Source of the DNA: Sulfurospirillum barnesii SES-3
GTDB taxonomy: Bacteria > Campylobacterota > Campylobacteria > Campylobacterales > Sulfurospirillaceae
Assembly (NCBI RefSeq): GCF_000265295.1
Contig: NC_018002.1
Coordinates: forward strand, 1,302,001 to 1,366,000
Length of the DNA: 64,000 nt
Direction of reading: 5' to 3'
A program made the position numbers and the translations under genes. Shown here in pieces: positions 1 through 64,000 of this stretch; the first letter of the stretch is position 1; each line of letters opens with the position of its first letter. Below the pieces are notes generated by a model that saw only the letters and a program-made list of their open reading frames with translations, was not told the origin of the DNA and did no database searches.

Positions 1-2385
<2,385 letters not shown>

Positions 2386-2433
2386 TTAAGTGCTTTTTCA
2401 GTAAAATGAAAGAAAAAATAGTTTGGATACCCC

Positions 2434-3480
2434 ATGCATGTTGATGTTCTTTTAACCAAAACCATTTCCAAAGATTACTGTGTCTATATTGACCAACTTG
2501 AAAGCTTAGCGTTTGACACAAAAGTGCTGATTGTCACCAATACAACCGTGGCAGATTTGCATTTAGCAAACCTTCAAACAAAGATTCATGCTAAAGAGCT
2601 TCATAGCGTCATTTTACCCGATGGTGAAAAGTATAAAAATTTTGAAAGCCTTGAGCTTATTTTAAATGCATGTTTTGAGCATAGATTGGATAGAAAATCG
2701 CTCCTTATTGCCTTTGGAGGCGGTGTGATTGGTGATATGACGGGTTTTGCTGCTTCCCTTTACCAAAGGGGTATTGATTTTATTCAAATTCCAACCACTT
2801 TGTTGGCGCAAGTCGATGCCAGTGTGGGTGGCAAAACAGGGATCAATAACACCTATGGCAAAAATCTCATTGGTTCTTTTTGGCAACCTCGTGCGGTTTA
2901 CTGTGAAAGTGCTTTTTTAAAAACCTTGCCAAAGCGTGAATTTAGTGCAGGTATAGCAGAAATCATTAAAATGGCAGTCACCTTCGATAGAGGCTTTTTT
3001 GAATGGTTAGAAACACATGACTTACACGATGAAACACATCTCAAAGAGGCAATTTATAAAAGTATTTCCATTAAAGCCACTGTCGTAGCACAAGATGAAA
3101 CCGAACAAGGAATCAGAGCTGTGCTAAACTACGGACATACCTTTGGGCACGTCATCGAAAATCAAACCCATTACACCACGTATTTGCACGGTGAAGCCGT
3201 TGCGATTGGTATGGTGATGGCAAACTGCTTAGCCCAAAAACTAGGACTGTTAAGTCAAGAAGATGCTGGGCGTATTATGGCACTTTTAAAACGCTACGAC
3301 CTACCAACCCATTACGCTATACATTCACCTGAAGTTTTTTACGATGCTTTTTTCTTAGATAAAAAAAGTGAATATTCTAAAATTAAGTTTATTTTAGCCA
3401 AAGGGATTGGTGCGCATGAAATACGTAATGATATTCCTAAAGAAATCGTACTAGAAGCCCTAAAGGAAGCCAATGCCTAA
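2434..3480 (+). CDS. aroB: 3-dehydroquinate synthase
   Basis: AroB converts DAHP to 3-dehydroquinate, the second step of the shikimate pathway, using NAD and a divalent metal. The 348-residue length is typical. Visible signatures are the NAD-binding [17 protein letters not shown] segment (about 93-109), [19 protein letters not shown] (about 120-138), and the metal-binding region with Glu in AGIAEIIK and the histidines of [11 protein letters not shown] and [10 protein letters not shown]. The stop overlaps the start of the downstream MscS-family gene by 8 bases, so the two are translationally coupled. Identification is secure. Confidence 0.96.
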
Positions 3481-5080
3481 AAAAATTTTCTGGCTGATTC
3501 TTTTTACATGTAATGTTCTTTTTGCCGATACCAACAGCAGTATTAAACTTGAAGAGGGTATTAAAATTGACTCTTTTCGTCAAAAAATTCTCTCTATTGA
3601 AGAGTCCATCAAAGACAATATCTGGTTCAAGCGCTATGGCAATTATTTGAATTATCAAAAGTTACTTGAAGAGCTCTCAACGGTGGAAAATGAGAGTAAA
3701 AAGTTTAAAAGTGGCAAAGATAAAGCCTCGCTTGAACGCTACGAAAAACTCCTCAGCAAACAAGAGTCCTTAAGACAGCAAGTTGAGCTTTTACAAGAGT
3801 ATAAAAACTCACCGTTTAGCACATTGGTTGAGCCTCTTGAATTAGAAAGTTACCCAAAAGTCACAAATCCTTTTGCGATTATTTCAGCGCTTTCGTATAT
3901 CAAAAAAATAAAACAAGACAGTGCTGAGTACAAAACACGCATTGACAATCTAAGCTTTTTGGTGAACAAACTTAAAGAAAAAATGAGTTTACTCGAAGAG
4001 ATTTACCGCATTGAAACCTCTGTGATTAATGAGGACTTGATTTATGAAGCCCAAAAAGAGCTCAATGCCTTCACCACCGCACAAGAGATCGCCAATACCA
4101 GTTACTCTTTACATGTAAAGAAGGTGGAAGAGGCGAGTGGGCGGATTACACAAGATATTACCGTGCAAATGAAGCGTGCGTTTAACATTGGTATTTTTAT
4201 TATTGTTGTGGTAGTGATTTCTTTGCTACTCAAATTTGCAGCAAAGCGTTATATTACGGATAATGACCGTTTTTACACGGTTAATAAAATTATTAATTTT
4301 GCCAACGTGACATTGATTATTTTAATTTTACTCTTCTCTTACATTGAAAATGTCTCCTATTTGGTCACCGTCTTAGGTTTTGCATCTGCGGGTATTGCCA
4401 TTGCCATGAAAGACTGGTTTATGAGTATTTTGGGCTGGATGGTGATTATTTTTGGTGGCAGTTTCCACGTGGGGGATCGCATCAAAGTGCAAAAAGATGG
4501 GCTCATTTATGTGGGCGATATTATTGATATTTCGCTTTTGCGTATGACCCTTTTAGAAGATGTAACCATTAGTTCGTACAGGGATAACAGGCGAGCAGGA
4601 AGGGTTATTTTTGTGCCCAATAATTATGTCTTTACCAGTTTGATTTCAAACTATACCCATGGCACGATTCGTACTGTTTGGGATGGCATTGATATTTTTA
4701 TCACCTTTGATTCAAACCATAAAAAAGCGGTACATTTAGCCCGTGAAATTACCAAAAAATACGCCAAAGGGTACACCGATATTGCCCGAAAACAACTCAA
4801 TTTATTGCGCAGTCAATACAGTCTTAAAAACACCAATGTTGAGCCTCGTATTTTTTCCTTTATTGAACCACAAGGTTTTTGTATTAGCTGTTGGTATATG
4901 ACCAATTCCTATGCAACACTCACCCTTAGAAGCACCATCAGTGCTGAATTGGTTGATGCTTTTAAACAAGAACCTGACATTACCATTGCATACCATACCA
5001 CCAACATCAATCTTGCACGTCAAGAAAAACCGCAGATGAGCGAAGCACCAAAGAGTTTAGATGAAAAAAGTCTTTTTTAA
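3473..5080 (+). CDS. MscS-family mechanosensitive ion channel with long periplasmic N-terminus
   Basis: The 535-residue protein starts with a cleavable signal peptide ([17 protein letters not shown]). A long charged, coiled-coil-like region (about 25-230) follows, then three hydrophobic segments (about 235-255, 272-292, 297-320). The pore-type stretch [35 protein letters not shown] is the MscS signature. The C-terminal part after residue 340 is the cytoplasmic beta/cage region. Such channels open under membrane tension and release solutes on hypo-osmotic shock. It overlaps aroB upstream and mtaB downstream, so it lies inside one operon. The extended N-terminus is longer than in E. coli MscS but usual for the Campylobacterota members. 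It contains one copy of the TTACATGTAA palindrome at 3504 and another at 4109. Confidence 0.9.
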
Positions 5081-6305
5081 AACCTTTGGGTGTCGCACCA
5101 ACATTTACGACACACAAGTGATGATAGAAAATCTAAAAGATTTTGAAATCACAGAACATGAAGCAGATGCAGACATTGTCGTAGTAAACTCCTGTACGGT
5201 TACCAATGGTGCCGATACGGGGGTACGCAGTTACATTAACCATGCCTCAAAGCTGGGAAAAAAAGTAATTTTAGCAGGCTGTGGAGCAATGAGCAAAGGG
5301 GAGAGTCTTTTTTCTCAGCAAAAGGTTTTTGGCGTACTAGGGCACTCTGAAAAACGCTCCATCAATACCTTGCTTCACAACGCCACTCCTTTTTTTGAGA
5401 TAGGAGATTTAACCTCACTCGATGAGACCATTGTGCATGAATACACGGGCAAAACCAAAGCCTTTATCAAAATTCAAGAGGGGTGCAATTTTCGCTGTTC
5501 GTACTGCATTATTCCTTATGTAAGAGGCAATGCCCGCAGTCAGGATGAGCAAAAAATCATTGAGCAGGTGGAAAAACTAGCGCTCAATGGCTATGGTGAG
5601 TTTGTTTTAACAGGAACGAACATAGGCAGTTATGGCAAAGATAAAAGCAGTAGCTTAGGAAAACTCGTCCAACGCTTAGGTGCGATTCGAGGGGTAAGAC
5701 GTATCCGTTTAGGAAGTATTGAGCCTGTACAAATTGATGAGAGTTTTAGAGAAATTTTAAATGAGCCGTGGTTAGAGCGTCATTTACATGTAGCGCTTCA
5801 GCACACCTCTGAAGCAATGCTAAAACTGATGCGACGACGCAACAGTGTCACACAAGATTTGGAGCTTTTTAGCGAACTGAGTGAAAAAGGGTTTGCTCTA
5901 GGAACGGACTTTATTACGGGGCATCCAGGGGAGAGTGAGGCTATTTGGGAAGAGGCGTATGCGATGCTTGAAAAATTCCCACTTACGCACATTCACGCCT
6001 TTACCTATTCCAAACGAGATGGTACGCCCTCAAGTACGATGAAGCCAGAAATCAAAGGCGATGTTGCTAAAGCAAGGCATCAACACATAGAAACACTCAT
6101 TGCGCAAAAAAACCGTGCGTTTCGTGAGAAAAACAGCACAACACCTTTAGACGTTTTAGTCGAAGAGTCCAAAGAAAACCATTTTGTTGGCTACGACCAA
6201 TTTTTTAACAAAGTCATCATTCAAAGCCAGCGTGACCTGCTCAAAGAGTGGGTGAGACTTGAGCAGTATGACATTATGCAGGAGGCAAACTATGCACATT
6301 TTTAA
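5061..6305 (+). CDS. mtaB: tRNA t6A37 methylthiotransferase (MtaB-like radical SAM enzyme)
   Basis: MtaB converts t6A to ms2t6A at position 37 of tRNAs reading ANN codons. The 414-residue protein has the three family parts: an N-terminal UPF0004 domain with cysteines in [17 protein letters not shown] and AGCGAM; a radical SAM core with the cluster motif CNFRCSYC near residue 145; and a C-terminal TRAM-like region that is short here. The variant GCRTN with VNSCTVT fits MtaB rather than MiaB. The ATG overlaps the mscS-family stop by 20 bases. The end of the gene overlaps the start of the FtsH-like gene. Identification is confident at the family level, and the MtaB subtype is likely. Confidence 0.9.
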   Translation: MKKVFFKTFGCRTNIYDTQVMIENLKDFEITEHEADADIVVVNSCTVTNGADTGVRSYINHASKLGKKVILAGCGAMSKGESLFSQQKVFGVLGHSEKRSINTLLHNATPFFEIGDLTSLDETIVHEYTGKTKAFIKIQEGCNFRCSYCIIPYVRGNARSQDEQKIIEQVEKLALNGYGEFVLTGTNIGSYGKDKSSSLGKLVQRLGAIRGVRRIRLGSIEPVQIDESFREILNEPWLERHLHVALQHTSEAMLKLMRRRNSVTQDLELFSELSEKGFALGTDFITGHPGESEAIWEEAYAMLEKFPLTHIHAFTYSKRDGTPSSTMKPEIKGDVAKARHQHIETLIAQKNRAFREKNSTTPLDVLVEESKENHFVGYDQFFNKVIIQSQRDLLKEWVRLEQYDIMQEANYAHF

Positions 6306-7953
6306 ATCCCAAAAACTCATGCTCTCGCTTATGGCATTGAGCGTTTTTGTTATTTTGCTTTTATTTGGGTATGTGCGTGGTGGTTCAAACAATATTGATC
6401 TACCAACCTACCATGCGCTTTTAGAGAGTGGGGCGATTAAAAAAGCCAAAGTCGAAGAGAATGAGCTTATTCTTTACAGTAACAATGAGCAGTATGTTAT
6501 TATCAAAGATGGTATTGACATTGCAGAATTACTGAAAAAAGTGCCCATTGAAGTGCATAAAAGCAATCCTATCCTTGAAGATTTAATTTTAGTAGGGGTT
6601 ATGGGAAGCATTTTGTTTATTTTGTTGCTGGTTGCTCGTAAAAAAAGAGCCGAAGATGTGCAAAAAGAGCAAGAAGCGAACCAAAAAGCCCTCGCCAGTT
6701 ATGATCCTTTTATGAGCAGTGTGATTCGACCTGTGCGTGCTCAGGTGAGTTTTAAGGATGTTGCTGGCATTCAAGATGTCAAAGAAGAGCTTGAGGAGGT
6801 GGTGGATTTTCTTAAAAACCCCGCTAAATACAAACGCTACGGTATTAGACTGCCAAAAGGTGTCTTACTCGTAGGCCCTCCAGGTGTAGGTAAAACCATG
6901 ATAGCCAAAGCCGTTGCAGGGGAGGCGAGTGTGCCTTTTTTTTACCAAAGTGGGGCAACCTTTGTGCAAATTTACGTGGGCATGGGAGCAAAAAGGGTTA
7001 AAGAGCTTTTTTCGCAAGCCAAAGCACACGCACCTTCGATTATTTTCATTGATGAAATTGATGCGGTAGGACGAGCACGAGGGGGCGCACGTAACGATGA
7101 AAGAGAAGCCACTCTCAATCAACTTTTAACCGAAATGGATGGCTTTGAGGACAGCAGTGGCGTCATTGTGATTGCCGCGACCAATAAAATAGATATTATT
7201 GATGAAGCGCTGCTTCGTTCAGGGCGTTTTGATAGACGTATTTTCATCTCATTGCCCGATAAAAATGACCGCTTGGAAATTTTAAAAACCTACCTAAACA
7301 ACAAACCTTACGAGGTCAATATCGATGAATTAGCCACCATGAGCGTGGGCTTTAGCGGTGCGGCATTGGCAACCTTTGTGAATGAGGCAGCGATTAACGC
7401 TTTGCGCCGTAATGCTGAAATTATCGAGCTTCAAGACTTTATTGCCGTACGCCAAAAGGTTTTAATGGGCAAGAAAAAGGTGCTCAGTTTTTCAGAGGAA
7501 GAGAAGAAAATTCAAGCCTATTATCAAGCGGCAAAGGCGCTGTGTGCCTATTGGTTTGAGATAGAGTTTGACAAAATCAGCATTGTGAATGACCGCATTA
7601 AAGATATGGACAGAGAAATTGAATCAAAAACCCAAATGCAAAGTAAGATTAAAGTCTATCTTGCTGGCATGGTAGCCATGAAACTCAAATACAATGAAAA
7701 ATTTACCAATGCCACAGAAGACATTAACCGTGCAACTCAAATTGCCAAAGAGATGGTAGAACTCTACGCTATGGGTGAAAAATTGCTCCCTTATGAGAGC
7801 GATATTTTGCAGATTTTGGAAAATGCGCACAGCGAATTGGAACATTTTTTGGAAAATATGAACACACCGCTGGAAAAAATTGCCCATGAGTTGTGTGAAC
7901 ATGAGAGCATTTCACGCACACGCCTTAAAGAAATTATTGATGATGTTCTTTAG
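6292..7953 (+). CDS. FtsH-like AAA protein that has lost the HEXXH zinc motif
   Basis: The protein has about 553 residues. I chose ATG 6292 because GGAGG precedes it by a good distance; a longer frame to 6259 has no such site. Domains in order are an N-terminal membrane anchor (about 9-25), a short periplasmic part, a second membrane segment (about 95-113), and an AAA module. The AAA module has Walker A GPPGVGKT (about 195), Walker B IIFIDEID, the FtsH pore motif region [10 protein letters not shown] and the SRH segment RSGRFDRRI. Where FtsH has the metalloprotease motif HEAGH, this protein reads YQAAK (in [17 protein letters not shown]). Both zinc-binding histidines and the catalytic glutamate are therefore gone, although the later EDINRAT segment with the usual third ligand position remains. 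It is likely a pseudoprotease: an ATP-driven membrane unfoldase or scaffold. The same gene position in H. pylori also holds an FtsH homologue. Confidence 0.85.
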
Positions 7954-8449
7954 TGGATTTTGCCTTCAAAACGAAGAGGCTCTTTTTGAGCCTTACCTTG
8001 TCAAAAGCAATTTCACCGTCGCTGGGTTTAGCTACGGGGCTATCAAAGCGTTTGAATACGCCTTTACATGTAAAGAGCGCATCGACACCCTCCAACTCTT
8101 TTCTCCTGCCTTTTTTGAGGATAAAGATGCCAAATTTAAAAAGCTCCAAACCCTCTCTTTTACGAAAAACAGCGAAGCTTATACACAAAATTTTATGCAA
8201 AATTGTACATATCCATCAACGTTTAACGTAGCGCCGTTTTTTCAAAAAGGAAGCATCGAAGAACTTCACGAGCTTTTACACTACACGTGGGACAAGACAC
8301 GCCTACGCTCTTTACACGAAAAAGGGGTAAGCATTGAAGTCTATGTGGGGGAATGCGACACCATCATAAATTCTTTACATGTAAAAGATTTTTTCGTGGA
8401 ATGTGCAACGGTGTATTACCTTAAGCATGTAGGGCATATTTTGCAATGA
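7940..8449 (+). CDS. Small alpha/beta-hydrolase, BioV-like pimeloyl-ACP methyl ester esterase (putative)
   Basis: The protein has about 169 residues. I chose ATG 7940 (or 7943), inside the end of the FtsH-like gene, because the family-like N-terminus [19 protein letters not shown] begins there. The nucleophile elbow GFSYGA (about 32-37), an Asp in VGECDTII and a His in KHVGHIL form a plausible Ser-Asp-His triad. Small hydrolases of this kind in Campylobacterota include BioV, which frees pimeloyl-ACP from its methyl ester late in the first half of biotin synthesis. That assignment is from recalled family resemblance, not alignment. A generic esterase is the alternative. It overlaps the downstream thioredoxin-like gene by 4 bases, and two TTACATGTAA palindromes lie within it. 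Confidence 0.65.
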   Translation: MMFFSGFCLQNEEALFEPYLVKSNFTVAGFSYGAIKAFEYAFTCKERIDTLQLFSPAFFEDKDAKFKKLQTLSFTKNSEAYTQNFMQNCTYPSTFNVAPFFQKGSIEELHELLHYTWDKTRLRSLHEKGVSIEVYVGECDTIINSLHVKDFFVECATVYYLKHVGHILQ

Positions 8450-8808
8450 TGCAACCTTTAGATGAAACTGCCGTTTTAAAACGCTTACAAACACCATCCC
8501 CTCGTGCCTTTTTTCTTCTGTTCTACACCACCCAATGCAGCCAATGCAAAATCGCCCACGCACGACTAGAACGAGTGATGCAAAAAAGTACCTTTGATGT
8601 AGACTTCTTTACATGTAATCTCGATGTTGCCCCAAAAGTGAGTGAGCATTTTGGCATTCGCTCTGTACCTGTGTGCATGACATTCAACCAAAAAGGTGAA
8701 CAACAAAGGGTTGAATACGCTCTAAAATCCGAAGCGGTTTACGAGAGCATGGTGCTTAGTATTAACGCAAAAAAAGGTGACCCAAAGTCACGGTTGCTAG
8801 GCTTCTAG
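8446..8808 (+). CDS. Thioredoxin-fold protein with CSQC active site
   Basis: This is a 120-residue protein without a signal peptide. The active-site motif is TTQCSQCKIAHARLE (about 24-38), followed by NLDVAPKVSEHFGIRSVPVCMTF, which contains the cis-proline loop SVPV of thioredoxins. It therefore probably reduces or shuttles disulfides in the cytoplasm, but the CSQC dipeptide differs from the CGPC of housekeeping thioredoxin, so its partner is unknown. The start codon overlaps the esterase stop (ATGATG arrangement), indicating co-translation, and the pseudouridine synthase follows after only 10 bases. Confidence 0.75.
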   Translation: MMQPLDETAVLKRLQTPSPRAFFLLFYTTQCSQCKIAHARLERVMQKSTFDVDFFTCNLDVAPKVSEHFGIRSVPVCMTFNQKGEQQRVEYALKSEAVYESMVLSINAKKGDPKSRLLGF

Positions 8809-8818
8809 GAGTATTTGG

Positions 8819-9415
8819 ATGCTTTTACATGTAAACGAACCAGCCGAGCTTTCAAAAGAACTCTTAGCTCTCAATAAGCCAAAAGGTTATCTGGTCACAC
8901 GTTCAGACGACCTTGGGCGAAAAACCGTTTATGAGCTTTTACCTGAGTGGGCTTTTACGGAAGGGTGGATGCCCATTGGACGGCTTGATTTGGAATCAAA
9001 AGGGCTTTTGCTTTTTACGACCAACAGCAAAATCAACCATGCATTGACCACGCCTAAAAATTGCATCAAAGTTTATGAGATTTGGGTGCGAGGTCATGTG
9101 AGCGATGAGCATATTGCAGAAGCATTAAATGGAGTGCAAAGCCCACACGGTCTGCTCAAAGCACTTAAGGTTGAGAAAATCAGCACGGGTGGCGCAAAAA
9201 CAAAACTCAAAGTTGTCATTGACGAGGGGAAAAATAGGCATATTCGCCGCCTTTTTGGCGCACTTAAAGATTCAAAATTTGGCACACCTTTAAAAGTATT
9301 GGAGCTCAGTAGAATCAGCATTGGCAGTTTTAATCTCGACATAAAAAGCGGTGAATGGCGCTACCTTTTAAAAGATGAAGAGAAAACGCTAATAAGCCAT
9401 CTCCACAAAACCTAA
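8819..9415 (+). CDS. RsuA/RluE-family pseudouridine synthase
   Basis: The 198-residue protein begins almost directly with the catalytic domain (ALNKPKGYLVTRSDDLGRKTV). It has the catalytic-Asp motif IGRLDLESKGLLLFT near residue 55-70 and the late motif EGKNRHIRRLF. There is no N-terminal S4 RNA-binding domain, which makes it resemble RluE (23S rRNA) more than RsuA or RluB/F. The rRNA target site cannot be read from sequence alone. The second to fourth codons overlap a TTACATGTAA palindrome, so the initiation region itself carries the iterated motif. It closes the run of same-strand genes that starts at 973. Confidence 0.85.
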   Translation: MLLHVNEPAELSKELLALNKPKGYLVTRSDDLGRKTVYELLPEWAFTEGWMPIGRLDLESKGLLLFTTNSKINHALTTPKNCIKVYEIWVRGHVSDEHIAEALNGVQSPHGLLKALKVEKISTGGAKTKLKVVIDEGKNRHIRRLFGALKDSKFGTPLKVLELSRISIGSFNLDIKSGEWRYLLKDEEKTLISHLHKT

Positions 9416-9528
9416 GTGTCTTTATACACGAACATTTTGTTTTGCTTGCTCTAAAATCTTTACATGTAAAGAGATACCATACATGTGTTTTTTTTGATAT
9501 TTCAAAGACAATGAAAGAGAAAAGTTTA

Positions 9529-10059
9529 ATGAAAATTTTAAAATACGAAAAGATAAAAGCTAGGTTTTTACCGTGGAGTGAAGTTTATCTCAGTGTGGCA
9601 CAAACACTTATAGCGTTCATTCGCACCCCCGCTCTTGATGTGATTCATATAGGCTCAACCTCCGCGAAAATAGGAGGAAAAGGCATTATAGATTTATCTG
9701 TTTTGTATGAAGATGGGGATTTGGATTTGGCGGTGGGTCACTTAAAAGCGCTTGGATTTCAAGACCAGATAAGCGCAAAACCTTTTCCGCCTGAGCGTCC
9801 TAGAAAAGATGGAACTATTTTCTATGAGGGTGAGAAGTATTTTGTGCATGTTCACGTCATAAAAAAGGAGTGTGAGGAGCATCAAAAGCAAATGCTTTAC
9901 AAAGAGTACATGCTAGCAAATCCACACGCTCGTAAGGCATATGAACAGACAAAGCAAAGTATCTTAGCCAATGGCATCACTGAACAAGAGGCATATGGAG
10001 CGCTAAAATCCCCTTTTGTAAAATCCATACTCAATCAAACAACGCTAAGAGAAGGGTAA
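9529..10059 (+). CDS. GrpB family (UPF0157) nucleotidyltransferase-like protein
   Basis: I start the gene at ATG 9529 (MKILKYEKIKARFLPW), where the family homology pattern begins; an open frame extends upstream to 9442 but is not supported. The segment DVIHIGSTSAKIGGKGIIDLSVLY matches the GrpB signature, which belongs to the nucleotidyltransferase fold, and the later EGEKYFVHVHVIKK stretch also fits. Members are sometimes fused to CoaE or act with acetyltransferases, and their substrate is generally unknown. The gene stands alone, followed by a 450-base gene-poor region. Confidence 0.75.
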   Translation: MKILKYEKIKARFLPWSEVYLSVAQTLIAFIRTPALDVIHIGSTSAKIGGKGIIDLSVLYEDGDLDLAVGHLKALGFQDQISAKPFPPERPRKDGTIFYEGEKYFVHVHVIKKECEEHQKQMLYKEYMLANPHARKAYEQTKQSILANGITEQEAYGALKSPFVKSILNQTTLREG

Positions 10060-10513
10060 GCTTTTTAGGTTTTAAAAACTTTACATGTAAAGTTAAAAGT
10101 TAAGCTCTCCAGTTTTTTCTGAATGACCTCTTTTTTCCGAAATATATATCCATATACAAAAAACGCATTAGTTACTAAAAGTTACATTAATATGCTAAAA
10201 TTTTAAAGTTTTTTTACCTCTAACTATATTGCCTATAGTTTTCATGCTGTTCATCTTCCTTTATCTTCTTTCCCTTAATATCATAAAAATATTCTCTAAA
10301 TCTTATAATTTTTATCTTTAAATTTTAAATTTTATTTAAGAGGAAAGAGACTAGTATGAACCTAATCCTTAAAAAACATATTAATTTAACTGATTAAATC
10401 TAGTATTAGGAGGTGAAGAAATTTTATATGGTTATAGCTCAAATGTTCAGTTGGTGGTCAGTTTAAAAAGTCATTTTTTAACTCAGTAGTGAAAATCACA
10501 AAAGGAGATTAAC
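10060..10513. other. AT-rich leader region with two micro-ORFs, no recognised gene
   Basis: This gene-poor stretch precedes a radical SAM pair. It begins with a copy of the iterated palindrome at 10081-10090, within the longer inverted repeat AACTTTACATGTAAAGTT. Two tiny frames can be seen. ATG 10356 gives 13 residues (MNLILKKHINLTD) after a GAGGAAAGAG ribosome site. ATG 10428 gives 12 residues (MVIAQMFSWWSV), 14 bases after AGGAGGTG, an excellent anti-16S match but at long spacing. Either could be a leader or modified peptide; neither is supported by homology. The rest is poly-A/T-rich and probably holds the promoter. Confidence 0.4.
10428..10466 (+). CDS. 12-codon micro-ORF rich in aromatics (speculative peptide)
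   Basis: ATG GTT ATA ... TCA GTT TAA encodes MVIAQMFSWWSV. It lies 47 bases upstream of the 158-residue gene that precedes a radical SAM/SPASM maturase. The AGGAGGTG upstream is one of the strongest ribosome-binding sequences in the window, which is why the frame is listed, although the 14-base spacing is longer than usual. Peptides with Trp/Phe-rich ends are substrates of some radical SAM cyclophane-forming enzymes, but here this is only inference from position. Confidence 0.2.
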   Translation: MVIAQMFSWWSV

Positions 10514-10990
10514 ATGCCACAGATTAAAAATCATCTTGATACAGCAGCGGAAAAAACAGGTGTAAAATTTATAGGTTTAGAAAGAAAGAGTGGAGTTATC
10601 AAAAATGGTATGGGAAGTACCGCACAAGATATTCTAGGATGGAATATCACCATACGTGATGATGGGGGTACTTGCTATGAATATTATATGGCACGACCAC
10701 CTCTTATTGGTATGACACAGCCAGTGCCTATCAAATGTCCTCTTGGTATTATTGCATTTGATGATTACAAAATTGATATTGAAGAAGCGGTCAAGATTTT
10801 TCATACTCAAAATGGCGGTGATCGGTTTAGTGATGTCGTTTTATCGTGGCCTCTAACTCACCCAGCTGCACCAGAACCTTATTGGTATTTTAGAACTAAT
10901 TTAGGAAACAATGTTGTTATCGGTGCTAATTCTGGACAAATAAAAGGACATTCTCCAATAGTTGTTTTGTATATGGCTCAGCATAAATAG
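10514..10990 (+). CDS. Unknown 158-residue protein, PepSY-like C-terminal half
   Basis: ATG 10514 follows AAAGGAG at ideal spacing. There is no signal peptide or membrane segment. The first half has a glycine-rich region (GLERKSGVIKNGMGSTAQDILGWNITIRDDGGTCYEYYMARPP). The second half (IDIEEAVKIFHTQNGGDRFSDVVLSWPL ... YWYFRTNLGNNVVIGANSGQIKG) has the helix-then-strand layout and terminal Gly-x-x-Ile ending of PepSY-type domains; this is a by-eye resemblance. Two cysteines are present (about 56 and 77). It is the first gene of a pair with the radical SAM enzyme at 11058, separated by a hairpin. It could be that enzyme's substrate or carrier, or an unrelated protein. Confidence 0.6.
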   Translation: MPQIKNHLDTAAEKTGVKFIGLERKSGVIKNGMGSTAQDILGWNITIRDDGGTCYEYYMARPPLIGMTQPVPIKCPLGIIAFDDYKIDIEEAVKIFHTQNGGDRFSDVVLSWPLTHPAAPEPYWYFRTNLGNNVVIGANSGQIKGHSPIVVLYMAQHK

Positions 10991-10999
10991 TCAGTGAAA

Positions 11000-11028
11000 G
11001 AGGGGTCTCCTCATTGAGGATTTCCCTC
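11000..11028 (+). terminator. Intercistronic hairpin between the 158-residue gene and the radical SAM gene
   Basis: GAGGG (11000-11004) pairs with CCCTC (11024-11028), and inside it TCCTC (11008-11012) pairs with GAGGA (11016-11020) around an ATT loop, with a 3x3 internal loop between the two stems. No strong U-tract follows, so it may be a leaky terminator or a processing/stability element that sets a higher level of the first gene than of the enzyme. Confidence 0.45.
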
Positions 11029-11057
11029 GTCTGTAAATTTATAAAAGGTAAGTAATC

Positions 11058-12089
11058 ATGAGTAAAAATGACTATATCCCTGAAAATTGTGTTTGGGAAC
11101 TCACTCTAAAATGCAATATGAATTGCCTTCATTGTGGTTCACGAGCAGGAAAAAAACGTAAAAATGAATTATCAAATAAAGAAGCATTAGCTCTAGCAGA
11201 TGAACTCATAAACTTAGGATGCAAATATGTTACATTAATAGGTGGTGAAGTCTTTTTATACAATGGTTGGGAAAAAATCGCTCGCAGATTCACCGAAAAT
11301 GGCGTTACCGTAAATATTATAACAAATGGATATCATTTTGGTGATAAGCAAGTAAAAGAAGTAACGTATGCAGGGCTATCAAATATTGCACTTTCTATTG
11401 ATGGAATGAAAGAAAAACACAATACTATTAGAAATAATTCAAAATCTTTTGACTCTTTAATGAAAACTATTAATCGTTTAAACCAAGAAAATATAAAAAT
11501 AGGCGTTAATACAACGCTCATTGATTCTAATGTTTCAGATTTGGAGGAACTCTATACGTTTCTTCTTGATAATAATATAAAAATATGGCAACTGCAGCTT
11601 GCTAATCCAATGGGAAATTTTAGTGACAGAAAAGAACAAATGATATCTATCAATAATATTAAAAAAGTAACATCATTTATTAAACAAAAACGAGATGAAG
11701 GAAAACTAAAAATTTATACCGGTGACAATATCGGGTACTATGATGAAAATGAAAAATTTATAAGAGGAGAACCTGGAAATATAAATTATTGGTCAGGATG
11801 TCATGCGGGTTTATCTGTTGTAGGCATAGATAGCGTAGGTAATGTCAAAGGATGTGAGTCTCTTTATGATGACATATTTATAGAAGGTAACATTAGAGAA
11901 GAATCTTTTAGTGATATATGGTTTAAAGATAATAATTTTGCATATAATAGAAAGTTTGATAAGTCTCTTTTAAGCGGTAAGTGTAAAGATTGTGATATGG
12001 GAGTATATTGCCGTGCTGGATGTAGAGGAGCTTGCTTTTTTACAAACGGAAACTTTTTTGAAAATGCTTATTGCATTTACAATAAATAA
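11058..12089 (+). CDS. Radical SAM/SPASM-domain enzyme, probable peptide or protein maturase
   Basis: The 343-residue protein has the radical SAM cluster motif CNMNCLHC (about 19-26) and the GGE-type segment LIGGEVFLY. The C-terminus is cysteine-rich: SGCHAGLSVVGIDSVGNVKGC, then CKDCDMGVYCRAGC, which fits the SPASM spacing C-x2-C-x5-C-x3-C, and a final Cys near the end. SPASM proteins carry extra 4Fe-4S clusters and usually modify ribosomal peptides or protein side chains (anSME, PqqE, cyclophane- and thioether-forming enzymes). No N-terminal RRE-like domain is apparent. Codon use is strongly AT-biased and there is no TTACATGTAA copy from 10091 to 12210, both consistent with transfer. The substrate is unknown; the 158-residue upstream gene or a micro-ORF is the nearest candidate. 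Confidence 0.85.
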   Translation: MSKNDYIPENCVWELTLKCNMNCLHCGSRAGKKRKNELSNKEALALADELINLGCKYVTLIGGEVFLYNGWEKIARRFTENGVTVNIITNGYHFGDKQVKEVTYAGLSNIALSIDGMKEKHNTIRNNSKSFDSLMKTINRLNQENIKIGVNTTLIDSNVSDLEELYTFLLDNNIKIWQLQLANPMGNFSDRKEQMISINNIKKVTSFIKQKRDEGKLKIYTGDNIGYYDENEKFIRGEPGNINYWSGCHAGLSVVGIDSVGNVKGCESLYDDIFIEGNIREESFSDIWFKDNNFAYNRKFDKSLLSGKCKDCDMGVYCRAGCRGACFFTNGNFFENAYCIYNK

Positions 12090-12323
12090 CCCACATTGCT
12101 AGTTGGTAAAATAGCCTAAAAGTTGCTTGCAGACTCCATCAAAAGCCGTGAAAGGCGAAATTATAGAGCGAGATGTTATAACAATTTGAAGTATAGAATG
12201 CAACCTTGTTTTACATGTAAAGATATTATTCCTCTTTACTTAGCATCAAAAAAGTCAGGAAAAATGAGATACAAACAATAATAGGGAACTAAGCTTTTAA
12301 CTTTTACACACCCTTTCATATTA

Positions 12324-12929
12324 TCACTCTACCAAAACAATCCCCAATCCTTCCAACAAACTCAGTGCCTCAAATCGACTAAATATCGCACCTTTGAGGT
12401 GGTTGGTGCGTAGGTCGATTTGGGTGTTGCTTGCGTTGGTAAAATTGGCATTTTCCAGATGGGTGCTTCCAAAAAGAGCACCTTTAAAGTCGGTGGCGGT
12501 GAAGTTGGCTTGCTGGAGTAGGGCGGAGCGAAAGTCGACCTCTTTGGCACGGCACTCGCTCATAACAAGCCCTTGCATACTGAGTCCAAAAAAGTTACTG
12601 TCATCTAAAATGCACTCTTTAAATTTTAACGGTAGAGGATTGAGTAGGCTTTTCCAGTTGCACATGCACCAGTCGATGCCGTTCATCTTGCATGAGGTAA
12701 ACTCCGTGTTACTCACTTTACTATCGGTGAGTTTCATGACGCTTAGATTGCAGTTTTCAAAGCGACAGTCTATAAACCTGCACGCATAAAAGAAGGTCTG
12801 ACTAAAATCGCACGCAACAAAGGTGCACTCTTCAAATTCCGCTTTATTTAAACGTGTGCCATGCAGATCAACCCCTTCAAATCGCTCGGCAAAGCAGTCT
12901 AGGTTATCTGCTATATTTATCTTATTCAT
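12324..12929 (-). CDS. Pentapeptide-repeat protein with Qnr/MfpA-like layout
   Basis: The 201-residue protein shows repeated A(D/N)LXX-type pentapeptides from about residue 15 to 185 (for example DLHGT RLNKA EFEEC TFVAC DFSQT, and later ANFTA TDFKG ALFGS THLEN ANFTN). It ends with FEALSLLEGLGIVLVE, which resembles the C-terminal dimerisation tail of Qnr proteins (a LLxxLGI pattern). Such right-handed beta-helices mimic DNA and protect gyrase or topoisomerase IV in the Qnr/MfpA group. Many other members have unknown roles, so gyrase protection is inference only. It is a lone minus-strand gene between plus-strand genes. Confidence 0.8.
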   Translation of the reverse strand: MNKINIADNLDCFAERFEGVDLHGTRLNKAEFEECTFVACDFSQTFFYACRFIDCRFENCNLSVMKLTDSKVSNTEFTSCKMNGIDWCMCNWKSLLNPLPLKFKECILDDSNFFGLSMQGLVMSECRAKEVDFRSALLQQANFTATDFKGALFGSTHLENANFTNASNTQIDLRTNHLKGAIFSRFEALSLLEGLGIVLVE

Positions 12930-13263
12930 TCACGCTCCCCTTGCACCTCAAACGATTTGCATCGCTTTTGCATGGCAAGAAGTTTAGCCAAACCTTGATT
13001 AAACCTTTTATCCCTACCAAAGAGTAGGGAAGGTGCAGTGCTATTTTCACGCTATTTATTTAATGTAATATTTTTAGTAATAATTAAGAAATACCTTTTA
13101 TAAAGGAGGTGTAAACGCACAAAGAGGTCATCATCGTATGTGAAAAATTCATGCTAAAGAGATAGGGCATTAGAGATGCTCAACTTGATTTGCATGAAGG
13201 AAAAGGTTGGAAGAAGTTTCGTCACATCATTATCTTATCTACCAAAACAAGGAGAACACTTAC
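12930..13263. other. Divergent intergenic region with a small hairpin
   Basis: This 330-base region lies between the starts of the pentapeptide gene (minus) and the GlcG/HbpS-like gene (plus). It contains an inverted repeat TCCCTAC (13011-13017) / GTAGGGA (13024-13030) with a 6-base loop, and a strong orphan ribosome-site-like AAAGGAGGTG near 13104 that is followed at once by TAA and leads to no frame I can support. The promoters of both genes should lie here. A 70-codon frame starting at 13176 overlaps the next gene and is not considered real. Confidence 0.45.
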
Positions 13264-13776
13264 ATGTCAAGGAAAAATCGTTTATCTCATCTAAAAACTA
13301 TGATGCTTATGCCCATCATGCTCTTTCTAGCTCTTTTTGCATTTACCCCCTCCGCCATCGCATCGAGCAGTGCGGACATTACGCTTGATCAAGCCATGGC
13401 TGTCATCGCTGCTGCTAGAACAAAAGCACAGAAACAAGGAACGCTCATGGATATTGCTGTTGTTGATGCGGGTGCCAACCTTAAGGCATTTGTCCGCATG
13501 GACGATGCCTTCTTGGGAAGCATTGATATTTCTATCAAAAAAGCAAAAACCGCACGCTTTTTCAACATGCCTACAGGCGATTTAGGCGCATTAGCACAAC
13601 CTGGCAAGCCCTTGTATAACATTGAGTTTTCCAACGGTGGACTGATTACCTTCCCTGGAGGACTTTTGTTAAAAGACAGCAAGGGCGTTGTGATTGGAGC
13701 TATTGGTGTGAGCGGTAGTAGCGTTGAAAATGACCACGAAGTCGCTTTAGCAGGTGCGCAAGCCTTGTTAAAATAA
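13264..13776 (+). CDS. Exported GlcG/HbpS-like (DUF336) protein
   Basis: I chose ATG 13264 ([14 protein letters not shown]), which follows AAGGAGAAC; a longer frame from 13207 has no such site. The first 35 residues form a signal peptide ([23 protein letters not shown]). The mature part ([21 protein letters not shown] ... [21 protein letters not shown] ... [37 protein letters not shown]) is the GlcG/HbpS fold. HbpS binds haem in Streptomyces, and other members are of unknown role. Export to the periplasm is expected. An inverted repeat follows the stop (13791-13821). Confidence 0.85.
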
Positions 13777-13790
13777 TCTAACACCTCCAT

Positions 13791-13821
13791 AGAAACGAAA
13801 CCCTAAAAATCTTTCGTTTCT
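13791..13821 (+). terminator. Inverted repeat after the GlcG/HbpS-like gene
   Basis: AGAAACGAAA (13791-13800) pairs perfectly with TTTCGTTTCT (13812-13821) over an 11-base loop. The T-tract after it is poor, so termination is probable but not certain. Confidence 0.5.
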
Positions 13822-13928
13822 AACCCCTTTATACACCTTACTTCATCCTATTTTTTGTTTGTTTGAGAAAATCAGGCATAATGCTCGCTTTATAAAAACT
13901 CCAGACAATGACATTTTTAAGGAATCAC

Positions 13929-14531
13929 ATGCGTGAATTTTTAGAGGGCGTTTACGAGGCTATTATGAGCACTTCAGCATGGGAAGGCTTAGCCGTATTT
14001 TTATCGCTTTCTTATCTCTTTTTGGCAATGCGCCAAAGCCTTTGGTGCTGGCCCGCGGCATTTTTAAGTACGCTGATTTATGCGATTCTGTTCTTTGATG
14101 CCTCCTTGCTCATGGACTCAGCGCTCAATGCCTACTACCTCATCATGGCGGTGTATGGTTGGTACGCATGGAAGCATGGGAAAAGGGAAAATGAAGAGCG
14201 TGAGGTGAGTTCTTGGGGCGTGGTTAAACATTTGAAAATTATTGGTATGCTTGTGTGCGTATCGCTTCTATTTGGCTATCTTATGGCGACGTATACACGA
14301 GCAGATTTTGCCTATTTAGATTCGGCAACCACCATTTTTGCCGTGTTTACCACCTATATGCTAGCACAAAAAATTCTTGAAAATTGGCTCTATTGGATCG
14401 TGATTGACGCTGTTTCTATCTACATTTACATAGAAAAAGCCTTTTACCTCACGGCTGTTTTATTTTTTCTCTACACCGTTTTGGCAACCTTTGGCTTTTA
14501 CCAATGGAAAAAAGATAAAAGAGTTTCATGA
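13929..14531 (+). CDS. PnuC/PnuT-family vitamin transporter
   Basis: The protein has about 200 residues. The start is set at ATG 13929 (MREFLEGVYEAI), after TAAGGAAT. It shows seven or so hydrophobic segments and the family landmarks WCWPAAFLSTLIYAILFF, NAYYLIMAVYGWYAWKHG and the C-terminal ENWLYWIVIDAVSIYIYIEK. PnuC carriers move nicotinamide riboside by facilitated diffusion, trapping it by phosphorylation inside; the sister group PnuT carries thiamine. The next gene, overlapping by 4 bases, is a choline/thiamine-kinase-like phosphotransferase, which would supply the trapping step. The vitamin is therefore ambiguous (nicotinamide riboside or thiamine), and I leave the symbol blank. Confidence 0.85.
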   Translation: MREFLEGVYEAIMSTSAWEGLAVFLSLSYLFLAMRQSLWCWPAAFLSTLIYAILFFDASLLMDSALNAYYLIMAVYGWYAWKHGKRENEEREVSSWGVVKHLKIIGMLVCVSLLFGYLMATYTRADFAYLDSATTIFAVFTTYMLAQKILENWLYWIVIDAVSIYIYIEKAFYLTAVLFFLYTVLATFGFYQWKKDKRVS

Positions 14532-15265
14532 CCATTGATTTTTTACGTACCTATGCGTGCTTTAGCAATGAAACCTTAGTGCACCTCACACGCTTAGAAA
14601 ATCAAGGCTACAATAACACCAATTACTGCCTTATGAGCACCCAACAAAGTTACCTTGTGCGGGTTTTTGGGCACCATGCCCTAGAGAGAAAGCATGAGTT
14701 TAAAATAGCCAAAAAAGCTTTTGCAAAAGGCATTGCTCAAAAGCCACTGCTTTTAGACCGTCTTAACAACCTTATGATTGCACGCTTTGCAGAGGGGGTT
14801 CACCACAGCACACTTACACAAAAAGAGCTACAAAACCTTGCTCGAACCCTACGCACACTGCATAGCATTGCTTACCAGCAAAAACCTTACGATATGAGCA
14901 AAGCGTACAAAAAGCCTCTTCAAAAAAGAGCATTTCTTCTCTTTAAAAAACTGCACATGCTGCGCAAAGATTATGTACTCTGCCACCATGATTTAAACCC
15001 TAAAAATATTCTCTTTCATCAACACAACATTACATTCATTGACTGGGAATACGCTCGCATCAACGATAGGTATTTTGATTTGGCAAGTATTTGCGTAGAA
15101 TTCAACCTCACCAAAAAAGAGATTCATCTTTTTTTACGCACCTACTTTACATGTAAAGAAAAATACGACCTTAAAAAATTAGACCTTTACAAAAAAGTCT
15201 ATAATATTGTGTGTGAAACATGGTTTGATGAACATTTTAAGGAGAAAACATGTCCCAACGCTTAG
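14528..15265 (+). CDS. Aminoglycoside-phosphotransferase/thiamine-kinase-like small-molecule kinase
   Basis: The 245-residue protein has the protein-kinase-like APH fold. The ligand-binding N-terminus is GYNNTNYCLMST, the catalytic Brenner-type motif HHDLNPKNILF lies near residue 155, and IDWEYARINDRYFDLASI is the metal-binding DxE/DxD equivalent. ThiK, choline kinase and related enzymes share this pattern. The start ATG overlaps the PnuC-family stop by 4 bases and the end overlaps def by 16 bases. Coupling to the transporter suggests phosphorylation of its imported substrate, most likely thiamine or a riboside; this is inference. One palindrome copy (15147) reads as Phe-Thr-Cys-Lys. Confidence 0.75.
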   Translation: MTIDFLRTYACFSNETLVHLTRLENQGYNNTNYCLMSTQQSYLVRVFGHHALERKHEFKIAKKAFAKGIAQKPLLLDRLNNLMIARFAEGVHHSTLTQKELQNLARTLRTLHSIAYQQKPYDMSKAYKKPLQKRAFLLFKKLHMLRKDYVLCHHDLNPKNILFHQHNITFIDWEYARINDRYFDLASICVEFNLTKKEIHLFLRTYFTCKEKYDLKKLDLYKKVYNIVCETWFDEHFKEKTCPNA

Positions 15266-15798
15266 AAATTTCACAACTAGGAAGTCCCGTTATTCGCTTT
15301 GTCGCAAAACCAGTCAGCGACATTTTAGCCCCTGAAATTCAAGCACTCATTGATGCTATGATCTTTACATGTAAAGAATCCAAAGGCGTAGGTATCGCAG
15401 CCCCTCAAGTAGGGCATTCTTTAAGTATACTCATTATGGCATCGTATCCAAATTCACGCTACCCGTATGCTCCGCTCATGGAGCCAACCGCCTTAATCAA
15501 CCCTCACATCATCGCTTTTTCTGAGGAATACACTAAGGACTGGGAGGGGTGTTTGAGTCTTCCTGGAATTCGTGGATTTGTACCACGCTATAATGAGATA
15601 GAAGTGGTCTATTTTGATAGAACGGCCAAAGAACAACACGTCGTTTTCAAAGATTTTCTAGCACGTCTCTTTCAACACGAATACGACCATCTCATCGGTA
15701 AAGTCTTTATCGACAGGGTAGAGAGCACACATGATATTATTATGGAAAAAGAATACCAACGCCTCATGGCTGAAAAAGAAGCACTCACTCAATTTTAA
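15250..15798 (+). CDS. def: Peptide deformylase
   Basis: This enzyme removes the N-terminal formyl group of nascent proteins. The 182-residue protein shows all three motifs: GVGIAAPQVG (about 45-54), EGCLSLPG with the metal-binding Cys (about 97-104), and QHEYDHLIG with the two metal-binding His and the catalytic Glu (about 138-146). ATG 15250 follows AAGGAG within the end of the kinase gene. A TTACATGTAA copy lies inside the gene (15365) and another just after the stop (15802). Identification is secure. Confidence 0.95.
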   Translation: MSQRLEISQLGSPVIRFVAKPVSDILAPEIQALIDAMIFTCKESKGVGIAAPQVGHSLSILIMASYPNSRYPYAPLMEPTALINPHIIAFSEEYTKDWEGCLSLPGIRGFVPRYNEIEVVYFDRTAKEQHVVFKDFLARLFQHEYDHLIGKVFIDRVESTHDIIMEKEYQRLMAEKEALTQF

Positions 15799-15822
15799 TC
15801 TTTACATGTAACGCCATTTCTA

Positions 15823-15851
15823 TTGACAAAATTCCCTCAAAAATGTACTAT
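15823..15851 (+). promoter_or_regulatory. Sigma-70-type promoter for the TetR/efflux operon
   Basis: TTGACA (15823-15828) and TACTAT (15846-15851) are separated by 17 bases, 40 bases upstream of the tetR-like start. The match is near consensus, and a TetR-type operator sits immediately downstream. Confidence 0.7.
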
Positions 15852-15861
15852 TTCAAAAATG

Positions 15862-15878
15862 AATGACCGTCAGTCATT
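15862..15878. promoter_or_regulatory. Probable TetR-family operator
   Basis: AATGAC and GTCATT form a 6-bp inverted repeat around CGTCA, between the -10 element and the ribosome site AAAGGAGAG of the tetR-like gene. The position predicts autorepression of the regulator together with the efflux genes. Confidence 0.6.
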
Positions 15879-15890
15879 TAAAGGAGAGGC

Positions 15891-16505
15891 ATGGCACGAA
15901 TTATAGACAAGGAAGAGAAACGGTGTGATATTGCCCGTGCGTCCATTGAGCTCTTTTGCGACAAAGGTATCCAGCAAACCAGCATGGATGAAATCGCTAA
16001 AAGTGCAGGGGTGGCAAAAGGCACGGTGTATCTTTATTTTAAAAACAAAGAAGAGATTATCTTTGCGATTTGGGATATGATCGCACAGCGCCATCACGAG
16101 GCTTTTGGCAAACGTATTACAGAACATATGCGTGCTAAAGAGAAACTTTTAGACTTTTTCAATTTTAGCGAGTGCGAAGAAGAGGGCAATAAAGAGCAAG
16201 TCTTAAAGCTTTACCAACATTTTATTAGTGCGATGCTCATTGATAAAACAGGGCTTTATAGTGCCTATTTTGAAAGCTTCTTCCAAGAAGATTTTGACTT
16301 TATTTCAGGTTGTTTGCATGAGGGCGTAGCAAAAGGTGAGTTTTTAATCGATGATGTGGACTTACTTACCACCAGTATTATGCTACTGCTCAAAGGCTTA
16401 TTGGTGCGTGCAAAAGCTTCAAATATGGGCTTTTATGAAGCACAAACCCTTCTTATTAAACACGTTACATTCCTTTTAAATCAATGCACAAGGTCGTTAC
16501 CATGA
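15891..16505 (+). CDS. TetR/AcrR-family repressor of the adjacent RND pump
   Basis: The 204-residue protein has an N-terminal helix-turn-helix of the TetR type (CDIARASIELFCDKGIQQTSMDEIAKSAGVAKGTVYLYFKNKEEI, residues about 13-57) and an alpha-helical ligand-binding C-terminus. It is the first gene of the operon tetR / tolC-like / adaptor / RND pump, overlapping the tolC-like start by 4 bases. This resembles the known pattern of efflux repressors that bind their own promoter, and the operator at 15862 supports it. The inducing ligand cannot be inferred. Confidence 0.88.
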   Translation: MARIIDKEEKRCDIARASIELFCDKGIQQTSMDEIAKSAGVAKGTVYLYFKNKEEIIFAIWDMIAQRHHEAFGKRITEHMRAKEKLLDFFNFSECEEEGNKEQVLKLYQHFISAMLIDKTGLYSAYFESFFQEDFDFISGCLHEGVAKGEFLIDDVDLLTTSIMLLLKGLLVRAKASNMGFYEAQTLLIKHVTFLLNQCTRSLP

Positions 16506-17732
16506 AAAAACTCCCCCTTATGTTTCTGTTTCCACTTTTTGGTTTTGCATCGGGTAATTTAGGTGAACTCCTAACCTTAGCAGAGAAAAACCACTACGTC
16601 CAATCGTCTCGCTATCAACTTGAATCAGCTCAAGAAAAAGCGTATTCTGTTAAAAGTGGCTATTTACCTAGTCTTAGTTTAGGTGCCAATCAAACCTACA
16701 ACAAAGAAGAGAACATGTTTACCCCTGAAAAAAGTCGAACAGGAAGTGCCACACTCTCCTTTACGCTTTATGATGGAGGCAAAAGAGAAGCACAATTTTC
16801 TCAGCAAAATGCTTTAGTAAAATCGGCAACATTTTCGCTCTCATCGGTACAAAACAAATGTTTCATTGGATGTTATTTATGCCTATTTTAACTATTTAAG
16901 TACACAAGCAAGCCTTGAATCAACCCAGCAAAAAAAAGAGCAACTCTTAGCAGAGCGTCACCGTTTGGAACAATTTTTTAGTGTGGGTGCCGTCACAGAA
17001 GATGAACTTCAAAAAATCATCTCGAGTATTGAGCAGACCAATGTGGATATACTGACCTTAAAAAATACCCTGAACAATATCTCCAATACACTTGAATACC
17101 TTACAGCAGAGCGTGTGGAAATTAAACAAGGCTCTAGCATTGTGTTTCAAGACGCTCAAAAAGAGCAGCAACGCTTTGATATTTTAGCCCTTGAAGAGAG
17201 TGTTAAAAGTGCGCAAGAAGAGGCAAATATCGCCAAATCAGCCCATTTGCCAACCTTCAAAATCGAAGACACCTACTCACGCTTTAAAAATGACTACGCC
17301 AATAACGCATGGGAGAGTGACAAAGAGAACCAAAATACCATTGTGCTTTCCATGCAATGGAAACTCTTTGACTTTGGCTCAACCTCTGCTAGTGTGCAAG
17401 CCGCACAAAAAAACTACCTTGCCAAAAGTAGTGAGTTAGCCTATGAAAAGCACAAAGCCAAAGCGAGTTATCAAAGTGCGTACAACAGTTATCAAACCGC
17501 TTTAGCAAAAATTGAAGCCAATAAAGCCAAACTGCGTGCCTCTGAAATGACCTATGAATTGGTGAAAAAGAAATTTCAACAAGGCATTGTCAACAATGTC
17601 ACCTACCTTGATGCCTTAAGTGAAAAATTTGATGCACAAGCACAACTTCAAACCGCTTTAAACGAAGTGGAATACCAAAAAGCCGTCCTGTTGTATGAAA
17701 TGGGCGAAGAGATCAAAGGAGCCATTCAATGA
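16502..17732 (+). pseudogene. TolC-family outer-membrane efflux gene interrupted by a one-base frameshift
   Basis: The first part (16502-16891) encodes a signal peptide and the first TolC repeat (NLGELLTLAEKNHYVQSSRYQLESAQEKAYSVKSGYLPSLSLGAN ... FTLYDGGKREAQFSQQNALV). It then runs into nonsense. The second part (frame used from about 16860 to 17732) resumes exactly where the family continues (DVIYAYFNYLSTQASLES) and carries the second repeat to the end. Removing one A from the AAA at 16856-16858 restores a single reading frame, SSVQNNVSLDVIYAYF, of about 409 codons. This can be a true mutation, a sequencing error, or rarely a slippage site. If real, the pump lacks its own outer-membrane channel unless another TolC substitutes. 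Confidence 0.85.
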
Positions 17733-18427
17733 AAAAAGTTTTTCTAGCCACGTTATTTATGTTTCAAGCCCTTGTTGCAGGGGAAGTCTATGCCACGTTT
17801 GATGTGGTCAGTGAAAAAAGCTCCGAGTTAGGACTCTCCATCTCAGGGGTGGTTGGAAGTTTACATGTAGAGGTTGGCAGCAAAGCCAAAAAAGGCGATT
17901 TGCTTCTTTCTTTGTACAATGCAGAGGAAAAAAATGAGTATGAAATTGCTAAGAAAAATGCAGAGCATGCTCAAAAAGTTTACAACCGCTATGCCAAAAT
18001 CCCCGATGTCATAGATAAAGAAAAGATGGATAATTATCTGTATGACAGAGATATAAAAGCACTCACCGCTCAAAGCAAAGAGATTATCTACAAAAAGACA
18101 GAGCTTCGTGCACCGTATGATTTGGTGGTGAGTAAAAAAATGACCGAACTGGGAAACATTGTGCTAGGTTCTCAAACCAAACTTTTAACCGTTGAGAGCA
18201 CCCACGATGTCAAACTGGTTCTTAAATTTGATGAAAAGTACTGGCAAAGTGTCAAAGTAGGGCAAAAATTTGTTTATAAAGTGGATGGAAGTGATAAAAC
18301 CTATGAAGGGCTCATCAGCAAAATTTACCCCACTGTTCTCTCAAGTACCCGTGAAATGCAAGCCGAAGTCAAAGCCAAAGACCTTCTTCCAGGCCTGTTT
18401 GGTAATGGCAACATTAGTGTGGAATAG
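17729..18427 (+). CDS. Short RND efflux periplasmic adaptor (membrane fusion protein)
   Basis: The 232-residue protein has a signal peptide (KKVFLATLFMFQALVAGEVYA) and a lipoyl-type half motif LGLSISGVVGSLHVEVGSKAKKGDLLLSLYNAEEKNEYEIAKKNAEHA. A short alpha-hairpin follows, then KKTELRAPYDLVVSKKMTELGNIV as the second lipoyl half, and a beta-barrel part. It is much shorter than AcrA or CmeA and resembles the length of HefB from H. pylori. It joins the pump to the outer-membrane channel. The start overlaps the tolC-like stop by 4 bases, and the RND gene follows after 3 bases. Confidence 0.88.
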   Translation: MKKVFLATLFMFQALVAGEVYATFDVVSEKSSELGLSISGVVGSLHVEVGSKAKKGDLLLSLYNAEEKNEYEIAKKNAEHAQKVYNRYAKIPDVIDKEKMDNYLYDRDIKALTAQSKEIIYKKTELRAPYDLVVSKKMTELGNIVLGSQTKLLTVESTHDVKLVLKFDEKYWQSVKVGQKFVYKVDGSDKTYEGLISKIYPTVLSSTREMQAEVKAKDLLPGLFGNGNISVE

Positions 18428-18430
18428 CCT

Positions 18431-21400
18431 ATGTATAAATTAGCCATTAACAGACCCATCACCACATTGATGGGCGTTTTAACCTTTATTGTCTTTGGAT
18501 TAATGTCCTATAACACCATGCCGATTAATCTTTTTCCCAATGTGGATTTTCCTATTGTCACGGTGCAAACCACCTACAATGGCGCAGACCCATCCACCGT
18601 GGAGACCAAAGTCACCGATAAAATTGAAGAAGCTGTATCAGGGGTGGATGGTATTGATAAACTGATGTCTACCAGTTATGAGGGATTTAGTGTGGTCACC
18701 ATTCAGTTTGAGCTCACCAAAGACCTTGATGAAGCAACCAACGACGTAAGAGATAAAATTGGCGCCATTGATCTTCCCAGTGAAGTGGAAAAACCTGTGG
18801 TGAAAAAACTAGGGGCTTCTGGAGCGGTCATTAGCCTTTTTATTGCCGATAAAGGGGATGATAGCAAAGCCCTCATGCGCCTTGCCGATGAAAAGCTCAA
18901 AGCCCAACTCCAACGAATTAAGGGAGTAGGTGAGGTTAACATTGTAGGCTACCAAGACCGTGAAATTCGCATTTTTATCGATCCCTTTTTACTCGCAAAA
19001 TACTCCCTTAGTGCTTCTGAAATTAGCGCTATTATTGCAAAGCAAAATATCAAACAGGGTGCTGGAAAGATGATTAATCAGAGCCAAGAGATTATCATCA
19101 AAGCAGAAGGTGATGCTAAAAGTGTGGAAGCGGTGGGTGAGCTTTTGGTCAAACCAGGCGTGAAGCTTAAAGATGTTGCTAGCATTGTGGATGGGCTAAG
19201 CGATGCCAAAAGTTACTCTTCCTACAATGGTCAACGAGGTGTGACACTGGAAGTGAAAAAAATTGCGGGTGAGAACTCTTTAGATATTATTAATGGTGTC
19301 AAAAAAGCGCTTCCAAAACTACAACACTTAGCAGGCGATCAGTTTGAAATTAAAGTCTTGCAAGACCAATCTGAAAAAATCATGATTAACATTGACAATG
19401 TTCGTTTTGACCTTATTTTTGGTGCATTTTTGTCTATTATTATCGTCTTTTCGTTTCTTAGAAATGTGACGGCAACCCTTGTTTCTGCCCTTGCTATTCC
19501 TACATCAGTCATTGGGACGTTTGCGATTATTCATGCGCTAGGCTACGACTTGAACCGACTGACATTGATTGGTCTGACCCTTGCCATTGGTATTTTTATT
19601 GATGATGCGATTGTTGTTATTGAAAACATTATGAAAAAAATGGAAGAGGGACAAAAACCTTTCCAAGCCTCTTTTGAAGGTATTAAGGAGGTAGCTTTTT
19701 CCATTTTGGCTATCTCTGCGGTTCTTTTAGCCGTTTTTATTCCCGTAGCCTTTATGGATGGTATCGTAGGAATGTTTTTTAACTCTTTTGCCATGACGGT
19801 AGCTTCGGGTATTGTCATCTCTTATTTGGTTGCGGTTATGTTTATCCCCAGCGTGGGGGCTAGGGTTTTAAGTGCAAAGGAGAGCAAATTTTACTATGCA
19901 ACAGAGCCCATTTTTAAAGCCATTGATAAAGCTTACGTAACACTCTTAAAGGGGACGTTGCGTTTTAAAATGCTTACGATTGTTGCGACCATTTCGCTTT
20001 TGATTGCCTCAACATCATTAAGTGTAGGTATGAACTTTTTACCGATGCAAGATAATAGCGAGCTTCAAATCACCATCAAAGCACCTGTGGGTATCAACCT
20101 AGAGACCATGAAAGCAAAAATAGCCCCCATTGATGCGCTTTTAAAAGAGGATAAAGATATTGTTTATTCCATTGCATCTATCGGGTACAATGCCGCTGAA
20201 GAGATTCATAAAGGAAAAATCTACGCTAAACTCAAACCCGTGGTAGAGAGAAAAGGACGTACGCAAGAGCAGATTATTCAGTTTTACAGAGAAAAGCTCA
20301 AAGAGTATAAGGATATGACCATTTTGGTTGAAAAAGTGGATGATTTTGATACAGGCGGTACATCGGCTCCTGTGCAAGTGGTTATTACAGGTGATAGCCT
20401 TGATGAACTGGATAAAGTCTCTCTAAAGTTAATGGACGTGTTACGTCAAACAGAGGGCATTGTGGATGTCGATAGGGATTATGAGAGTGGCAAACCCGAA
20501 ATCAAAGTCTCTATTTTGCGTGAAAATGCCCAAAGAGTAGGGGTAAGCGTGCAAGAAATCACCTCTGTGTTGGCATCTGCTTATTCAAGCGACAGTGCGG
20601 TTTCTTACTTTGAAGACAACGGCCGCCAATTTGATATTACCGTTCGATACAAAGATGATTACCGAAAATCATTGGAAGATTTAAAAAAACTCAAAGTACG
20701 TAACGCAGAGGGTGAATTTGTCACGCTTGAGGGTTTACTTAAGCTAGAAGAGGGGACAGGAACTGCATCGATTAACCGTTTTGATAGAGAGCGTAAGGTC
20801 TTAGTTACTGCTAATATTTTCAATACCTCCTTAGACAAAATCGTCGCAGTGGTCAATGAAGCTATGCCTAAAATCTTACCGCAAGGCTACGCATTTCGCT
20901 ACACAGGCGATGTTGAAAATTTAGAAGACACCAACAAAGCCTTTGGTGCGGCAGTGCTTTTAGCGGTTATTTTGATTTACCTCATTTTAGCGGCCCTTTA
21001 TGAGTCTGTCATTCAGCCTTTTATTATTATGATTTCGATGCCACTTTCTTTTACAGGTGTTATTCTTGCCTTGCATTTGAGTGGAAACTCTTTTAGCTTG
21101 TTTGTTATGATTGGTATTATTTTACTGCTAGGAATGGTTGGCAAAAATGCCATTTTAGTGGTTGACTTTGCTAACCGTGCGATTAAGGAAGGAAAAGATA
21201 TTGATCATGCGCTCTTTGAAGCAGGCGAAAAACGTTTGCGTCCTATTTTAATGACAACCTTTGCGATGATTGGAGCGATGATTCCTTTAGCGTTTGGATC
21301 AGGGGCAGGGCATGAGAGTAACGCACCTATGGCACTTGCAATTATTGGAGGGTTGCTCAGTTCAACCGTTTTAACTCTCTTGGTTGTCCCTGCGATTTAT

Positions 21401-21460
21401 AAATTTATGTATCCTATGGATGCGTGGCTTAGAAAATGGTATGAGAGAGGAACCGTCTAA
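18431..21460 (+). CDS. RND multidrug efflux permease (HAE1/AcrB type)
   Basis: The 1009-residue protein has the 12-transmembrane RND layout. TM1 is near residue 12-30, a large periplasmic loop spans about 35-335, a TM block lies at about 335-530, a second loop at about 550-840, and TM8-12 at about 845-1000. Proton-relay residues are visible: the Asp pair in AIGIFIDDAIVVIENI (TM4) and Lys in GMVGKNAILVVDFAN (TM10). It exports hydrophobic drugs, bile-salt-like compounds or solvents with proton exchange. Operon partners are the TetR-like regulator, the broken tolC-like gene and the short adaptor. Substrate range is not readable from sequence. Confidence 0.93.
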   Translation: MYKLAINRPITTLMGVLTFIVFGLMSYNTMPINLFPNVDFPIVTVQTTYNGADPSTVETKVTDKIEEAVSGVDGIDKLMSTSYEGFSVVTIQFELTKDLDEATNDVRDKIGAIDLPSEVEKPVVKKLGASGAVISLFIADKGDDSKALMRLADEKLKAQLQRIKGVGEVNIVGYQDREIRIFIDPFLLAKYSLSASEISAIIAKQNIKQGAGKMINQSQEIIIKAEGDAKSVEAVGELLVKPGVKLKDVASIVDGLSDAKSYSSYNGQRGVTLEVKKIAGENSLDIINGVKKALPKLQHLAGDQFEIKVLQDQSEKIMINIDNVRFDLIFGAFLSIIIVFSFLRNVTATLVSALAIPTSVIGTFAIIHALGYDLNRLTLIGLTLAIGIFIDDAIVVIENIMKKMEEGQKPFQASFEGIKEVAFSILAISAVLLAVFIPVAFMDGIVGMFFNSFAMTVASGIVISYLVAVMFIPSVGARVLSAKESKFYYATEPIFKAIDKAYVTLLKGTLRFKMLTIVATISLLIASTSLSVGMNFLPMQDNSELQITIKAPVGINLETMKAKIAPIDALLKEDKDIVYSIASIGYNAAEEIHKGKIYAKLKPVVERKGRTQEQIIQFYREKLKEYKDMTILVEKVDDFDTGGTSAPVQVVITGDSLDELDKVSLKLMDVLRQTEGIVDVDRDYESGKPEIKVSILRENAQRVGVSVQEITSVLASAYSSDSAVSYFEDNGRQFDITVRYKDDYRKSLEDLKKLKVRNAEGEFVTLEGLLKLEEGTGTASINRFDRERKVLVTANIFNTSLDKIVAVVNEAMPKILPQGYAFRYTGDVENLEDTNKAFGAAVLLAVILIYLILAALYESVIQPFIIMISMPLSFTGVILALHLSGNSFSLFVMIGIILLLGMVGKNAILVVDFANRAIKEGKDIDHALFEAGEKRLRPILMTTFAMIGAMIPLAFGSGAGHESNAPMALAIIGGLLSSTVLTLLVVPAIYKFMYPMDAWLRKWYERGTV

Positions 21461-21474
21461 GAATCTTTACATGT

Positions 21475-21494
21475 AAAGGGCAGAAATGCCCTTT
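21475..21494. terminator. Hairpin after the RND operon
   Basis: AAAGGGCA (21475-21482) and TGCCCTTT (21487-21494) flank a GAAA tetraloop. It lies between two convergent genes and could serve both. No long U-tract follows on either strand. Its left arm is overlapped by a TTACATGTAA copy at 21467. Confidence 0.5.
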
Positions 21495-21499
21495 CGTGT

Positions 21500-21712
21500 T
21501 TATTTGTTGCGTTTTCTATCTTTTTTAGACTGCTTTGCTTTGGCTTTCGCTTTCGCTTTTTTTTCATCACTCATCTGCGCTTTTGAAGAGTTTACAGCAC
21601 CTGCTTTCACCTCTTTGTCTTTTTGCAAAGCCGTATGTTTTTGCATGGTGGCAAGTCCTGCTAGCTTATAACCTTTTTCCATTTTTACACTATTATTGAG
21701 TAATCCACCCAT
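21500..21712 (-). CDS. Small lysine-rich protein of unknown function
   Basis: This is a 70-residue, very basic, hydrophilic protein whose C-terminal third is almost only Lys, Ala, Ser and Asp (AQMSDEKKAKAKAKAKQSKKDRKRNK). ATG 21712 is preceded on the minus strand by AAAGGA. I do not recognise a family. The composition would suit nucleic-acid or ribosome contact, but nothing specific is seen. An opposing plus-strand frame at 21486-21671 is its antisense shadow. Confidence 0.55.
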   Translation of the reverse strand: MGGLLNNSVKMEKGYKLAGLATMQKHTALQKDKEVKAGAVNSSKAQMSDEKKAKAKAKAKQSKKDRKRNK

Positions 21713-21838
21713 AATTTAAATCCTTTATTGTATTCGTTGGAGAATCTTTTTGAAGAGGGGTATTGTACTTTATGCTTGCTTCAAGCCATGTAAAACCTTT
21801 TACATGTAAAATAAGGTTTTTATAAAAGGAGACAACAC

Positions 21839-22150
21839 ATGTCAACACACACCCTCTTAAGCATCCAACAATACGCTACAAAACATAAAATGAGTACCTT
21901 TGCAGTCATCAAACGTGTCAATGCCAAAGAGCTTAAAATGATTAAAAAGAATGTCGATGGAAAAGAACAGGAGTTTATTGTGGATGAGAGTACCCCACCA
22001 CCGCACCCTTCATCTAACGTTTTGCCTTCTAATACACAGGAGCATAGCCCCATTGATTATGAAGTAGAATTTCACAAGCTTTTAGCAAAATACATTGAAC
22101 TACACGAAAAATACACCCAAATCCTTGAGGAAAAAACGACAAAGGAATAA
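21839..22150 (+). CDS. Unknown 103-residue protein
   Basis: ATG 21839 follows AAAAGGAGAC at good spacing. The N-terminal half (LLSIQQYATKHKMSTFAVIKRVNAKELKMIKKNVDGKEQEFIVDE) looks like a small helix-turn-helix or KfrA-like head with basic residues. A proline-rich linker (TPPPHPSSNVLP) leads to a short coiled coil (EVEFHKLLAKYIELHEKYTQILEEK). A DNA-binding oligomeric protein is possible but unproven. It lies just upstream of another small unknown gene in the same direction. Confidence 0.6.
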   Translation: MSTHTLLSIQQYATKHKMSTFAVIKRVNAKELKMIKKNVDGKEQEFIVDESTPPPHPSSNVLPSNTQEHSPIDYEVEFHKLLAKYIELHEKYTQILEEKTTKE

Positions 22151-22185
22151 AAACTGCATTGAACTCTCTAAAAAAGGAGTCTCTT

Positions 22186-22500
22186 GTGGAAATCAACAAT
22201 GAGATGCAACGTGACCGTTATGTTAGTTTTCAAAATATTGACTGTTATGAAAATGCAGTAGTGGTTTTAGATGCACTGTATGAACTTTTTGCTCTGTATC
22301 CTGAGAGTAAAGATGCTTTTTGGCTTCGTTTTGAAAGCTTTATTCCCACAGAGTACAAAACTGTCTTTGCAAAAAAAGATTCCAAAGATATTTTGTACCA
22401 TATTTGCTCTAATATCTTCTACATTGCAGCTCTTTTTGAAACCTATCACTTTGAAAAAGGACTCGCATGCATCGAAAAGGCTGAACTTGAGTGCTGTTAA
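22186..22500 (+). CDS. Unknown 104-residue acidic protein
   Basis: I start at GTG 22186 (MEINNEMQRDRYVSFQ), which has AAAGGAG seven bases upstream, rather than at the TTG at 22159. The protein is acidic and mostly helical (YENAVVVLDALYELFALYPESKDAFWLRFESFI), and ends Cys-Cys. No family is recognised. It probably shares a transcript with the 103-residue gene upstream, and a good terminator follows. Confidence 0.6.
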   Translation: MEINNEMQRDRYVSFQNIDCYENAVVVLDALYELFALYPESKDAFWLRFESFIPTEYKTVFAKKDSKDILYHICSNIFYIAALFETYHFEKGLACIEKAELECC

Positions 22501-22522
22501 ATTAGGGTTACATGTAAAGAAG

Positions 22523-22556
22523 AAGAGGGTGTAAAATACCCTCTTATGGTTTTTTA
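22523..22556 (+). terminator. Rho-independent terminator between convergent genes
   Basis: AAGAGGGT (22523-22530) pairs with ACCCTCTT (22538-22545) over a 7-base loop, followed by ATGG and six T. It ends the small-gene transcript and abuts the 3-prime end of the FIST chemoreceptor gene. Confidence 0.75.
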
Positions 22557-24569
22557 ATGATTGAGAATATCCAGCGTTTTTTCATAAACACTGAGTTTTC
22601 CAAGCTCGCTATTTAGCGCATCGGTCAATTTAGACTGAGAACGAAGTTCCGCAGAGATAACATGGCTTTTTCCTGCTAAACTTTCCATATCCTCTGAGAG
22701 GGCATTGCTTTTGGATGAAATTTCCATGAGTCCACCGCTAACACCACTCATGGTGCCACTAATATTTTCTACGGCTTGAATAATCGTATTGACGGAAATA
22801 TTGGTTTCAGAGAGGCTCTTTTGCGTACGTTCAGCCAATTTTCGCACTTCATCGGCAACCACGGCAAAACCACGACCGTGTTCACCCGCACGTGCCGCTT
22901 CAATGGCAGCATTGAGCGCTAAAAGATTGGTTTGATCGGCAATATCAGCAATCACGCTTAAAACCATACGAATTTCACGTACATTATTGGCGAGATTATC
23001 CACTTCTGTGGATAAATTGGCATTTTGAGAACTGCTTTGTTCCATATGCGAAGCAAAAAGTACAAACTCCTTTTCAACACTGCACAAATGCGTTTCAATC
23101 GCATCAATGGATTGTACCGCATGCGTCAGTGTTGTACCAATGCTCTCAAGAACAGGCATACTCTCTTTCATTTGCCCTAACATCGCTTTATTAATCGTAT
23201 TAATCATCGCTTGACGGTTGATTTTTCTCAGTAAAAAATAACTCTTAAATCCTGCATATTTTTGGACAAAATTATCCACATAGTCATCTTCAAAACCTTC
23301 ATTATCGAGCTTATAAAAAAAGATAGCTGTTAGCGTTTGATTGATATTAACCCCTAAAAGCTCACCAAAGGTTGAAAAGCCAGCCACAGGAATCTCTTTA
23401 AAGGTTGAAAGGCGACCCAGCGCATCACTGTTGCATAAACGCCTCAAAATACAATCATTAAAAATAGCACCAATTGGTTTTGGTTTTTTACGGCTAAACG
23501 CATCATAATCGTGATTGGTCGTTTGCACAAAATCGGTTTTTTCAAGCAATAAAAGCTCTTCACCTGCTTCAATATCGCAATAAAAATGAATCGTATCATT
23601 CACCACATCAATGGATGCGATAGAGCGCACATAAATTTCCCCATCAATTTCAATGCCAAACGTATAGTTCGCAAGTTTTGCATTAAGTTCATGAGGCGTG
23701 CACTTAAAATGGTTGCTTAACGCTTCAATAATGCTAATTCCTACATTACTTTTTCGATCTAAAAAGGCACTAATTGTACGAGAAAGGGGATTGGCAGCAA
23801 GAACGGTAAAAGAGGTTGATGTTTTTCGAAAGTTTTGACTTTTAAAAACCCCAAAACGATACGCTGGTGCTAGTTTGATAAAGGTCACCACCGCATGATG
23901 GCGTAGCGTCTGTTTGCCATTATAAATATAAGTATTTTGAAAATCAAGCTTACCACCCGCACTTCCACCAATAAGCAAACAAGGAAATTTTGCCACATGA
24001 TAAACAGCTTCCATAAAAAAACTCTCACTTGCACTTAGACCATCAATTAATGTATAGCCTAATGTATCATCTGAGCGCATTTTAAAGGGAACATTGATTT
24101 TTTTAATTTCCTCAGCAATCGCAGCAACTCTTTGATGTTCCGTTTGAGTGCTAACACCCATGTTTTCGCTCTTCAGTGGAATAGAGGCGACAAAAACATC
24201 GCTAATCATGCACGGTGCAAAGACCATCAGTACAATATTATCGCCTTCACCTGCTGAGGCACTTGAATACAGTGAGGGAAGGGGATTTTGAGCATGTAAA
24301 CTGCATAATTCACCTGCAGTAGTCGAAAGAATCAGTGTGCATTCACTTGAAAATGCCTGTTGAAGTTTTTTAGCAACACTGTCAAACTCCAATGATGGAG
24401 AAATGAAACCTAGAACAACTTTGGGGGAAAAAGGAAGATTTGAACAAACGCTTTCAAGGGTCTTTTCTTGAAAATTTAATGTCATAATAGTATTATCTGA
24501 AGCATGAGGTGATTGGTATGAAAATGAGCTTGTATCATTACCATGATTGGAGCGTAAAAAACTAAACAT
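22554..24569 (-). CDS. Cytosolic methyl-accepting chemotaxis protein with FIST sensory domains
   Basis: The protein has about 671 residues. I prefer ATG 24569 ([11 protein letters not shown]) because AAGGAA lies seven bases upstream; the ATG two codons earlier is too close to it. Residues about 35-260 match FIST_N ([23 protein letters not shown] ... [11 protein letters not shown] ... [10 protein letters not shown]) and about 260-430 FIST_C ([13 protein letters not shown] ... [13 protein letters not shown]). The last 200 residues are the MCP signalling hairpin with the conserved tip [20 protein letters not shown]. There is no membrane segment, so it is a soluble receptor. FIST domains are thought to bind small ligands such as amino acids; the ligand here is unknown. 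Confidence 0.88.
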
Positions 24570-24945
24570 GGGCATTTCCTTAATTTTATGAGCATTGTGA
24601 GCCGATAGTAACGCACACTATGTAAAAATTATCTTAAAAATAAACTATCTTAAAAAATTAATGTAAAGTAATCACAAAGTGCTACCATAAATGACTGAGC
24701 GATCCAGGTGAGCCTCTCAACGAAACACCCAAAACTTAATTATTGAAAACTAAAATTTTCAAAATTAAATTCACTATCTTATGCGGTACACATTTCATCC
24801 AAAACCAGATAATTGACTCTGCTCTTACCTAAAAGCATTTCAACCTTATCTACCCTATTTCACCCTGATTTGCCCTGAGTTTCTATTATTATCTCACCGC
24901 TCAATCATGATAAATCATAAAAAATATCTAAGGAAAGCTTTACTT
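24570..24945. other. Regulatory region between FIST-MCP and first autotransporter
   Basis: This 375-base divergent region has AT-rich repeats. TTATCTTAAAAA-type units occur near 24628-24658 and ATTCACTATCTTA lies at 24769-24781. A similar ATTCACTATATCCTTA (30231-30246) precedes the second autotransporter gene, so both may bind the response regulator encoded between them. No gene is seen. Confidence 0.45.
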
Positions 24946-27693
24946 ATGAAAAAAGTATACTATACCCAAAAAAGAAATATCTCTAGCAGCATTACGGCGT
25001 CAGCTCTTTTATTAGGGTTAAGCACTCTTCCTGCATTAGCAACAGATTATGGTAGCCTCAATGATAGTGTCATTACGTTAGCTAATGGGGATACAATCAC
25101 TGCTGATACTAAGTATAATAATATATTGACTGGTATTTACAATAATTCTGCAACAACTGCTCAAATCAATCTTGCTTCAGGCAGTAAAGTTAGTGTTGAT
25201 GGTGGGAACACAGCGTCTGCTGGTATTTATTTGAATGGCAAAAATACAACTTTGAATGCAAATCATTTGACCATTGATGTTAAGGGTTTTGCTACTAAAG
25301 GATTGTATGTTTCAGGCTTAAATTCCCAAATAGATTTAGGGACGGATAGTAAAATTATAGTCGACAACACCAGTACAAGTTCCAGTGCTATAGGTGTCTA
25401 TATTGCAAAAGCGTCTACCTTAACTGCCGATGCTTTAACGATTCAAACAATAGGAAATCAGAATATTGGACTTAATGTTGATAACGAAGGAACAGAAGCA
25501 CATTTGGGTTCTGGAAGCTTAATTAGTACAAATGGTAGTCAATCTACAGCATTACGTATTTTTGGTGCCAATGGAAATGCTGCTAATGGTCCAGCAAAAT
25601 TCGAAGCCACTCATTTGACTCTTGAAACACAAGGGAATCTTTCATATGGCATTGATTTACAACAAAATTCATTTGTAGATTTAGGTACTGGTAGTACCAT
25701 AACCACCCAAGGAGCATATGCAACGGGTGTTTTCTTGTTTGGAAAACTTAATGCTGATGCGCTAAGCATTACTACTATGGGAAATAATTCTAATGCGCTT
25801 GAAGTTCGTAGTGGTGGCTTGGCTACGGTTGGTGCAGATAGCCATATTTGGGCAGACAAAAGTAGTGGTTTAATAGCACATGGATCCAATGCTATTGCTC
25901 ATTTTAATGGTACCCCAACCAATAGAAACAGCATTTTTTCGGGTGGCTCCACAGGTGCTTCTGCACAACTTTCTGGAGTAGTGAATCTAGAAAATACTGA
26001 CATTATTGTTGATCGGAATGGCAATACGGCTTATGCGGTGTGGGCTGCTGGCGGTGTGGTTAATGCAGTAAACACGACAGTGACTGGCGCTGATGGCGTG
26101 TATGGTGTCGTGGCGAATTCATCTGGTGGCAAGGCTTATTTTACAGGGGATACAACGATAACAATGGCTTCATCAGACGCCGTTGCTATGGTTTCTGCAG
26201 GGGCTGGCAATCTGATTTCTGGTGTTGGCAAGATGCATATTACTGGTGGCGTTTATTCTCAGGATGGAGCCACAACTGACCTGAGGATGACTGAAGGGTC
26301 AGTGTTGAATGGAGGGGCATTTGTCTCATCTGGTGCCACAACCAATTTGTCACTTGATGATAGCTTGTGGAATATGAGCCAAGATTCTGTGGTTAGTAAA
26401 TTAACCTTAAATCATAGCACTGTTGATTTTATAGAAGATAAAGTGGGTTCAATCCTTACCGTAGGTGATTTAAGTGGCAATGGTAATTTTATTATGCGTA
26501 CCAATATACTCGATGAATTTTCGGATAAATTAGTGGTTACAGGTAGTAGCACTGGTAACCATAGTATTCAAATAATAAATAGAGGCTCTCTTGCAACTAC
26601 GGGCAATGAAGTAATTACGGTTGTAGAAACACAAGACGGATTAGCTTCATTTGATTTAAAAAACAACCTTTTTAGAGGAGCAGGAACAGGAGAAGTGGAA
26701 CTAGGAGGATACCTCTATAGTCTTCATCAAAATGATACAAACTGGGAACTCTATGCTTCTAGCAAAGCACCGCCGATTACATCCACAGCTGATGCCTCAG
26801 CAAACTTCCTCAATATTGGCTATATGATTAACTATGCAGAAACTCAAACGCTCTTGCAAAGAATGGGAGAACTTCGTGAAACTGAAAATAGCCAAGGTAA
26901 TGTATGGGCTAGAACCTTTACTGGGAAGTTTGGTTCATTTGGAAGCGGTAAATTAAGCGATTTTGATATGGGCTACACAGGCATTCAAACTGGTATAGAT
27001 GGACGTTTGAAAATGTCAGATTTAGATGTTTTTTTAGGTGTGATGGGTGGAACCATACAGGCTGATTCAAACTATCAACAAGGCAATGGTAATGTAAATG
27101 GTCATCATTTTGGATTTTATGGAACTTATATTGCATCAAATCATTTCTATGTTGATATGGCATTGAAATACAGTCATATTAAAAACACGTTCAACGTTCA
27201 AGACTCTCAATATAATCACATTCATGGGAGTACTTCGAGTAATGGTTATGGTTTAAGCGTTGAGGCTGGGAAACGCTTTTACTTGGTAAATACGACAACA
27301 GGTTATTACATTGAACCACAAGCGCAGTTAAGTTATTTACATCAAAACAGTTCCTCAACGCATGCAGACAATGGTTTAGTGGTTGATTTAGATGGCTATG
27401 ATTCAACTCTTGGGCGTGTTAGCGTAAAAGTTGGGTACGAAGTTAAAGAAGTTAAAAATCCCGTAAATGTCTATTATAAAACTGGCTATGTTACGGAGAT
27501 GAGCGGTAATGTAGGCTATCGTTTGAATGGTAATTTAGAAACATACACTTTCCGTGGAAACTTATGGGAAAATCAAGTCGGCATTGCAACTCAACTAAAT
27601 AAAAAGCATAATTTATACCTAGATGGCACGTATACTACTGGTCACAAATTTGTCCAAAGGCAGATTAATGCTGGATACCGTTTTAGTTTCTAA
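24946..27693 (+). CDS. Autotransporter (type Va) adhesin-like protein
   Basis: The protein has about 915 residues. ATG 24946 (MKKVYYTQKRNISSS) follows AAGGAAAGC; an in-frame ATG at 24907 is possible. A signal peptide ends near ALATDYG. The passenger (about 35-620) has the repetitive beta-helix style of AIDA/pertactin proteins, with Asn/Gly/Thr-rich turns such as LNANHLTIDVKGFATKGLYVSG. The last 280 residues form a beta-barrel translocator (GNVWARTFTGKFGSFGSGKL ... GYGLSVEAGKRFY ... HKFVQRQINAGYRFSF) ending in Phe. It is likely a surface adhesin or aggregation factor. A strong terminator follows. It is the first of two autotransporters flanking a two-component system. Confidence 0.88.
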   Translation: MKKVYYTQKRNISSSITASALLLGLSTLPALATDYGSLNDSVITLANGDTITADTKYNNILTGIYNNSATTAQINLASGSKVSVDGGNTASAGIYLNGKNTTLNANHLTIDVKGFATKGLYVSGLNSQIDLGTDSKIIVDNTSTSSSAIGVYIAKASTLTADALTIQTIGNQNIGLNVDNEGTEAHLGSGSLISTNGSQSTALRIFGANGNAANGPAKFEATHLTLETQGNLSYGIDLQQNSFVDLGTGSTITTQGAYATGVFLFGKLNADALSITTMGNNSNALEVRSGGLATVGADSHIWADKSSGLIAHGSNAIAHFNGTPTNRNSIFSGGSTGASAQLSGVVNLENTDIIVDRNGNTAYAVWAAGGVVNAVNTTVTGADGVYGVVANSSGGKAYFTGDTTITMASSDAVAMVSAGAGNLISGVGKMHITGGVYSQDGATTDLRMTEGSVLNGGAFVSSGATTNLSLDDSLWNMSQDSVVSKLTLNHSTVDFIEDKVGSILTVGDLSGNGNFIMRTNILDEFSDKLVVTGSSTGNHSIQIINRGSLATTGNEVITVVETQDGLASFDLKNNLFRGAGTGEVELGGYLYSLHQNDTNWELYASSKAPPITSTADASANFLNIGYMINYAETQTLLQRMGELRETENSQGNVWARTFTGKFGSFGSGKLSDFDMGYTGIQTGIDGRLKMSDLDVFLGVMGGTIQADSNYQQGNGNVNGHHFGFYGTYIASNHFYVDMALKYSHIKNTFNVQDSQYNHIHGSTSSNGYGLSVEAGKRFYLVNTTTGYYIEPQAQLSYLHQNSSSTHADNGLVVDLDGYDSTLGRVSVKVGYEVKEVKNPVNVYYKTGYVTEMSGNVGYRLNGNLETYTFRGNLWENQVGIATQLNKKHNLYLDGTYTTGHKFVQRQINAGYRFSF

Positions 27694-27722
27694 TAGAAGG
27701 GGAGTCACTCTCCCCTTCTATT
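27692..27722 (+). terminator. Strong hairpin after the first autotransporter
   Basis: A perfect 13-bp stem, AATAGAAGGGGAG (27692-27704) with CTCCCCTTCTATT (27710-27722), has a 5-base loop and begins inside the stop codon. The gene 3-prime of it is convergent, so the hairpin may serve both strands. Confidence 0.75.
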
Positions 27723-27824
27723 GCGTTAGTTTATCGCCGATACGTAATTGAAAGTCTATTCCTCTTGCAACTCTTGATTACACGCTTTAAATTTATGATA
27801 CAACCTTAAAAACTACTAGATTTT

Positions 27825-29525
27825 CTAAACACTCCCAAATGTTCTCAGGGTTATTTTAAAACATGCACCTTCTGAAGTATTAAAAGCCTCTAAGCTACCA
27901 TTTGTATTTTCTTCAATAATCATTTTACTCATATACAACCCTATTCCTGTACCTTTTTTGGCATGTTTTGTTGTAAAATACGGCTCAAATATATGCTCAA
28001 TGGGATCCATTAAAATACCACCACCATTATCTTCAATATCAATCACAATATGTTCATTCTCTGAATACAGTGATATTTTAATTCGTGGTTTAGCAATAGC
28101 ACGATCAAGAAGGGTATCTTTTGCATTGACAAGAATATTTAAAATTACTTGGGCAAATTGACGTGGTGAGCCTTCCAATTCGTAGCGATCTTTCTCATAA
28201 AAAACCAAATCAATATAATGGTTTTTTAAAGCTGCACTCACAAGTTCAATAGCACTTTTAATTGCATCATTGACAACATAATGCTCTTTTTCATCAGTTG
28301 TAGCGAAAAAATTACGAAAATCATCAATTGTTTTCGACATATGAATAATTATTTTTTCACAATGATCCATACTCTCATCAAAGAGTTCTCCTGTTAATTT
28401 TTGTTTTGACCAAAGCATATAAAGGTTGAAAAGTGTTGCCCCAAGTTCAGTAAGAGGTTGTCGCCACTGATGTGCAATATTTCCAATCATTTCACCCATA
28501 CTCGCTAACCGACTCTGTTGAATCAATAGCTTTTCGCTTTGTAATCGCTGTTTGCTCTCTTCTCTTACACGACTTTCAAGTGTATAATTCAGTTTAAGAA
28601 GATTTGCTTCACTTTCTTCTAGTCTTTTAATCAGGATATTAAATCCATAATTAAGGATAATAAGAAGTATGATTATTACAATAATAGCCATGAAAAATTC
28701 TTTATAAATTGTATTTGAAAGATTTTTCTGTTGTTCCGTAATATCTTGTAAAAAAAGAAGACTTGCTAAACTCTTCCCATTAAATTTATCTTTAATTCTA
28801 ACAATATATGTCATATACGTTATATTTTCAATTTTCAAAATTGAGCCGTCATCTAATTTATAACCAGCAAAAAAAGCATTGATGTCTGGAGCTTGGTCTG
28901 TATTGTAAAGTATATAACCTTGAAGAGATAAGTAATTTTTAATTCTGCTAAGAAAATATTCAGGACTTATTATAAATTCCATTGTGCAAATAAAAACGCC
29001 TTCCTTATATATTGGAATCCTAATATGATAAGCTGAATATGATATTGATGAGAAAAAGCCAAAGTCAACTTCATCTGAAAGTTCTTCATCGAGTTTAATT
29101 TCATGAGGCTCAGGTTCTTGCCCTAAGTATGCTATGAGTTGTTTTTTTTCGTCGTAAAATCTAAGCCCTAATAAAAAAGGATTTTCTTTCTTTAACATTT
29201 CCCATCGATATACGGATAACTCTACGATACGCTTAGAATCTTTTGCAAATATTGCGCTTTGTACGCCATGAGAATCTACATGGACTAACGAACGATTTCC
29301 ATAGTGCTTATTGAGTAATTCTTGCCTTAATTCATAAAAATTATTGATTTGTGACATGTAGTCTTTTTGCGACATCTCCATATTTTTTTTTATATCAAAA
29401 TAATGAATATATCCAGAAATCGTTGCCATAACAATAAGAATTATGGAAACAAAAAGCATTGTTTTCGTCTTAGTAGATATTGATGGACGTTTTTTAATGT
29501 GTAACAAGTTTATATCCAACTCCAA
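27825..29525 (-). CDS. Membrane sensor histidine kinase
   Basis: The protein has up to 566 residues. The start codon is a TTG (29525) and is uncertain; the next Met (KTMLFVSIIL, about residue 23) begins the first membrane segment. Two hydrophobic segments (about 23-43 and 275-297) bound a periplasmic sensor of about 230 residues. A coiled coil leads to the H-box (GNIAHQWRQPLTELGA, His near residue 352), and the ATPase domain has N-, G1- and G2-boxes (NILVNAKDTLLD, DNGGGILMD, GTGIGLYMSK). It overlaps the upstream response regulator gene by 32 bases. The cognate targets are probably the surface genes on both sides. The stimulus is unknown. Confidence 0.88.
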   Translation of the reverse strand: MELDINLLHIKKRPSISTKTKTMLFVSIILIVMATISGYIHYFDIKKNMEMSQKDYMSQINNFYELRQELLNKHYGNRSLVHVDSHGVQSAIFAKDSKRIVELSVYRWEMLKKENPFLLGLRFYDEKKQLIAYLGQEPEPHEIKLDEELSDEVDFGFFSSISYSAYHIRIPIYKEGVFICTMEFIISPEYFLSRIKNYLSLQGYILYNTDQAPDINAFFAGYKLDDGSILKIENITYMTYIVRIKDKFNGKSLASLLFLQDITEQQKNLSNTIYKEFFMAIIVIIILLIILNYGFNILIKRLEESEANLLKLNYTLESRVREESKQRLQSEKLLIQQSRLASMGEMIGNIAHQWRQPLTELGATLFNLYMLWSKQKLTGELFDESMDHCEKIIIHMSKTIDDFRNFFATTDEKEHYVVNDAIKSAIELVSAALKNHYIDLVFYEKDRYELEGSPRQFAQVILNILVNAKDTLLDRAIAKPRIKISLYSENEHIVIDIEDNGGGILMDPIEHIFEPYFTTKHAKKGTGIGLYMSKMIIEENTNGSLEAFNTSEGACFKITLRTFGSV

Positions 29526-30186
29526 AAAAATTTTCTATCATGTTGTCAGGTAGTTTTTTCCTAAGTTGCTTAACAAGCGATTTTAACGCTTCTTTATGCT
29601 CCCCCTGCCCGTCCCATATTGCGTATTCTAATTCATCATATGAAATAACTCGATTCTTTTGTCGTAAAAAATATTCAAATAAAGTACGTTCTCTTTTGGT
29701 TAATGAAATTTGTTCATTTTGTATTAAAAGCATAGATGTTTCTACATCAAAGAAAATGTCATTTTCAACTTTAATCAATCCATTGTCTCCCCACTCATAC
29801 ATCCAATGAGCACACGCCTTAAATGCATCCAAAAAACTTTCTCTTACAAAGGGTTTTATAAGATATTTACAAACATGTAAGTCAATTGATTGTAACAAAT
29901 AATCTTGCTCAGAATAAGCACTCATAATAATAACAGGAACACGTTTATTGGACTCTCGAATTTGTTTTAATAGCTCTAATCCATTACATTTAGGCATACA
30001 AATATCCAATAATAAAACATCTGGGTTATATTCATAGAAGAGTTCTAAAGCTTCTTCACCATCTTTAGCTTCGATCACTTTGTGAAATAAAAATTTTAGT
30101 GAAGAGCTAACCGTTTTTCTTATATTCTCTTCATCTTCAGCATAAAGGATTGTTAAATGCTCAAATAATTTTAACTTATTATACAT
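29494..30186 (-). CDS. OmpR-type response regulator
   Basis: The 230-residue protein has a receiver domain with the acidic pair in LYAEDEENIRK, the phospho-acceptor Asp in DVLLLDICMPKCNGLELLK (near residue 57) and Lys in CKYLIKPF. The C-terminus (about 150-228) is a winged helix of the OmpR/PhoB class (ISLTKRERTLFEYFLRQKNRVISYDELEYAIWDG ... VKQLRKKLPDNMIENFFGVGYKLV). It is co-transcribed with the histidine kinase and sits between two autotransporter genes, which suggests local control of surface-protein expression. Confidence 0.9.
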   Translation of the reverse strand: MYNKLKLFEHLTILYAEDEENIRKTVSSSLKFLFHKVIEAKDGEEALELFYEYNPDVLLLDICMPKCNGLELLKQIRESNKRVPVIIMSAYSEQDYLLQSIDLHVCKYLIKPFVRESFLDAFKACAHWMYEWGDNGLIKVENDIFFDVETSMLLIQNEQISLTKRERTLFEYFLRQKNRVISYDELEYAIWDGQGEHKEALKSLVKQLRKKLPDNMIENFFGVGYKLVTH

Positions 30187-30374
30187 CTTAAGCTTGCCTT
30201 TTTAGAAGATACTAATAAACTAAATATTCTATTCACTATATCCTTATTTCTCCCTCAAACTTACAACTTACCCCTACTTTCACACTAGTTCTCATTAAAA
30301 TTATAAGTTAGCAAATAGAGATCACTTGATCAAAAATAGCTTATTAAAATAATTATTATATAAGGAATTTTATT
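30187..30374. promoter_or_regulatory. Divergent promoter region of response regulator and second autotransporter
   Basis: This 188-base AT-rich region holds ATTCACTATATCCTTA (30231-30246), which resembles a site before the first autotransporter gene at 24769. A ribosome site AAGGAATTT precedes the autotransporter ATG at 30375. Direct binding by the regulator is plausible but untested. Confidence 0.45.
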
Positions 30375-33300
30375 ATGAACACAATATATCGCACTATTTA
30401 TAATGCTACGAAAGGTTTATGGATTACAATACGTGAAATATCACGCTTATTTTTATCTACAAAAAAAAGAAACTTTTCTAGTAGTATTGCAAAATCAATT
30501 GCATTATTAGGTTTAAGTACTACAACGTCATGGTCAGTATGTGGGTTGCAATTTGATGGTACTTATTTATGTTCTGCTATCACAAACTCCCCTGTAAATA
30601 TTGCAGGGAATGATTTACATGTAAAAGCAGATGGTACATTTCAGTATGCATCAGCAGAACCAATGACAATCACAGAAAACTCTGGAAGTATACAATTCAA
30701 GCAAGAAGATGGTAGTTCTATTAGAGGAACTGCGCAATACGGGGCTTTAAAAATCTTTAATAATGGCTTTGGTTCTAGCACCATTGAAACAGCTGGAGAT
30801 ATTATAAACACAAATGGGTATGGATCGCTTATGTGGAATAATGCAATGACTACTACTGATCTTACCTTCACTCAAACTGCTGGAACTATTACTGGGGCAA
30901 CAGCAGGTATTTTCTTTCAAAATTATGGAACTGGAGCAACCACTATTCAAACTGCAGGCGATATTGTGGGTACTTCACTAAATGGTCTTTCAGTGGTCAA
31001 CGAAACCAAAGCCACTGATTTGATTTTTAACCAAATTGGTGGAAGTATCACTGGAGGGGCAGGTGGTGTTCACTTAAGTAACCTAGGTACTGGTAAAACC
31101 ACAATTGTAACGGCAGGCGATATTACAGGTAATGGGGCGATGTACAGAGGTCTTTTCGCTGAAAGTGTAGCAGGAACTGACCTGCTTTTCAAACAAGTAT
31201 CAGGAACCATTACAGGAGCAACAGGTGTATATATAAGTAAATCAGGCACAGGTTCCTCTACTATTGAGACAGCAGGAGATATTATTGGCACTTCCGTATC
31301 TGGTATCCTAGCAATCAACAGAACCCGCGATACTACCGCAGATTTGATTCTTAACCAAGTAGGTGGAAACATCACTGGCGTTAAAAATGGCATTGAATTG
31401 CTCAATGCGGGGGCTGGTAAAACTTCTGTTCAAATCGCTGGAAATGTTGAAGGTACGACAGAAAATGGGCTATATATTGACCATAACGTTTTTGCAAGCG
31501 ATCTAAGTTTTACTCAAACTGGGGGAAGTATCACGGGAGGTACAAGTGGTGCTTATTTGACGAACGTAGGTACGGGTAAAACTACAATTGTAACCGCAGG
31601 AGATATTACAGGGACACACACAGGTCTTTACGCTGAAAATCTTGAGACAGCAACAGATTTGATTTTTAACCAAGTAGGTGGAAACATCACTGGCGTTGAA
31701 AATGGTATTGAATTGCGCAATGCGGGGGCTGGTAAAACTTCTGTTCAAATCGCTGGAAATGTTGAAGGTACGACAGGAACTGGGCTAAATATTTACCATA
31801 ACGTTTTTGCAAGCGATCTAAGTTTTACCCAAACGGGAGGAAGTATCACGGGATTTCTATTGGGTGCTTATTTTTCAAACGGAGGTACGGGTAAAACTAC
31901 AATTATAACCGCAGGAGATATTACAGCGACACACACAGCTCTTTACGCTGAAAATCTTGAGACAGCAACTGATTTTGTTTTTAAGCAGGTATCAGGAACT
32001 ATTACTGGATCTACTGGTGCAACTATAATTAATATAGGTATAGGTTCAACAACTATTGAGACAGAAGGAGATATTGTTGGTACTGAACTGAATGGTATTT
32101 TAGCAATCAACGACGCCAATGCTGCAGATTTAATTTTCAATCAAACAGGTGGAAGTATTACTGGAGTTGCAAGTGGTGTTAACTTAAGTAACCGAAGTAT
32201 AGGTAACACCATAATTACAACCGCAGGAGATATTACAGGGACAGAAATAGGTCTTTACGCTGAAAATCTTGAGACAGCAACAGATTTGATTTTTAACCAA
32301 GCTGGTGGACATATCACTGGAGAAGAAGATGGCGTATGGCTAATCAATAATAGTGGTACAGATACGGTTGCCCAAATATCAGGTGTCATTACAGGTGGTA
32401 TGGGTGCTGGGCTTCACATAGGCGGTAGTGCAGAAAGCACACTAATAAATGTACTAAACCAAGGAGTTATCTCTTCTACTTCAGGAATAGCAATTCAAGA
32501 TGATTCTACAGCAAATTACACCGTCCTCAATCTCCACGAAGGCTCAAAAGTCATGGGAGATATTCTTATGGGAAAAGGGAGTGATACGGTTGTTATACAC
32601 GGTGGAGCCGATATATCAGGTGTCACCCTCTTTGATGGGGGCAATCCATTAAGTAGTGATGATACCAATACTCTTGTTTTTGCACGTACCACACAAGAGA
32701 TAGCAGGAGAGCGCATTGTCAACTTTGATACCATAGTCCTTGATGACTCTACCGTAACCTTAAGTGGAGAAAAAAATTATGGGCTCTTTTTAATGAATAA
32801 TTCTTTGCTTCAAGTAACCGATACTTTGGATATTTCAGGAAATGTTAGTATTGATGAAACCTCTGTCGTAAGCTATGTTTATGGGGGTAGAATTGTAGGA
32901 AATGTTACCAATGGGGGAGGTATTTTTTGGGAGCGTTTAGGTGAGACGTTTACGATTCATGGTAATTATGAAGGTATCGCAGGGTCAATTTCATTAGAAA
33001 CCATCCTTGGAGATGACAGTTCAATAACGGATAAATTACATGTAACTGGAAATATCACAGGAACAACAGCCATCGATATACGCCCAATTGCAGGTGGCCT
33101 TGGCGCTCAAACGGTTGAAGGAATTAATATCGTTGTCGTTGATGGAACTTCTGCGAGTGATAGCTTTGTCCTTGCCCATGCTGTTCAAGCAGGGGCATAT
33201 GAGTATATCTTAAAACAAGGAAGCAGTTATGATGCCAATGATTGGTACCTTATCAGTCAGTTTGATTGTACTCTGAATAATAGCTGTTCACCAGCAGGCA

Positions 33301-34256
33301 CTCTACCAATATATCGACCAGGTGTTATTAACTATATGGGTGCACAAAGCGTCAATAAAAAGCAAGGTTTGCTCCAACTCTCTACATTTCATAATCGTAT
33401 GGGAGAAAAAGTTGTTAGCGATGAACAAGATCGTTTGACATGGCTAAAACCATACTATATGCAATACAAAGCAAAAGGAGAAACACGCTTTGGTTATGAC
33501 AGTAAACTCTTTGGTGTACAGCTTGGGCAAGAAATCTTTGCCGATGAAAACATCGCCACAGGATTAACCCATCGTGCTGCCATTACCTTAGATTATGCAA
33601 AGAGTAATACAGATTTTAATGATCGTTTAAGACCCCTTGAGAATCTTGATGCAGATACAGGAAGCATGAATGCTAAGAGTCTAGCAATTGGAGGAACCTA
33701 TACTATTATGAATGAACAAAGAGGTTATATTGACTTCGTAGGACAACTCTCATCTTTAACCAATGACTTTAGTGATAGTCATGGGGATAAATCTACCCAA
33801 AAAGGTAAAAGAGTAAGCCTCTCTGTAGAAGCTGGTCAGCCTATAGCAGCTATTGGTAATTGGAGTGTTGAGCCTCAAGTGCAGTTAAGTTATATGCATA
33901 CCGATTATGATGCTTTTCATGATCTAACGTCGCACATCAAAGGATATAATACTGATGCACTAAGAGGACGTTTAGGTACTCGTATTGCTACCAAAGAGAT
34001 AAGTCCATCTGTTCCTTCTAAGTATTATGCCAGTGTTAATCTCCTGCATGACTTTGATAAGCCTGAAACGCTTGTTTTTGATGGTACATCTATTAAGGAG
34101 GACTTCAGTCGTACACACCTTGAAGCAGGTCTTGGCATGAATTATCAAATCGCTAAAAATACTTTTTTACATGCAGATATTGCTTACCAACATAGTCTTG
34201 ATGGCGAAAAAAGTCAAGGTGTAATAACAAATATCGCTTTGAAAGTTAAATTCTAA
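30375..34256 (+). CDS. Large autotransporter with extended signal peptide and repetitive passenger
   Basis: The protein has 1293 residues. The N-terminus MNTIYRTIYNATKGLWITIREISR matches the extended signal peptide region (ESPR) of large type V secreted proteins, followed by a hydrophobic core near 40-58. Residues about 130-680 are imperfect repeats built from units like GTGKTTIVTAGDITG ... ATDLIFNQVGGNITG, forming a beta-helix. Two blocks about 315 bases apart (from 31407 and 31722) are nearly identical, a recent internal duplication of 105 residues. The C-terminal 280 residues are the barrel (LKPYYMQYKAKGETRFGYDSKLFGVQLGQ ... GVITNIALKVKF). It is probably a surface adhesin. Confidence 0.88.
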   Translation: MNTIYRTIYNATKGLWITIREISRLFLSTKKRNFSSSIAKSIALLGLSTTTSWSVCGLQFDGTYLCSAITNSPVNIAGNDLHVKADGTFQYASAEPMTITENSGSIQFKQEDGSSIRGTAQYGALKIFNNGFGSSTIETAGDIINTNGYGSLMWNNAMTTTDLTFTQTAGTITGATAGIFFQNYGTGATTIQTAGDIVGTSLNGLSVVNETKATDLIFNQIGGSITGGAGGVHLSNLGTGKTTIVTAGDITGNGAMYRGLFAESVAGTDLLFKQVSGTITGATGVYISKSGTGSSTIETAGDIIGTSVSGILAINRTRDTTADLILNQVGGNITGVKNGIELLNAGAGKTSVQIAGNVEGTTENGLYIDHNVFASDLSFTQTGGSITGGTSGAYLTNVGTGKTTIVTAGDITGTHTGLYAENLETATDLIFNQVGGNITGVENGIELRNAGAGKTSVQIAGNVEGTTGTGLNIYHNVFASDLSFTQTGGSITGFLLGAYFSNGGTGKTTIITAGDITATHTALYAENLETATDFVFKQVSGTITGSTGATIINIGIGSTTIETEGDIVGTELNGILAINDANAADLIFNQTGGSITGVASGVNLSNRSIGNTIITTAGDITGTEIGLYAENLETATDLIFNQAGGHITGEEDGVWLINNSGTDTVAQISGVITGGMGAGLHIGGSAESTLINVLNQGVISSTSGIAIQDDSTANYTVLNLHEGSKVMGDILMGKGSDTVVIHGGADISGVTLFDGGNPLSSDDTNTLVFARTTQEIAGERIVNFDTIVLDDSTVTLSGEKNYGLFLMNNSLLQVTDTLDISGNVSIDETSVVSYVYGGRIVGNVTNGGGIFWERLGETFTIHGNYEGIAGSISLETILGDDSSITDKLHVTGNITGTTAIDIRPIAGGLGAQTVEGINIVVVDGTSASDSFVLAHAVQAGAYEYILKQGSSYDANDWYLISQFDCTLNNSCSPAGTLPIYRPGVINYMGAQSVNKKQGLLQLSTFHNRMGEKVVSDEQDRLTWLKPYYMQYKAKGETRFGYDSKLFGVQLGQEIFADENIATGLTHRAAITLDYAKSNTDFNDRLRPLENLDADTGSMNAKSLAIGGTYTIMNEQRGYIDFVGQLSSLTNDFSDSHGDKSTQKGKRVSLSVEAGQPIAAIGNWSVEPQVQLSYMHTDYDAFHDLTSHIKGYNTDALRGRLGTRIATKEISPSVPSKYYASVNLLHDFDKPETLVFDGTSIKEDFSRTHLEAGLGMNYQIAKNTFLHADIAYQHSLDGEKSQGVITNIALKVKF
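31407..31990 (+). repeat. Recent tandem duplication (about 315-bp period) in autotransporter passenger
   Basis: The sequence starting GCGGGGGCTGGTAAAACTTC at 31407 recurs at 31722, and the following 250 or so bases remain very similar, including the segments coding for FASDLSFTQTGGSITG and ENLETATD. The period is a multiple of three (105 codons), so the frame is kept. Copy-number variation by slippage or recombination is plausible. Confidence 0.75.
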
Positions 34257-34273
34257 GTGATAGATTCTATCAC
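34257..34273 (+). terminator. Small hairpin after second autotransporter
   Basis: GTGATAG (34257-34263) pairs with CTATCAC (34267-34273) over a 3-base loop, 1 base after the stop codon, followed by AACTTTTAG. It is short, so termination is only probable. Confidence 0.4.
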
Positions 34274-34441
34274 AACTTTTAGAATAGAACAGATTTATAG
34301 AATATTTTATTACAATAAATAATATTTATTATAAAACCTAAAGCCAATAAAGAATACAATCCCGACTTTATATTTAGATAACTTCTTTTATCTAGCCTTC
34401 ATTGTGTCTATGGGACATATACATTACATGTAGGGAATTGT

Positions 34442-36076
34442 ATGGCTTTTCGTATTCGATTGATTCTTACCTTTTTTTGTCTGTTATCCAGTAAATATGT
34501 ACTTTTTGCAGATTCTACCACCGATGTTATCAACCAACGTGAACATTTTGAGAAACAAAAAGAGGTTTTCGAAAAACTCCAAAAGCGTCACGATGAAAAT
34601 ATCATACGCTATGACGTGAAGAAACCTGAATTGCTCCCTATGAAAGAAGAGCCTTGCTTTGAGATAAAGCTTATTAAAGATGAGGGCATTACCCTCCTCT
34701 TAGAAAGTGAAAAAGAGTTCTATTACCGTCCGTACATTGGAAAATGCACAACACTTACCGAACTTTCCAACTTAACCAAACAACTCAGTGCACTTTATTT
34801 GGAAAAAGGCTATGTGACCTCTCAGGTGTATCTAAAACCTCAAAATATCGCTTCTGGTGAAGTCACCCTCTTTGCCCTTGAGGGTAAGATAAAGTCCATC
34901 ACTCCTGATGAACGCTCCATTCACCATGCTTTTATGGGTCAAGAGGGAGATTTTCTTAACTTAAGAAATTTGGAACATGCCATTGAAACCATGAATCGCC
35001 TGCCTAGCAATCACGCAAAAATGGATTTGATACCCAGTGATGAAGTAGGCTATACCGATGTTAATGTAGAAAACAACACAACAAGTCGTCTTAATGGCAG
35101 TGTGGGCATCAACAATTTTGGAACGAAAAAAACGGGTAATAAGCAAGGAACACTCTCCCTCAATCTCGATAATCCTCTAGGTATTAACGACCAATTTGCT
35201 ATTAATTTAAATAGCACCGATCAGCACTTTCACAATGAAAACTCCATAGGCGATGGGTATGAGTACTCCTTTCCCATAGAGCGCTTACTAGCAACCTTGA
35301 GCTATCGAAAAAATCATTATGCACAGTATATTTATGGGGGTATCAATCGTTATGAGTCCAAAGGTAACACCAAAACCTATACCCTAGCCCTCAACTACAA
35401 ACTTTTTCATAACGAAGTCCATCGCATCTCCATTGGTTCGTCTCTTTCGCACTATGAGACTAAAAATTATTTAAGTGATGCGCTGATTGAAACCTCTAGT
35501 TATGAGCTTTCCAATGCGAGTGGCATGGTCGATTATATGTACCAAAGTGCAGGATTTTATAGCTATATAGCCTTGAACTATGTCAAAGGAACCGACTGGT
35601 TTAATGCCTCCAACCCTACATCCTTAAATGAAAAATACACTCTTTATACGATTGATGCTTCCTTAGCCAAACGCTTTGATGCTTTTCAATACACGCTTTC
35701 TGGGCACTACCAACACTCCAATGACCAACTTTTTAGCACCAATCAAATCAGCATTGGAGGACACTACAGTGTTCGAGGCTACCAAAAAGAGGGACTGAGC
35801 GGAAATACAGGGTACTACCTGCGTAATGAACTCTCCTATACCGCACCGTCCAAACTCCTAGAATATTTTGAGCCGACCTATTTTATTGCCCTTGATGGGG
35901 GTGAAATTAAAAAAGAAGCTGACACAAACGGTGGAAAACTGCTCAGCGATGCCTTTGGTTTAAAGCTTAAACGGGGCGATTTTGACATGAACCTTTACTA
36001 CACCATGCCTTTGTATAAAAAAGATGTCAGCACTACGCAAAACTTCTTTGGCGTATCAGCGACGTATCGCTTTTAA
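34442..36076 (+). CDS. Two-partner secretion pore (TpsB; FhaC/ShlB-like)
   Basis: The 544-residue protein has a signal peptide (MAFRIRLILTFFCLLSSKYVLFADS), then an N-terminal helix and linker (about 25-70). Two POTRA domains follow (about 75-215; SQVYLKPQNIASGEVTLFALEGKIKSI is typical of POTRA_2), then a 16-strand barrel. The L6-loop motif GHYSVRGYQKEGLSGNTGYYLRNELSY (about residue 435) carries the conserved VRGY. It ends with a terminal aromatic motif (FFGVSATYRF). It exports the large exoprotein encoded 32 bases downstream across the outer membrane. Confidence 0.93.
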   Translation: MAFRIRLILTFFCLLSSKYVLFADSTTDVINQREHFEKQKEVFEKLQKRHDENIIRYDVKKPELLPMKEEPCFEIKLIKDEGITLLLESEKEFYYRPYIGKCTTLTELSNLTKQLSALYLEKGYVTSQVYLKPQNIASGEVTLFALEGKIKSITPDERSIHHAFMGQEGDFLNLRNLEHAIETMNRLPSNHAKMDLIPSDEVGYTDVNVENNTTSRLNGSVGINNFGTKKTGNKQGTLSLNLDNPLGINDQFAINLNSTDQHFHNENSIGDGYEYSFPIERLLATLSYRKNHYAQYIYGGINRYESKGNTKTYTLALNYKLFHNEVHRISIGSSLSHYETKNYLSDALIETSSYELSNASGMVDYMYQSAGFYSYIALNYVKGTDWFNASNPTSLNEKYTLYTIDASLAKRFDAFQYTLSGHYQHSNDQLFSTNQISIGGHYSVRGYQKEGLSGNTGYYLRNELSYTAPSKLLEYFEPTYFIALDGGEIKKEADTNGGKLLSDAFGLKLKRGDFDMNLYYTMPLYKKDVSTTQNFFGVSATYRF

Positions 36077-36108
36077 TCTTTACATGTAATGATAAATGAG
36101 GGACAAAA

Positions 36109-39100
36109 ATGAATTTTAGACAGATCATTTCTATTTCGATTAGCCTTTTGTTGGTTTCAAACCAAACCCTGTATGCTGCTGGTATCACGGTGGATACAAG
36201 TGCTGCTAAAGCCCATCAAGCAGAGCTCATCAAAGCGCCTAGTGGTCTGCCTATTGTCAATATCGTCACACCCAATGCGCAAGGACTCTCCCACAATAAA
36301 TTTTCAAATTTTAATGTTGAGCAACAAGGTTTAATCTTAAACAACTCAAAAACCGTTGCCAATACCGAGCTTGCAGGCTATATCTCCTACAATCCAAACC
36401 TTACAGGCAATGCTGCTAAATTGATTTTGAGTGAAGTCACTGGTACGAGTAAAACCTATTTACGAGGCTATACAGAGGTTGCAGGAGTTGCTGCTGATGT
36501 TATCATCGCCAATCCCAATGGCATTAGTGTCAATGGCGGTGGATTTATTAACACCCCAAATGTAACGCTTAGCACAGGAACACCCATGCTTTATCAAGGC
36601 GTTTTACAAGGCTTTGATGTGAGTGGTGGAAACATTGTCATTGAAGGAGATGGCTTTAATGCCCACAATATCGCCAAAGTTAATCTGTACGCCAAAGCCT
36701 TAGAACTCAATGCCAAACTCTATGCTGATGCTTTACATGTAACCACTGGTGAAAATACCATTGCCCTTGATGGTACGGTTAGCTCCAAAGAGAAAACAAG
36801 CACTGGACTCTCTTTGGATTCGACCTTGCTAGGAGGCATTTATGCCAATGCCATTACGCTTAAAAGTAGCGACAAAGGCATTGGTGTTACCTTGCCTCCT
36901 GAAGTGTTAGCACAAGACTCTTTGGAGCTTGATGTCAATGGAGAAATTATTGTCTCAAAGGTGACCGCAGGTGCTACAACCCTTAAGGCACACGATGCAG
37001 GTATAAAATTACAAAATGACATCAGTGCAAAAACCCTCTCTATCGACGCTGGGAAGAAACTGATGATTGAAGAAGATAAGATTATTGAAGCTTCCGATGC
37101 GTTGTCCATCATCGCAGAAAGTATTCTCAATCAAGGCGAGCTAAGCGCACTTGAGGGGAAAGATAAAAGCACACTAAAGGTGACTCAGAGCCTTGAAAAT
37201 GAAGGATTTATTGGTGGCTATGACCTGGATGTAAGTGCCACACACATAGAAAACACAGGGGCTATGTACTCCAAAAACGCTTTGAGCATCAATGCGCAAA
37301 CGCTTAACAATGATGGCTTGATTCGAAGCAATAGCACGCTAGACCTCCTTGTCTCCAACACCCTGACCAACCAAAAAGAAGGGGTCATCTACAGCGATGG
37401 CACGCTTACTCTCGCAGCCAACACCGCACAGGATAAAAGCGAGAGTATTACCAATTATGGGCTTATCCAATCAGAAAAAAATATCGCCATACACGCAAAA
37501 ACGCTCAATAATCTCGCCTCAACCCCCACCCTCAAAGACCTCTCCTCTTCTACGTCTGAAACCATTTCACGGGGTGGTAAAAATGATTTTGATATTGTAA
37601 CGACCAGCATTTATAAAACCGTTGTCGATATACCCTCCTCTCCTGCTCAGATTATGGCAGATGGTTCCATGCTTTTAGACCTTGGCACACTCAACAATGT
37701 CTACTCTTTGATTGCCTCGGATGAAGATATTGTCTTAAACGCAACCCTAGCCAACAACATCGGGGTGGTGCTCATTACGAACACGAAAGTGGTGACCACC
37801 CAGTACCGTGACCGTAAAAAATGTAAGAGAAAATGGCATGGTGGTAAAAGTTGTAAACATGTCGCTGACTATCGAGGCAGTTTCACGAAAACAGAGAATG
37901 TGGAAGAGCCCATTGCAAATTATGGCATTCAAGCCAAAAAAAGCATTACAGGCAATGTTGTGACACTAAACAACCTCAGTGCACACGCAGGGCTTATAGG
38001 CAATGCTGAGATACAAGCCAAACTTGCCACCATAGAGACCATTGAACTTAACACAAAAAATCTTAATGCCCTAAGCAATGAATTAACCCAAAACAGTGAA
38101 GGCACACTGGATTTTATTATTGATGAGGCATCTTTAGATGAAACCCTAGCGACCCTAAAAACCCTTGAGGATTTAAGTGCGTATCAAACGGAGCTTTTAG
38201 CGACCAAAAGCGATATTCAAGAGATATTAAATGAGAGCAAACCGCTTGTAAGTTCCCTTGAGTCTTTACTACCCACCCTTCAAACACTCGATGCAACTGC
38301 CAACACAGCGCCCATTACAACAACACTGGAGACGATTAAAGCCAATTTTTTAAGCATTGAAACACATCTCTTAGCCCTTGAAGAGCTCTCCTCTTCTTTA
38401 AAAGTGGTGGATGATGCCAACCTTCAAAAAGATGCTTTACTTCTCAATCAAGAGGCACTCAGTACGCTCATCAACCAAAACACCACGTTGCTTCAAGCCC
38501 TTGACCTCTCAGCGCTAAACACAAGCCTTGAATCCAAAAGTGATACCTTACGTGCGGACGTAGGTCTTGCCTTAGCACAACAGAGCAATGTTGAGTATAA
38601 AATCATTAACGCCAATAACGGCTTATACCAAACCAATACCCACCATGCCCTCTCCTCCACGAAAGCACCCACCTATACAACCAATAACAGTACCATCATC
38701 GACAACATCACCCTTCCTAAGGGAAAATATGGCACCTTTTTGGTCAATAAAGCGCACAATCATCCTTATCTCATCGAGGCTAACCCTCGCTATACCAACT
38801 ATAACACCTTTATTAGTTCAGACTATATGTTAAGCAAACTAAATTTTAAACCAGAGCAAACCCAAAAACGCCTAGGGGATGCTATGTATGAGACACAGTT
38901 GGTGAGTAACAGCATTGTGCGTTTAAGTGGGAGTCGTTACCTAGAGGGGTATGGAACAGAACTCGCACAGTTTCAAGGCTTGATGGACAATGCCCTTAGT
39001 GTACAAAAAGATTTAGGTTTAGAGTTAGGTATTTCCCTCTCGTTAGAGCAAATAGCACGTCTTTCTAAAAATATTGTCTGGATGGTAGAAAAAGAGGTAG

Positions 39101-41313
39101 AGGGTGAGAAGGTCTTAGTTCCTGAGGTCTACCTTGCAAGCAGTAATGTCAGCAGTGATGGTGCACGCATTGAAGCAGGAGAGATACATCTTCTCATTGA
39201 AGAGACCCTGTTAAACAATGGCATCATTGCCTCAGAGGGTTCTCTTAAAATTGCCACAGGCGCTAGCCTTACCAACCAAAACGGCTCCATCACCTCTGGT
39301 GAAACCATGGCGCTAAGCTCAAAGGGTGTGCTAGAAAACCTAAGCGGGACTATCCACGCAGATGGCGATATGACACTGGATGCAAAAAGCATTCACAGTA
39401 CAGCCTTCAGTGAAGAGAAAACCTATACCTATGCAAGAGGCTACCAAAGGATAACAGAACAAGGCAACGCCGCACAATTTACTTCGGGTGGAAATCTTTC
39501 CATGCAAACCAACGATGAGATAAGCCTTGTCAATAGCTATATTCAAGCCACCAACGATGTCACCCTCACCTCTAAAGGTACCATAGCCCTCAGTGCCCTT
39601 GCCAAAAACGAAAGCTATGACTTTAAAATTGGTGGAGGGTATAACAAAGGCTACGCTACCACCCATGCCCCCTCCTCTATAGAAGCATCAAACATTACCC
39701 TCAACGCTTCTGCGCTAACACTCAATGCCTCCAACCTGAGTGCGTCTGATACCCTACGCCTTCACGCTACAGAAGGAGTTGCCATCTTAACCTCCAATGA
39801 TGTTCGCTACCAAGATACAAAGGTAAAAACCAAAGGGGGATTGTTTGGGGGTAAGAAGGTTAAAAAAGATGAAGTCTCTACCAGTACCGTGGTCTCTTCC
39901 ACCCTCAGTGCTAAAACCCTCAACATCGATACCTCTACCCTCTCCATTCAAGGCTCTAAACTCACCGCAGAACAAGCCACTATCGCCAGTGAGATTATAG
40001 AGCTGATTTCGCTTAAAAACAGTGAGTATGAGAGCCATTTTAGCGATAAATCAGGATTTATCACACGTACCATTACCTCAAAAGGACATGTGAAAGAAGA
40101 AGTGGTTCCAGCCATCATTGAGGTAGAAAAACAACTCATCATTAACCATAAAGATGTCACACAACAACTCCAAACCGATAACATTCTTAAAACCATCACG
40201 TCCCAATCAGGTTTGAGTGTCGAGCAGATAAAACTAGTAGAAGCCTATGCAAAGTCTGATGAGTGGAATAAAAAGATGACCACACTCAGTGGTATGGGAA
40301 GTCTTATCATAGCAGCTGTTGTTACGATATGTACTATGGGTGCAGGTGGTGGTTTGGTAGGATTAGGTGCGGCACAAGCAGCAGCCACTTCAACAGCTGC
40401 CACCGCTGCTGCAACAGGAACGGCGGCAGCAACTGCCGCAGCCGCTAGTGCTGCTAGTGCCCTTACCACCGCTACCATTCAAGCAGCCGTGGTTCAATCC
40501 ATCGTGACACAAATGGCAAACACCTTAGTCACCGCTGCTATCACAGGCAATAGTCCCGTCATTGATGCTGCATCTATTGCCAAAGGTGCTGTCCTTGCAG
40601 GGGTACTTAGTTATGCTAATATTTCTTTCGCAACAGATGCATTAAAAGAGAATATGAGTCTGTATGACTATGCAAAAAATGCTACTATAAGAGGAACCGT
40701 ACAAGGGGTGGGTTCAGAGATAAGTGGAGGCAAGTTTAAAGATGGATTTGCAACAGGAGCAACGCTTTCAGTGGTAAGTGATGGTGCGCTACAGATGAGA
40801 CAGTATGTTAAAGACAATTTTGATTATGCAGGTAAAGATGGTAAACCTGTGCCTGAAAATGTTAAAAGTGTTGGCGTGAATGGGGATGGGGTTAAAGTTG
40901 AGGGAAGTCATCCTGAAAAAGTAGTAGAAAATGGCGTAATAATAAGAACCAAAGAAGTAATTGCACCTACAGGTGGTTCACAAATGGGAGAGAACCTCCT
41001 CTTTGGAATGCCAATTGTGGAAGGTAGTGTTACTAATAAAACATTGGCATATTTTGCAGGACCTCATGATTTTCTTTCAAGCTGGAATTATGAAAATATC
41101 AACATAGATGGTCAAACACTCACTGTTTTAAAAGATAATGGAACACTAGTCAATGTAGCAAGCGGGGCTTTACTTATTCCTGCTCTTCCTTTAGCAGCAG
41201 CACCTTTTATAGAGAAAAATATAAATGAGATTAATACGATAAATTCTATACAAGAACAAGAAAGTAAAAAAGCTGAAGATTTTATTTTAACAAATACCAA
41301 GGACACTAAATGA
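36109..41313 (+). CDS. FhaB/CdiA-like two-partner secreted exoprotein (TpsA)
   Basis: The 1734-residue protein has a signal peptide (MNFRQIISISISLLLVSNQTLYAAG) and a TPS recognition domain (about 25-270), with the markers NFNVEQQGLILNNS, IIANPNGISVNGGGFINTP and an NPNL. Long beta-helical repeats follow (LTNQKEGVIYSDGTLTLAANTAQ). A helical stretch lies at about 670-830. The C-terminal third carries an Ala/Gly-rich hydrophobic segment (about 1395-1470) and the pretoxin-like part (GSEISGGKFKDGFATGATLS). The last 110 residues (FAGPHDFLSSWNYEN ... LPLAAAPFIEKN) form a separate C-terminal module. A classic VENN was not found; VVENG occurs near 1605. It is secreted by the TpsB pore and may act as an adhesin or contact-dependent inhibition protein. 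The stop overlaps the lipoprotein start. Confidence 0.9.
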   Translation: MNFRQIISISISLLLVSNQTLYAAGITVDTSAAKAHQAELIKAPSGLPIVNIVTPNAQGLSHNKFSNFNVEQQGLILNNSKTVANTELAGYISYNPNLTGNAAKLILSEVTGTSKTYLRGYTEVAGVAADVIIANPNGISVNGGGFINTPNVTLSTGTPMLYQGVLQGFDVSGGNIVIEGDGFNAHNIAKVNLYAKALELNAKLYADALHVTTGENTIALDGTVSSKEKTSTGLSLDSTLLGGIYANAITLKSSDKGIGVTLPPEVLAQDSLELDVNGEIIVSKVTAGATTLKAHDAGIKLQNDISAKTLSIDAGKKLMIEEDKIIEASDALSIIAESILNQGELSALEGKDKSTLKVTQSLENEGFIGGYDLDVSATHIENTGAMYSKNALSINAQTLNNDGLIRSNSTLDLLVSNTLTNQKEGVIYSDGTLTLAANTAQDKSESITNYGLIQSEKNIAIHAKTLNNLASTPTLKDLSSSTSETISRGGKNDFDIVTTSIYKTVVDIPSSPAQIMADGSMLLDLGTLNNVYSLIASDEDIVLNATLANNIGVVLITNTKVVTTQYRDRKKCKRKWHGGKSCKHVADYRGSFTKTENVEEPIANYGIQAKKSITGNVVTLNNLSAHAGLIGNAEIQAKLATIETIELNTKNLNALSNELTQNSEGTLDFIIDEASLDETLATLKTLEDLSAYQTELLATKSDIQEILNESKPLVSSLESLLPTLQTLDATANTAPITTTLETIKANFLSIETHLLALEELSSSLKVVDDANLQKDALLLNQEALSTLINQNTTLLQALDLSALNTSLESKSDTLRADVGLALAQQSNVEYKIINANNGLYQTNTHHALSSTKAPTYTTNNSTIIDNITLPKGKYGTFLVNKAHNHPYLIEANPRYTNYNTFISSDYMLSKLNFKPEQTQKRLGDAMYETQLVSNSIVRLSGSRYLEGYGTELAQFQGLMDNALSVQKDLGLELGISLSLEQIARLSKNIVWMVEKEVEGEKVLVPEVYLASSNVSSDGARIEAGEIHLLIEETLLNNGIIASEGSLKIATGASLTNQNGSITSGETMALSSKGVLENLSGTIHADGDMTLDAKSIHSTAFSEEKTYTYARGYQRITEQGNAAQFTSGGNLSMQTNDEISLVNSYIQATNDVTLTSKGTIALSALAKNESYDFKIGGGYNKGYATTHAPSSIEASNITLNASALTLNASNLSASDTLRLHATEGVAILTSNDVRYQDTKVKTKGGLFGGKKVKKDEVSTSTVVSSTLSAKTLNIDTSTLSIQGSKLTAEQATIASEIIELISLKNSEYESHFSDKSGFITRTITSKGHVKEEVVPAIIEVEKQLIINHKDVTQQLQTDNILKTITSQSGLSVEQIKLVEAYAKSDEWNKKMTTLSGMGSLIIAAVVTICTMGAGGGLVGLGAAQAAATSTAATAAATGTAAATAAAASAASALTTATIQAAVVQSIVTQMANTLVTAAITGNSPVIDAASIAKGAVLAGVLSYANISFATDALKENMSLYDYAKNATIRGTVQGVGSEISGGKFKDGFATGATLSVVSDGALQMRQYVKDNFDYAGKDGKPVPENVKSVGVNGDGVKVEGSHPEKVVENGVIIRTKEVIAPTGGSQMGENLLFGMPIVEGSVTNKTLAYFAGPHDFLSSWNYENINIDGQTLTVLKDNGTLVNVASGALLIPALPLAAAPFIEKNINEINTINSIQEQESKKAEDFILTNTKDTK

Positions 41314-41618
41314 AAATAATTAGTCTTATATTGACTATAACACCCCTTATTTATACAGGTTGTTATATGGGAGCTTCAACATACGAAATTTTTAAGAAAA
41401 ATATGGACTTACAAATAGGACGTGGACTCTATCCTGGCATGAAAGATAGAAAAAAAATCTATGATGGGGAATATGATATCTATTCTGCTGAGTATCCAAA
41501 AGGATGTAATTGGGGCTACTTAGTTAAGAGAAATGATGAAAAGAAAACCATTGTTGGCTGGAAAATTATTTCAGGAGAAGAATACTGTAAAGAGCAACAA
41601 GCATATTCATTATTCTGA
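41310..41618 (+). CDS. Small lipoprotein coupled to the exoprotein gene, candidate immunity protein
   Basis: The 102-residue protein begins MKIISLILTITPLIYTGCYMG, a signal peptide ending in a lipobox-like TGC (the -3 position is Tyr, slightly unusual). The mature part is hydrophilic with a Gly/Lys/Tyr-rich core (GEYDIYSAEYPKGCNWGYLVKR) and two further Cys that could form a disulfide. Its ATG overlaps the stop of the exoprotein by 4 bases, the arrangement seen for toxin and immunity genes in CDI loci. I recall similar small lipoproteins following FhaB/CdiA genes. The immunity role is an inference and is not demonstrated by the sequence. Confidence 0.65.
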   Translation: MKIISLILTITPLIYTGCYMGASTYEIFKKNMDLQIGRGLYPGMKDRKKIYDGEYDIYSAEYPKGCNWGYLVKRNDEKKTIVGWKIISGEEYCKEQQAYSLF

Positions 41619-41664
41619 TTGAATAGATGTAAAAATCTTTTACATGTAAAGGTAAAAAGTAACA

Positions 41665-43335
41665 ATGAGTTTTAACCAATATTTATTTGAAAAACCTTTA
41701 CATGTAATATTCACCCATACCTCTAACTCCAAAGCACAGCAAAATGCACTTAACCAAACCGTAGGTGCAAGAGTAGGAGATGGCTTAGGAAGCACAGGAG
41801 CAAGTTATGGAGCAAGTACGGGAACGACCCAAAGTAAACAAACTGTACTGACTTCGCTTACAGGGGATAAAGTCAATATCGAAGTAGAAGACAACACAAA
41901 CATCAAAGGTGCCCTTATTGCCGCAGGAGAGACCAATGAGCAAGGTCAGTTTGAGGATAATGGAAAGCTAAACCTCAGTACAGGCACTTTAACCTTTGCA
42001 AACTCGACCAATTCTCAGTATAGCTCAAGTAACAGTTACAGTGTAGGAACCAATATAGGCTATAGTACAGGGAAAAATACCCAAACCAATGTCGAAGAGA
42101 CCACAGGAAAAGTAAACTCCTCTACCCTCTCCCTCTCCAATGAGATGGGCTACTCAAGTTCTAAAACTTTAGCAACGGTAGGTGAAGGTACGTTACATGT
42201 AAAAGACACAGAGAACTCCGATGATCTGGAAAGACTTAACCGTGATACTTCAAAAGTTAACAAAGAGCTTTACTCTGGCAGTGTGGGTACTTCGGTTACG
42301 GCTACGTTGGATCATAGGTTACTTAGTGAAGATGGATGGAAGCTCATAGCACAAGACTTTGTAAAAACAGGTATGTTGCTCGATACCATCAACCAAGTAG
42401 TGAGTAATCAAACCGTAGGTCTCTCTGAGTTTGGTGCGGAGCTTAGAAAAAGAGAGATTACGTATGAAACCGTTAAAGAAAGAATTGCACAAGATAAAGA
42501 CTTAGCAGCAGTGCTTAACTCTCCTGCCTACACGGATGAACAAAAACAAGCCATCACCAACGGCATAACACAACAAGTCATGGTAGAATTAGGCTATAAA
42601 CCAATAGAGAATGTACTTATAGCCACAACAGAGCCAGGACGTGATGGATACCAAATCAAAGGATACTTTTCATTGGAAACAGGAAAAGCATACATGAATG
42701 ATTTTTACAATAACACCAATGCTGATCTTCTAAAAACAGCAGGGGCTGAAACACAAAGAGCCATCGATGCACAAAATGGTTCAACCTTTGATCAAAGTAA
42801 AGAGTACAGAGATGCCAGAAGTGCGTACTCTCAAAACTTTGGAAGTAACATCGCAAGTTATGCTGACTTTGCATTGTACTTTACAGGACAAGGGAGTCTT
42901 TCAACTGGATCAAATTCTATAAGTACATCACCACAGACACAGGCCAACAGTGCTGAGTTTGCTGGGTTGAATAAAGAGTTGGGGGATAACTTTGTATTTG
43001 GTAAGCGTGGACTTGGAAACGTCGGTATTCTACTATATACAGTGACTAAAGGTTCTGTTGACGATCATCTAAATACAGAGCTTGTGCATGAACATGGTTT
43101 CTATGAAGATGGCACCAATGATAATGTAGGCTTTTTTAAAGATGGCGTTAAAAGAAATGAAACGATACAAGGTTATCAATTAGATGAGATACATTATGAT
43201 GATAATATTATGCGAAAAGCAGAACAGAATATTATAAATCAATTTCCAGCGAAAGCATATTGTATCATTGGCTACAATTGTCAAGATTTTGCGGATGCGT
43301 TAAGAAAAGAATACTTGAAATTAAAAGGTCAATAA
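41665..43335 (+). CDS. Orphan CdiA-like C-terminal module with papain-like toxin candidate
   Basis: This 556-residue frame lacks a signal peptide and TPS domain. Residues about 20-190 resemble the FHA/pretoxin region of large exoproteins (NIKGALIAAGETNEQGQFEDNGKLNLSTGTLTF ... SSSNSYSVGTNIGYS). The start lies at ATG 41665, next to two iterated palindromes (41640, 41698), where the repeat-like homology is abruptly cut. The last 120 residues contain LVHEHGFYEDGTNDNVGFFKDG and IIGYNCQDFADALRKEY. A His followed by NCQ-F is the pattern of permuted NlpC/P60- or LRAT-like papain folds found in polymorphic toxins. It may be an orphan cassette that can recombine into the functional exoprotein upstream. 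A papain-like toxin role is inferred. Confidence 0.7.
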   Translation: MSFNQYLFEKPLHVIFTHTSNSKAQQNALNQTVGARVGDGLGSTGASYGASTGTTQSKQTVLTSLTGDKVNIEVEDNTNIKGALIAAGETNEQGQFEDNGKLNLSTGTLTFANSTNSQYSSSNSYSVGTNIGYSTGKNTQTNVEETTGKVNSSTLSLSNEMGYSSSKTLATVGEGTLHVKDTENSDDLERLNRDTSKVNKELYSGSVGTSVTATLDHRLLSEDGWKLIAQDFVKTGMLLDTINQVVSNQTVGLSEFGAELRKREITYETVKERIAQDKDLAAVLNSPAYTDEQKQAITNGITQQVMVELGYKPIENVLIATTEPGRDGYQIKGYFSLETGKAYMNDFYNNTNADLLKTAGAETQRAIDAQNGSTFDQSKEYRDARSAYSQNFGSNIASYADFALYFTGQGSLSTGSNSISTSPQTQANSAEFAGLNKELGDNFVFGKRGLGNVGILLYTVTKGSVDDHLNTELVHEHGFYEDGTNDNVGFFKDGVKRNETIQGYQLDEIHYDDNIMRKAEQNIINQFPAKAYCIIGYNCQDFADALRKEYLKLKGQ

Positions 43336-43607
43336 TGGGTGTTTTTATCTTATTTATACAAAATATTATTATTTTCCTATTTTTAACTCCATTAATTATT
43401 ATAGGTTTATTTCAAATTACTTCAACATTAACCATTTTTCAAAAATATAATAAATTAATTGTGTTGTTAGAAATAGTATATTTAATGGGAGCATTTTTTT
43501 TGGGAGCGTTAGAAATTCTGTGTCAATCAGGTAGTATTTCAAATACACAAGGATTGAACGATGGAATTTCAGATAGACACAGAGGCAATATTACAGCACA
43601 TACGTGA
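43335..43607 (+). pseudogene. Small membrane protein cut by IS256 element, candidate immunity gene
   Basis: ATG 43335 overlaps the stop of the orphan toxin module (TAATG). The frame codes for two clear hydrophobic segments (FILFIQNIIIFLFLTPLIIIGLF and IVLLEIVYLMGAFFLGALE). After about residue 59 it runs into DNA belonging to the IS256-type element and reaches a stop at 43605-43607 that overlaps the transposase gene. The native C-terminus is therefore lost. Position right after a toxin-like module suggests an immunity protein, but this is inference from gene order only. Confidence 0.6.
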
Positions 43608-44559
43608 GGGCAAAGCCCTTGGAGGGAAAGATGGAGCACTGGCTCCTCTTATTAAACAACTAACAGAAGCAGCACTTCAAGCAGAGATAGAATCGCACCT
43701 TACCCAAGATTTGCAAAAGAATCGTAAAAATGGATTTAGCTCTAAAACAATGAAGAGTGAAGTAGGTAACTTCGAACTCGATGTTCCAAGAGATCGAACT
43801 GGTAGATTCGAGCCTCAAATCGTGAAGAAAAATCAAACCCATATGTCGGATCAAATAGAGCAAAAGATACTCTCACTCTATGCCCTTGGCAACAGTTATA
43901 GCCAAATAGTTGACCTTATTGAAGAAATATACGGTGTAGGCTTCTCTAAAGCCACCATAAGCGCCGTAACCGATAAAATCCTACCCATGTTACAAGAGTG
44001 GCGCGTTCGCCCCTTGGAAGAGCTGTATCCCTTTATATTCTTAGATGCCATTCACTATAAAGTGAAAGATGAAGGCAAATATATTTCCAAAGCATTTTAT
44101 ACCGTGCTTGGTGTTAAAACCGATGGTAAAAAAGAGATATTAGGTCTTTATTTAGGTGAAAGTGAAGGAGCAAAGTTCTGGTTACAAGTGCTCACAGATC
44201 TGCAAAACCGTGGAGTGAAAGATATATTGATTGCCTCAGTCGATGGACTTAAAGGATTTCCTGAAGCGATTAACTCAGTATTTCCCAATACAGAAGTTCA
44301 GCTGTGTATCGTCCATCAAATACGCAATTCCCTCAGGTTTATAGGCTCAATCAATCAAAAGCAATTTGCTAGTGAACTTAAAGCAGTCTATCAAGCATTT
44401 ACTAAAGAAGAAGCTGAAAATGAACTGGATAAACTGGAAGAAAAATGGGGTAAAAAATACCCTATTGTTTTTCAATCATGGCGCAACAAATGGGATAACC
44501 TCTCACTGTATTTTCAGTACCCTGAAGATATTAGAAATGATGTCAAACGAAGAAGATAA
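43511..44559 (+). mobile_element. Truncated IS256-family insertion element
   Basis: The left boundary is estimated at about 43511, where the upstream membrane-protein reading changes to IS-like sequence (AGAAATTCTGTGTCAATCAG). The right end is missing: the transposase stops early and a RAYT-type inverted repeat begins. No right inverted repeat or target duplication can be assigned. Confidence 0.65.
43561..44559 (+). pseudogene. IS256-family transposase, C-terminally truncated
   Basis: The 332-residue protein matches the Mutator/IS256 DDE transposases. The N-terminal part (LIKQLTEAALQAEIESHLTQDL ... VPRDRTGRFEPQIVKK) and the catalytic core are intact. The first Asp lies in FIFLDAIHYKVKDEG (near residue 162) and the second in ILIASVDGLKGFPEAI (near 225), with QLCIVHQIRNSLRFI following. 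It ends YPEDIRNDVKRRR, whereas full members run about 70 residues further, through the TTNAIE region that carries the catalytic Glu. It is thus probably inactive. The disruption coincides with the inverted repeat at 44561. Confidence 0.9.
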
Positions 44560-44560
44560 A

Positions 44561-45337
44561 GGGGACAGGCTACTTTAAATAAGTAGTGTGCTAAACTTTC
44601 TCTAAAATCTTTACATGTAAAAGGACACATCCATGCCACGAATTGCTAGAGGTGAGAGTATTGGAGGCATTTATCATGTGATTAACCGTGGAAATATGCG
44701 AATGCAAGTGTTTGATGATGCTGAAGATTATGCTTACTTTTTAAAGTTGCTTCAGGATGGCTTGAAGCGAGAAGCCGTTGAACTTCATGCGTATTGTCTT
44801 ATGCCAAACCATTTTCACCTTTTACTGATGCCTCTTGTTGAAGGAAGTCTGAGTCGCTTGATGCAATGGGTGATGACGTCGCATGTGCGTTACTATCATC
44901 GAAAGAACAAAACTTCAGGGCATATTTGGCAAGGGCGATATAAAAGTTCTATGGTTCAAAAGGATAGTTATTATCTCTCACTCTTGCGTTACATTGAAGC
45001 CAATGCCTTACGTGCCAAACTGGTGAATGAAGCTGAGGCATGGGTTTATGGTTCTTTGTGGGAGAGAATGAATCAAGAGAGACAATTACTCGATGAATCT
45101 TTGATAGTACTACCAACCGATTGGGCTTTACATGTAAACACACCTTTGAGAGATGAGGAGCTAACAATAGTTCGTAATAGCGTCAATCGTCAAAGTCCAT
45201 TAGGGGAATTAGAATGGATAGAAAAGACAGCTGAAATGTTTGGACTTTCTTCAACACTTAATCCACGGGGAAGACCAAAAAGGAAAGATGAATTATGATA
45301 AAAAGTAGCCTGTCCTAAGAAAAAGTAGCCTGTCCCC
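44561..45337 (+). mobile_element. RAYT unit: transposase gene bounded by inverted repeats
   Basis: GGGGACAGGCTACTTT (44561-44576) upstream is exactly the reverse complement of AAAGTAGCCTGTCCCC (45322-45337) downstream; a third, partial copy, AAAGTAGCCTGTCC, lies at 45302-45315. The RAYT gene lies between them. The left copy sits right at the break of the IS256 transposase gene, so this unit probably truncated it. Another short AAAGGGGACAG occurs at 45863. Confidence 0.75.
44633..45298 (+). CDS. REP-associated tyrosine transposase (RAYT, Y1/HUH)
   Basis: The 221-residue protein belongs to the IS200/IS605-like Y1 transposases. The HUH metal motif is PNHFHLLLMP (near residue 60), and the catalytic Tyr is probably in YYLSLLRYIEANALRA (near residue 115). 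The N-terminus MPRIARGESIGGIYHVINRGN is typical of TnpA-REP proteins, which act on single-stranded DNA and the surrounding REP-like hairpins. The gene looks intact, with ATG 44633 preceded by AAAAGGACA. A palindrome copy (44611) is just upstream and another (45128) is internal, showing that the iterated motif also occurs in the mobile unit. Confidence 0.9.
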   Translation: MPRIARGESIGGIYHVINRGNMRMQVFDDAEDYAYFLKLLQDGLKREAVELHAYCLMPNHFHLLLMPLVEGSLSRLMQWVMTSHVRYYHRKNKTSGHIWQGRYKSSMVQKDSYYLSLLRYIEANALRAKLVNEAEAWVYGSLWERMNQERQLLDESLIVLPTDWALHVNTPLRDEELTIVRNSVNRQSPLGELEWIEKTAEMFGLSSTLNPRGRPKRKDEL

Positions 45338-45376
45338 ATTTTACCCCCCCCATTTTACTTGAATGTAAAATATATC

Positions 45377-45490
45377 ATGAAACGATTTAAAGAAAATATG
45401 AAAGAATCATCATGGCAAGAGTTTTTAAAAAAAGAAAATACTGAAATTGTTTACGATATAGAAAACTGTGACATAAATAAGTTACTTTAA
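45377..45490 (+). CDS. 37-codon frame, possible small protein or remnant
   Basis: ATG 45377 to TAA 45490 codes for a hydrophilic peptide (MKRFKENMKESSWQEFLKKE ... CDINKLL). There is no clear ribosome site, so it may be the remainder of a gene damaged by the mobile elements. It lies 20 bases before the membrane-protein gene at 45512. Support is weak. Confidence 0.3.
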   Translation: MKRFKENMKESSWQEFLKKENTEIVYDIENCDINKLL

Positions 45491-45511
45491 AATGAAAGTA
45501 TAGGTGGATTA

Positions 45512-45838
45512 ATGAAACAAATTAGCAATTATATTAAAAGACTCTATCACGGCGATATATCTTTATTTACTACATTTTGGATATATGGTTTTTTGATACA
45601 ATATATATTAGCCTTTATATTTTCCACCCTTGGTAAACTTTACAATCAGCAATTATGGTTAGTTTTTCTGATTTGTTTTTTGGCTTTTTTAGAAATCATT
45701 TATGCTTTTTTTGCTTCTATTGCCATTTGGCGTAGCGCAAATAAATATCAGGGAGATAAAAAATGGGCGGATGGAGCAAAACTTTACATTGTCATATCAA
45801 TATATATGCTTATTTCGACTCTCTACCTAAGAGTATAA
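45512..45838 (+). CDS. Small membrane protein of unknown function
   Basis: The 108-residue protein has three hydrophobic segments (about 18-42, 48-72 and 90-106), and the loop SIAIWRSANKYQGDKKWADGAKLYIV resembles a short conserved motif I recall in small membrane proteins of many bacteria. A weak AGGTGG precedes the ATG. Being at the end of a CDI-like locus, it could be an orphan immunity gene, but nothing shows this directly. Confidence 0.55.
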   Translation: MKQISNYIKRLYHGDISLFTTFWIYGFLIQYILAFIFSTLGKLYNQQLWLVFLICFLAFLEIIYAFFASIAIWRSANKYQGDKKWADGAKLYIVISIYMLISTLYLRV

Positions 45839-45927
45839 GGGAGTTCGTAACTTCAAAAGATAAAGGGGACAGTTTCCACCTTTAATCTTCCCTGTTTTTC
45901 TCTCTTCTGATTCAAACTAAGGAAAAA

Positions 45928-46560
45928 CTATTTGCGTTCAAGTCCCAAAAGGCTCACACCTAAAGCTACAAAAAATGCACCGCTGATGCGGTTAAACCAT
46001 GTGGCACGATGGTTGTGTGAAAACCACGATTTGAGGTTTTTGGCAAAAAAAGCATAACTCATAAGCGTCATGTAAGAGAGCGTCATAAACGTAAACGTCA
46101 GTATGAAAAACTGAGGGACTAGTGAAGCGTTGGTGTTTAGAAAAAGTGGGAAAAGTGCGGTAAAAAAGATAATCGGCTTAGGGTTACTCACGCACACCAA
46201 ATAGCCTTTAGAAAAAATAGCAAAGTACTCGCTTTTACTTTTTTTAGAGTTGAGACTGATTTTTTCAAAGACGTTGGAGAGGTTGCGAAACTGCTTAACC
46301 CCGATGTAAATCAAATACAATGCGCCCAAAATCTTGAACATCAAAAAAAGTACCGCAGAAGTTTTGAGTACCACGCCAAGCCCTAGCATCGCTGCACTGG
46401 AGAGGGTAAAAAGTCCCAAAACATTCCCCAAAGTTGAAAAAACCACCGCTTTCATGTCGTACATCACCGAATTATGAATCGCCAACAATATAGCAGGACC
46501 AGGACTTACAATCGCTACTATCGCCACCGTCACATACAAAAACCACGTGTGCAAATCCAT
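45928..46560 (-). CDS. LysE/RhtB-family amino-acid exporter
   Basis: The 210-residue protein has the six-segment hydrophobic profile of LysE-type translocators. The N-terminal signature is VAIVAIVSPGPAILLAIHNSVMYDMKAVVFSTLGNVLGLF, followed by the typical ILGALYLIYIGVKQFRN and a C-terminal GAFFVALGVSLL. Members export amino acids such as threonine, homoserine, leucine or lysine, driven by the proton motive force. The substrate is unknown. It is a single gene on the minus strand, with a TTACATGTAA copy (46602) just before its start. Confidence 0.9.
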   Translation of the reverse strand: MDLHTWFLYVTVAIVAIVSPGPAILLAIHNSVMYDMKAVVFSTLGNVLGLFTLSSAAMLGLGVVLKTSAVLFLMFKILGALYLIYIGVKQFRNLSNVFEKISLNSKKSKSEYFAIFSKGYLVCVSNPKPIIFFTALFPLFLNTNASLVPQFFILTFTFMTLSYMTLMSYAFFAKNLKSWFSHNHRATWFNRISGAFFVALGVSLLGLERK

Positions 46561-46708
46561 CTATAACCCTTTTGTTGTTGTGTCATGGTGCTATTTTAGC
46601 ATTACATGTAAAAAAATAAAGCATTTTCCCGTAATCTTTTTGTGTCATAATTATGTCACAATAATATACAATGTCACAAAAAAAATAACAAATTAGGAGA
46701 GACTGTAT

Positions 46709-48598
46709 ATGAGAATTAAGCATTTGATCTTGCTAGTAGTATCCATTATTGTGACGATGATTGTGGTCGTTTTATCGACGCTGGGGTATCTTGCTGCAAA
46801 AGAGAATCTTATGGCAAAAATCGACAACCATCTTGCCAATATCACAACGCTTCATGCCAATAAAATTGATAAATTTGTGGCTGAAAAAAAGCGTGTTATG
46901 GAGATGCTTGTTCAAACCCTAGAGACAGTGCCGTACGATAAAGATACGCACCTTAGCTATATGGAAAAAGCTAAAAAAGTGATGAATATCTATGGCGTCT
47001 TTAGCGTGTTTAACGACAATAACTATTTTGATACCGCAGGGTGGAATCCTCCTGAAGCATGGGACTATAAAGCGGAGCCATGGTACAGTAAAACAATCTC
47101 CTCTCGTGATACGGTTGCCATAGGTCCTGATACCTATAAAGATAATCAAGGGAATAATATCTATTACATTTCTGTCAATAAAACATTTTTTAAAGAGGGA
47201 AAACCTTTTGGGGTTGTAGGAAGTGAAATTCATACCAATGTTATCAATGAAGCGATACTAAAGGTTAAAGTTTTGTCAACAGGATTTTTGTATGTGATTA
47301 ACAAAGAGACAGGAATGATTTTATCTCATCCAGACGATAAAAGAGTAGGAACAAATGTCTCTGAGAGTGTTTATGGGCAAATCAAGGGAAAACAAGAGGG
47401 GCAAATTCGATACCGCTCTCAAGACAATAACATAGAAAGAGTGGCTTATTTTGAAACTTTAGATGAGGTGCCTTGGGTTGTGGTGACCACGGTTAATTTT
47501 GATGAAGTGTGTGAACCACTCAACGCATTAATGGTGAAGTTTGTTCTCACTGGCTTACTCTCCTTAGTCTTCTCTCTTGTGGTGGTGTATGGTTTAATCA
47601 ATCGCTCGCTTTTACCTCTAAGTACGATGAAACAGCATGCACGCAATTTAGCAATAGGGGATGGTGATTTGACGCGCGAACTGATGGCTGCTAACAACAA
47701 TGAAGTTTCAGATGCGAGCCGTGAGATCAATACCTTTATTCAAAAAGTTCGCTCCATTATTCAAGGCGCTAAAGAACTTTCCAGTGAAAATTTTTCGGTT
47801 TCACATGAACTCTCTGTGACGACCATCCAAGTGGGAGAACGGGTAGAGAGTTCTGCTTCATTGATTGTCGATACGACCAAAATATCACAAGCGATTAAAA
47901 GCGAAATTGGCACCTCCGTATCTGAATCACAAGAGACACAAGAAGAGATTTTACTCGCAAATCAATCGCTCCAAGAGGCGCAAAACGAGATTATTGCGAT
48001 GTCCAAAAATATCGAAAAATCTGCACAGAGTGAAATAGAAATGGCGCAACGCATGAATGAATTAACCCAAGATGCCGAACAGGTCAAAGAGATTTTGACC
48101 GTCATTAATGACATCGCTGATCAAACCAATTTATTGGCACTCAATGCTGCCATTGAAGCAGCAAGGGCTGGAGAGCATGGACGAGGGTTTGCTGTGGTTG
48201 CGGATGAGGTGCGAAAATTGGCTGAGCGCACCCAAAAAAGTCTTTTAGAGATCAATGCAAAAATCAATGTCATTGTCCAGTCCATCTTCAATTCCAGTGA
48301 ACAGATGAATGCAAATTCACACACCATTGGGCAATTAACAGGCTTTGCCAATACGGTTGAGAACAAAATAGCCAATACCGTCACCGTGATGAATCAAGCT
48401 ACAAAGATGAATGAAAAGATGATTGCAAATTATGGTATGACGGGTCAAAATATTGACAAGATTGTGACTAAAATAGAAAACATCAATGACATTTCATCTG
48501 CCAATGCACGAAGTGTTGAAGAGATTGCTAGTGCAGCAGAACACTTAAATGTTATGACTGAAAAACTCAACAGTATGCTCAATCAATTTAGAACCTAA
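46709..48598 (+). CDS. Membrane methyl-accepting chemotaxis protein with periplasmic Cache sensor
   Basis: The 629-residue protein has TM1 at about 8-30, a periplasmic dCache-like sensor at about 35-275 ([34 protein letters not shown] ... [25 protein letters not shown] ... GVVGSEIHT), TM2 at about 278-300 and a HAMP region. A signalling hairpin follows with the tip [32 protein letters not shown] (near 475-506). Double-Cache receptors usually bind amino acids or small organic acids directly. The adjacent lactate-utilisation genes make an organic acid an appealing but unproven ligand. A good terminator follows the stop. Confidence 0.92.
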
Positions 48599-48602
48599 AC
48601 TC

Positions 48603-48629
48603 TTAAAAGAGCCATAATGGCTCTTTTAA
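48603..48629 (+). terminator. Terminator after the Cache chemoreceptor
   Basis: TTAAAAGAGCCA (48603-48614) pairs with TGGCTCTTTTAA (48618-48629) with a 3-base loop. The run of T is in the stem itself, as in many bidirectional terminators. Confidence 0.7.
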
Positions 48630-48836
48630 AACAAACTCCTATTTATAGACCCTATTGTAACTTAAAGTAAATAGTTGCCTATCTCTTTGTTTAAATCGTG
48701 AAAATATCATCCAATCATTCTTTCGATGCGATACAATACTTGTGTACCTATTTTAACTTATATAATTTATATTTTTTTAAATTTAATCTTTACATGTAAA
48801 CACTATTTTATCCTAATACCACAAGGGGACGCACCT

Positions 48837-49400
48837 ATGTTTGAAAATTTTAAAGCAAGAGCGGAAGCATCGGGAAATACCGAAGTGAAGCGTTTTGCAA
48901 CGACGAATGAAGCACTTCACTTTATTGAAACATTTTTGGCGCAAGAGGGCGTTAAAGATGAAGTGGGCTCTTACGCTGTTTGGGCAAAGAGTCCCATTTT
49001 AAAGCAGGTGGACACCAAAGCTTGGGCAGAAAAATTTTCAGGGCTTCATTTTGAAGTGACCAAAGCATTAGCAAAAGGTGCCAAAGTGGGGATTACCCAG
49101 TTAAATTGGGGCTTGGCAGAGACGGGCAGTATGGCGCAAGACTCGACCGATGTGGAGCAACGCCTTGCATCAGCACTGGCGTGGATACATGTGGCGATTT
49201 TACCGACGTCAAAAATCATTGCGGATATTCCAGCGTTGATGACTAAAATGCACCCCAAAAATGACAAATACATCACGCTCATCACGGGAGCAAGTAAAAC
49301 AGCAGACATTGAAAGAGTGCTTGCCATTGGGGTGCATGGCCCTGAGCGATTGGTGATTGTGTGTGTCGATGATTTAGAGTTAGAAGGAGCAGCGTCATGA
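48837..49400 (+). CDS. lutC: LUD-domain lactate utilisation protein LutC
   Basis: The protein has about 187 residues. ATG 48837 (MFENFKARAEAS) follows CAAGGGGAC; the upstream extension of the frame to 48726 reads through non-coding sequence with a palindrome copy (48790). Residues about 80-185 carry the LUD fold (GITQLNWGLAETGSMAQDSTD ... VAILPTSKIIADIPALM ... ITGASKTADIERVLAIGVHGPERLVIVCVDD). With LutA and LutB, LutC oxidises L-lactate to pyruvate in a cytochrome-independent manner. The stop overlaps the ATG of the LutB-LutA fusion by 4 bases. Confidence 0.9.
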   Translation: MFENFKARAEASGNTEVKRFATTNEALHFIETFLAQEGVKDEVGSYAVWAKSPILKQVDTKAWAEKFSGLHFEVTKALAKGAKVGITQLNWGLAETGSMAQDSTDVEQRLASALAWIHVAILPTSKIIADIPALMTKMHPKNDKYITLITGASKTADIERVLAIGVHGPERLVIVCVDDLELEGAAS

Positions 49401-51523
49401 AACAAGAACTATCAGCATCTATCCATAAAGCCCTTGAAAATCAAAACCTTGCAGGTATTTTAGACAGGTGGAATTATCCAGCGACACGTGCCAAAGCGTT
49501 TGAAGGGGTTGATTTTGAGGCACTGCGTTCGAAAATCGCAGATATCAAAGGTGATGCGGCGGGTCGTTTAGACGAACTTGCCAATACTTTTAAGAAAAAT
49601 GCGGAAGCCAATGGTATTAAAGTCTTTATCGCCAAAAGTGCGGAAGAAGCACGCCAATACATCGCCAATCTTTGCAAAGAAAAAGGTGTCAAAAAAATCG
49701 TCAAATCCAAATCCATGGCAACGGAGGAGATTCATCTTAACCATTTCCTCGATGAATTTGGCATCCAATCGGACGAAACGGATTTGGGTGAGTGGATCTG
49801 CCAACTTGCACACCAAACGCCTTCCCATATGGTTATGCCAGCCCTTCACTTAACGAAGGAAGAGATTTCAGACCTGTTTGCCGAAGAGACCAAACAACCT
49901 TTGGATAATAACATCCAAAAGTTGGTTAAAGTCGCACGTGCAGCGATTCGTGAGAAATTTTTTGAAGCCGATATGGGTATTTCGGGTGCAAACATTGCTA
50001 TTGCCGAAACAGGTTCCATCGTCATCTGTACCAATGAGGGCAATGCTCGCCTTGTTACAACGCTTCCAAAGGTGCATGTCGCCTTAGTGGGTCTTGAAAA
50101 ACTCGTGCCCAACTACACAGACGCAGCACCTATTTTAGCCGCCCTGCCTCGCAATGCAACCAGTCAGCTCATGACGAGTTACGCATCGTTTATCTCAGCA
50201 CCCACGCTCAACGATGATGGGACGATGAAAGAGGTACATATCGTTTTAATGGACAACAACCGCCTAAAGATGGCAGAAGATCCGAAATTTAAAGAAGCGC
50301 TTCAGTGCATTCGCTGTGCCGCCTGTCTCAATGTATGTCCTGTGTATCGTCTGGTGACGGGACATGTCTTTGGTGACATCTACACGGGTGGTATCGGTAC
50401 GATTTTAACGGCGTGGTTTAATGAGCTTAAATCCGCTGAAGATATTCAAGCACTCTGCATTGGATGTGATAAATGCAAAGAGATATGTGCCGCCAAAATC
50501 GACATCCCAGGGCTTATCTTAGAGATTCGTCGTCGTGCTGCAACCAAAGAGGGTTTGCCATTTATCTATAAAAGTGCGCTTCAAGTCATCAATAACCGCA
50601 AAGTTTTCCACACGATGTTGCGTGCGGCTTCTGTGGTGCAAAAGCCTTTTGTCAAAGAAGGGTTCATCCGTCATCTTCCTATGTTCCTCTCAGGCTTGTC
50701 GGAGTATCGAAGTTTGCCTTCCGTCGCTCCTGTGCCGTTTCGTGATCTTTTCAAAACCATCAAACAACCCAAATGCGACCAAAAAGCGGCATTTTACGCA
50801 GGCTGTGCGCTGGATTTTGTTTATCCAGACGCTGGTGTGGCGATTGTGAAGATTTTAAATAAAGCAGGCATTGAAGTGTTGTTCCCAGAAGAGCAATCCT
50901 GCTGTGGTATTCCACACTGGGGAAGTGGCTCGTTTGATATGGCAGCGGACGCCGCAGAGCGCAATATCTTGCCACTGTTAGAGGGCAATCCTGATTATGT
51001 GGTGGTCAGTTGTGCCAGTTGTACGACTGCGTTGAAAAAAGAGTGGGCGAAAATCCTGAAAGATCAACACCGAGAATCATTAATTCCAGAGGCAAATAAA
51101 GTTGCATCAAAAACCTATATGTTTACCGAACTGGTCGATAAACTCATCAAAGAAAAACGCTTGACGCCTAAAGAAGGCATGGAACTTCACACACTCACCT
51201 ACCATGATTCGTGCCATGCTAAGCGTCATGTGGGGCTTTCCAAAGAGCCACGCGATGCGCTCAGTGCGGCAGGTTATGAGATTAAAGAGATGAATGAGTG
51301 CGATACGTGTTGCGGTATGGGCGGTTCTTACACCATCAAACAACCTGAGATTTCGATGCAAATGCTCAAACGTAAACTCGAAAACATCGAAGCAACAGGT
51401 GCGGAATTTGTCTCCGCTGAGTGTCCAGGCTGTTTGATTCAATTACGAGGCGGGTTGGATAAATCAGGCTCCAAAATCAAAGCCATTCATCCTGCGGAAC
51501 TCATGGTCGATAAGTTCAAATAA
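49397..51523 (+). CDS. Fused LutB-LutA lactate oxidase subunit
   Basis: The 708-residue protein fuses two usual subunits. Residues 1-290 are a LUD domain (SANIAIAETGSIVICTNEGNARLVTTLPKVHVALVGLEKLVP). Residues about 302-375 are a bis-4Fe-4S ferredoxin part with CIRCAACLNVCP and CIGCDKCKEICAAKIDIP. Residues about 455-700 are two CCG domains (SCCGIPHWGSG and NECDTCCGMGGSY), normally the separate LutA. Together with LutC this should oxidise L-lactate and pass electrons to the respiratory chain. The ATG overlaps the lutC stop, so the two gene products are made together. The exact electron acceptor is not known. Confidence 0.9.
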   Translation: MKQELSASIHKALENQNLAGILDRWNYPATRAKAFEGVDFEALRSKIADIKGDAAGRLDELANTFKKNAEANGIKVFIAKSAEEARQYIANLCKEKGVKKIVKSKSMATEEIHLNHFLDEFGIQSDETDLGEWICQLAHQTPSHMVMPALHLTKEEISDLFAEETKQPLDNNIQKLVKVARAAIREKFFEADMGISGANIAIAETGSIVICTNEGNARLVTTLPKVHVALVGLEKLVPNYTDAAPILAALPRNATSQLMTSYASFISAPTLNDDGTMKEVHIVLMDNNRLKMAEDPKFKEALQCIRCAACLNVCPVYRLVTGHVFGDIYTGGIGTILTAWFNELKSAEDIQALCIGCDKCKEICAAKIDIPGLILEIRRRAATKEGLPFIYKSALQVINNRKVFHTMLRAASVVQKPFVKEGFIRHLPMFLSGLSEYRSLPSVAPVPFRDLFKTIKQPKCDQKAAFYAGCALDFVYPDAGVAIVKILNKAGIEVLFPEEQSCCGIPHWGSGSFDMAADAAERNILPLLEGNPDYVVVSCASCTTALKKEWAKILKDQHRESLIPEANKVASKTYMFTELVDKLIKEKRLTPKEGMELHTLTYHDSCHAKRHVGLSKEPRDALSAAGYEIKEMNECDTCCGMGGSYTIKQPEISMQMLKRKLENIEATGAEFVSAECPGCLIQLRGGLDKSGSKIKAIHPAELMVDKFK

Positions 51524-51534
51524 AAACGCTTTAA

Positions 51535-51563
51535 AAGAAGGGTTTTTAACCCTTCTTCTTTTT
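51535..51563 (+). terminator. Rho-independent terminator after the Lut operon
   Basis: AAGAAGGGTT (51535-51544) pairs with AACCCTTCTT (51548-51557), 3-base loop, followed by CTTTTTT, eleven bases after the fusion gene stop. The T-tract merges with a TTACATGTAA palindrome (51562). Confidence 0.85.
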
Positions 51564-51574
51564 ACATGTAACGA

Positions 51575-52225
51575 TTAAATACCTAAATCTTGACGTTTAA
51601 AGTATTCTTGTCCTACCTTACACAAAGGACAGGCTTTAGGTGCTTTTTTACCTCTATGAATGTGCCCACACACTTCACACACCCAAATTTCTTCTTCTTC
51701 ATCTTCGAAAAAACCATCTGCTCTCATTGCATCTTGAAGCGCTTTATATTCACGTTCATGTTCAACTTCTACTTTACCAATAGCGTTAAAAAGACGGGCA
51801 AGCTCTTTGTGTCCCTCTTCTTCAGCAATTTTGGCAAAATTTGGATACATCGTTGTATGCTCATAATTTTCACCTGCCATTGCACTATCAAGGTTTTTGA
51901 GTGTAATCTCAGTCTCAGCCCCATCGACCAATTTGTGGTATGCTTTGAATTCTGCACGTGCGTGCCATTTTTCATTTTCTGCTGCTTCTCTAAAATGACG
52001 AGCAACTGCATGCCAACCCTCTTCTTGCGCAATATCTGCAAATAAATCGTATTTATTACGTGCTTGAGATTCCCCTGCAAAGGCTTTCATTAAATTAACC
52101 GCTGTCAAATTAGTGGTCACACACTCCATTGCTTGCCCACAACAGGTAAGCTTACCGCCGCCTACGTGCTGAACCTCTACTTCATTGCCACATTTACTGC
52201 ATTTATACGTTTCGTACTCTCTCAT
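51575..52225 (-). CDS. rrc: Desulforubrerythrin (Rrc-like peroxidase)
   Basis: The protein has about 216 residues; ATG 52225 follows AAAGGAG, so the frame's earlier ATG at 52255 is not used. Three domains are seen: a desulforedoxin-type iron site (CSKCGNE ... TCCGQAMEC), a four-helix diiron domain with the ligands in [41 protein letters not shown] and [12 protein letters not shown], and a C-terminal rubredoxin-like site ([10 protein letters not shown] ... ACPLCK). This architecture is known from C. jejuni Rrc, which reduces hydrogen peroxide to protect the oxygen-sensitive cell. It is a single gene on the minus strand. Confidence 0.92.
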
Positions 52226-52306
52226 ATCAACTCCTTTAAGTGATGGTGTAATCATAGGCTATTTGAACTTATAAAGAAATAAATATTAAACAATAAAAAT
52301 TATTAA

Positions 52307-52900
52307 TTAAAAAATTCCTTTTGCTTTAAAAAACATCTCAATTGATTTAAGGGAAAAAGCTTTATCGTATGTGAATAATTCTTGCCATGTTTTACTTTCC
52401 AAATAACTTCTTGTCTCAATAGTATACTTTGCTTTAATTTGCTCCACAAACTCAATAGAAAAACTTAACAAAAGAGCATATTGTGCAGCAGTCAGTTGTT
52501 TTAAAAGATCAAACAAACGGTAATAGTTTACCATTTTTTTACTCGACTCTTCGCCCATACGCAAAGACCAAATACGCCCTGCAAAATCATGCTGATATTC
52601 TACACCACTACGTGTCTCAAGAGAAAAAGCCCTAAACGAACGCATAAGCTCTTGTTTAGGAAGATAGTGTTTAATATTGTGAAAAAAAATGTAAACGGTG
52701 AGTAAAAAAAGGTCTTCATTACAAGGAGCATATGCTTTGATTTCAAGGCATGTCTCTTTCTCAACGTCTAATTGCATACGAAGATAAGCAAGGTGTTTGA
52801 CACGCCAATTCTCTTTTTCTTCCGCCCTCTTCTGCCACTCAATCAAGGTAGGTCTAGGAATTGCAAAACGATCTACTAAAGGCTTATAGGAAATATTCAT
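52307..52900 (-). CDS. Unknown 197-residue protein
   Basis: ATG 52900 (MNISYKPLVDRFAIPRPTL) follows AAGGACATTTTG; the frame's earlier start at 52918 lacks this support. The N-terminus resembles a helix-turn-helix (YKPLVDRFAIPRPTLIEWQKR), as in phage-repressor-like heads, but the rest (ENWRVKHLAYLRMQLDVEKETCLEIKAYA ... LFLLTVYIFFHNIKHYLPKQEL) is not recognised. No membrane segment of clear length is present. It lies between the desulforubrerythrin gene and the ubiD operon end. Confidence 0.6.
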   Translation of the reverse strand: MNISYKPLVDRFAIPRPTLIEWQKRAEEKENWRVKHLAYLRMQLDVEKETCLEIKAYAPCNEDLFLLTVYIFFHNIKHYLPKQELMRSFRAFSLETRSGVEYQHDFAGRIWSLRMGEESSKKMVNYYRLFDLLKQLTAAQYALLLSFSIEFVEQIKAKYTIETRSYLESKTWQELFTYDKAFSLKSIEMFFKAKGIF

Positions 52901-52990
52901 CAAAATGTCCTTAGTCAAGATACATTATTTTATTACAATTTCTTAAATATATCAATACACTAGAAAAAAGAAAGGCTCTCTATATTTTAA

Positions 52991-53029
52991 TGTATATCAT
53001 TCTTTTGTTTATAAAAAGAATGATATACA
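52991..53029 (-). terminator. Long perfect hairpin downstream of ubiD
   Basis: A perfect 16-bp stem with 7-base loop lies between 52991-53006 and 53014-53029, 11 bases past the ubiD stop. It is AT-rich and could end the haem-operon transcript or act as a stability element. As a palindrome it could alternatively be a regulator site. Confidence 0.6.
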
Positions 53030-53040
53030 TAAGAAGCAAG

Positions 53041-54849
53041 CTAAATATGGAAATGTTTTAAAAAATCTGGGTTATTTTTAATCAGACCACGCTTGATAAG
53101 GGATTTTATAACCTCTTGGTCACAATCCGTATCTTTTGGCCACTCTCTGGTGTAACCATCAAGAGGTGTTTTATGGGTCGCATCAATGCCGATAAATTCA
53201 TCTTCAATGAAAATATCACGCAATGCATCAATATTATTGACCACACGCCAAATTAGCATGTAGGCATTTTCTATATCATTGCTCGAAGCATCCACAATGA
53301 CCAAAAGTTTTAGATGCTCTTTTAAAGGTTTCAAGGCTTCATAGACCTCTTTTCCTACTCTACTCTTTTCCATTGCCAAAACAGTAATCGGCGTCTTCGT
53401 TTGCGTTTTATACTGTTTAAGTGCTTTGATTTCAGGGACTAAAGTGCTTACACGACTTAACAGTGCTTCGTCACTTAAAAGTATTTTAGAAGGAGCATCT
53501 ATCACCCCACTCGTACAATCCACTCCTAATTTTCCACCAAAAAGCGCATTGGGTGAAGCATGATCCAGTGCGTCACATACTCCTTCACTGATAAGAAGTG
53601 ATTTTGCGCTGATGCGATTGAGCATATAGTCCACTACAGCATCATATTCGTCCAAATCAGGCGCATCTTCACCCACAAAAAACGCATGTTTGACAAAACT
53701 CATCTGCCCCACTCCCCAAAACGCATGCATAAACTGCTTGGCATGTCCTGGATAGAGCACATTCATCTTGGCTAAAATGAGATTATGAAACACGCCATTT
53801 TCAGGCATATTATAGTCAATCAAATCAGGTGCTGTGGTTTTTAAAAGCGGTAAGAAAATACGCTCTGTCGCCCATCCCATGTATTTATCTTCTAGCGGAG
53901 GTTTGCCCACAACCGTGGCTTGGTAGACTGGTTTTTCTTTACATGTAATGCAGCTCACATCCATCACAGGGTATGGCTCTTTAAGGGTGTAATAGCCTGT
54001 ATGATCACCAAAAGGTCCTTCAATTTCCATTTTTTCAGGGTCAACCCACCCTTCAATGACAATATCCACATCTTCAGGTACATAAATCGGATTGGTCAGT
54101 GACTTGACCAACCTTGCACTTTTGTCTTTAATAAACCCATAGAGTAAAAGCTCAAACATGCCTATTGGCATCGGCGCTTGCCCACACCAAATATAAAGCG
54201 GATCACCACCAATTCCAATACTCACAGGCATTTTTTGCCCTGCTTTTTTATACTCATGGAAAAAGTGCGCACTGTCTTTATGAATCTGCCAGTGCATCCC
54301 TAAGCGGTTTTTATCGTACACTTGCAGGCGGTACATCCCCAAGTTTTGCTTCGTTCCATCTAAGCTCTGCGTATAAACCTGCCCCATAGTAATAAAAGGC
54401 CCGCCATCTTCGCTCCATGTGGTGAGAATAGGAAAATCATACAAATTGGGGGCATTATACACTTTTGTTTGGCATATCCCCTTGCCTTTTAGTCGCTTAG
54501 GCAACGCATTTTTCAAATTAAACAGCGTTCCTAACATCCCTACTTTATCCATAAACGATGTCGGTGGTTTCATATGCATTAACGCTTCTATCTGTTTTGC
54601 GACATCATTGGGATTTTTACCAAAAATAAGCTCGGTAGCTTTCGTAGAGCCAAACACATTCATCAATACAGGCATATCAAAGCTTTTACTCAGTCGTTTA
54701 CTCACAGGTTTCGTAAATAAAAGTGCTTTTGAGTCCTCTTTTTTTACCTCAATATAAGCTAAATGAGGAATTTCAAGGTCAATATCCAACGCTTCATCAA
54801 TGATGCGTAAAAGATTGTTTTCACGTAAAAGCTCTATGATTCGTTGCAT
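53041..54849 (-). CDS. ubiD: UbiD-family prenylated-FMN decarboxylase
   Basis: The 602-residue protein matches the UbiD family. The N-terminal domain is MQRIIELLRENNLLRIIDEALDIDLEIPHLAYIEVKK. The middle domain has RLQVYDKNRLGMHWQIHKDSAHFFHEY, with the Arg and Glu of the prFMN pocket (EGPFGDHTGYYTL), and the C-terminal domain includes LGVDCTSG. UbiD enzymes decarboxylate aromatic intermediates of quinone synthesis. In this phylum it probably serves the menaquinone (futalosine) pathway, because ubiquinone is absent. It is the last gene of the operon, 9 bases after hemC. The exact substrate is inferred. Confidence 0.9.
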   Translation of the reverse strand: MQRIIELLRENNLLRIIDEALDIDLEIPHLAYIEVKKEDSKALLFTKPVSKRLSKSFDMPVLMNVFGSTKATELIFGKNPNDVAKQIEALMHMKPPTSFMDKVGMLGTLFNLKNALPKRLKGKGICQTKVYNAPNLYDFPILTTWSEDGGPFITMGQVYTQSLDGTKQNLGMYRLQVYDKNRLGMHWQIHKDSAHFFHEYKKAGQKMPVSIGIGGDPLYIWCGQAPMPIGMFELLLYGFIKDKSARLVKSLTNPIYVPEDVDIVIEGWVDPEKMEIEGPFGDHTGYYTLKEPYPVMDVSCITCKEKPVYQATVVGKPPLEDKYMGWATERIFLPLLKTTAPDLIDYNMPENGVFHNLILAKMNVLYPGHAKQFMHAFWGVGQMSFVKHAFFVGEDAPDLDEYDAVVDYMLNRISAKSLLISEGVCDALDHASPNALFGGKLGVDCTSGVIDAPSKILLSDEALLSRVSTLVPEIKALKQYKTQTKTPITVLAMEKSRVGKEVYEALKPLKEHLKLLVIVDASSNDIENAYMLIWRVVNNIDALRDIFIEDEFIGIDATHKTPLDGYTREWPKDTDCDQEVIKSLIKRGLIKNNPDFLKHFHI

Positions 54850-54858
54850 TTTTGCCCT

Positions 54859-55803
54859 TTAAAAAATTTCACTGAGGGCTATTTTCTCAGCACGTTCAAG
54901 CAACTCTTTAGCCCCTTTATCAATCACCTTTTGCGCTAAGGCTTTACCCAGTGTTACAAAATCCGCACGTGTGCCACTCATCGCTTCACTTATCATTTCA
55001 GAGCCATCAGGAAGTCCAATAATTGCCTTTACATGTAAAAAATCACCAAAGACTTGAGCATTTACACCGATGGGCACTTGACACCCACCCTCTAAAAGGG
55101 TTACAAAGTCACGCTCAACCATAGTCTCAACGATAGCATCGGCATCATTTAAGACAGAAACCAAATCCTCTACTTCAGCATCATCCACAATTTCAATCCC
55201 CAATGCGGCTTGCCCAGACGCAGGGATAATATGCTCTTTGGAGATAGGACTAAAATAACGAACCTCTGAAGCTAACCCCAAACGATTAATCCCTGCTGTT
55301 GCTAAAATAATGGCATCAAATTCACCCTCTTTGAGCTTTCGAATACGTGTATTGACATTGCCACGAAGATTTTTAATGACTAAATCAGGGCGAAGAGAGA
55401 GCAATTGCATACGGCGTCTTAGACTGGTTGTACCAACAACTGCACCTTGTGGTAACTCTTCCAAACACCCATATTTTTCAGAAAGCATGGCATCTCTTAC
55501 ATCTTCACGTTTGGTTATCACACCTAGCTTTAAACCTTTGGGAAACTCCATAGGCACATCTTTAAGACTGTGTACGGCAATGTGCGCTTCACCTCGAAGC
55601 ATCGCCTCTTCAAGCTCTTTGGTAAACAGTCCTTTTCCCCCAATTTTAGCCAATGGCGTATCTAAAATCTTATCGCCTTTTGTCATCATGACAGAAAGCT
55701 CTACTTCTAAACCAGGATGGGCTTTTTCAAGTTCTGCTTTGACAAATTCTGACTGCCAAAGGGCAAGTTTACTTCCACGCGTTGCAATAATCAATTTTTT
55801 CAT
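54859..55803 (-). CDS. hemC: Porphobilinogen deaminase
   Basis: HemC condenses four porphobilinogens to hydroxymethylbilane in haem synthesis. The 314-residue protein has [14 protein letters not shown], the substrate-binding segment [13 protein letters not shown] (about 80-92), [24 protein letters not shown] and the cofactor-binding Cys in [11 protein letters not shown] (near residue 241). A TTACATGTAA copy (55029) reads as Leu-His-Val-Lys just after that motif. The gene lies between a small exported protein and ubiD on the same strand. Confidence 0.95.
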
Positions 55804-55812
55804 TTTTTCTCT

Positions 55813-56157
55813 TTAATGTGATATAAACAGTGTCGTTTTAAGACTTTGTGCACTCTTAAGATCAAGTAAATCCCTGCTCAAGACCACACCATCCGTAAAA
55901 ACAATGTCATTCATACTGATTTTTTTACTTTCAGGCTTAAGCAATGTGACATCCACACGTACCACATATGCTTTCCATGGCTTTAGTTCAGGTACATCTT
56001 TTTTTTCAAGAATACTCACTTTATCAAACGTGTAATTTTCGTTGGCGATAACGCTTTTTTGCACAAACGCAATCACTTTATCATCCAATGTTTCACTTTC
56101 ATCCGCACCTAAAAGTACGAGACTACTTAGCATGAGGATCATCAATAACTTCAACAT
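55813..56157 (-). CDS. Exported protein of unknown function
   Basis: The protein has about 114 residues. ATG 56157 follows GGAGATTATTG, so the TTG one codon earlier is not used. The signal peptide ([20 protein letters not shown]) is followed by a short acidic mature part with DKVIAFVQKSVIANENYTFDKVSILEKKDVPEL. It overlaps the fxsA-like gene upstream and precedes hemC by 9 bases. The function is not recognised; the conserved gene order suggests it is a constant member of this operon in the phylum. Confidence 0.7.
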   Translation of the reverse strand: MLKLLMILMLSSLVLLGADESETLDDKVIAFVQKSVIANENYTFDKVSILEKKDVPELKPWKAYVVRVDVTLLKPESKKISMNDIVFTDGVVLSRDLLDLKSAQSLKTTLFISH

Positions 56158-56548
56158 CAATAATCTCCTCCTCTTTCAAGTGTTTACGCTTATGCTCAAA
56201 ATGAGGCGTTTGCTTGTTTACATGTAAAAACTTTGAAGCCATCAGTGTTGCAAAGGCACTAAATTGTAACAAGAGTCCCACAATGTCACTTAAAAAACCA
56301 GGTAAAATGAGTAAAAATGCTCCAAACAGTGCCCAGAGGTTCAGACGTTCAAACGACTCTAAACTAATCTCTCCTTGCATCAAAGCATTCATATTTTGCA
56401 TTAAGGTCATACGCATATTGGCTAACAAAACAAAGCCAATGATAGCAGAGAAAATAATCTCAATAAAACTTGAAAATGCCCCAATGACAGAAGCGATGTT
56501 TACACTTACCATCACTTCTAAAAAAAGATAGATTAGAAAATATTTCAC
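56123..56548 (-). CDS. fxsA: FxsA-family membrane protein
   Basis: The 141-residue protein is FxsA-like. Hydrophobic segments lie at about 2-20, 24-45 and 70-100, with [18 protein letters not shown] as the family core. The start is a GTG (56548) that overlaps the proS stop by 4 bases. FxsA is linked in E. coli to exclusion of phage T7 by the F plasmid, but its normal role is unknown. A palindrome copy (56218) lies near its 3-prime end. Its C-terminus is hydrophilic and acidic ([17 protein letters not shown]). Confidence 0.8.
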
Positions 56549-58248
56549 GCTAAAAGTTCCTGTAACCTAGCAAGGGCTTCTTCTTTTTTAACCACGGTTT
56601 TTTCCAAACTTTTGCGCTCAACAATCTCCACAAAGCCCTCTTCTAGCTCTTTACCAACGATAAGCGCATACGGCAAGCCTATGAGTTCATAATCTTTCAT
56701 TTTAAAGCCAAAACGCTCATTTCTATCATCTAAAAGCACACTTAAACGCTCTTGTTTCAAAGCACTATAAATCTCTTCAGCATACGCACTTTGTGCCTCA
56801 TCTTTGCTATTAGAGACAATAATATCGAGTAGATAAGGAGCGGTTTGCTTGTTCCAAATACACCCTTTTTCATCATGGCTTGCTTCAATCATCACCGCAA
56901 CCAAACGACTCACACCCACACCATAACATCCCATGTAAAAAGGTTGTGCTTTGCCATTTTTATCTAAAAAGGTTGCGCCCATCGCTTTGGCGTATTTTTG
57001 ACCGAGTTGGAAAATATGCCCTACTTCAATTCCTTTAGTAATGCCAAGTCTTCCACCACAACATGCACATATATCGCCCTCTTTTACGGCAACAAGGTCG
57101 GCGTATCGCTCCTCTTTGAAGTTAAACATACCCACACCCACCATGTGGTAATCGGTTTCATTTGCACCACAAATAAGACTTTTGGCTTCTTTGAGTTCTA
57201 AATCTATGTAAAATTTTACACATTCTAACCCTACAGGTCCAATAAAGCCTGCTTTGAGTCCTGCACGTTCGACCTCTTCAAGACTGGCATCCACTAAATC
57301 AAGCGCAGCACACGCATTTTGCGCTTTGGTCTCTTGCAATTCATCGTTGCCTCTTACAAAGAAAACCACAACTTCTTCTTTGTCAATGTATATCGCTTTT
57401 TTAACCACGGCTTTAATGCTGTAAAATGCATCGACTTTAAAGAAGTTACACACATCTTCAATCGTTTTCATATCGGGTGTTTTAAACTTTGAAAGATTGG
57501 CTTCAGGCGCTTCAAGCGTGGTTATTTTAGGCGCACGTTTGGCCGCTTCAATGTTCGCAGCATAGGAACACTGCTCACACACCACAATGTCATCTTCACC
57601 GTTTTGCGCTAAGACCATAAACTCTTTACTGCCACTTCCACCAATAGCACCGCTATCGGCTTCAACCGCTCTAAAATCAAGTCCTAAACGGTTGAAGATG
57701 TTTGTGTAGGTTTGCTCCATCACCTCAAATTCGGCTTTCATGCTCGCTTCATCCTCATGAAAGCTGTAGCCATCTTTCATAATGAATTCTCGACCTCGTA
57801 AAAGCCCAAAACGAGGACGTGCCTCATCTCTAAATTTTGTGGTAATTTGGTACAAGTGCAAAGGGAGCTGTTTGTAGCTGTTAATGCGATTGCGCACCAC
57901 ATCTACCACTACCTCTTCGTGTGTTGGTCCGAGCACAAACTCATTCTCTTTTCTATCTTTAATACGACACAACTCTTTGCCAAAGACATCATAACGTCCG
58001 CTTTGTTTCCAAAGTTCAGCAGGGCTTACCACTCCCATTTGAATTTCTTGAGCGCCTGTGGCATCCATCTCTTCTTTCACAATGGTTCTAATTTTATCCA
58101 GAACGATTTTACCCATAGGTAGAAAATTGTAAAGCCCACTGCCTACTTGTGAAATAAATCCAGCACGTACTAAAAATTGATGACTTGGAAGTGTCGCATC
58201 CTTTGGTGCATCTTTGGTTGTTGGCGCATATAATTTCGAAAACTTCAT
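56545..58248 (-). CDS. proS: Prolyl-tRNA synthetase
   Basis: The 567-residue protein is the bacterial-type class II enzyme. Motif 1/2 regions are seen in [34 protein letters not shown] and [28 protein letters not shown] shortened INS editing domain spans about 225-380. Motif 3 is [17 protein letters not shown] and the anticodon-binding domain covers about 465-567. It charges tRNA-Pro. It overlaps hemA by 1 base and fxsA by 4 bases, so it is part of the same transcript. Confidence 0.95.
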
Positions 58249-59549
58249 TACTTCACTCCCATTTGGTATTCACATTTATATAAATTCATGCGTTTGGTCT
58301 GATCTTCGTTGATATTAAAAATATATTGAACGGCTTGAACCACCGTATCGGCTTCTGGCTTTTCAGCGACATCTTTAAGATTTTTGGTTGGAGAGTGCAA
58401 AAAGGAGTTAAAGGCATGGTGCATGACTTTTGAGACATGCTCATACAAGGACTCAGGGATATACCCTTTTTTGATGGCTTTTTCAAGCTCTTGGATAGCA
58501 CACTCTTTTGCATGATCACGTATCTCTTTAATAATAGGGTCCACACACATACTCTGAAGCCATTTAAAAAAGTCCATCGTGGAGCGGCCTACAATGCGAT
58601 ACGCAATTGTCGCTTGCTCTTCTCTTAAGGACATATTTTTAATCACAATTTCTTCAAGGTCATCCACAGCATACACATGCAAATCTTTATGTTCATGCAC
58701 TTCAATATCACGAGGGACTGCTATATCAAACCAATAGCGTGAGAACTCTCGCTCTTCAACCATATCATCGGTAATCACACTGTGCGGGGCACCTGTGGCA
58801 GAAAAGACCAAACGGTAGCGGTTAATATATTCAGTAAGCTTAGCATAAGGAGCGACTGTGGCAAGTTCGCCTAATTCAGAGGCTAAGGCTTGTGCGTGTT
58901 CAAGGTTGCGGTTAATAATAATAATATTGACACCACTTGCAATGAGATGCTTTGCGGCTAACTGGCTCATCTCCCCCGCACCAATGACAAGCGCTGTTAA
59001 ACCACCTATGTTGCCTAGTAAATCTTTCGCTTTACTTACAGCCACACTCGAGACGGAAACAGGACTTTTGGAGATGTCTGTACGACTACGCACTTCTGCG
59101 GCACAGCGAAATGCATGGTGCATGGCACGACCTAGTTTTTGCGCACAGTAGCCATTTTCAAAGGCAAATTTAAACGCATCTTTGAGCTGCCCCGCAATTT
59201 GTGTTTCACCCACAACCAGACTGTCCAAAGAAGAACACACACTAAAGAGATGATGAATCGCTCCATTATCTTCATAAATGTCAGCCCTGCCCTCTAACTC
59301 TTCACGTGAAAGCGTTGAAATATCGCTTAAAAGATCAAAAATAGTATGCAAAGAGACTTGACAATCTACCACACTGGCAATCACTTCAACCCGATTACAT
59401 GTAGAAAGTAAAATGACTTCGTTAACAGGCTCACAGGCAATTAAGGCTGCCATAAAATGTCGACTCTTCTCTTCCGTATTAAAGGCTAATTTCTCACGAA
59501 TGGAAATATCGGTATTCTTATGCGTAAAACTAATGGTAAGGTAGTGCAT
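58248..59549 (-). CDS. hemA: Glutamyl-tRNA reductase
   Basis: HemA reduces glutamyl-tRNA to glutamate-1-semialdehyde, the first step of the C5 haem pathway. The 433-residue protein has the catalytic Cys in [10 protein letters not shown] (near residue 50), [17 protein letters not shown], the NADPH-binding [17 protein letters not shown] and the C-terminal dimerisation helices. It starts at ATG 59549, overlapping the polyprenyl synthase stop by 1 base. It heads the haem genes of the operon with hemC further down. Confidence 0.95.
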
Positions 59550-60445
59550 TAAAAATTCCTCTCAATCATCTCTTTCATAATGGAACATAATCCCAAATCT
59601 TCTTCATCTTTTATTGCATCTAAGGCTTCAAATCCTAATGCTTTTGCATACGCAATTGAATCATTTAAAGCATTGGTTTCGTGCATTTTTGTTTTAATCC
59701 AAAGGCTTTGTGTTTCATTGAGTTCTGTTTGAAATAATGAGCATAAATAGGTTTGATCTTCAGCATTCAAACGACGGTACATGTAAAGATATGGCAAGGT
59801 CGTTTTGCCTTCTTTAAAATCATTTAATGAAGGTTTTCCAAGCACTTCACTGCTTTGGGTTATATCTAAAATATCATCAATAATTTGAAACGCTAAGCCT
59901 AAATTTTTACCATAAAGCGCATAAATATCACCTTTTTTGCCGCAAAGAAGAGCAGCAGCTTTTGCAGATGCTTCAATTAAAGAGGCTGTTTTTTTATAAA
60001 TCATGTCAAAATAAAGCGCTTCATTGGCATTAAAAGCGTGTGAGAGTTCAACATCCAAAAGTTCTCCCACTGACAAAAGGGCAACCGCATTGGAAAGTGT
60101 ATACGCAACTTCATGTGGCATCGTGGTCAGTTCGCTAAAGCCTTTAGAATAGAGAATATCGCCTAACATAATGGCAGTCTTATTGCCAAAGAGTGCATTA
60201 ATAGACTTTTCCCCACGTCTGCTCAAGGCATCATCAATCACATCATCGTGCAGTAAACTTGCAGCATGAATCAACTCTACAATAGCAGCAAGTTTCAAAG
60301 AAACCTCACTTACCCCTGCGATTTTCAAGATTAACTTTGCACGTAAACGCTTCCCTTTTGGAACCCTGTGTAAGAGTTCAACACTCCGTTTATCTCCCAA
60401 AGAGGAGACCATTTCTACCATTAAGTTTTCAACTTTTTCTAACAC
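59549..60445 (-). CDS. Polyprenyl diphosphate synthase
   Basis: The 298-residue protein belongs to the trans-prenyltransferases, with the first aspartate-rich motif LLHDDVIDDALSRRG (about 66-80), second motif QIIDDILDITQSSEVLGK (about 192-209) and KTASLIEASAKAAALLCG between. The start is a GTG at 60445 with AGGA six bases upstream; an internal ATG at 60421 is possible. Such enzymes build the isoprenoid tail of quinones (octaprenyl class). This suits a phylum that uses menaquinone and fits the ubiD gene in the operon. Chain length cannot be read reliably. Confidence 0.88.
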   Translation of the reverse strand: MLEKVENLMVEMVSSLGDKRSVELLHRVPKGKRLRAKLILKIAGVSEVSLKLAAIVELIHAASLLHDDVIDDALSRRGEKSINALFGNKTAIMLGDILYSKGFSELTTMPHEVAYTLSNAVALLSVGELLDVELSHAFNANEALYFDMIYKKTASLIEASAKAAALLCGKKGDIYALYGKNLGLAFQIIDDILDITQSSEVLGKPSLNDFKEGKTTLPYLYMYRRLNAEDQTYLCSLFQTELNETQSLWIKTKMHETNALNDSIAYAKALGFEALDAIKDEEDLGLCSIMKEMIERNF

Positions 60446-60453
60446 TTAAAATC

Positions 60454-60918
60454 CTACGGTTTCTTTTTTGATTTAAATTCAACTTCAATGCGTTGCTGAT
60501 TATCTTCTATAAATATATCTAAAATTGCCTCACGATTCCTTTGATCAAAGTCAGCAAAAACAATTTTAGCGTAGGTTTGCGCTAGCATTTTATTCTCACC
60601 ATCGGGCAATAAAGGAATCACAATACTCTGTAAAGGATACTTTTTTTCTAAAACATATTGAGTCGGGTATCCTCTATAGTTTACTAAAAGAGTCAACATG
60701 TTATTGGTAAAGAGTGTCCATCGTAACACCAAAAGATATTCATTATTGGGGTTTTCTGCGGTGGGTTTTTTTGTAACCTCTTTACGATTAATAAATACCG
60801 AACCTATTTCGTCTTTTTTTAGTATAAATTGATGCTGGTATTCGTACTCTAGTGGTGCTGCCATAAGCGAAAATGCGCCTAACAAAACACCGCAAATAGA
60901 CAAAAAAAATTTACTCAT
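60454..60918 (-). CDS. Exported protein of unknown function
   Basis: The 154-residue protein has a signal peptide (SKFFLSICGVLLGAFSLMAAPLE) and a mature part of beta-strand character with KPTAENPNNEYLLVLRWTLFTNNMLTLLVNYRGYPTQYVLEKKYPLQ. The function is not recognised. The neighbour order (DUF2018 gene before, prenyl synthase after) is conserved in C. jejuni as I recall. Its ATG overlaps the DUF2018 stop by 8 bases. Confidence 0.75.
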   Translation of the reverse strand: MSKFFLSICGVLLGAFSLMAAPLEYEYQHQFILKKDEIGSVFINRKEVTKKPTAENPNNEYLLVLRWTLFTNNMLTLLVNYRGYPTQYVLEKKYPLQSIVIPLLPDGENKMLAQTYAKIVFADFDQRNREAILDIFIEDNQQRIEVEFKSKKKP

Positions 60919-61189
60919 TTTGGCTTAAAATATCTCCCATCAATGCAATAAAGAGATTATTATTGCGCTCTAAAATAGCATCGGGATTGCCCAAAAGTGT
61001 GCCTTGAATCTGCTCTTCTAATACCGCTTCGCCCAGAGTTTTTTCCAATAAAAGCTCCATAGCGTTATACCTGTCGATGCATTGTAGCAGTTTATTTTTA
61101 ACAAGTTCTCTGTTTGCGTGAAAAAGAATATCAAAAAATTTACTTTGCGGTGTTCCCATTAAAAAATCATCGTCATCTTCGTATACCAT
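60911..61189 (-). CDS. DUF2018-family small protein
   Basis: The 92-residue protein (MVYEDDDDFLMGTPQSKFFDILFHANRELVKNKLLQ) is acidic and helical; it looks like the DUF2018 family that is restricted to Campylobacterota. It is the first gene of the minus-strand haem/isoprenoid operon. The role is unknown. Confidence 0.75.
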   Translation of the reverse strand: MVYEDDDDFLMGTPQSKFFDILFHANRELVKNKLLQCIDRYNAMELLLEKTLGEAVLEEQIQGTLLGNPDAILERNNNLFIALMGDILSQNE

Positions 61190-61262
61190 TTTGGCTCCTT
61201 TGGATGAGAAAATTATAGCTTTTATCTTCTGAAAAAAGGCTTCTGTTATCTTCTTTTATACG

Positions 61263-61297
61263 ATAAGTCTAACTAACACCGTGTTAGTTAGACTTAT
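61263..61297. repeat. Perfect 17-bp inverted repeat with one-base centre
   Basis: The left arm begins ATAAGTCTAAC and the right arm ends GTTAGACTTAT; every pair of the 17 matches. It lies 74 bases upstream of the DUF2018 gene start, and no gene ends near it. It may be a regulator-binding site or a long hairpin in a leader RNA. Confidence 0.7.
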
Positions 61298-61546
61298 TAA
61301 ACAGCCTATTTTCGAACAATTAAAATCACTATAAAATGGCTATTTACATATAATTTTATGCATAATAATCTGTATAAAAATGATTGTTAGTTGATTGATT
61401 CTGTTTTTGATAAAGCGTAATATTTCTCCTTGCATTGACATGACATGCAACGTTACATGTAAACACTATTACACCATCACACTCCCCTCTTCTCTTATAA
61501 AAATCAATCCATACTTTTTTAATTACTACTTTTTTGATAAAGTTAC

Positions 61547-61575
61547 TTGACATTAAAAAAAAAATAGTTTATACT
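61547..61575 (+). promoter_or_regulatory. Near-consensus sigma-70 promoter for metY
   Basis: TTGACA (61547-61552) and TATACT (61570-61575) are spaced by exactly 17 bases, 30 bases before the metY ATG. The leader is therefore short, leaving no room for a riboswitch; control probably acts through repressor binding, for which the downstream Rrf2 gene is a candidate. Confidence 0.7.
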
Positions 61576-61605
61576 TCCAGCATGAAAACCAAAAAAGGAT
61601 AAACA

Positions 61606-62868
61606 ATGAATCAAGAAACACTCGCACTGCATTACGGTTATGATAAACAGCAGTTTGGAACAATGTCTGTACCTATTTACCAAACCACTGCGTATGATTT
61701 TGGTTCTGCAGAAACAGCTGCCAATCGTTTTGCCCTCAAAGAGTTGGGACCTATTTATACTCGTTTGAATAACCCCACCACTGATGTCCTAGAAGCACGC
61801 ATTGCAGCACTTGAAAATGGAGAAGCGGCGATTGCAACCGCAAGTGGGCAAGCGGCGATCTTTTTTGCGATTGCAAACTTAGCAGAAGCTGGCGATAACA
61901 TCCTCGTTGCGAAGAAAATTTACGGGGGTGCCACCACACTTTTAACCCATACAATTAAACGTTTTGGCATCACCGCAAAAGTCTTTGAGAGTGATAATGC
62001 TGATGATTTGGAGGCCTTGATTGATGATAAAACCAAAGCGATTTTCTTTGAAACGCTTTCCAATCCACAAATTGCTATTCCAAATATCGAAAAAATCGTC
62101 GCAATCGCTCAAAAATACAACATTATAACCGTTGCGGACAACACCGTAGCAACGCCTATTTTGTTCCAACCGCTCAATCATGGCATTGATGTGAGTGTTC
62201 ACAGTGCGAGTAAGTACATTTCAGGGCAAGGCAGTGCAATCGGTGGTTTGATTGTGGAAGCCAAAGGACTTAATGCCAAGCTCATTGGCAATCCACGCTA
62301 CCCACACTTTAATGAACCTGATGAGAGTTACCATGGATTGGTGTATGCGGATTTGCCATTTCCTATCTTTTCACTCAGGATTCGCCTTTCACTCATTCGT
62401 GACATCGGAGCAACCATTGCACCGTTTAACTCTTGGTTACTGATTCAAGGACTTGAAACGCTTTCCTTACGTGTCAAAGAGCATTCACGCAATGCCTATA
62501 AAGTAGCATCCTTTCTAAAATCGCATCCAAAAGTGAAGAAAGTCTCGTACCCAGGATTAGAAAGTGATCCTTTACATGTAAGAGCAAAACAGTATTTTAC
62601 TGATGCTCAAACATCAGGACTTTTAAGCTTTGAAGTAGAGGATTTGGAATTTGCAAAACATATTCTAAACAGCACTAAAATTTTCTCAGTAGTCGTCAAC
62701 ATTGGGGACTCAAAATCCATCATTACGCATCCTGCGAGCACTACACATCAACAGCTTTCCGTTGAAGAGTTAGAAAAAGCTGGTGTAAAAGCAGGACTGA
62801 TTCGCCTTAGCATTGGGCTTGAAAATGCGGATGATTTAATTCATGATTTAAAAATTGCGTTAGGATAA
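61606..62868 (+). CDS. metY: O-acetylhomoserine sulfhydrylase
   Basis: The 420-residue protein is a PLP enzyme of the Cys/Met metabolism family, longer than MetB as is usual for MetY. It has the signature YTRLNNPTTDVLEARIAALENGEAAIATASGQAA and the PLP-lysine segment VHSASKYISGQGSAIGG (near residue 205). MetY joins sulfide to O-acetylhomoserine to form homocysteine. ATG 61606 follows AAAAAGGAT. It starts the sulfur operon, with an Rrf2 regulator 9 bases after its stop and cysK next. Identification is secure. Confidence 0.93.
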   Translation: MNQETLALHYGYDKQQFGTMSVPIYQTTAYDFGSAETAANRFALKELGPIYTRLNNPTTDVLEARIAALENGEAAIATASGQAAIFFAIANLAEAGDNILVAKKIYGGATTLLTHTIKRFGITAKVFESDNADDLEALIDDKTKAIFFETLSNPQIAIPNIEKIVAIAQKYNIITVADNTVATPILFQPLNHGIDVSVHSASKYISGQGSAIGGLIVEAKGLNAKLIGNPRYPHFNEPDESYHGLVYADLPFPIFSLRIRLSLIRDIGATIAPFNSWLLIQGLETLSLRVKEHSRNAYKVASFLKSHPKVKKVSYPGLESDPLHVRAKQYFTDAQTSGLLSFEVEDLEFAKHILNSTKIFSVVVNIGDSKSIITHPASTTHQQLSVEELEKAGVKAGLIRLSIGLENADDLIHDLKIALG

Positions 62869-62877
62869 GGAGAAACC

Positions 62878-63291
62878 ATGTCACTGCTTTCAACCAAAGG
62901 AATGTATGGCTTAAGTGCCATGTACCAGCTTTTTTTATCGAAAAGCGATAAACCTTTACAAATTAAGGAGATTTCCTCACGTGCGGAGATTCCTCAAAAC
63001 TACCTTGAACAACTCTTGATTTTATTGCGTCAAGCAGGTCTGGTGAACAGTGTTCGAGGGGCGTATGGTGGCTATTTACTCGCTAAATCAGCAGAAGATA
63101 TTTTGATTAAAGATATTCTTATCGCATTGGAGGGAAATTTGCTCATCCTTGATAGTGAGATAAAAGACCCTGTCTTACGCCTTTTTTATGAAGAGTGTAA
63201 TACCAAATTGCAAGAAATTTTCAATGTGCCTTTGTCCGAATTTAACACGTACTCAGAGCGTCTGAGCCAACAACTAAACTACAGTATCTAA
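62878..63291 (+). CDS. Rrf2-family transcriptional regulator (CymR-like)
   Basis: The 137-residue protein has the Rrf2 winged helix (STKGMYGLSAMYQLFLSKSDKPLQIKEISSRAEIPQNYLEQLLILLRQAGLVNSVRGAYGGYLLAKSAEDI). Only one Cys is visible (EECNTK) and not the three-Cys cluster ligands of IscR/NsrR, so it probably has no 2Fe-2S centre. It resembles CymR, which with cysteine synthase controls cysteine genes. Lying between metY and cysK supports control of sulfur assimilation by sensing O-acetylserine or cysteine; this is inference. Confidence 0.87.
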   Translation: MSLLSTKGMYGLSAMYQLFLSKSDKPLQIKEISSRAEIPQNYLEQLLILLRQAGLVNSVRGAYGGYLLAKSAEDILIKDILIALEGNLLILDSEIKDPVLRLFYEECNTKLQEIFNVPLSEFNTYSERLSQQLNYSI

Positions 63292-63306
63292 TCTAAGGAG
63301 ATTCTT

Positions 63307-64000
63307 ATGTATGCACACAATGTTACAGAACTTATCGGAAATACCCCTCTTGTCAAACTCAACCATGCTTCTTTAGCATCCAATGCGTTGATTTTGGGAA
63401 AATGTGAGTTTTTAAACCCCTCTCATTCGGTCAAAGATCGCATTGGGTTTAATATGATTAAAACAGCGTTGGAGAAAGGCTTGATTGATAAACATTCTAT
63501 TATTATTGAGCCAACCAGTGGAAATACAGGTATTGGACTTGCCACCGTGTGTGCAAGCTTAGGCTTAAAGCTTATTCTCACTATGCCCAGTTCCATGAGT
63601 TTGGAACGTCGTAAGCTTTTAGCAGCGCTTGGGGCGGAACTGGTATTAACAGAGCCAACACTGGGTATGAGAGGTGCGGTTGAAAAAGCGACAGAACTCT
63701 CTAAAGAGACACCAAACTCCTTTGTGCCACAACAATTTGCCAATGAATCCAATCCAGCGATTCATTACGCCACAACCGCAGAGGAAATTTGGAAAGATAC
63801 AGAGGGCAAAATTGATATTTTTGTTGCAGCAGTAGGTACAGGAGGAACCATTACAGGAACAGGTAAACGCCTGAAAGAGCTTAATCCTAACATTCAAATT
63901 ATTGCCGTAGAGCCTGAGAGCTCTCCTGTACTTTCAGGTGGAAACCCAGGACCGCATAAAATTCAAGGTATTGGTGCAGGTTTTGTTCCTGCCGTTTTGG
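63307..64000 (+). CDS. cysK: Cysteine synthase, cut by window end
   Basis: ATG 63307 ([25 protein letters not shown]) follows TAAGGAG. The PLP-binding Lys is in [15 protein letters not shown] (near residue 44), the substrate loop is [14 protein letters not shown], and the PLP phosphate loop GTGGTITG lies near residue 180. About 231 codons are visible, and the rest runs past 64000. It makes cysteine from O-acetylserine and sulfide. In other bacteria CysK partners with CymR; here both genes are adjacent. Confidence 0.93.

Follow-up and report, generated by a model that had tools for sequence, protein, structure and literature searches.

The closest described systems to the locus analysed here are the PlpXY splicease and its spliceotides from Pleurocapsa (IPR026482), in which a radical SAM/SPASM enzyme is encoded beside precursor genes and the target is a Leu-Tyr site in a short segment. 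The documented site rule of PlpX is X-Tyr-Gly (PMC10373908, PMC10533398), the PlpX tag is PIRPLYGLPI (PMC10533398), and the chemistry is reported to be leader-independent and to work leader-free on proteins, at their C-termini and on C-terminal tags (PMC10533398). Spliceotides are reported to be protease inhibitors (PMC11117315, PMC10373908).

A stretch of 64,000 nucleotides from Sulfurospirillum barnesii SES-3 (the window) contains two genes that, judged by sequence, may constitute a leaderless, RRE-less variant of this known kind of system. We consider it rather probable that the enzyme, an RRE-free relative of the splicease, modifies the C-terminal tail of its 158-aa partner protein at L152-Y153, likely by tyramine excision, and that the pair is a laterally acquired two-gene cassette with an inhibitor as a plausible product. 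Gene linkage, apparent kinship to the splicease, and a Tyr-bearing tail found only where the enzyme is adjacent argue for this reading. An earlier note on this DNA had overlooked both the splicease (PlpX) neighbourhood of the enzyme and the likely modification site in the C-terminal tail of the 158-aa protein. The locus has the following features:

10104..12323, no strand assigned: strain-specific interval with the cassette, a GrpB-like gene on one side and a pentapeptide-repeat gene on the other
10428-10466, plus strand: 12-codon micro-ORF MVIAQMFSWWSV, named in the earlier note and judged here to lie outside the system
10514-10990, plus strand: open reading frame of the 158-aa partner protein, open, with ribosome-binding site AAAGGAG; homologues stand upstream of the enzyme gene in Chlorobium ferrooxidans (L015) and a second Chlorobia genome (L107)
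10940..10987, plus strand: C-terminal tail IKGHSPIVVLYMAQHK of the 158-aa protein, with candidate modification site L152-Y153
10970-10972, plus strand: Tyr codon of the candidate site, Y153
11000..11028, plus strand: intergenic hairpin (RNA folds), a possible partial terminator or mRNA end
11058-12089, plus strand: open reading frame of the radical SAM/SPASM enzyme, 343 aa, open, with PF04055 and PF13186

Both reading frames are intact and the pair recurs, adjacent, in L015 and L107, which bears out the two-gene unit of the earlier note; there is no third gene in the cassette. The AT-richness it described is evident as well (32% GC in the cassette versus 39% in the window), and, as it had remarked, no exporter, protease or RRE adjoins the gene pair. 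A hairpin lies between the partner and enzyme genes in all three loci, differing in sequence but occupying the same intergenic place (window fold z -2.3; L015 z -6.0; L107 -21 kcal/mol), and would fit partial termination that leaves more transcript of the precursor than of the enzyme. Elsewhere in the window, positions 6259-7953 (plus strand) encode an FtsH-like AAA+/M41 protein; its zinc motif HEAGH appears to be replaced, which suggests a proteolytically dead FtsH paralogue.

The enzyme contains Radical_SAM (PF04055, E 1.6e-24) and SPASM (PF13186, E 7e-7) domains, and Pfam together with alignment places it in the SPASM radical SAM superfamily, defined by CX3CX2C plus a seven-cysteine SPASM domain. 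The SAM-cluster ligands are C19, C23 and C26, and all seven SPASM cysteines are present (C248, C266, C309-X2-C312-X5-C318-X3-C322 and C339), including the CX2CX5CX3C ligands already recognized from the sequence; the cluster-ligand cysteines do not vary across the six enzymes aligned. The top NCBIfam match was TIGR04103 (nif11-class peptide radical SAM maturase 3) at 257 bits, below its cut-off of 725, followed by TIGR03913 (GDL-motif peptide maturase) at 245 bits, below its cut-off of 591.75. Both families represent the lineage of PlpX, the splicease that excises tyramine; TIGR04103 is presumably equivalent to IPR026482. No DUF1843 gene, the substrate type of TIGR03913, is present in the cassette, neither cassette protein has a PqqD/RRE match, and the enzyme is without the C-terminal extension found in nif11_3/GDL enzymes.

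A maximum-likelihood tree joins the window enzyme to the two Chlorobia enzymes in one clade (100/100). This clade is nested among enzymes of methanogens and Zixibacteria (98/93), with Clostridia adjacent, and stands away from MftC and NirJ. Neighbours in this tree, which was built from a set without PlpX itself, include loci with LYG precursors; overall support for the splicease-like side of the root is weak (57/90). A best fit to a non-peptide SPASM family, which the earlier note had named as the outcome that would speak against it, did not emerge, since peptide-maturase families score best. An enzyme of cofactor or heme biosynthesis (NirJ/AhbD/MftC-like) with an unrelated neighbour gene, as NCBIfam scores of roughly 130-147 bits against the families of heme b synthase, MftC and NirJ might suggest, is therefore very improbable and already largely refuted: the peptide-maturase scores are ~100 bits above those of any heme or cofactor SPASM family, the tree separates the enzyme from MftC and NirJ, and the two genes stay paired in different phyla. 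Since the site is Tyr-Met, an RRE is lacking and both curated cut-offs are failed, the short, RRE-free enzyme is best described as apparently splicease-like, and the locus should not be called a spliceotide system; with scores so far below both cut-offs, the chemistry could differ.

The alignment of the enzyme was used to scan 84,980 species genomes, revealing one match at 73% identity, in C. ferrooxidans, where a 165-aa homologue of the partner (61% identical) is encoded directly upstream of the enzyme gene. A search of 98 genomes of the class of C. ferrooxidans added a second pair (G452, locus L107), with a partner of 158 aa (65% identical) and an enzyme (72% identical) that starts 57 nt after it, so that the linked pairs of the two Chlorobia genomes span 61-65% identity to the window for the partner and 72-73% for the enzyme. 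Purifying selection acts on both, with dN/dS of 0.13-0.22 for the partner gene and, between L015 and L107, 0.17 for the enzyme gene. By sequence comparison, the co-occurrence that the earlier note proposed to look for is thus found in L015 and L107, and the two genes are genuinely linked as a pair conserved across phyla. Just upstream of the partner gene, both Chlorobia loci also share a 60-codon frame (L015 5183-5365, L107 4184-4366) ending TLHYLTKGKRW(A/V)YKIRAP; it was considered as a third gene and rejected as probably not coding (dN/dS 0.87), and is perhaps a conserved non-coding leader.

Within the genus, the 23 remaining genomes have neither gene, and neither was found in the remainder of a 397-genome sample of the phylum, in which four distant enzyme matches (~30% identical) group with NirJ. 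The nearest species retain the flanking genes and lack the cassette, and in L131 the flanking genes are almost directly joined without it. The cassette is probably a recent arrival in this genome, with lateral transfer as the simplest reading. No relatives of the partner were detected in a single-sequence scan of genome contigs or in the plasmids, phages and viral contigs scanned.

The 158-aa protein, described at the outset as of unknown family, gave no match in Pfam, NCBIfam, PADLOC or PDB by itself, and its family as a whole gave none in Pfam or PDB; Pfam and NCBIfam show no nif11 or nitrile-hydratase-type leader on it. A structure predicted from two sequences had a pLDDT of 39 and was not used for fold search. 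Alignment divides the protein into a ~140-aa domain (residues 1-142), which ends at GAN(S/C)GQ, and a short C-terminal tail, and profile searches locate the domain in Methanothrix-group and Methanosarcina-group archaea. Most of the Methanothrix-type copies look secreted, and the one that was scanned has DUF333 ahead of the domain; four copies from Methanosarcinales stand alone, with lengths of about 148 aa.

A Tyr-bearing tail extends past the domain in all three enzyme-linked copies. The window tail is VVLYMAQHK (the protein ends VLYMAQHK), that of L107 is TVLYMAHSK, and that of C. ferrooxidans is LLYGTPPVPLYQAPSK / RLLYGTPPVPLYQAPSK, with the site LYG. Conversely, the unlinked archaeal copies stop 4-12 residues after the domain without a Tyr in 10 cases out of 10. 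The difference (3/3 linked versus 0/10 unlinked) gives p 0.0035 by Fisher's exact test, for an association that is phylogenetically non-independent because the three tailed proteins are one clade. Six of seven checked archaeal genomes with unlinked, tail-less copies lack the enzyme (E<1e-40); the seventh (G407) encodes it on a separate contig, next to a small precursor of a different kind. An internal YYMARPP was disfavoured as the site, the motif being common to unlinked archaeal domains. The idea that a duplicated AT (2 bp) had changed LYG to LYM in the window was likewise rejected, as the second Chlorobia genome has the VLYMA tail too.

The domain occurs alone in archaea that lack the enzyme and so has its own function. 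Its solitary occurrence there, and the lack of any other RRE, would suit a recognition or chaperone partner (RRE-like) whose substrate is elsewhere, such as the FSWWSV micro-ORF or some other peptide encoded in the genome. We regard such a role as quite improbable: the Tyr-bearing tail is present exactly in the linked copies, the 158-aa gene occupies the position of the precursor gene in relatives, and the micro-ORF is a poor candidate. The 12-codon frame ending FSWWSV does exist, with AGGAGG 14 nt from its ATG, but the precursor role given to it in the earlier note does not stand, since no counterpart is found upstream of the partner gene in C. ferrooxidans and the frame is ordinary by base rate, the window holding 18 Shine-Dalgarno-preceded micro-ORFs versus about 10 expected in shuffles. 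What does survive of the small modified-peptide locus proposed there is a peptide- or protein-modifying SPASM locus of unusual type.

Small proteins in the precursor position of related enzymes are varied and have tyrosine motifs in common. In Methanosarcina spelaei (L017) a 52-aa upstream peptide ends in PVPLYGIVRPLYGVPLK, and in Nostoc (L011) a nif11 precursor with an LYG site ends in SIALYGLPPELF; in sequence, both ends resemble the PlpX tag. Y[AGM][GA]P, counted in all three sense frames within 800 nt upstream of the enzyme, occurred at 56/76 loci, as opposed to 1/76 on the antisense strand of the same stretch and 3/79 and 2/79 downstream; the motif was defined after inspection of the loci, making the count descriptive, and the strand and side controls make a chance origin of the enrichment implausible. 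At one corresponding position, DUF1843 (GDL) paralogues of Azospirillum carry MLYGGAM, KPYGVAI and PMYMATM, and a deltaproteobacterial precursor (L091) carries PYMAPP and LYMGPP. The residue after Tyr thus appears to vary naturally, with Tyr-Met-Ala standing where relatives have Tyr-Gly, which points to Tyr-Met as a functional variant of the site.

The Nostoc system (TIGR04103) gives the highest NCBIfam score across the catalytic and SPASM regions and has an LYG site in its precursor, whereas the enzymes are 34% identical, the window enzyme is shorter by the C-terminal extension, and it reaches 257 of 725 bits. The Azospirillum GDL system (TIGR03913; 35% identity) has one paralogue with PMYMA and others with LYG/PYG, but uses three small paralogous substrates with the site near the N-terminus, and a larger enzyme. 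In two such loci (L008 4561-4755, L117 1055-1249), the PMYMA paralogue stands beside sister copies with LYG/PYG. Clostridial loci (L068, L077) resemble the window in enzyme length, superclade and the order precursor then enzyme, and differ in having many repeats in long low-complexity precursors and enzymes that are about 40-46% identical. In rumen Clostridia (L068, L077, L042 and others), a long, low-complexity precursor with as many as ten VYAGP repeats immediately precedes a splicease-like enzyme, and several of these precursors end in a zinc-ribbon-like CxxCG segment. Small proteins upstream of methanogen and Zixibacteria enzymes (L016 5167-5445, L018 1016-1351, L020 5606-5926) have a WQxRMxKD-type motif, in some cases duplicated, together with KYG/RYG or YCPA sites, and belong to no Pfam family.

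The sites of relatives also bear on the chemistry. Modification of the tail by another radical SAM reaction (crosslinking, epimerisation, Tyr side-chain or C-terminal modification) would accord with an enzyme under the curated cut-offs of splicease-linked families and in a distinct clade, and with the replacement of Tyr-Gly by Tyr-Met in 2/3 tails. However, the Methanosarcina, Nostoc and GDL relatives, on several sides of the tree, have canonical-looking YG sites, and Tyr is common to all motifs, so that we view a different tail chemistry as unlikely. Under the preferred reading, splicease-type modification, the radical SAM/SPASM enzyme would act on the Leu-Tyr of the flexible C-terminal tail and most likely excise a tyramine unit from Y153 (-135.07 Da, C8H9NO), which would turn L152 into an alpha-keto-beta-amino (ketoamide) residue. 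The remainder of the 158-aa protein would serve as a carrier domain presenting the electrophilic tail; such a leaderless carrier is plausible because PlpX is reported to be leader-independent and competent at C-termini (PMC10533398). We infer that the tail is the substrate, that its chemistry is tyramine excision and that the armed tail plausibly inhibits a protease: the two genes together probably yield a chemically armed protein, perhaps an inhibitor of proteases.

Against splicease-type modification stand the Tyr-Met in place of Tyr-Gly (the window tail reads L-Y-M where the PlpX rule has X-Tyr-Gly), the absence of a PlpY-like RRE, and the absence of a leader of the nif11/NHLP kind. The locus further departs from PlpXY in having no epimerase and in placing the site, Tyr-Met-Ala, on a 140-aa carrier domain with tail-less homologues elsewhere.

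Protease inhibition, the least certain step, is favoured because spliceotides are reported to inhibit proteases and because a chagasin-type domain is found at the same position on the carrier. In one archaeon (G960, L151 4233-5003), a single case, the partner domain is fused at the tail position to a chagasin-type inhibitor (I42; PF09394, E 1.3e-13); the protein shares the carrier domain and a C-terminal module with the window protein, differing in that the module is an I42 inhibitor domain, not a Tyr tail. No enzyme was seen near this fusion within the 9.5 kb fetched. Tentatively, and with more doubt than conviction, these proteins may form a modular inhibitor family in which one carrier domain ends bare, with a chagasin-type domain, or with a splicease-made Leu-Tyr-Met ketoamide warhead. 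The active site would then be installed by an enzyme on a protein and not on a peptide natural product, a possibility we hold just as loosely.

The title of Scott et al. 2022 (Chem) reportedly covers both peptides and proteins, and that work may already include the clade of the window enzyme. If our reading is true, backbone splicing would reach beyond leader-directed peptides and take in a two-gene system that has neither leader nor RRE, whose natural carrier is a protein and whose site is Tyr-Met. The small enzyme would be a candidate for installing ketoamides in proteins, and the domain family would offer a clean natural contrast, tail and enzyme versus neither, in which the purpose of the residue could be tested.
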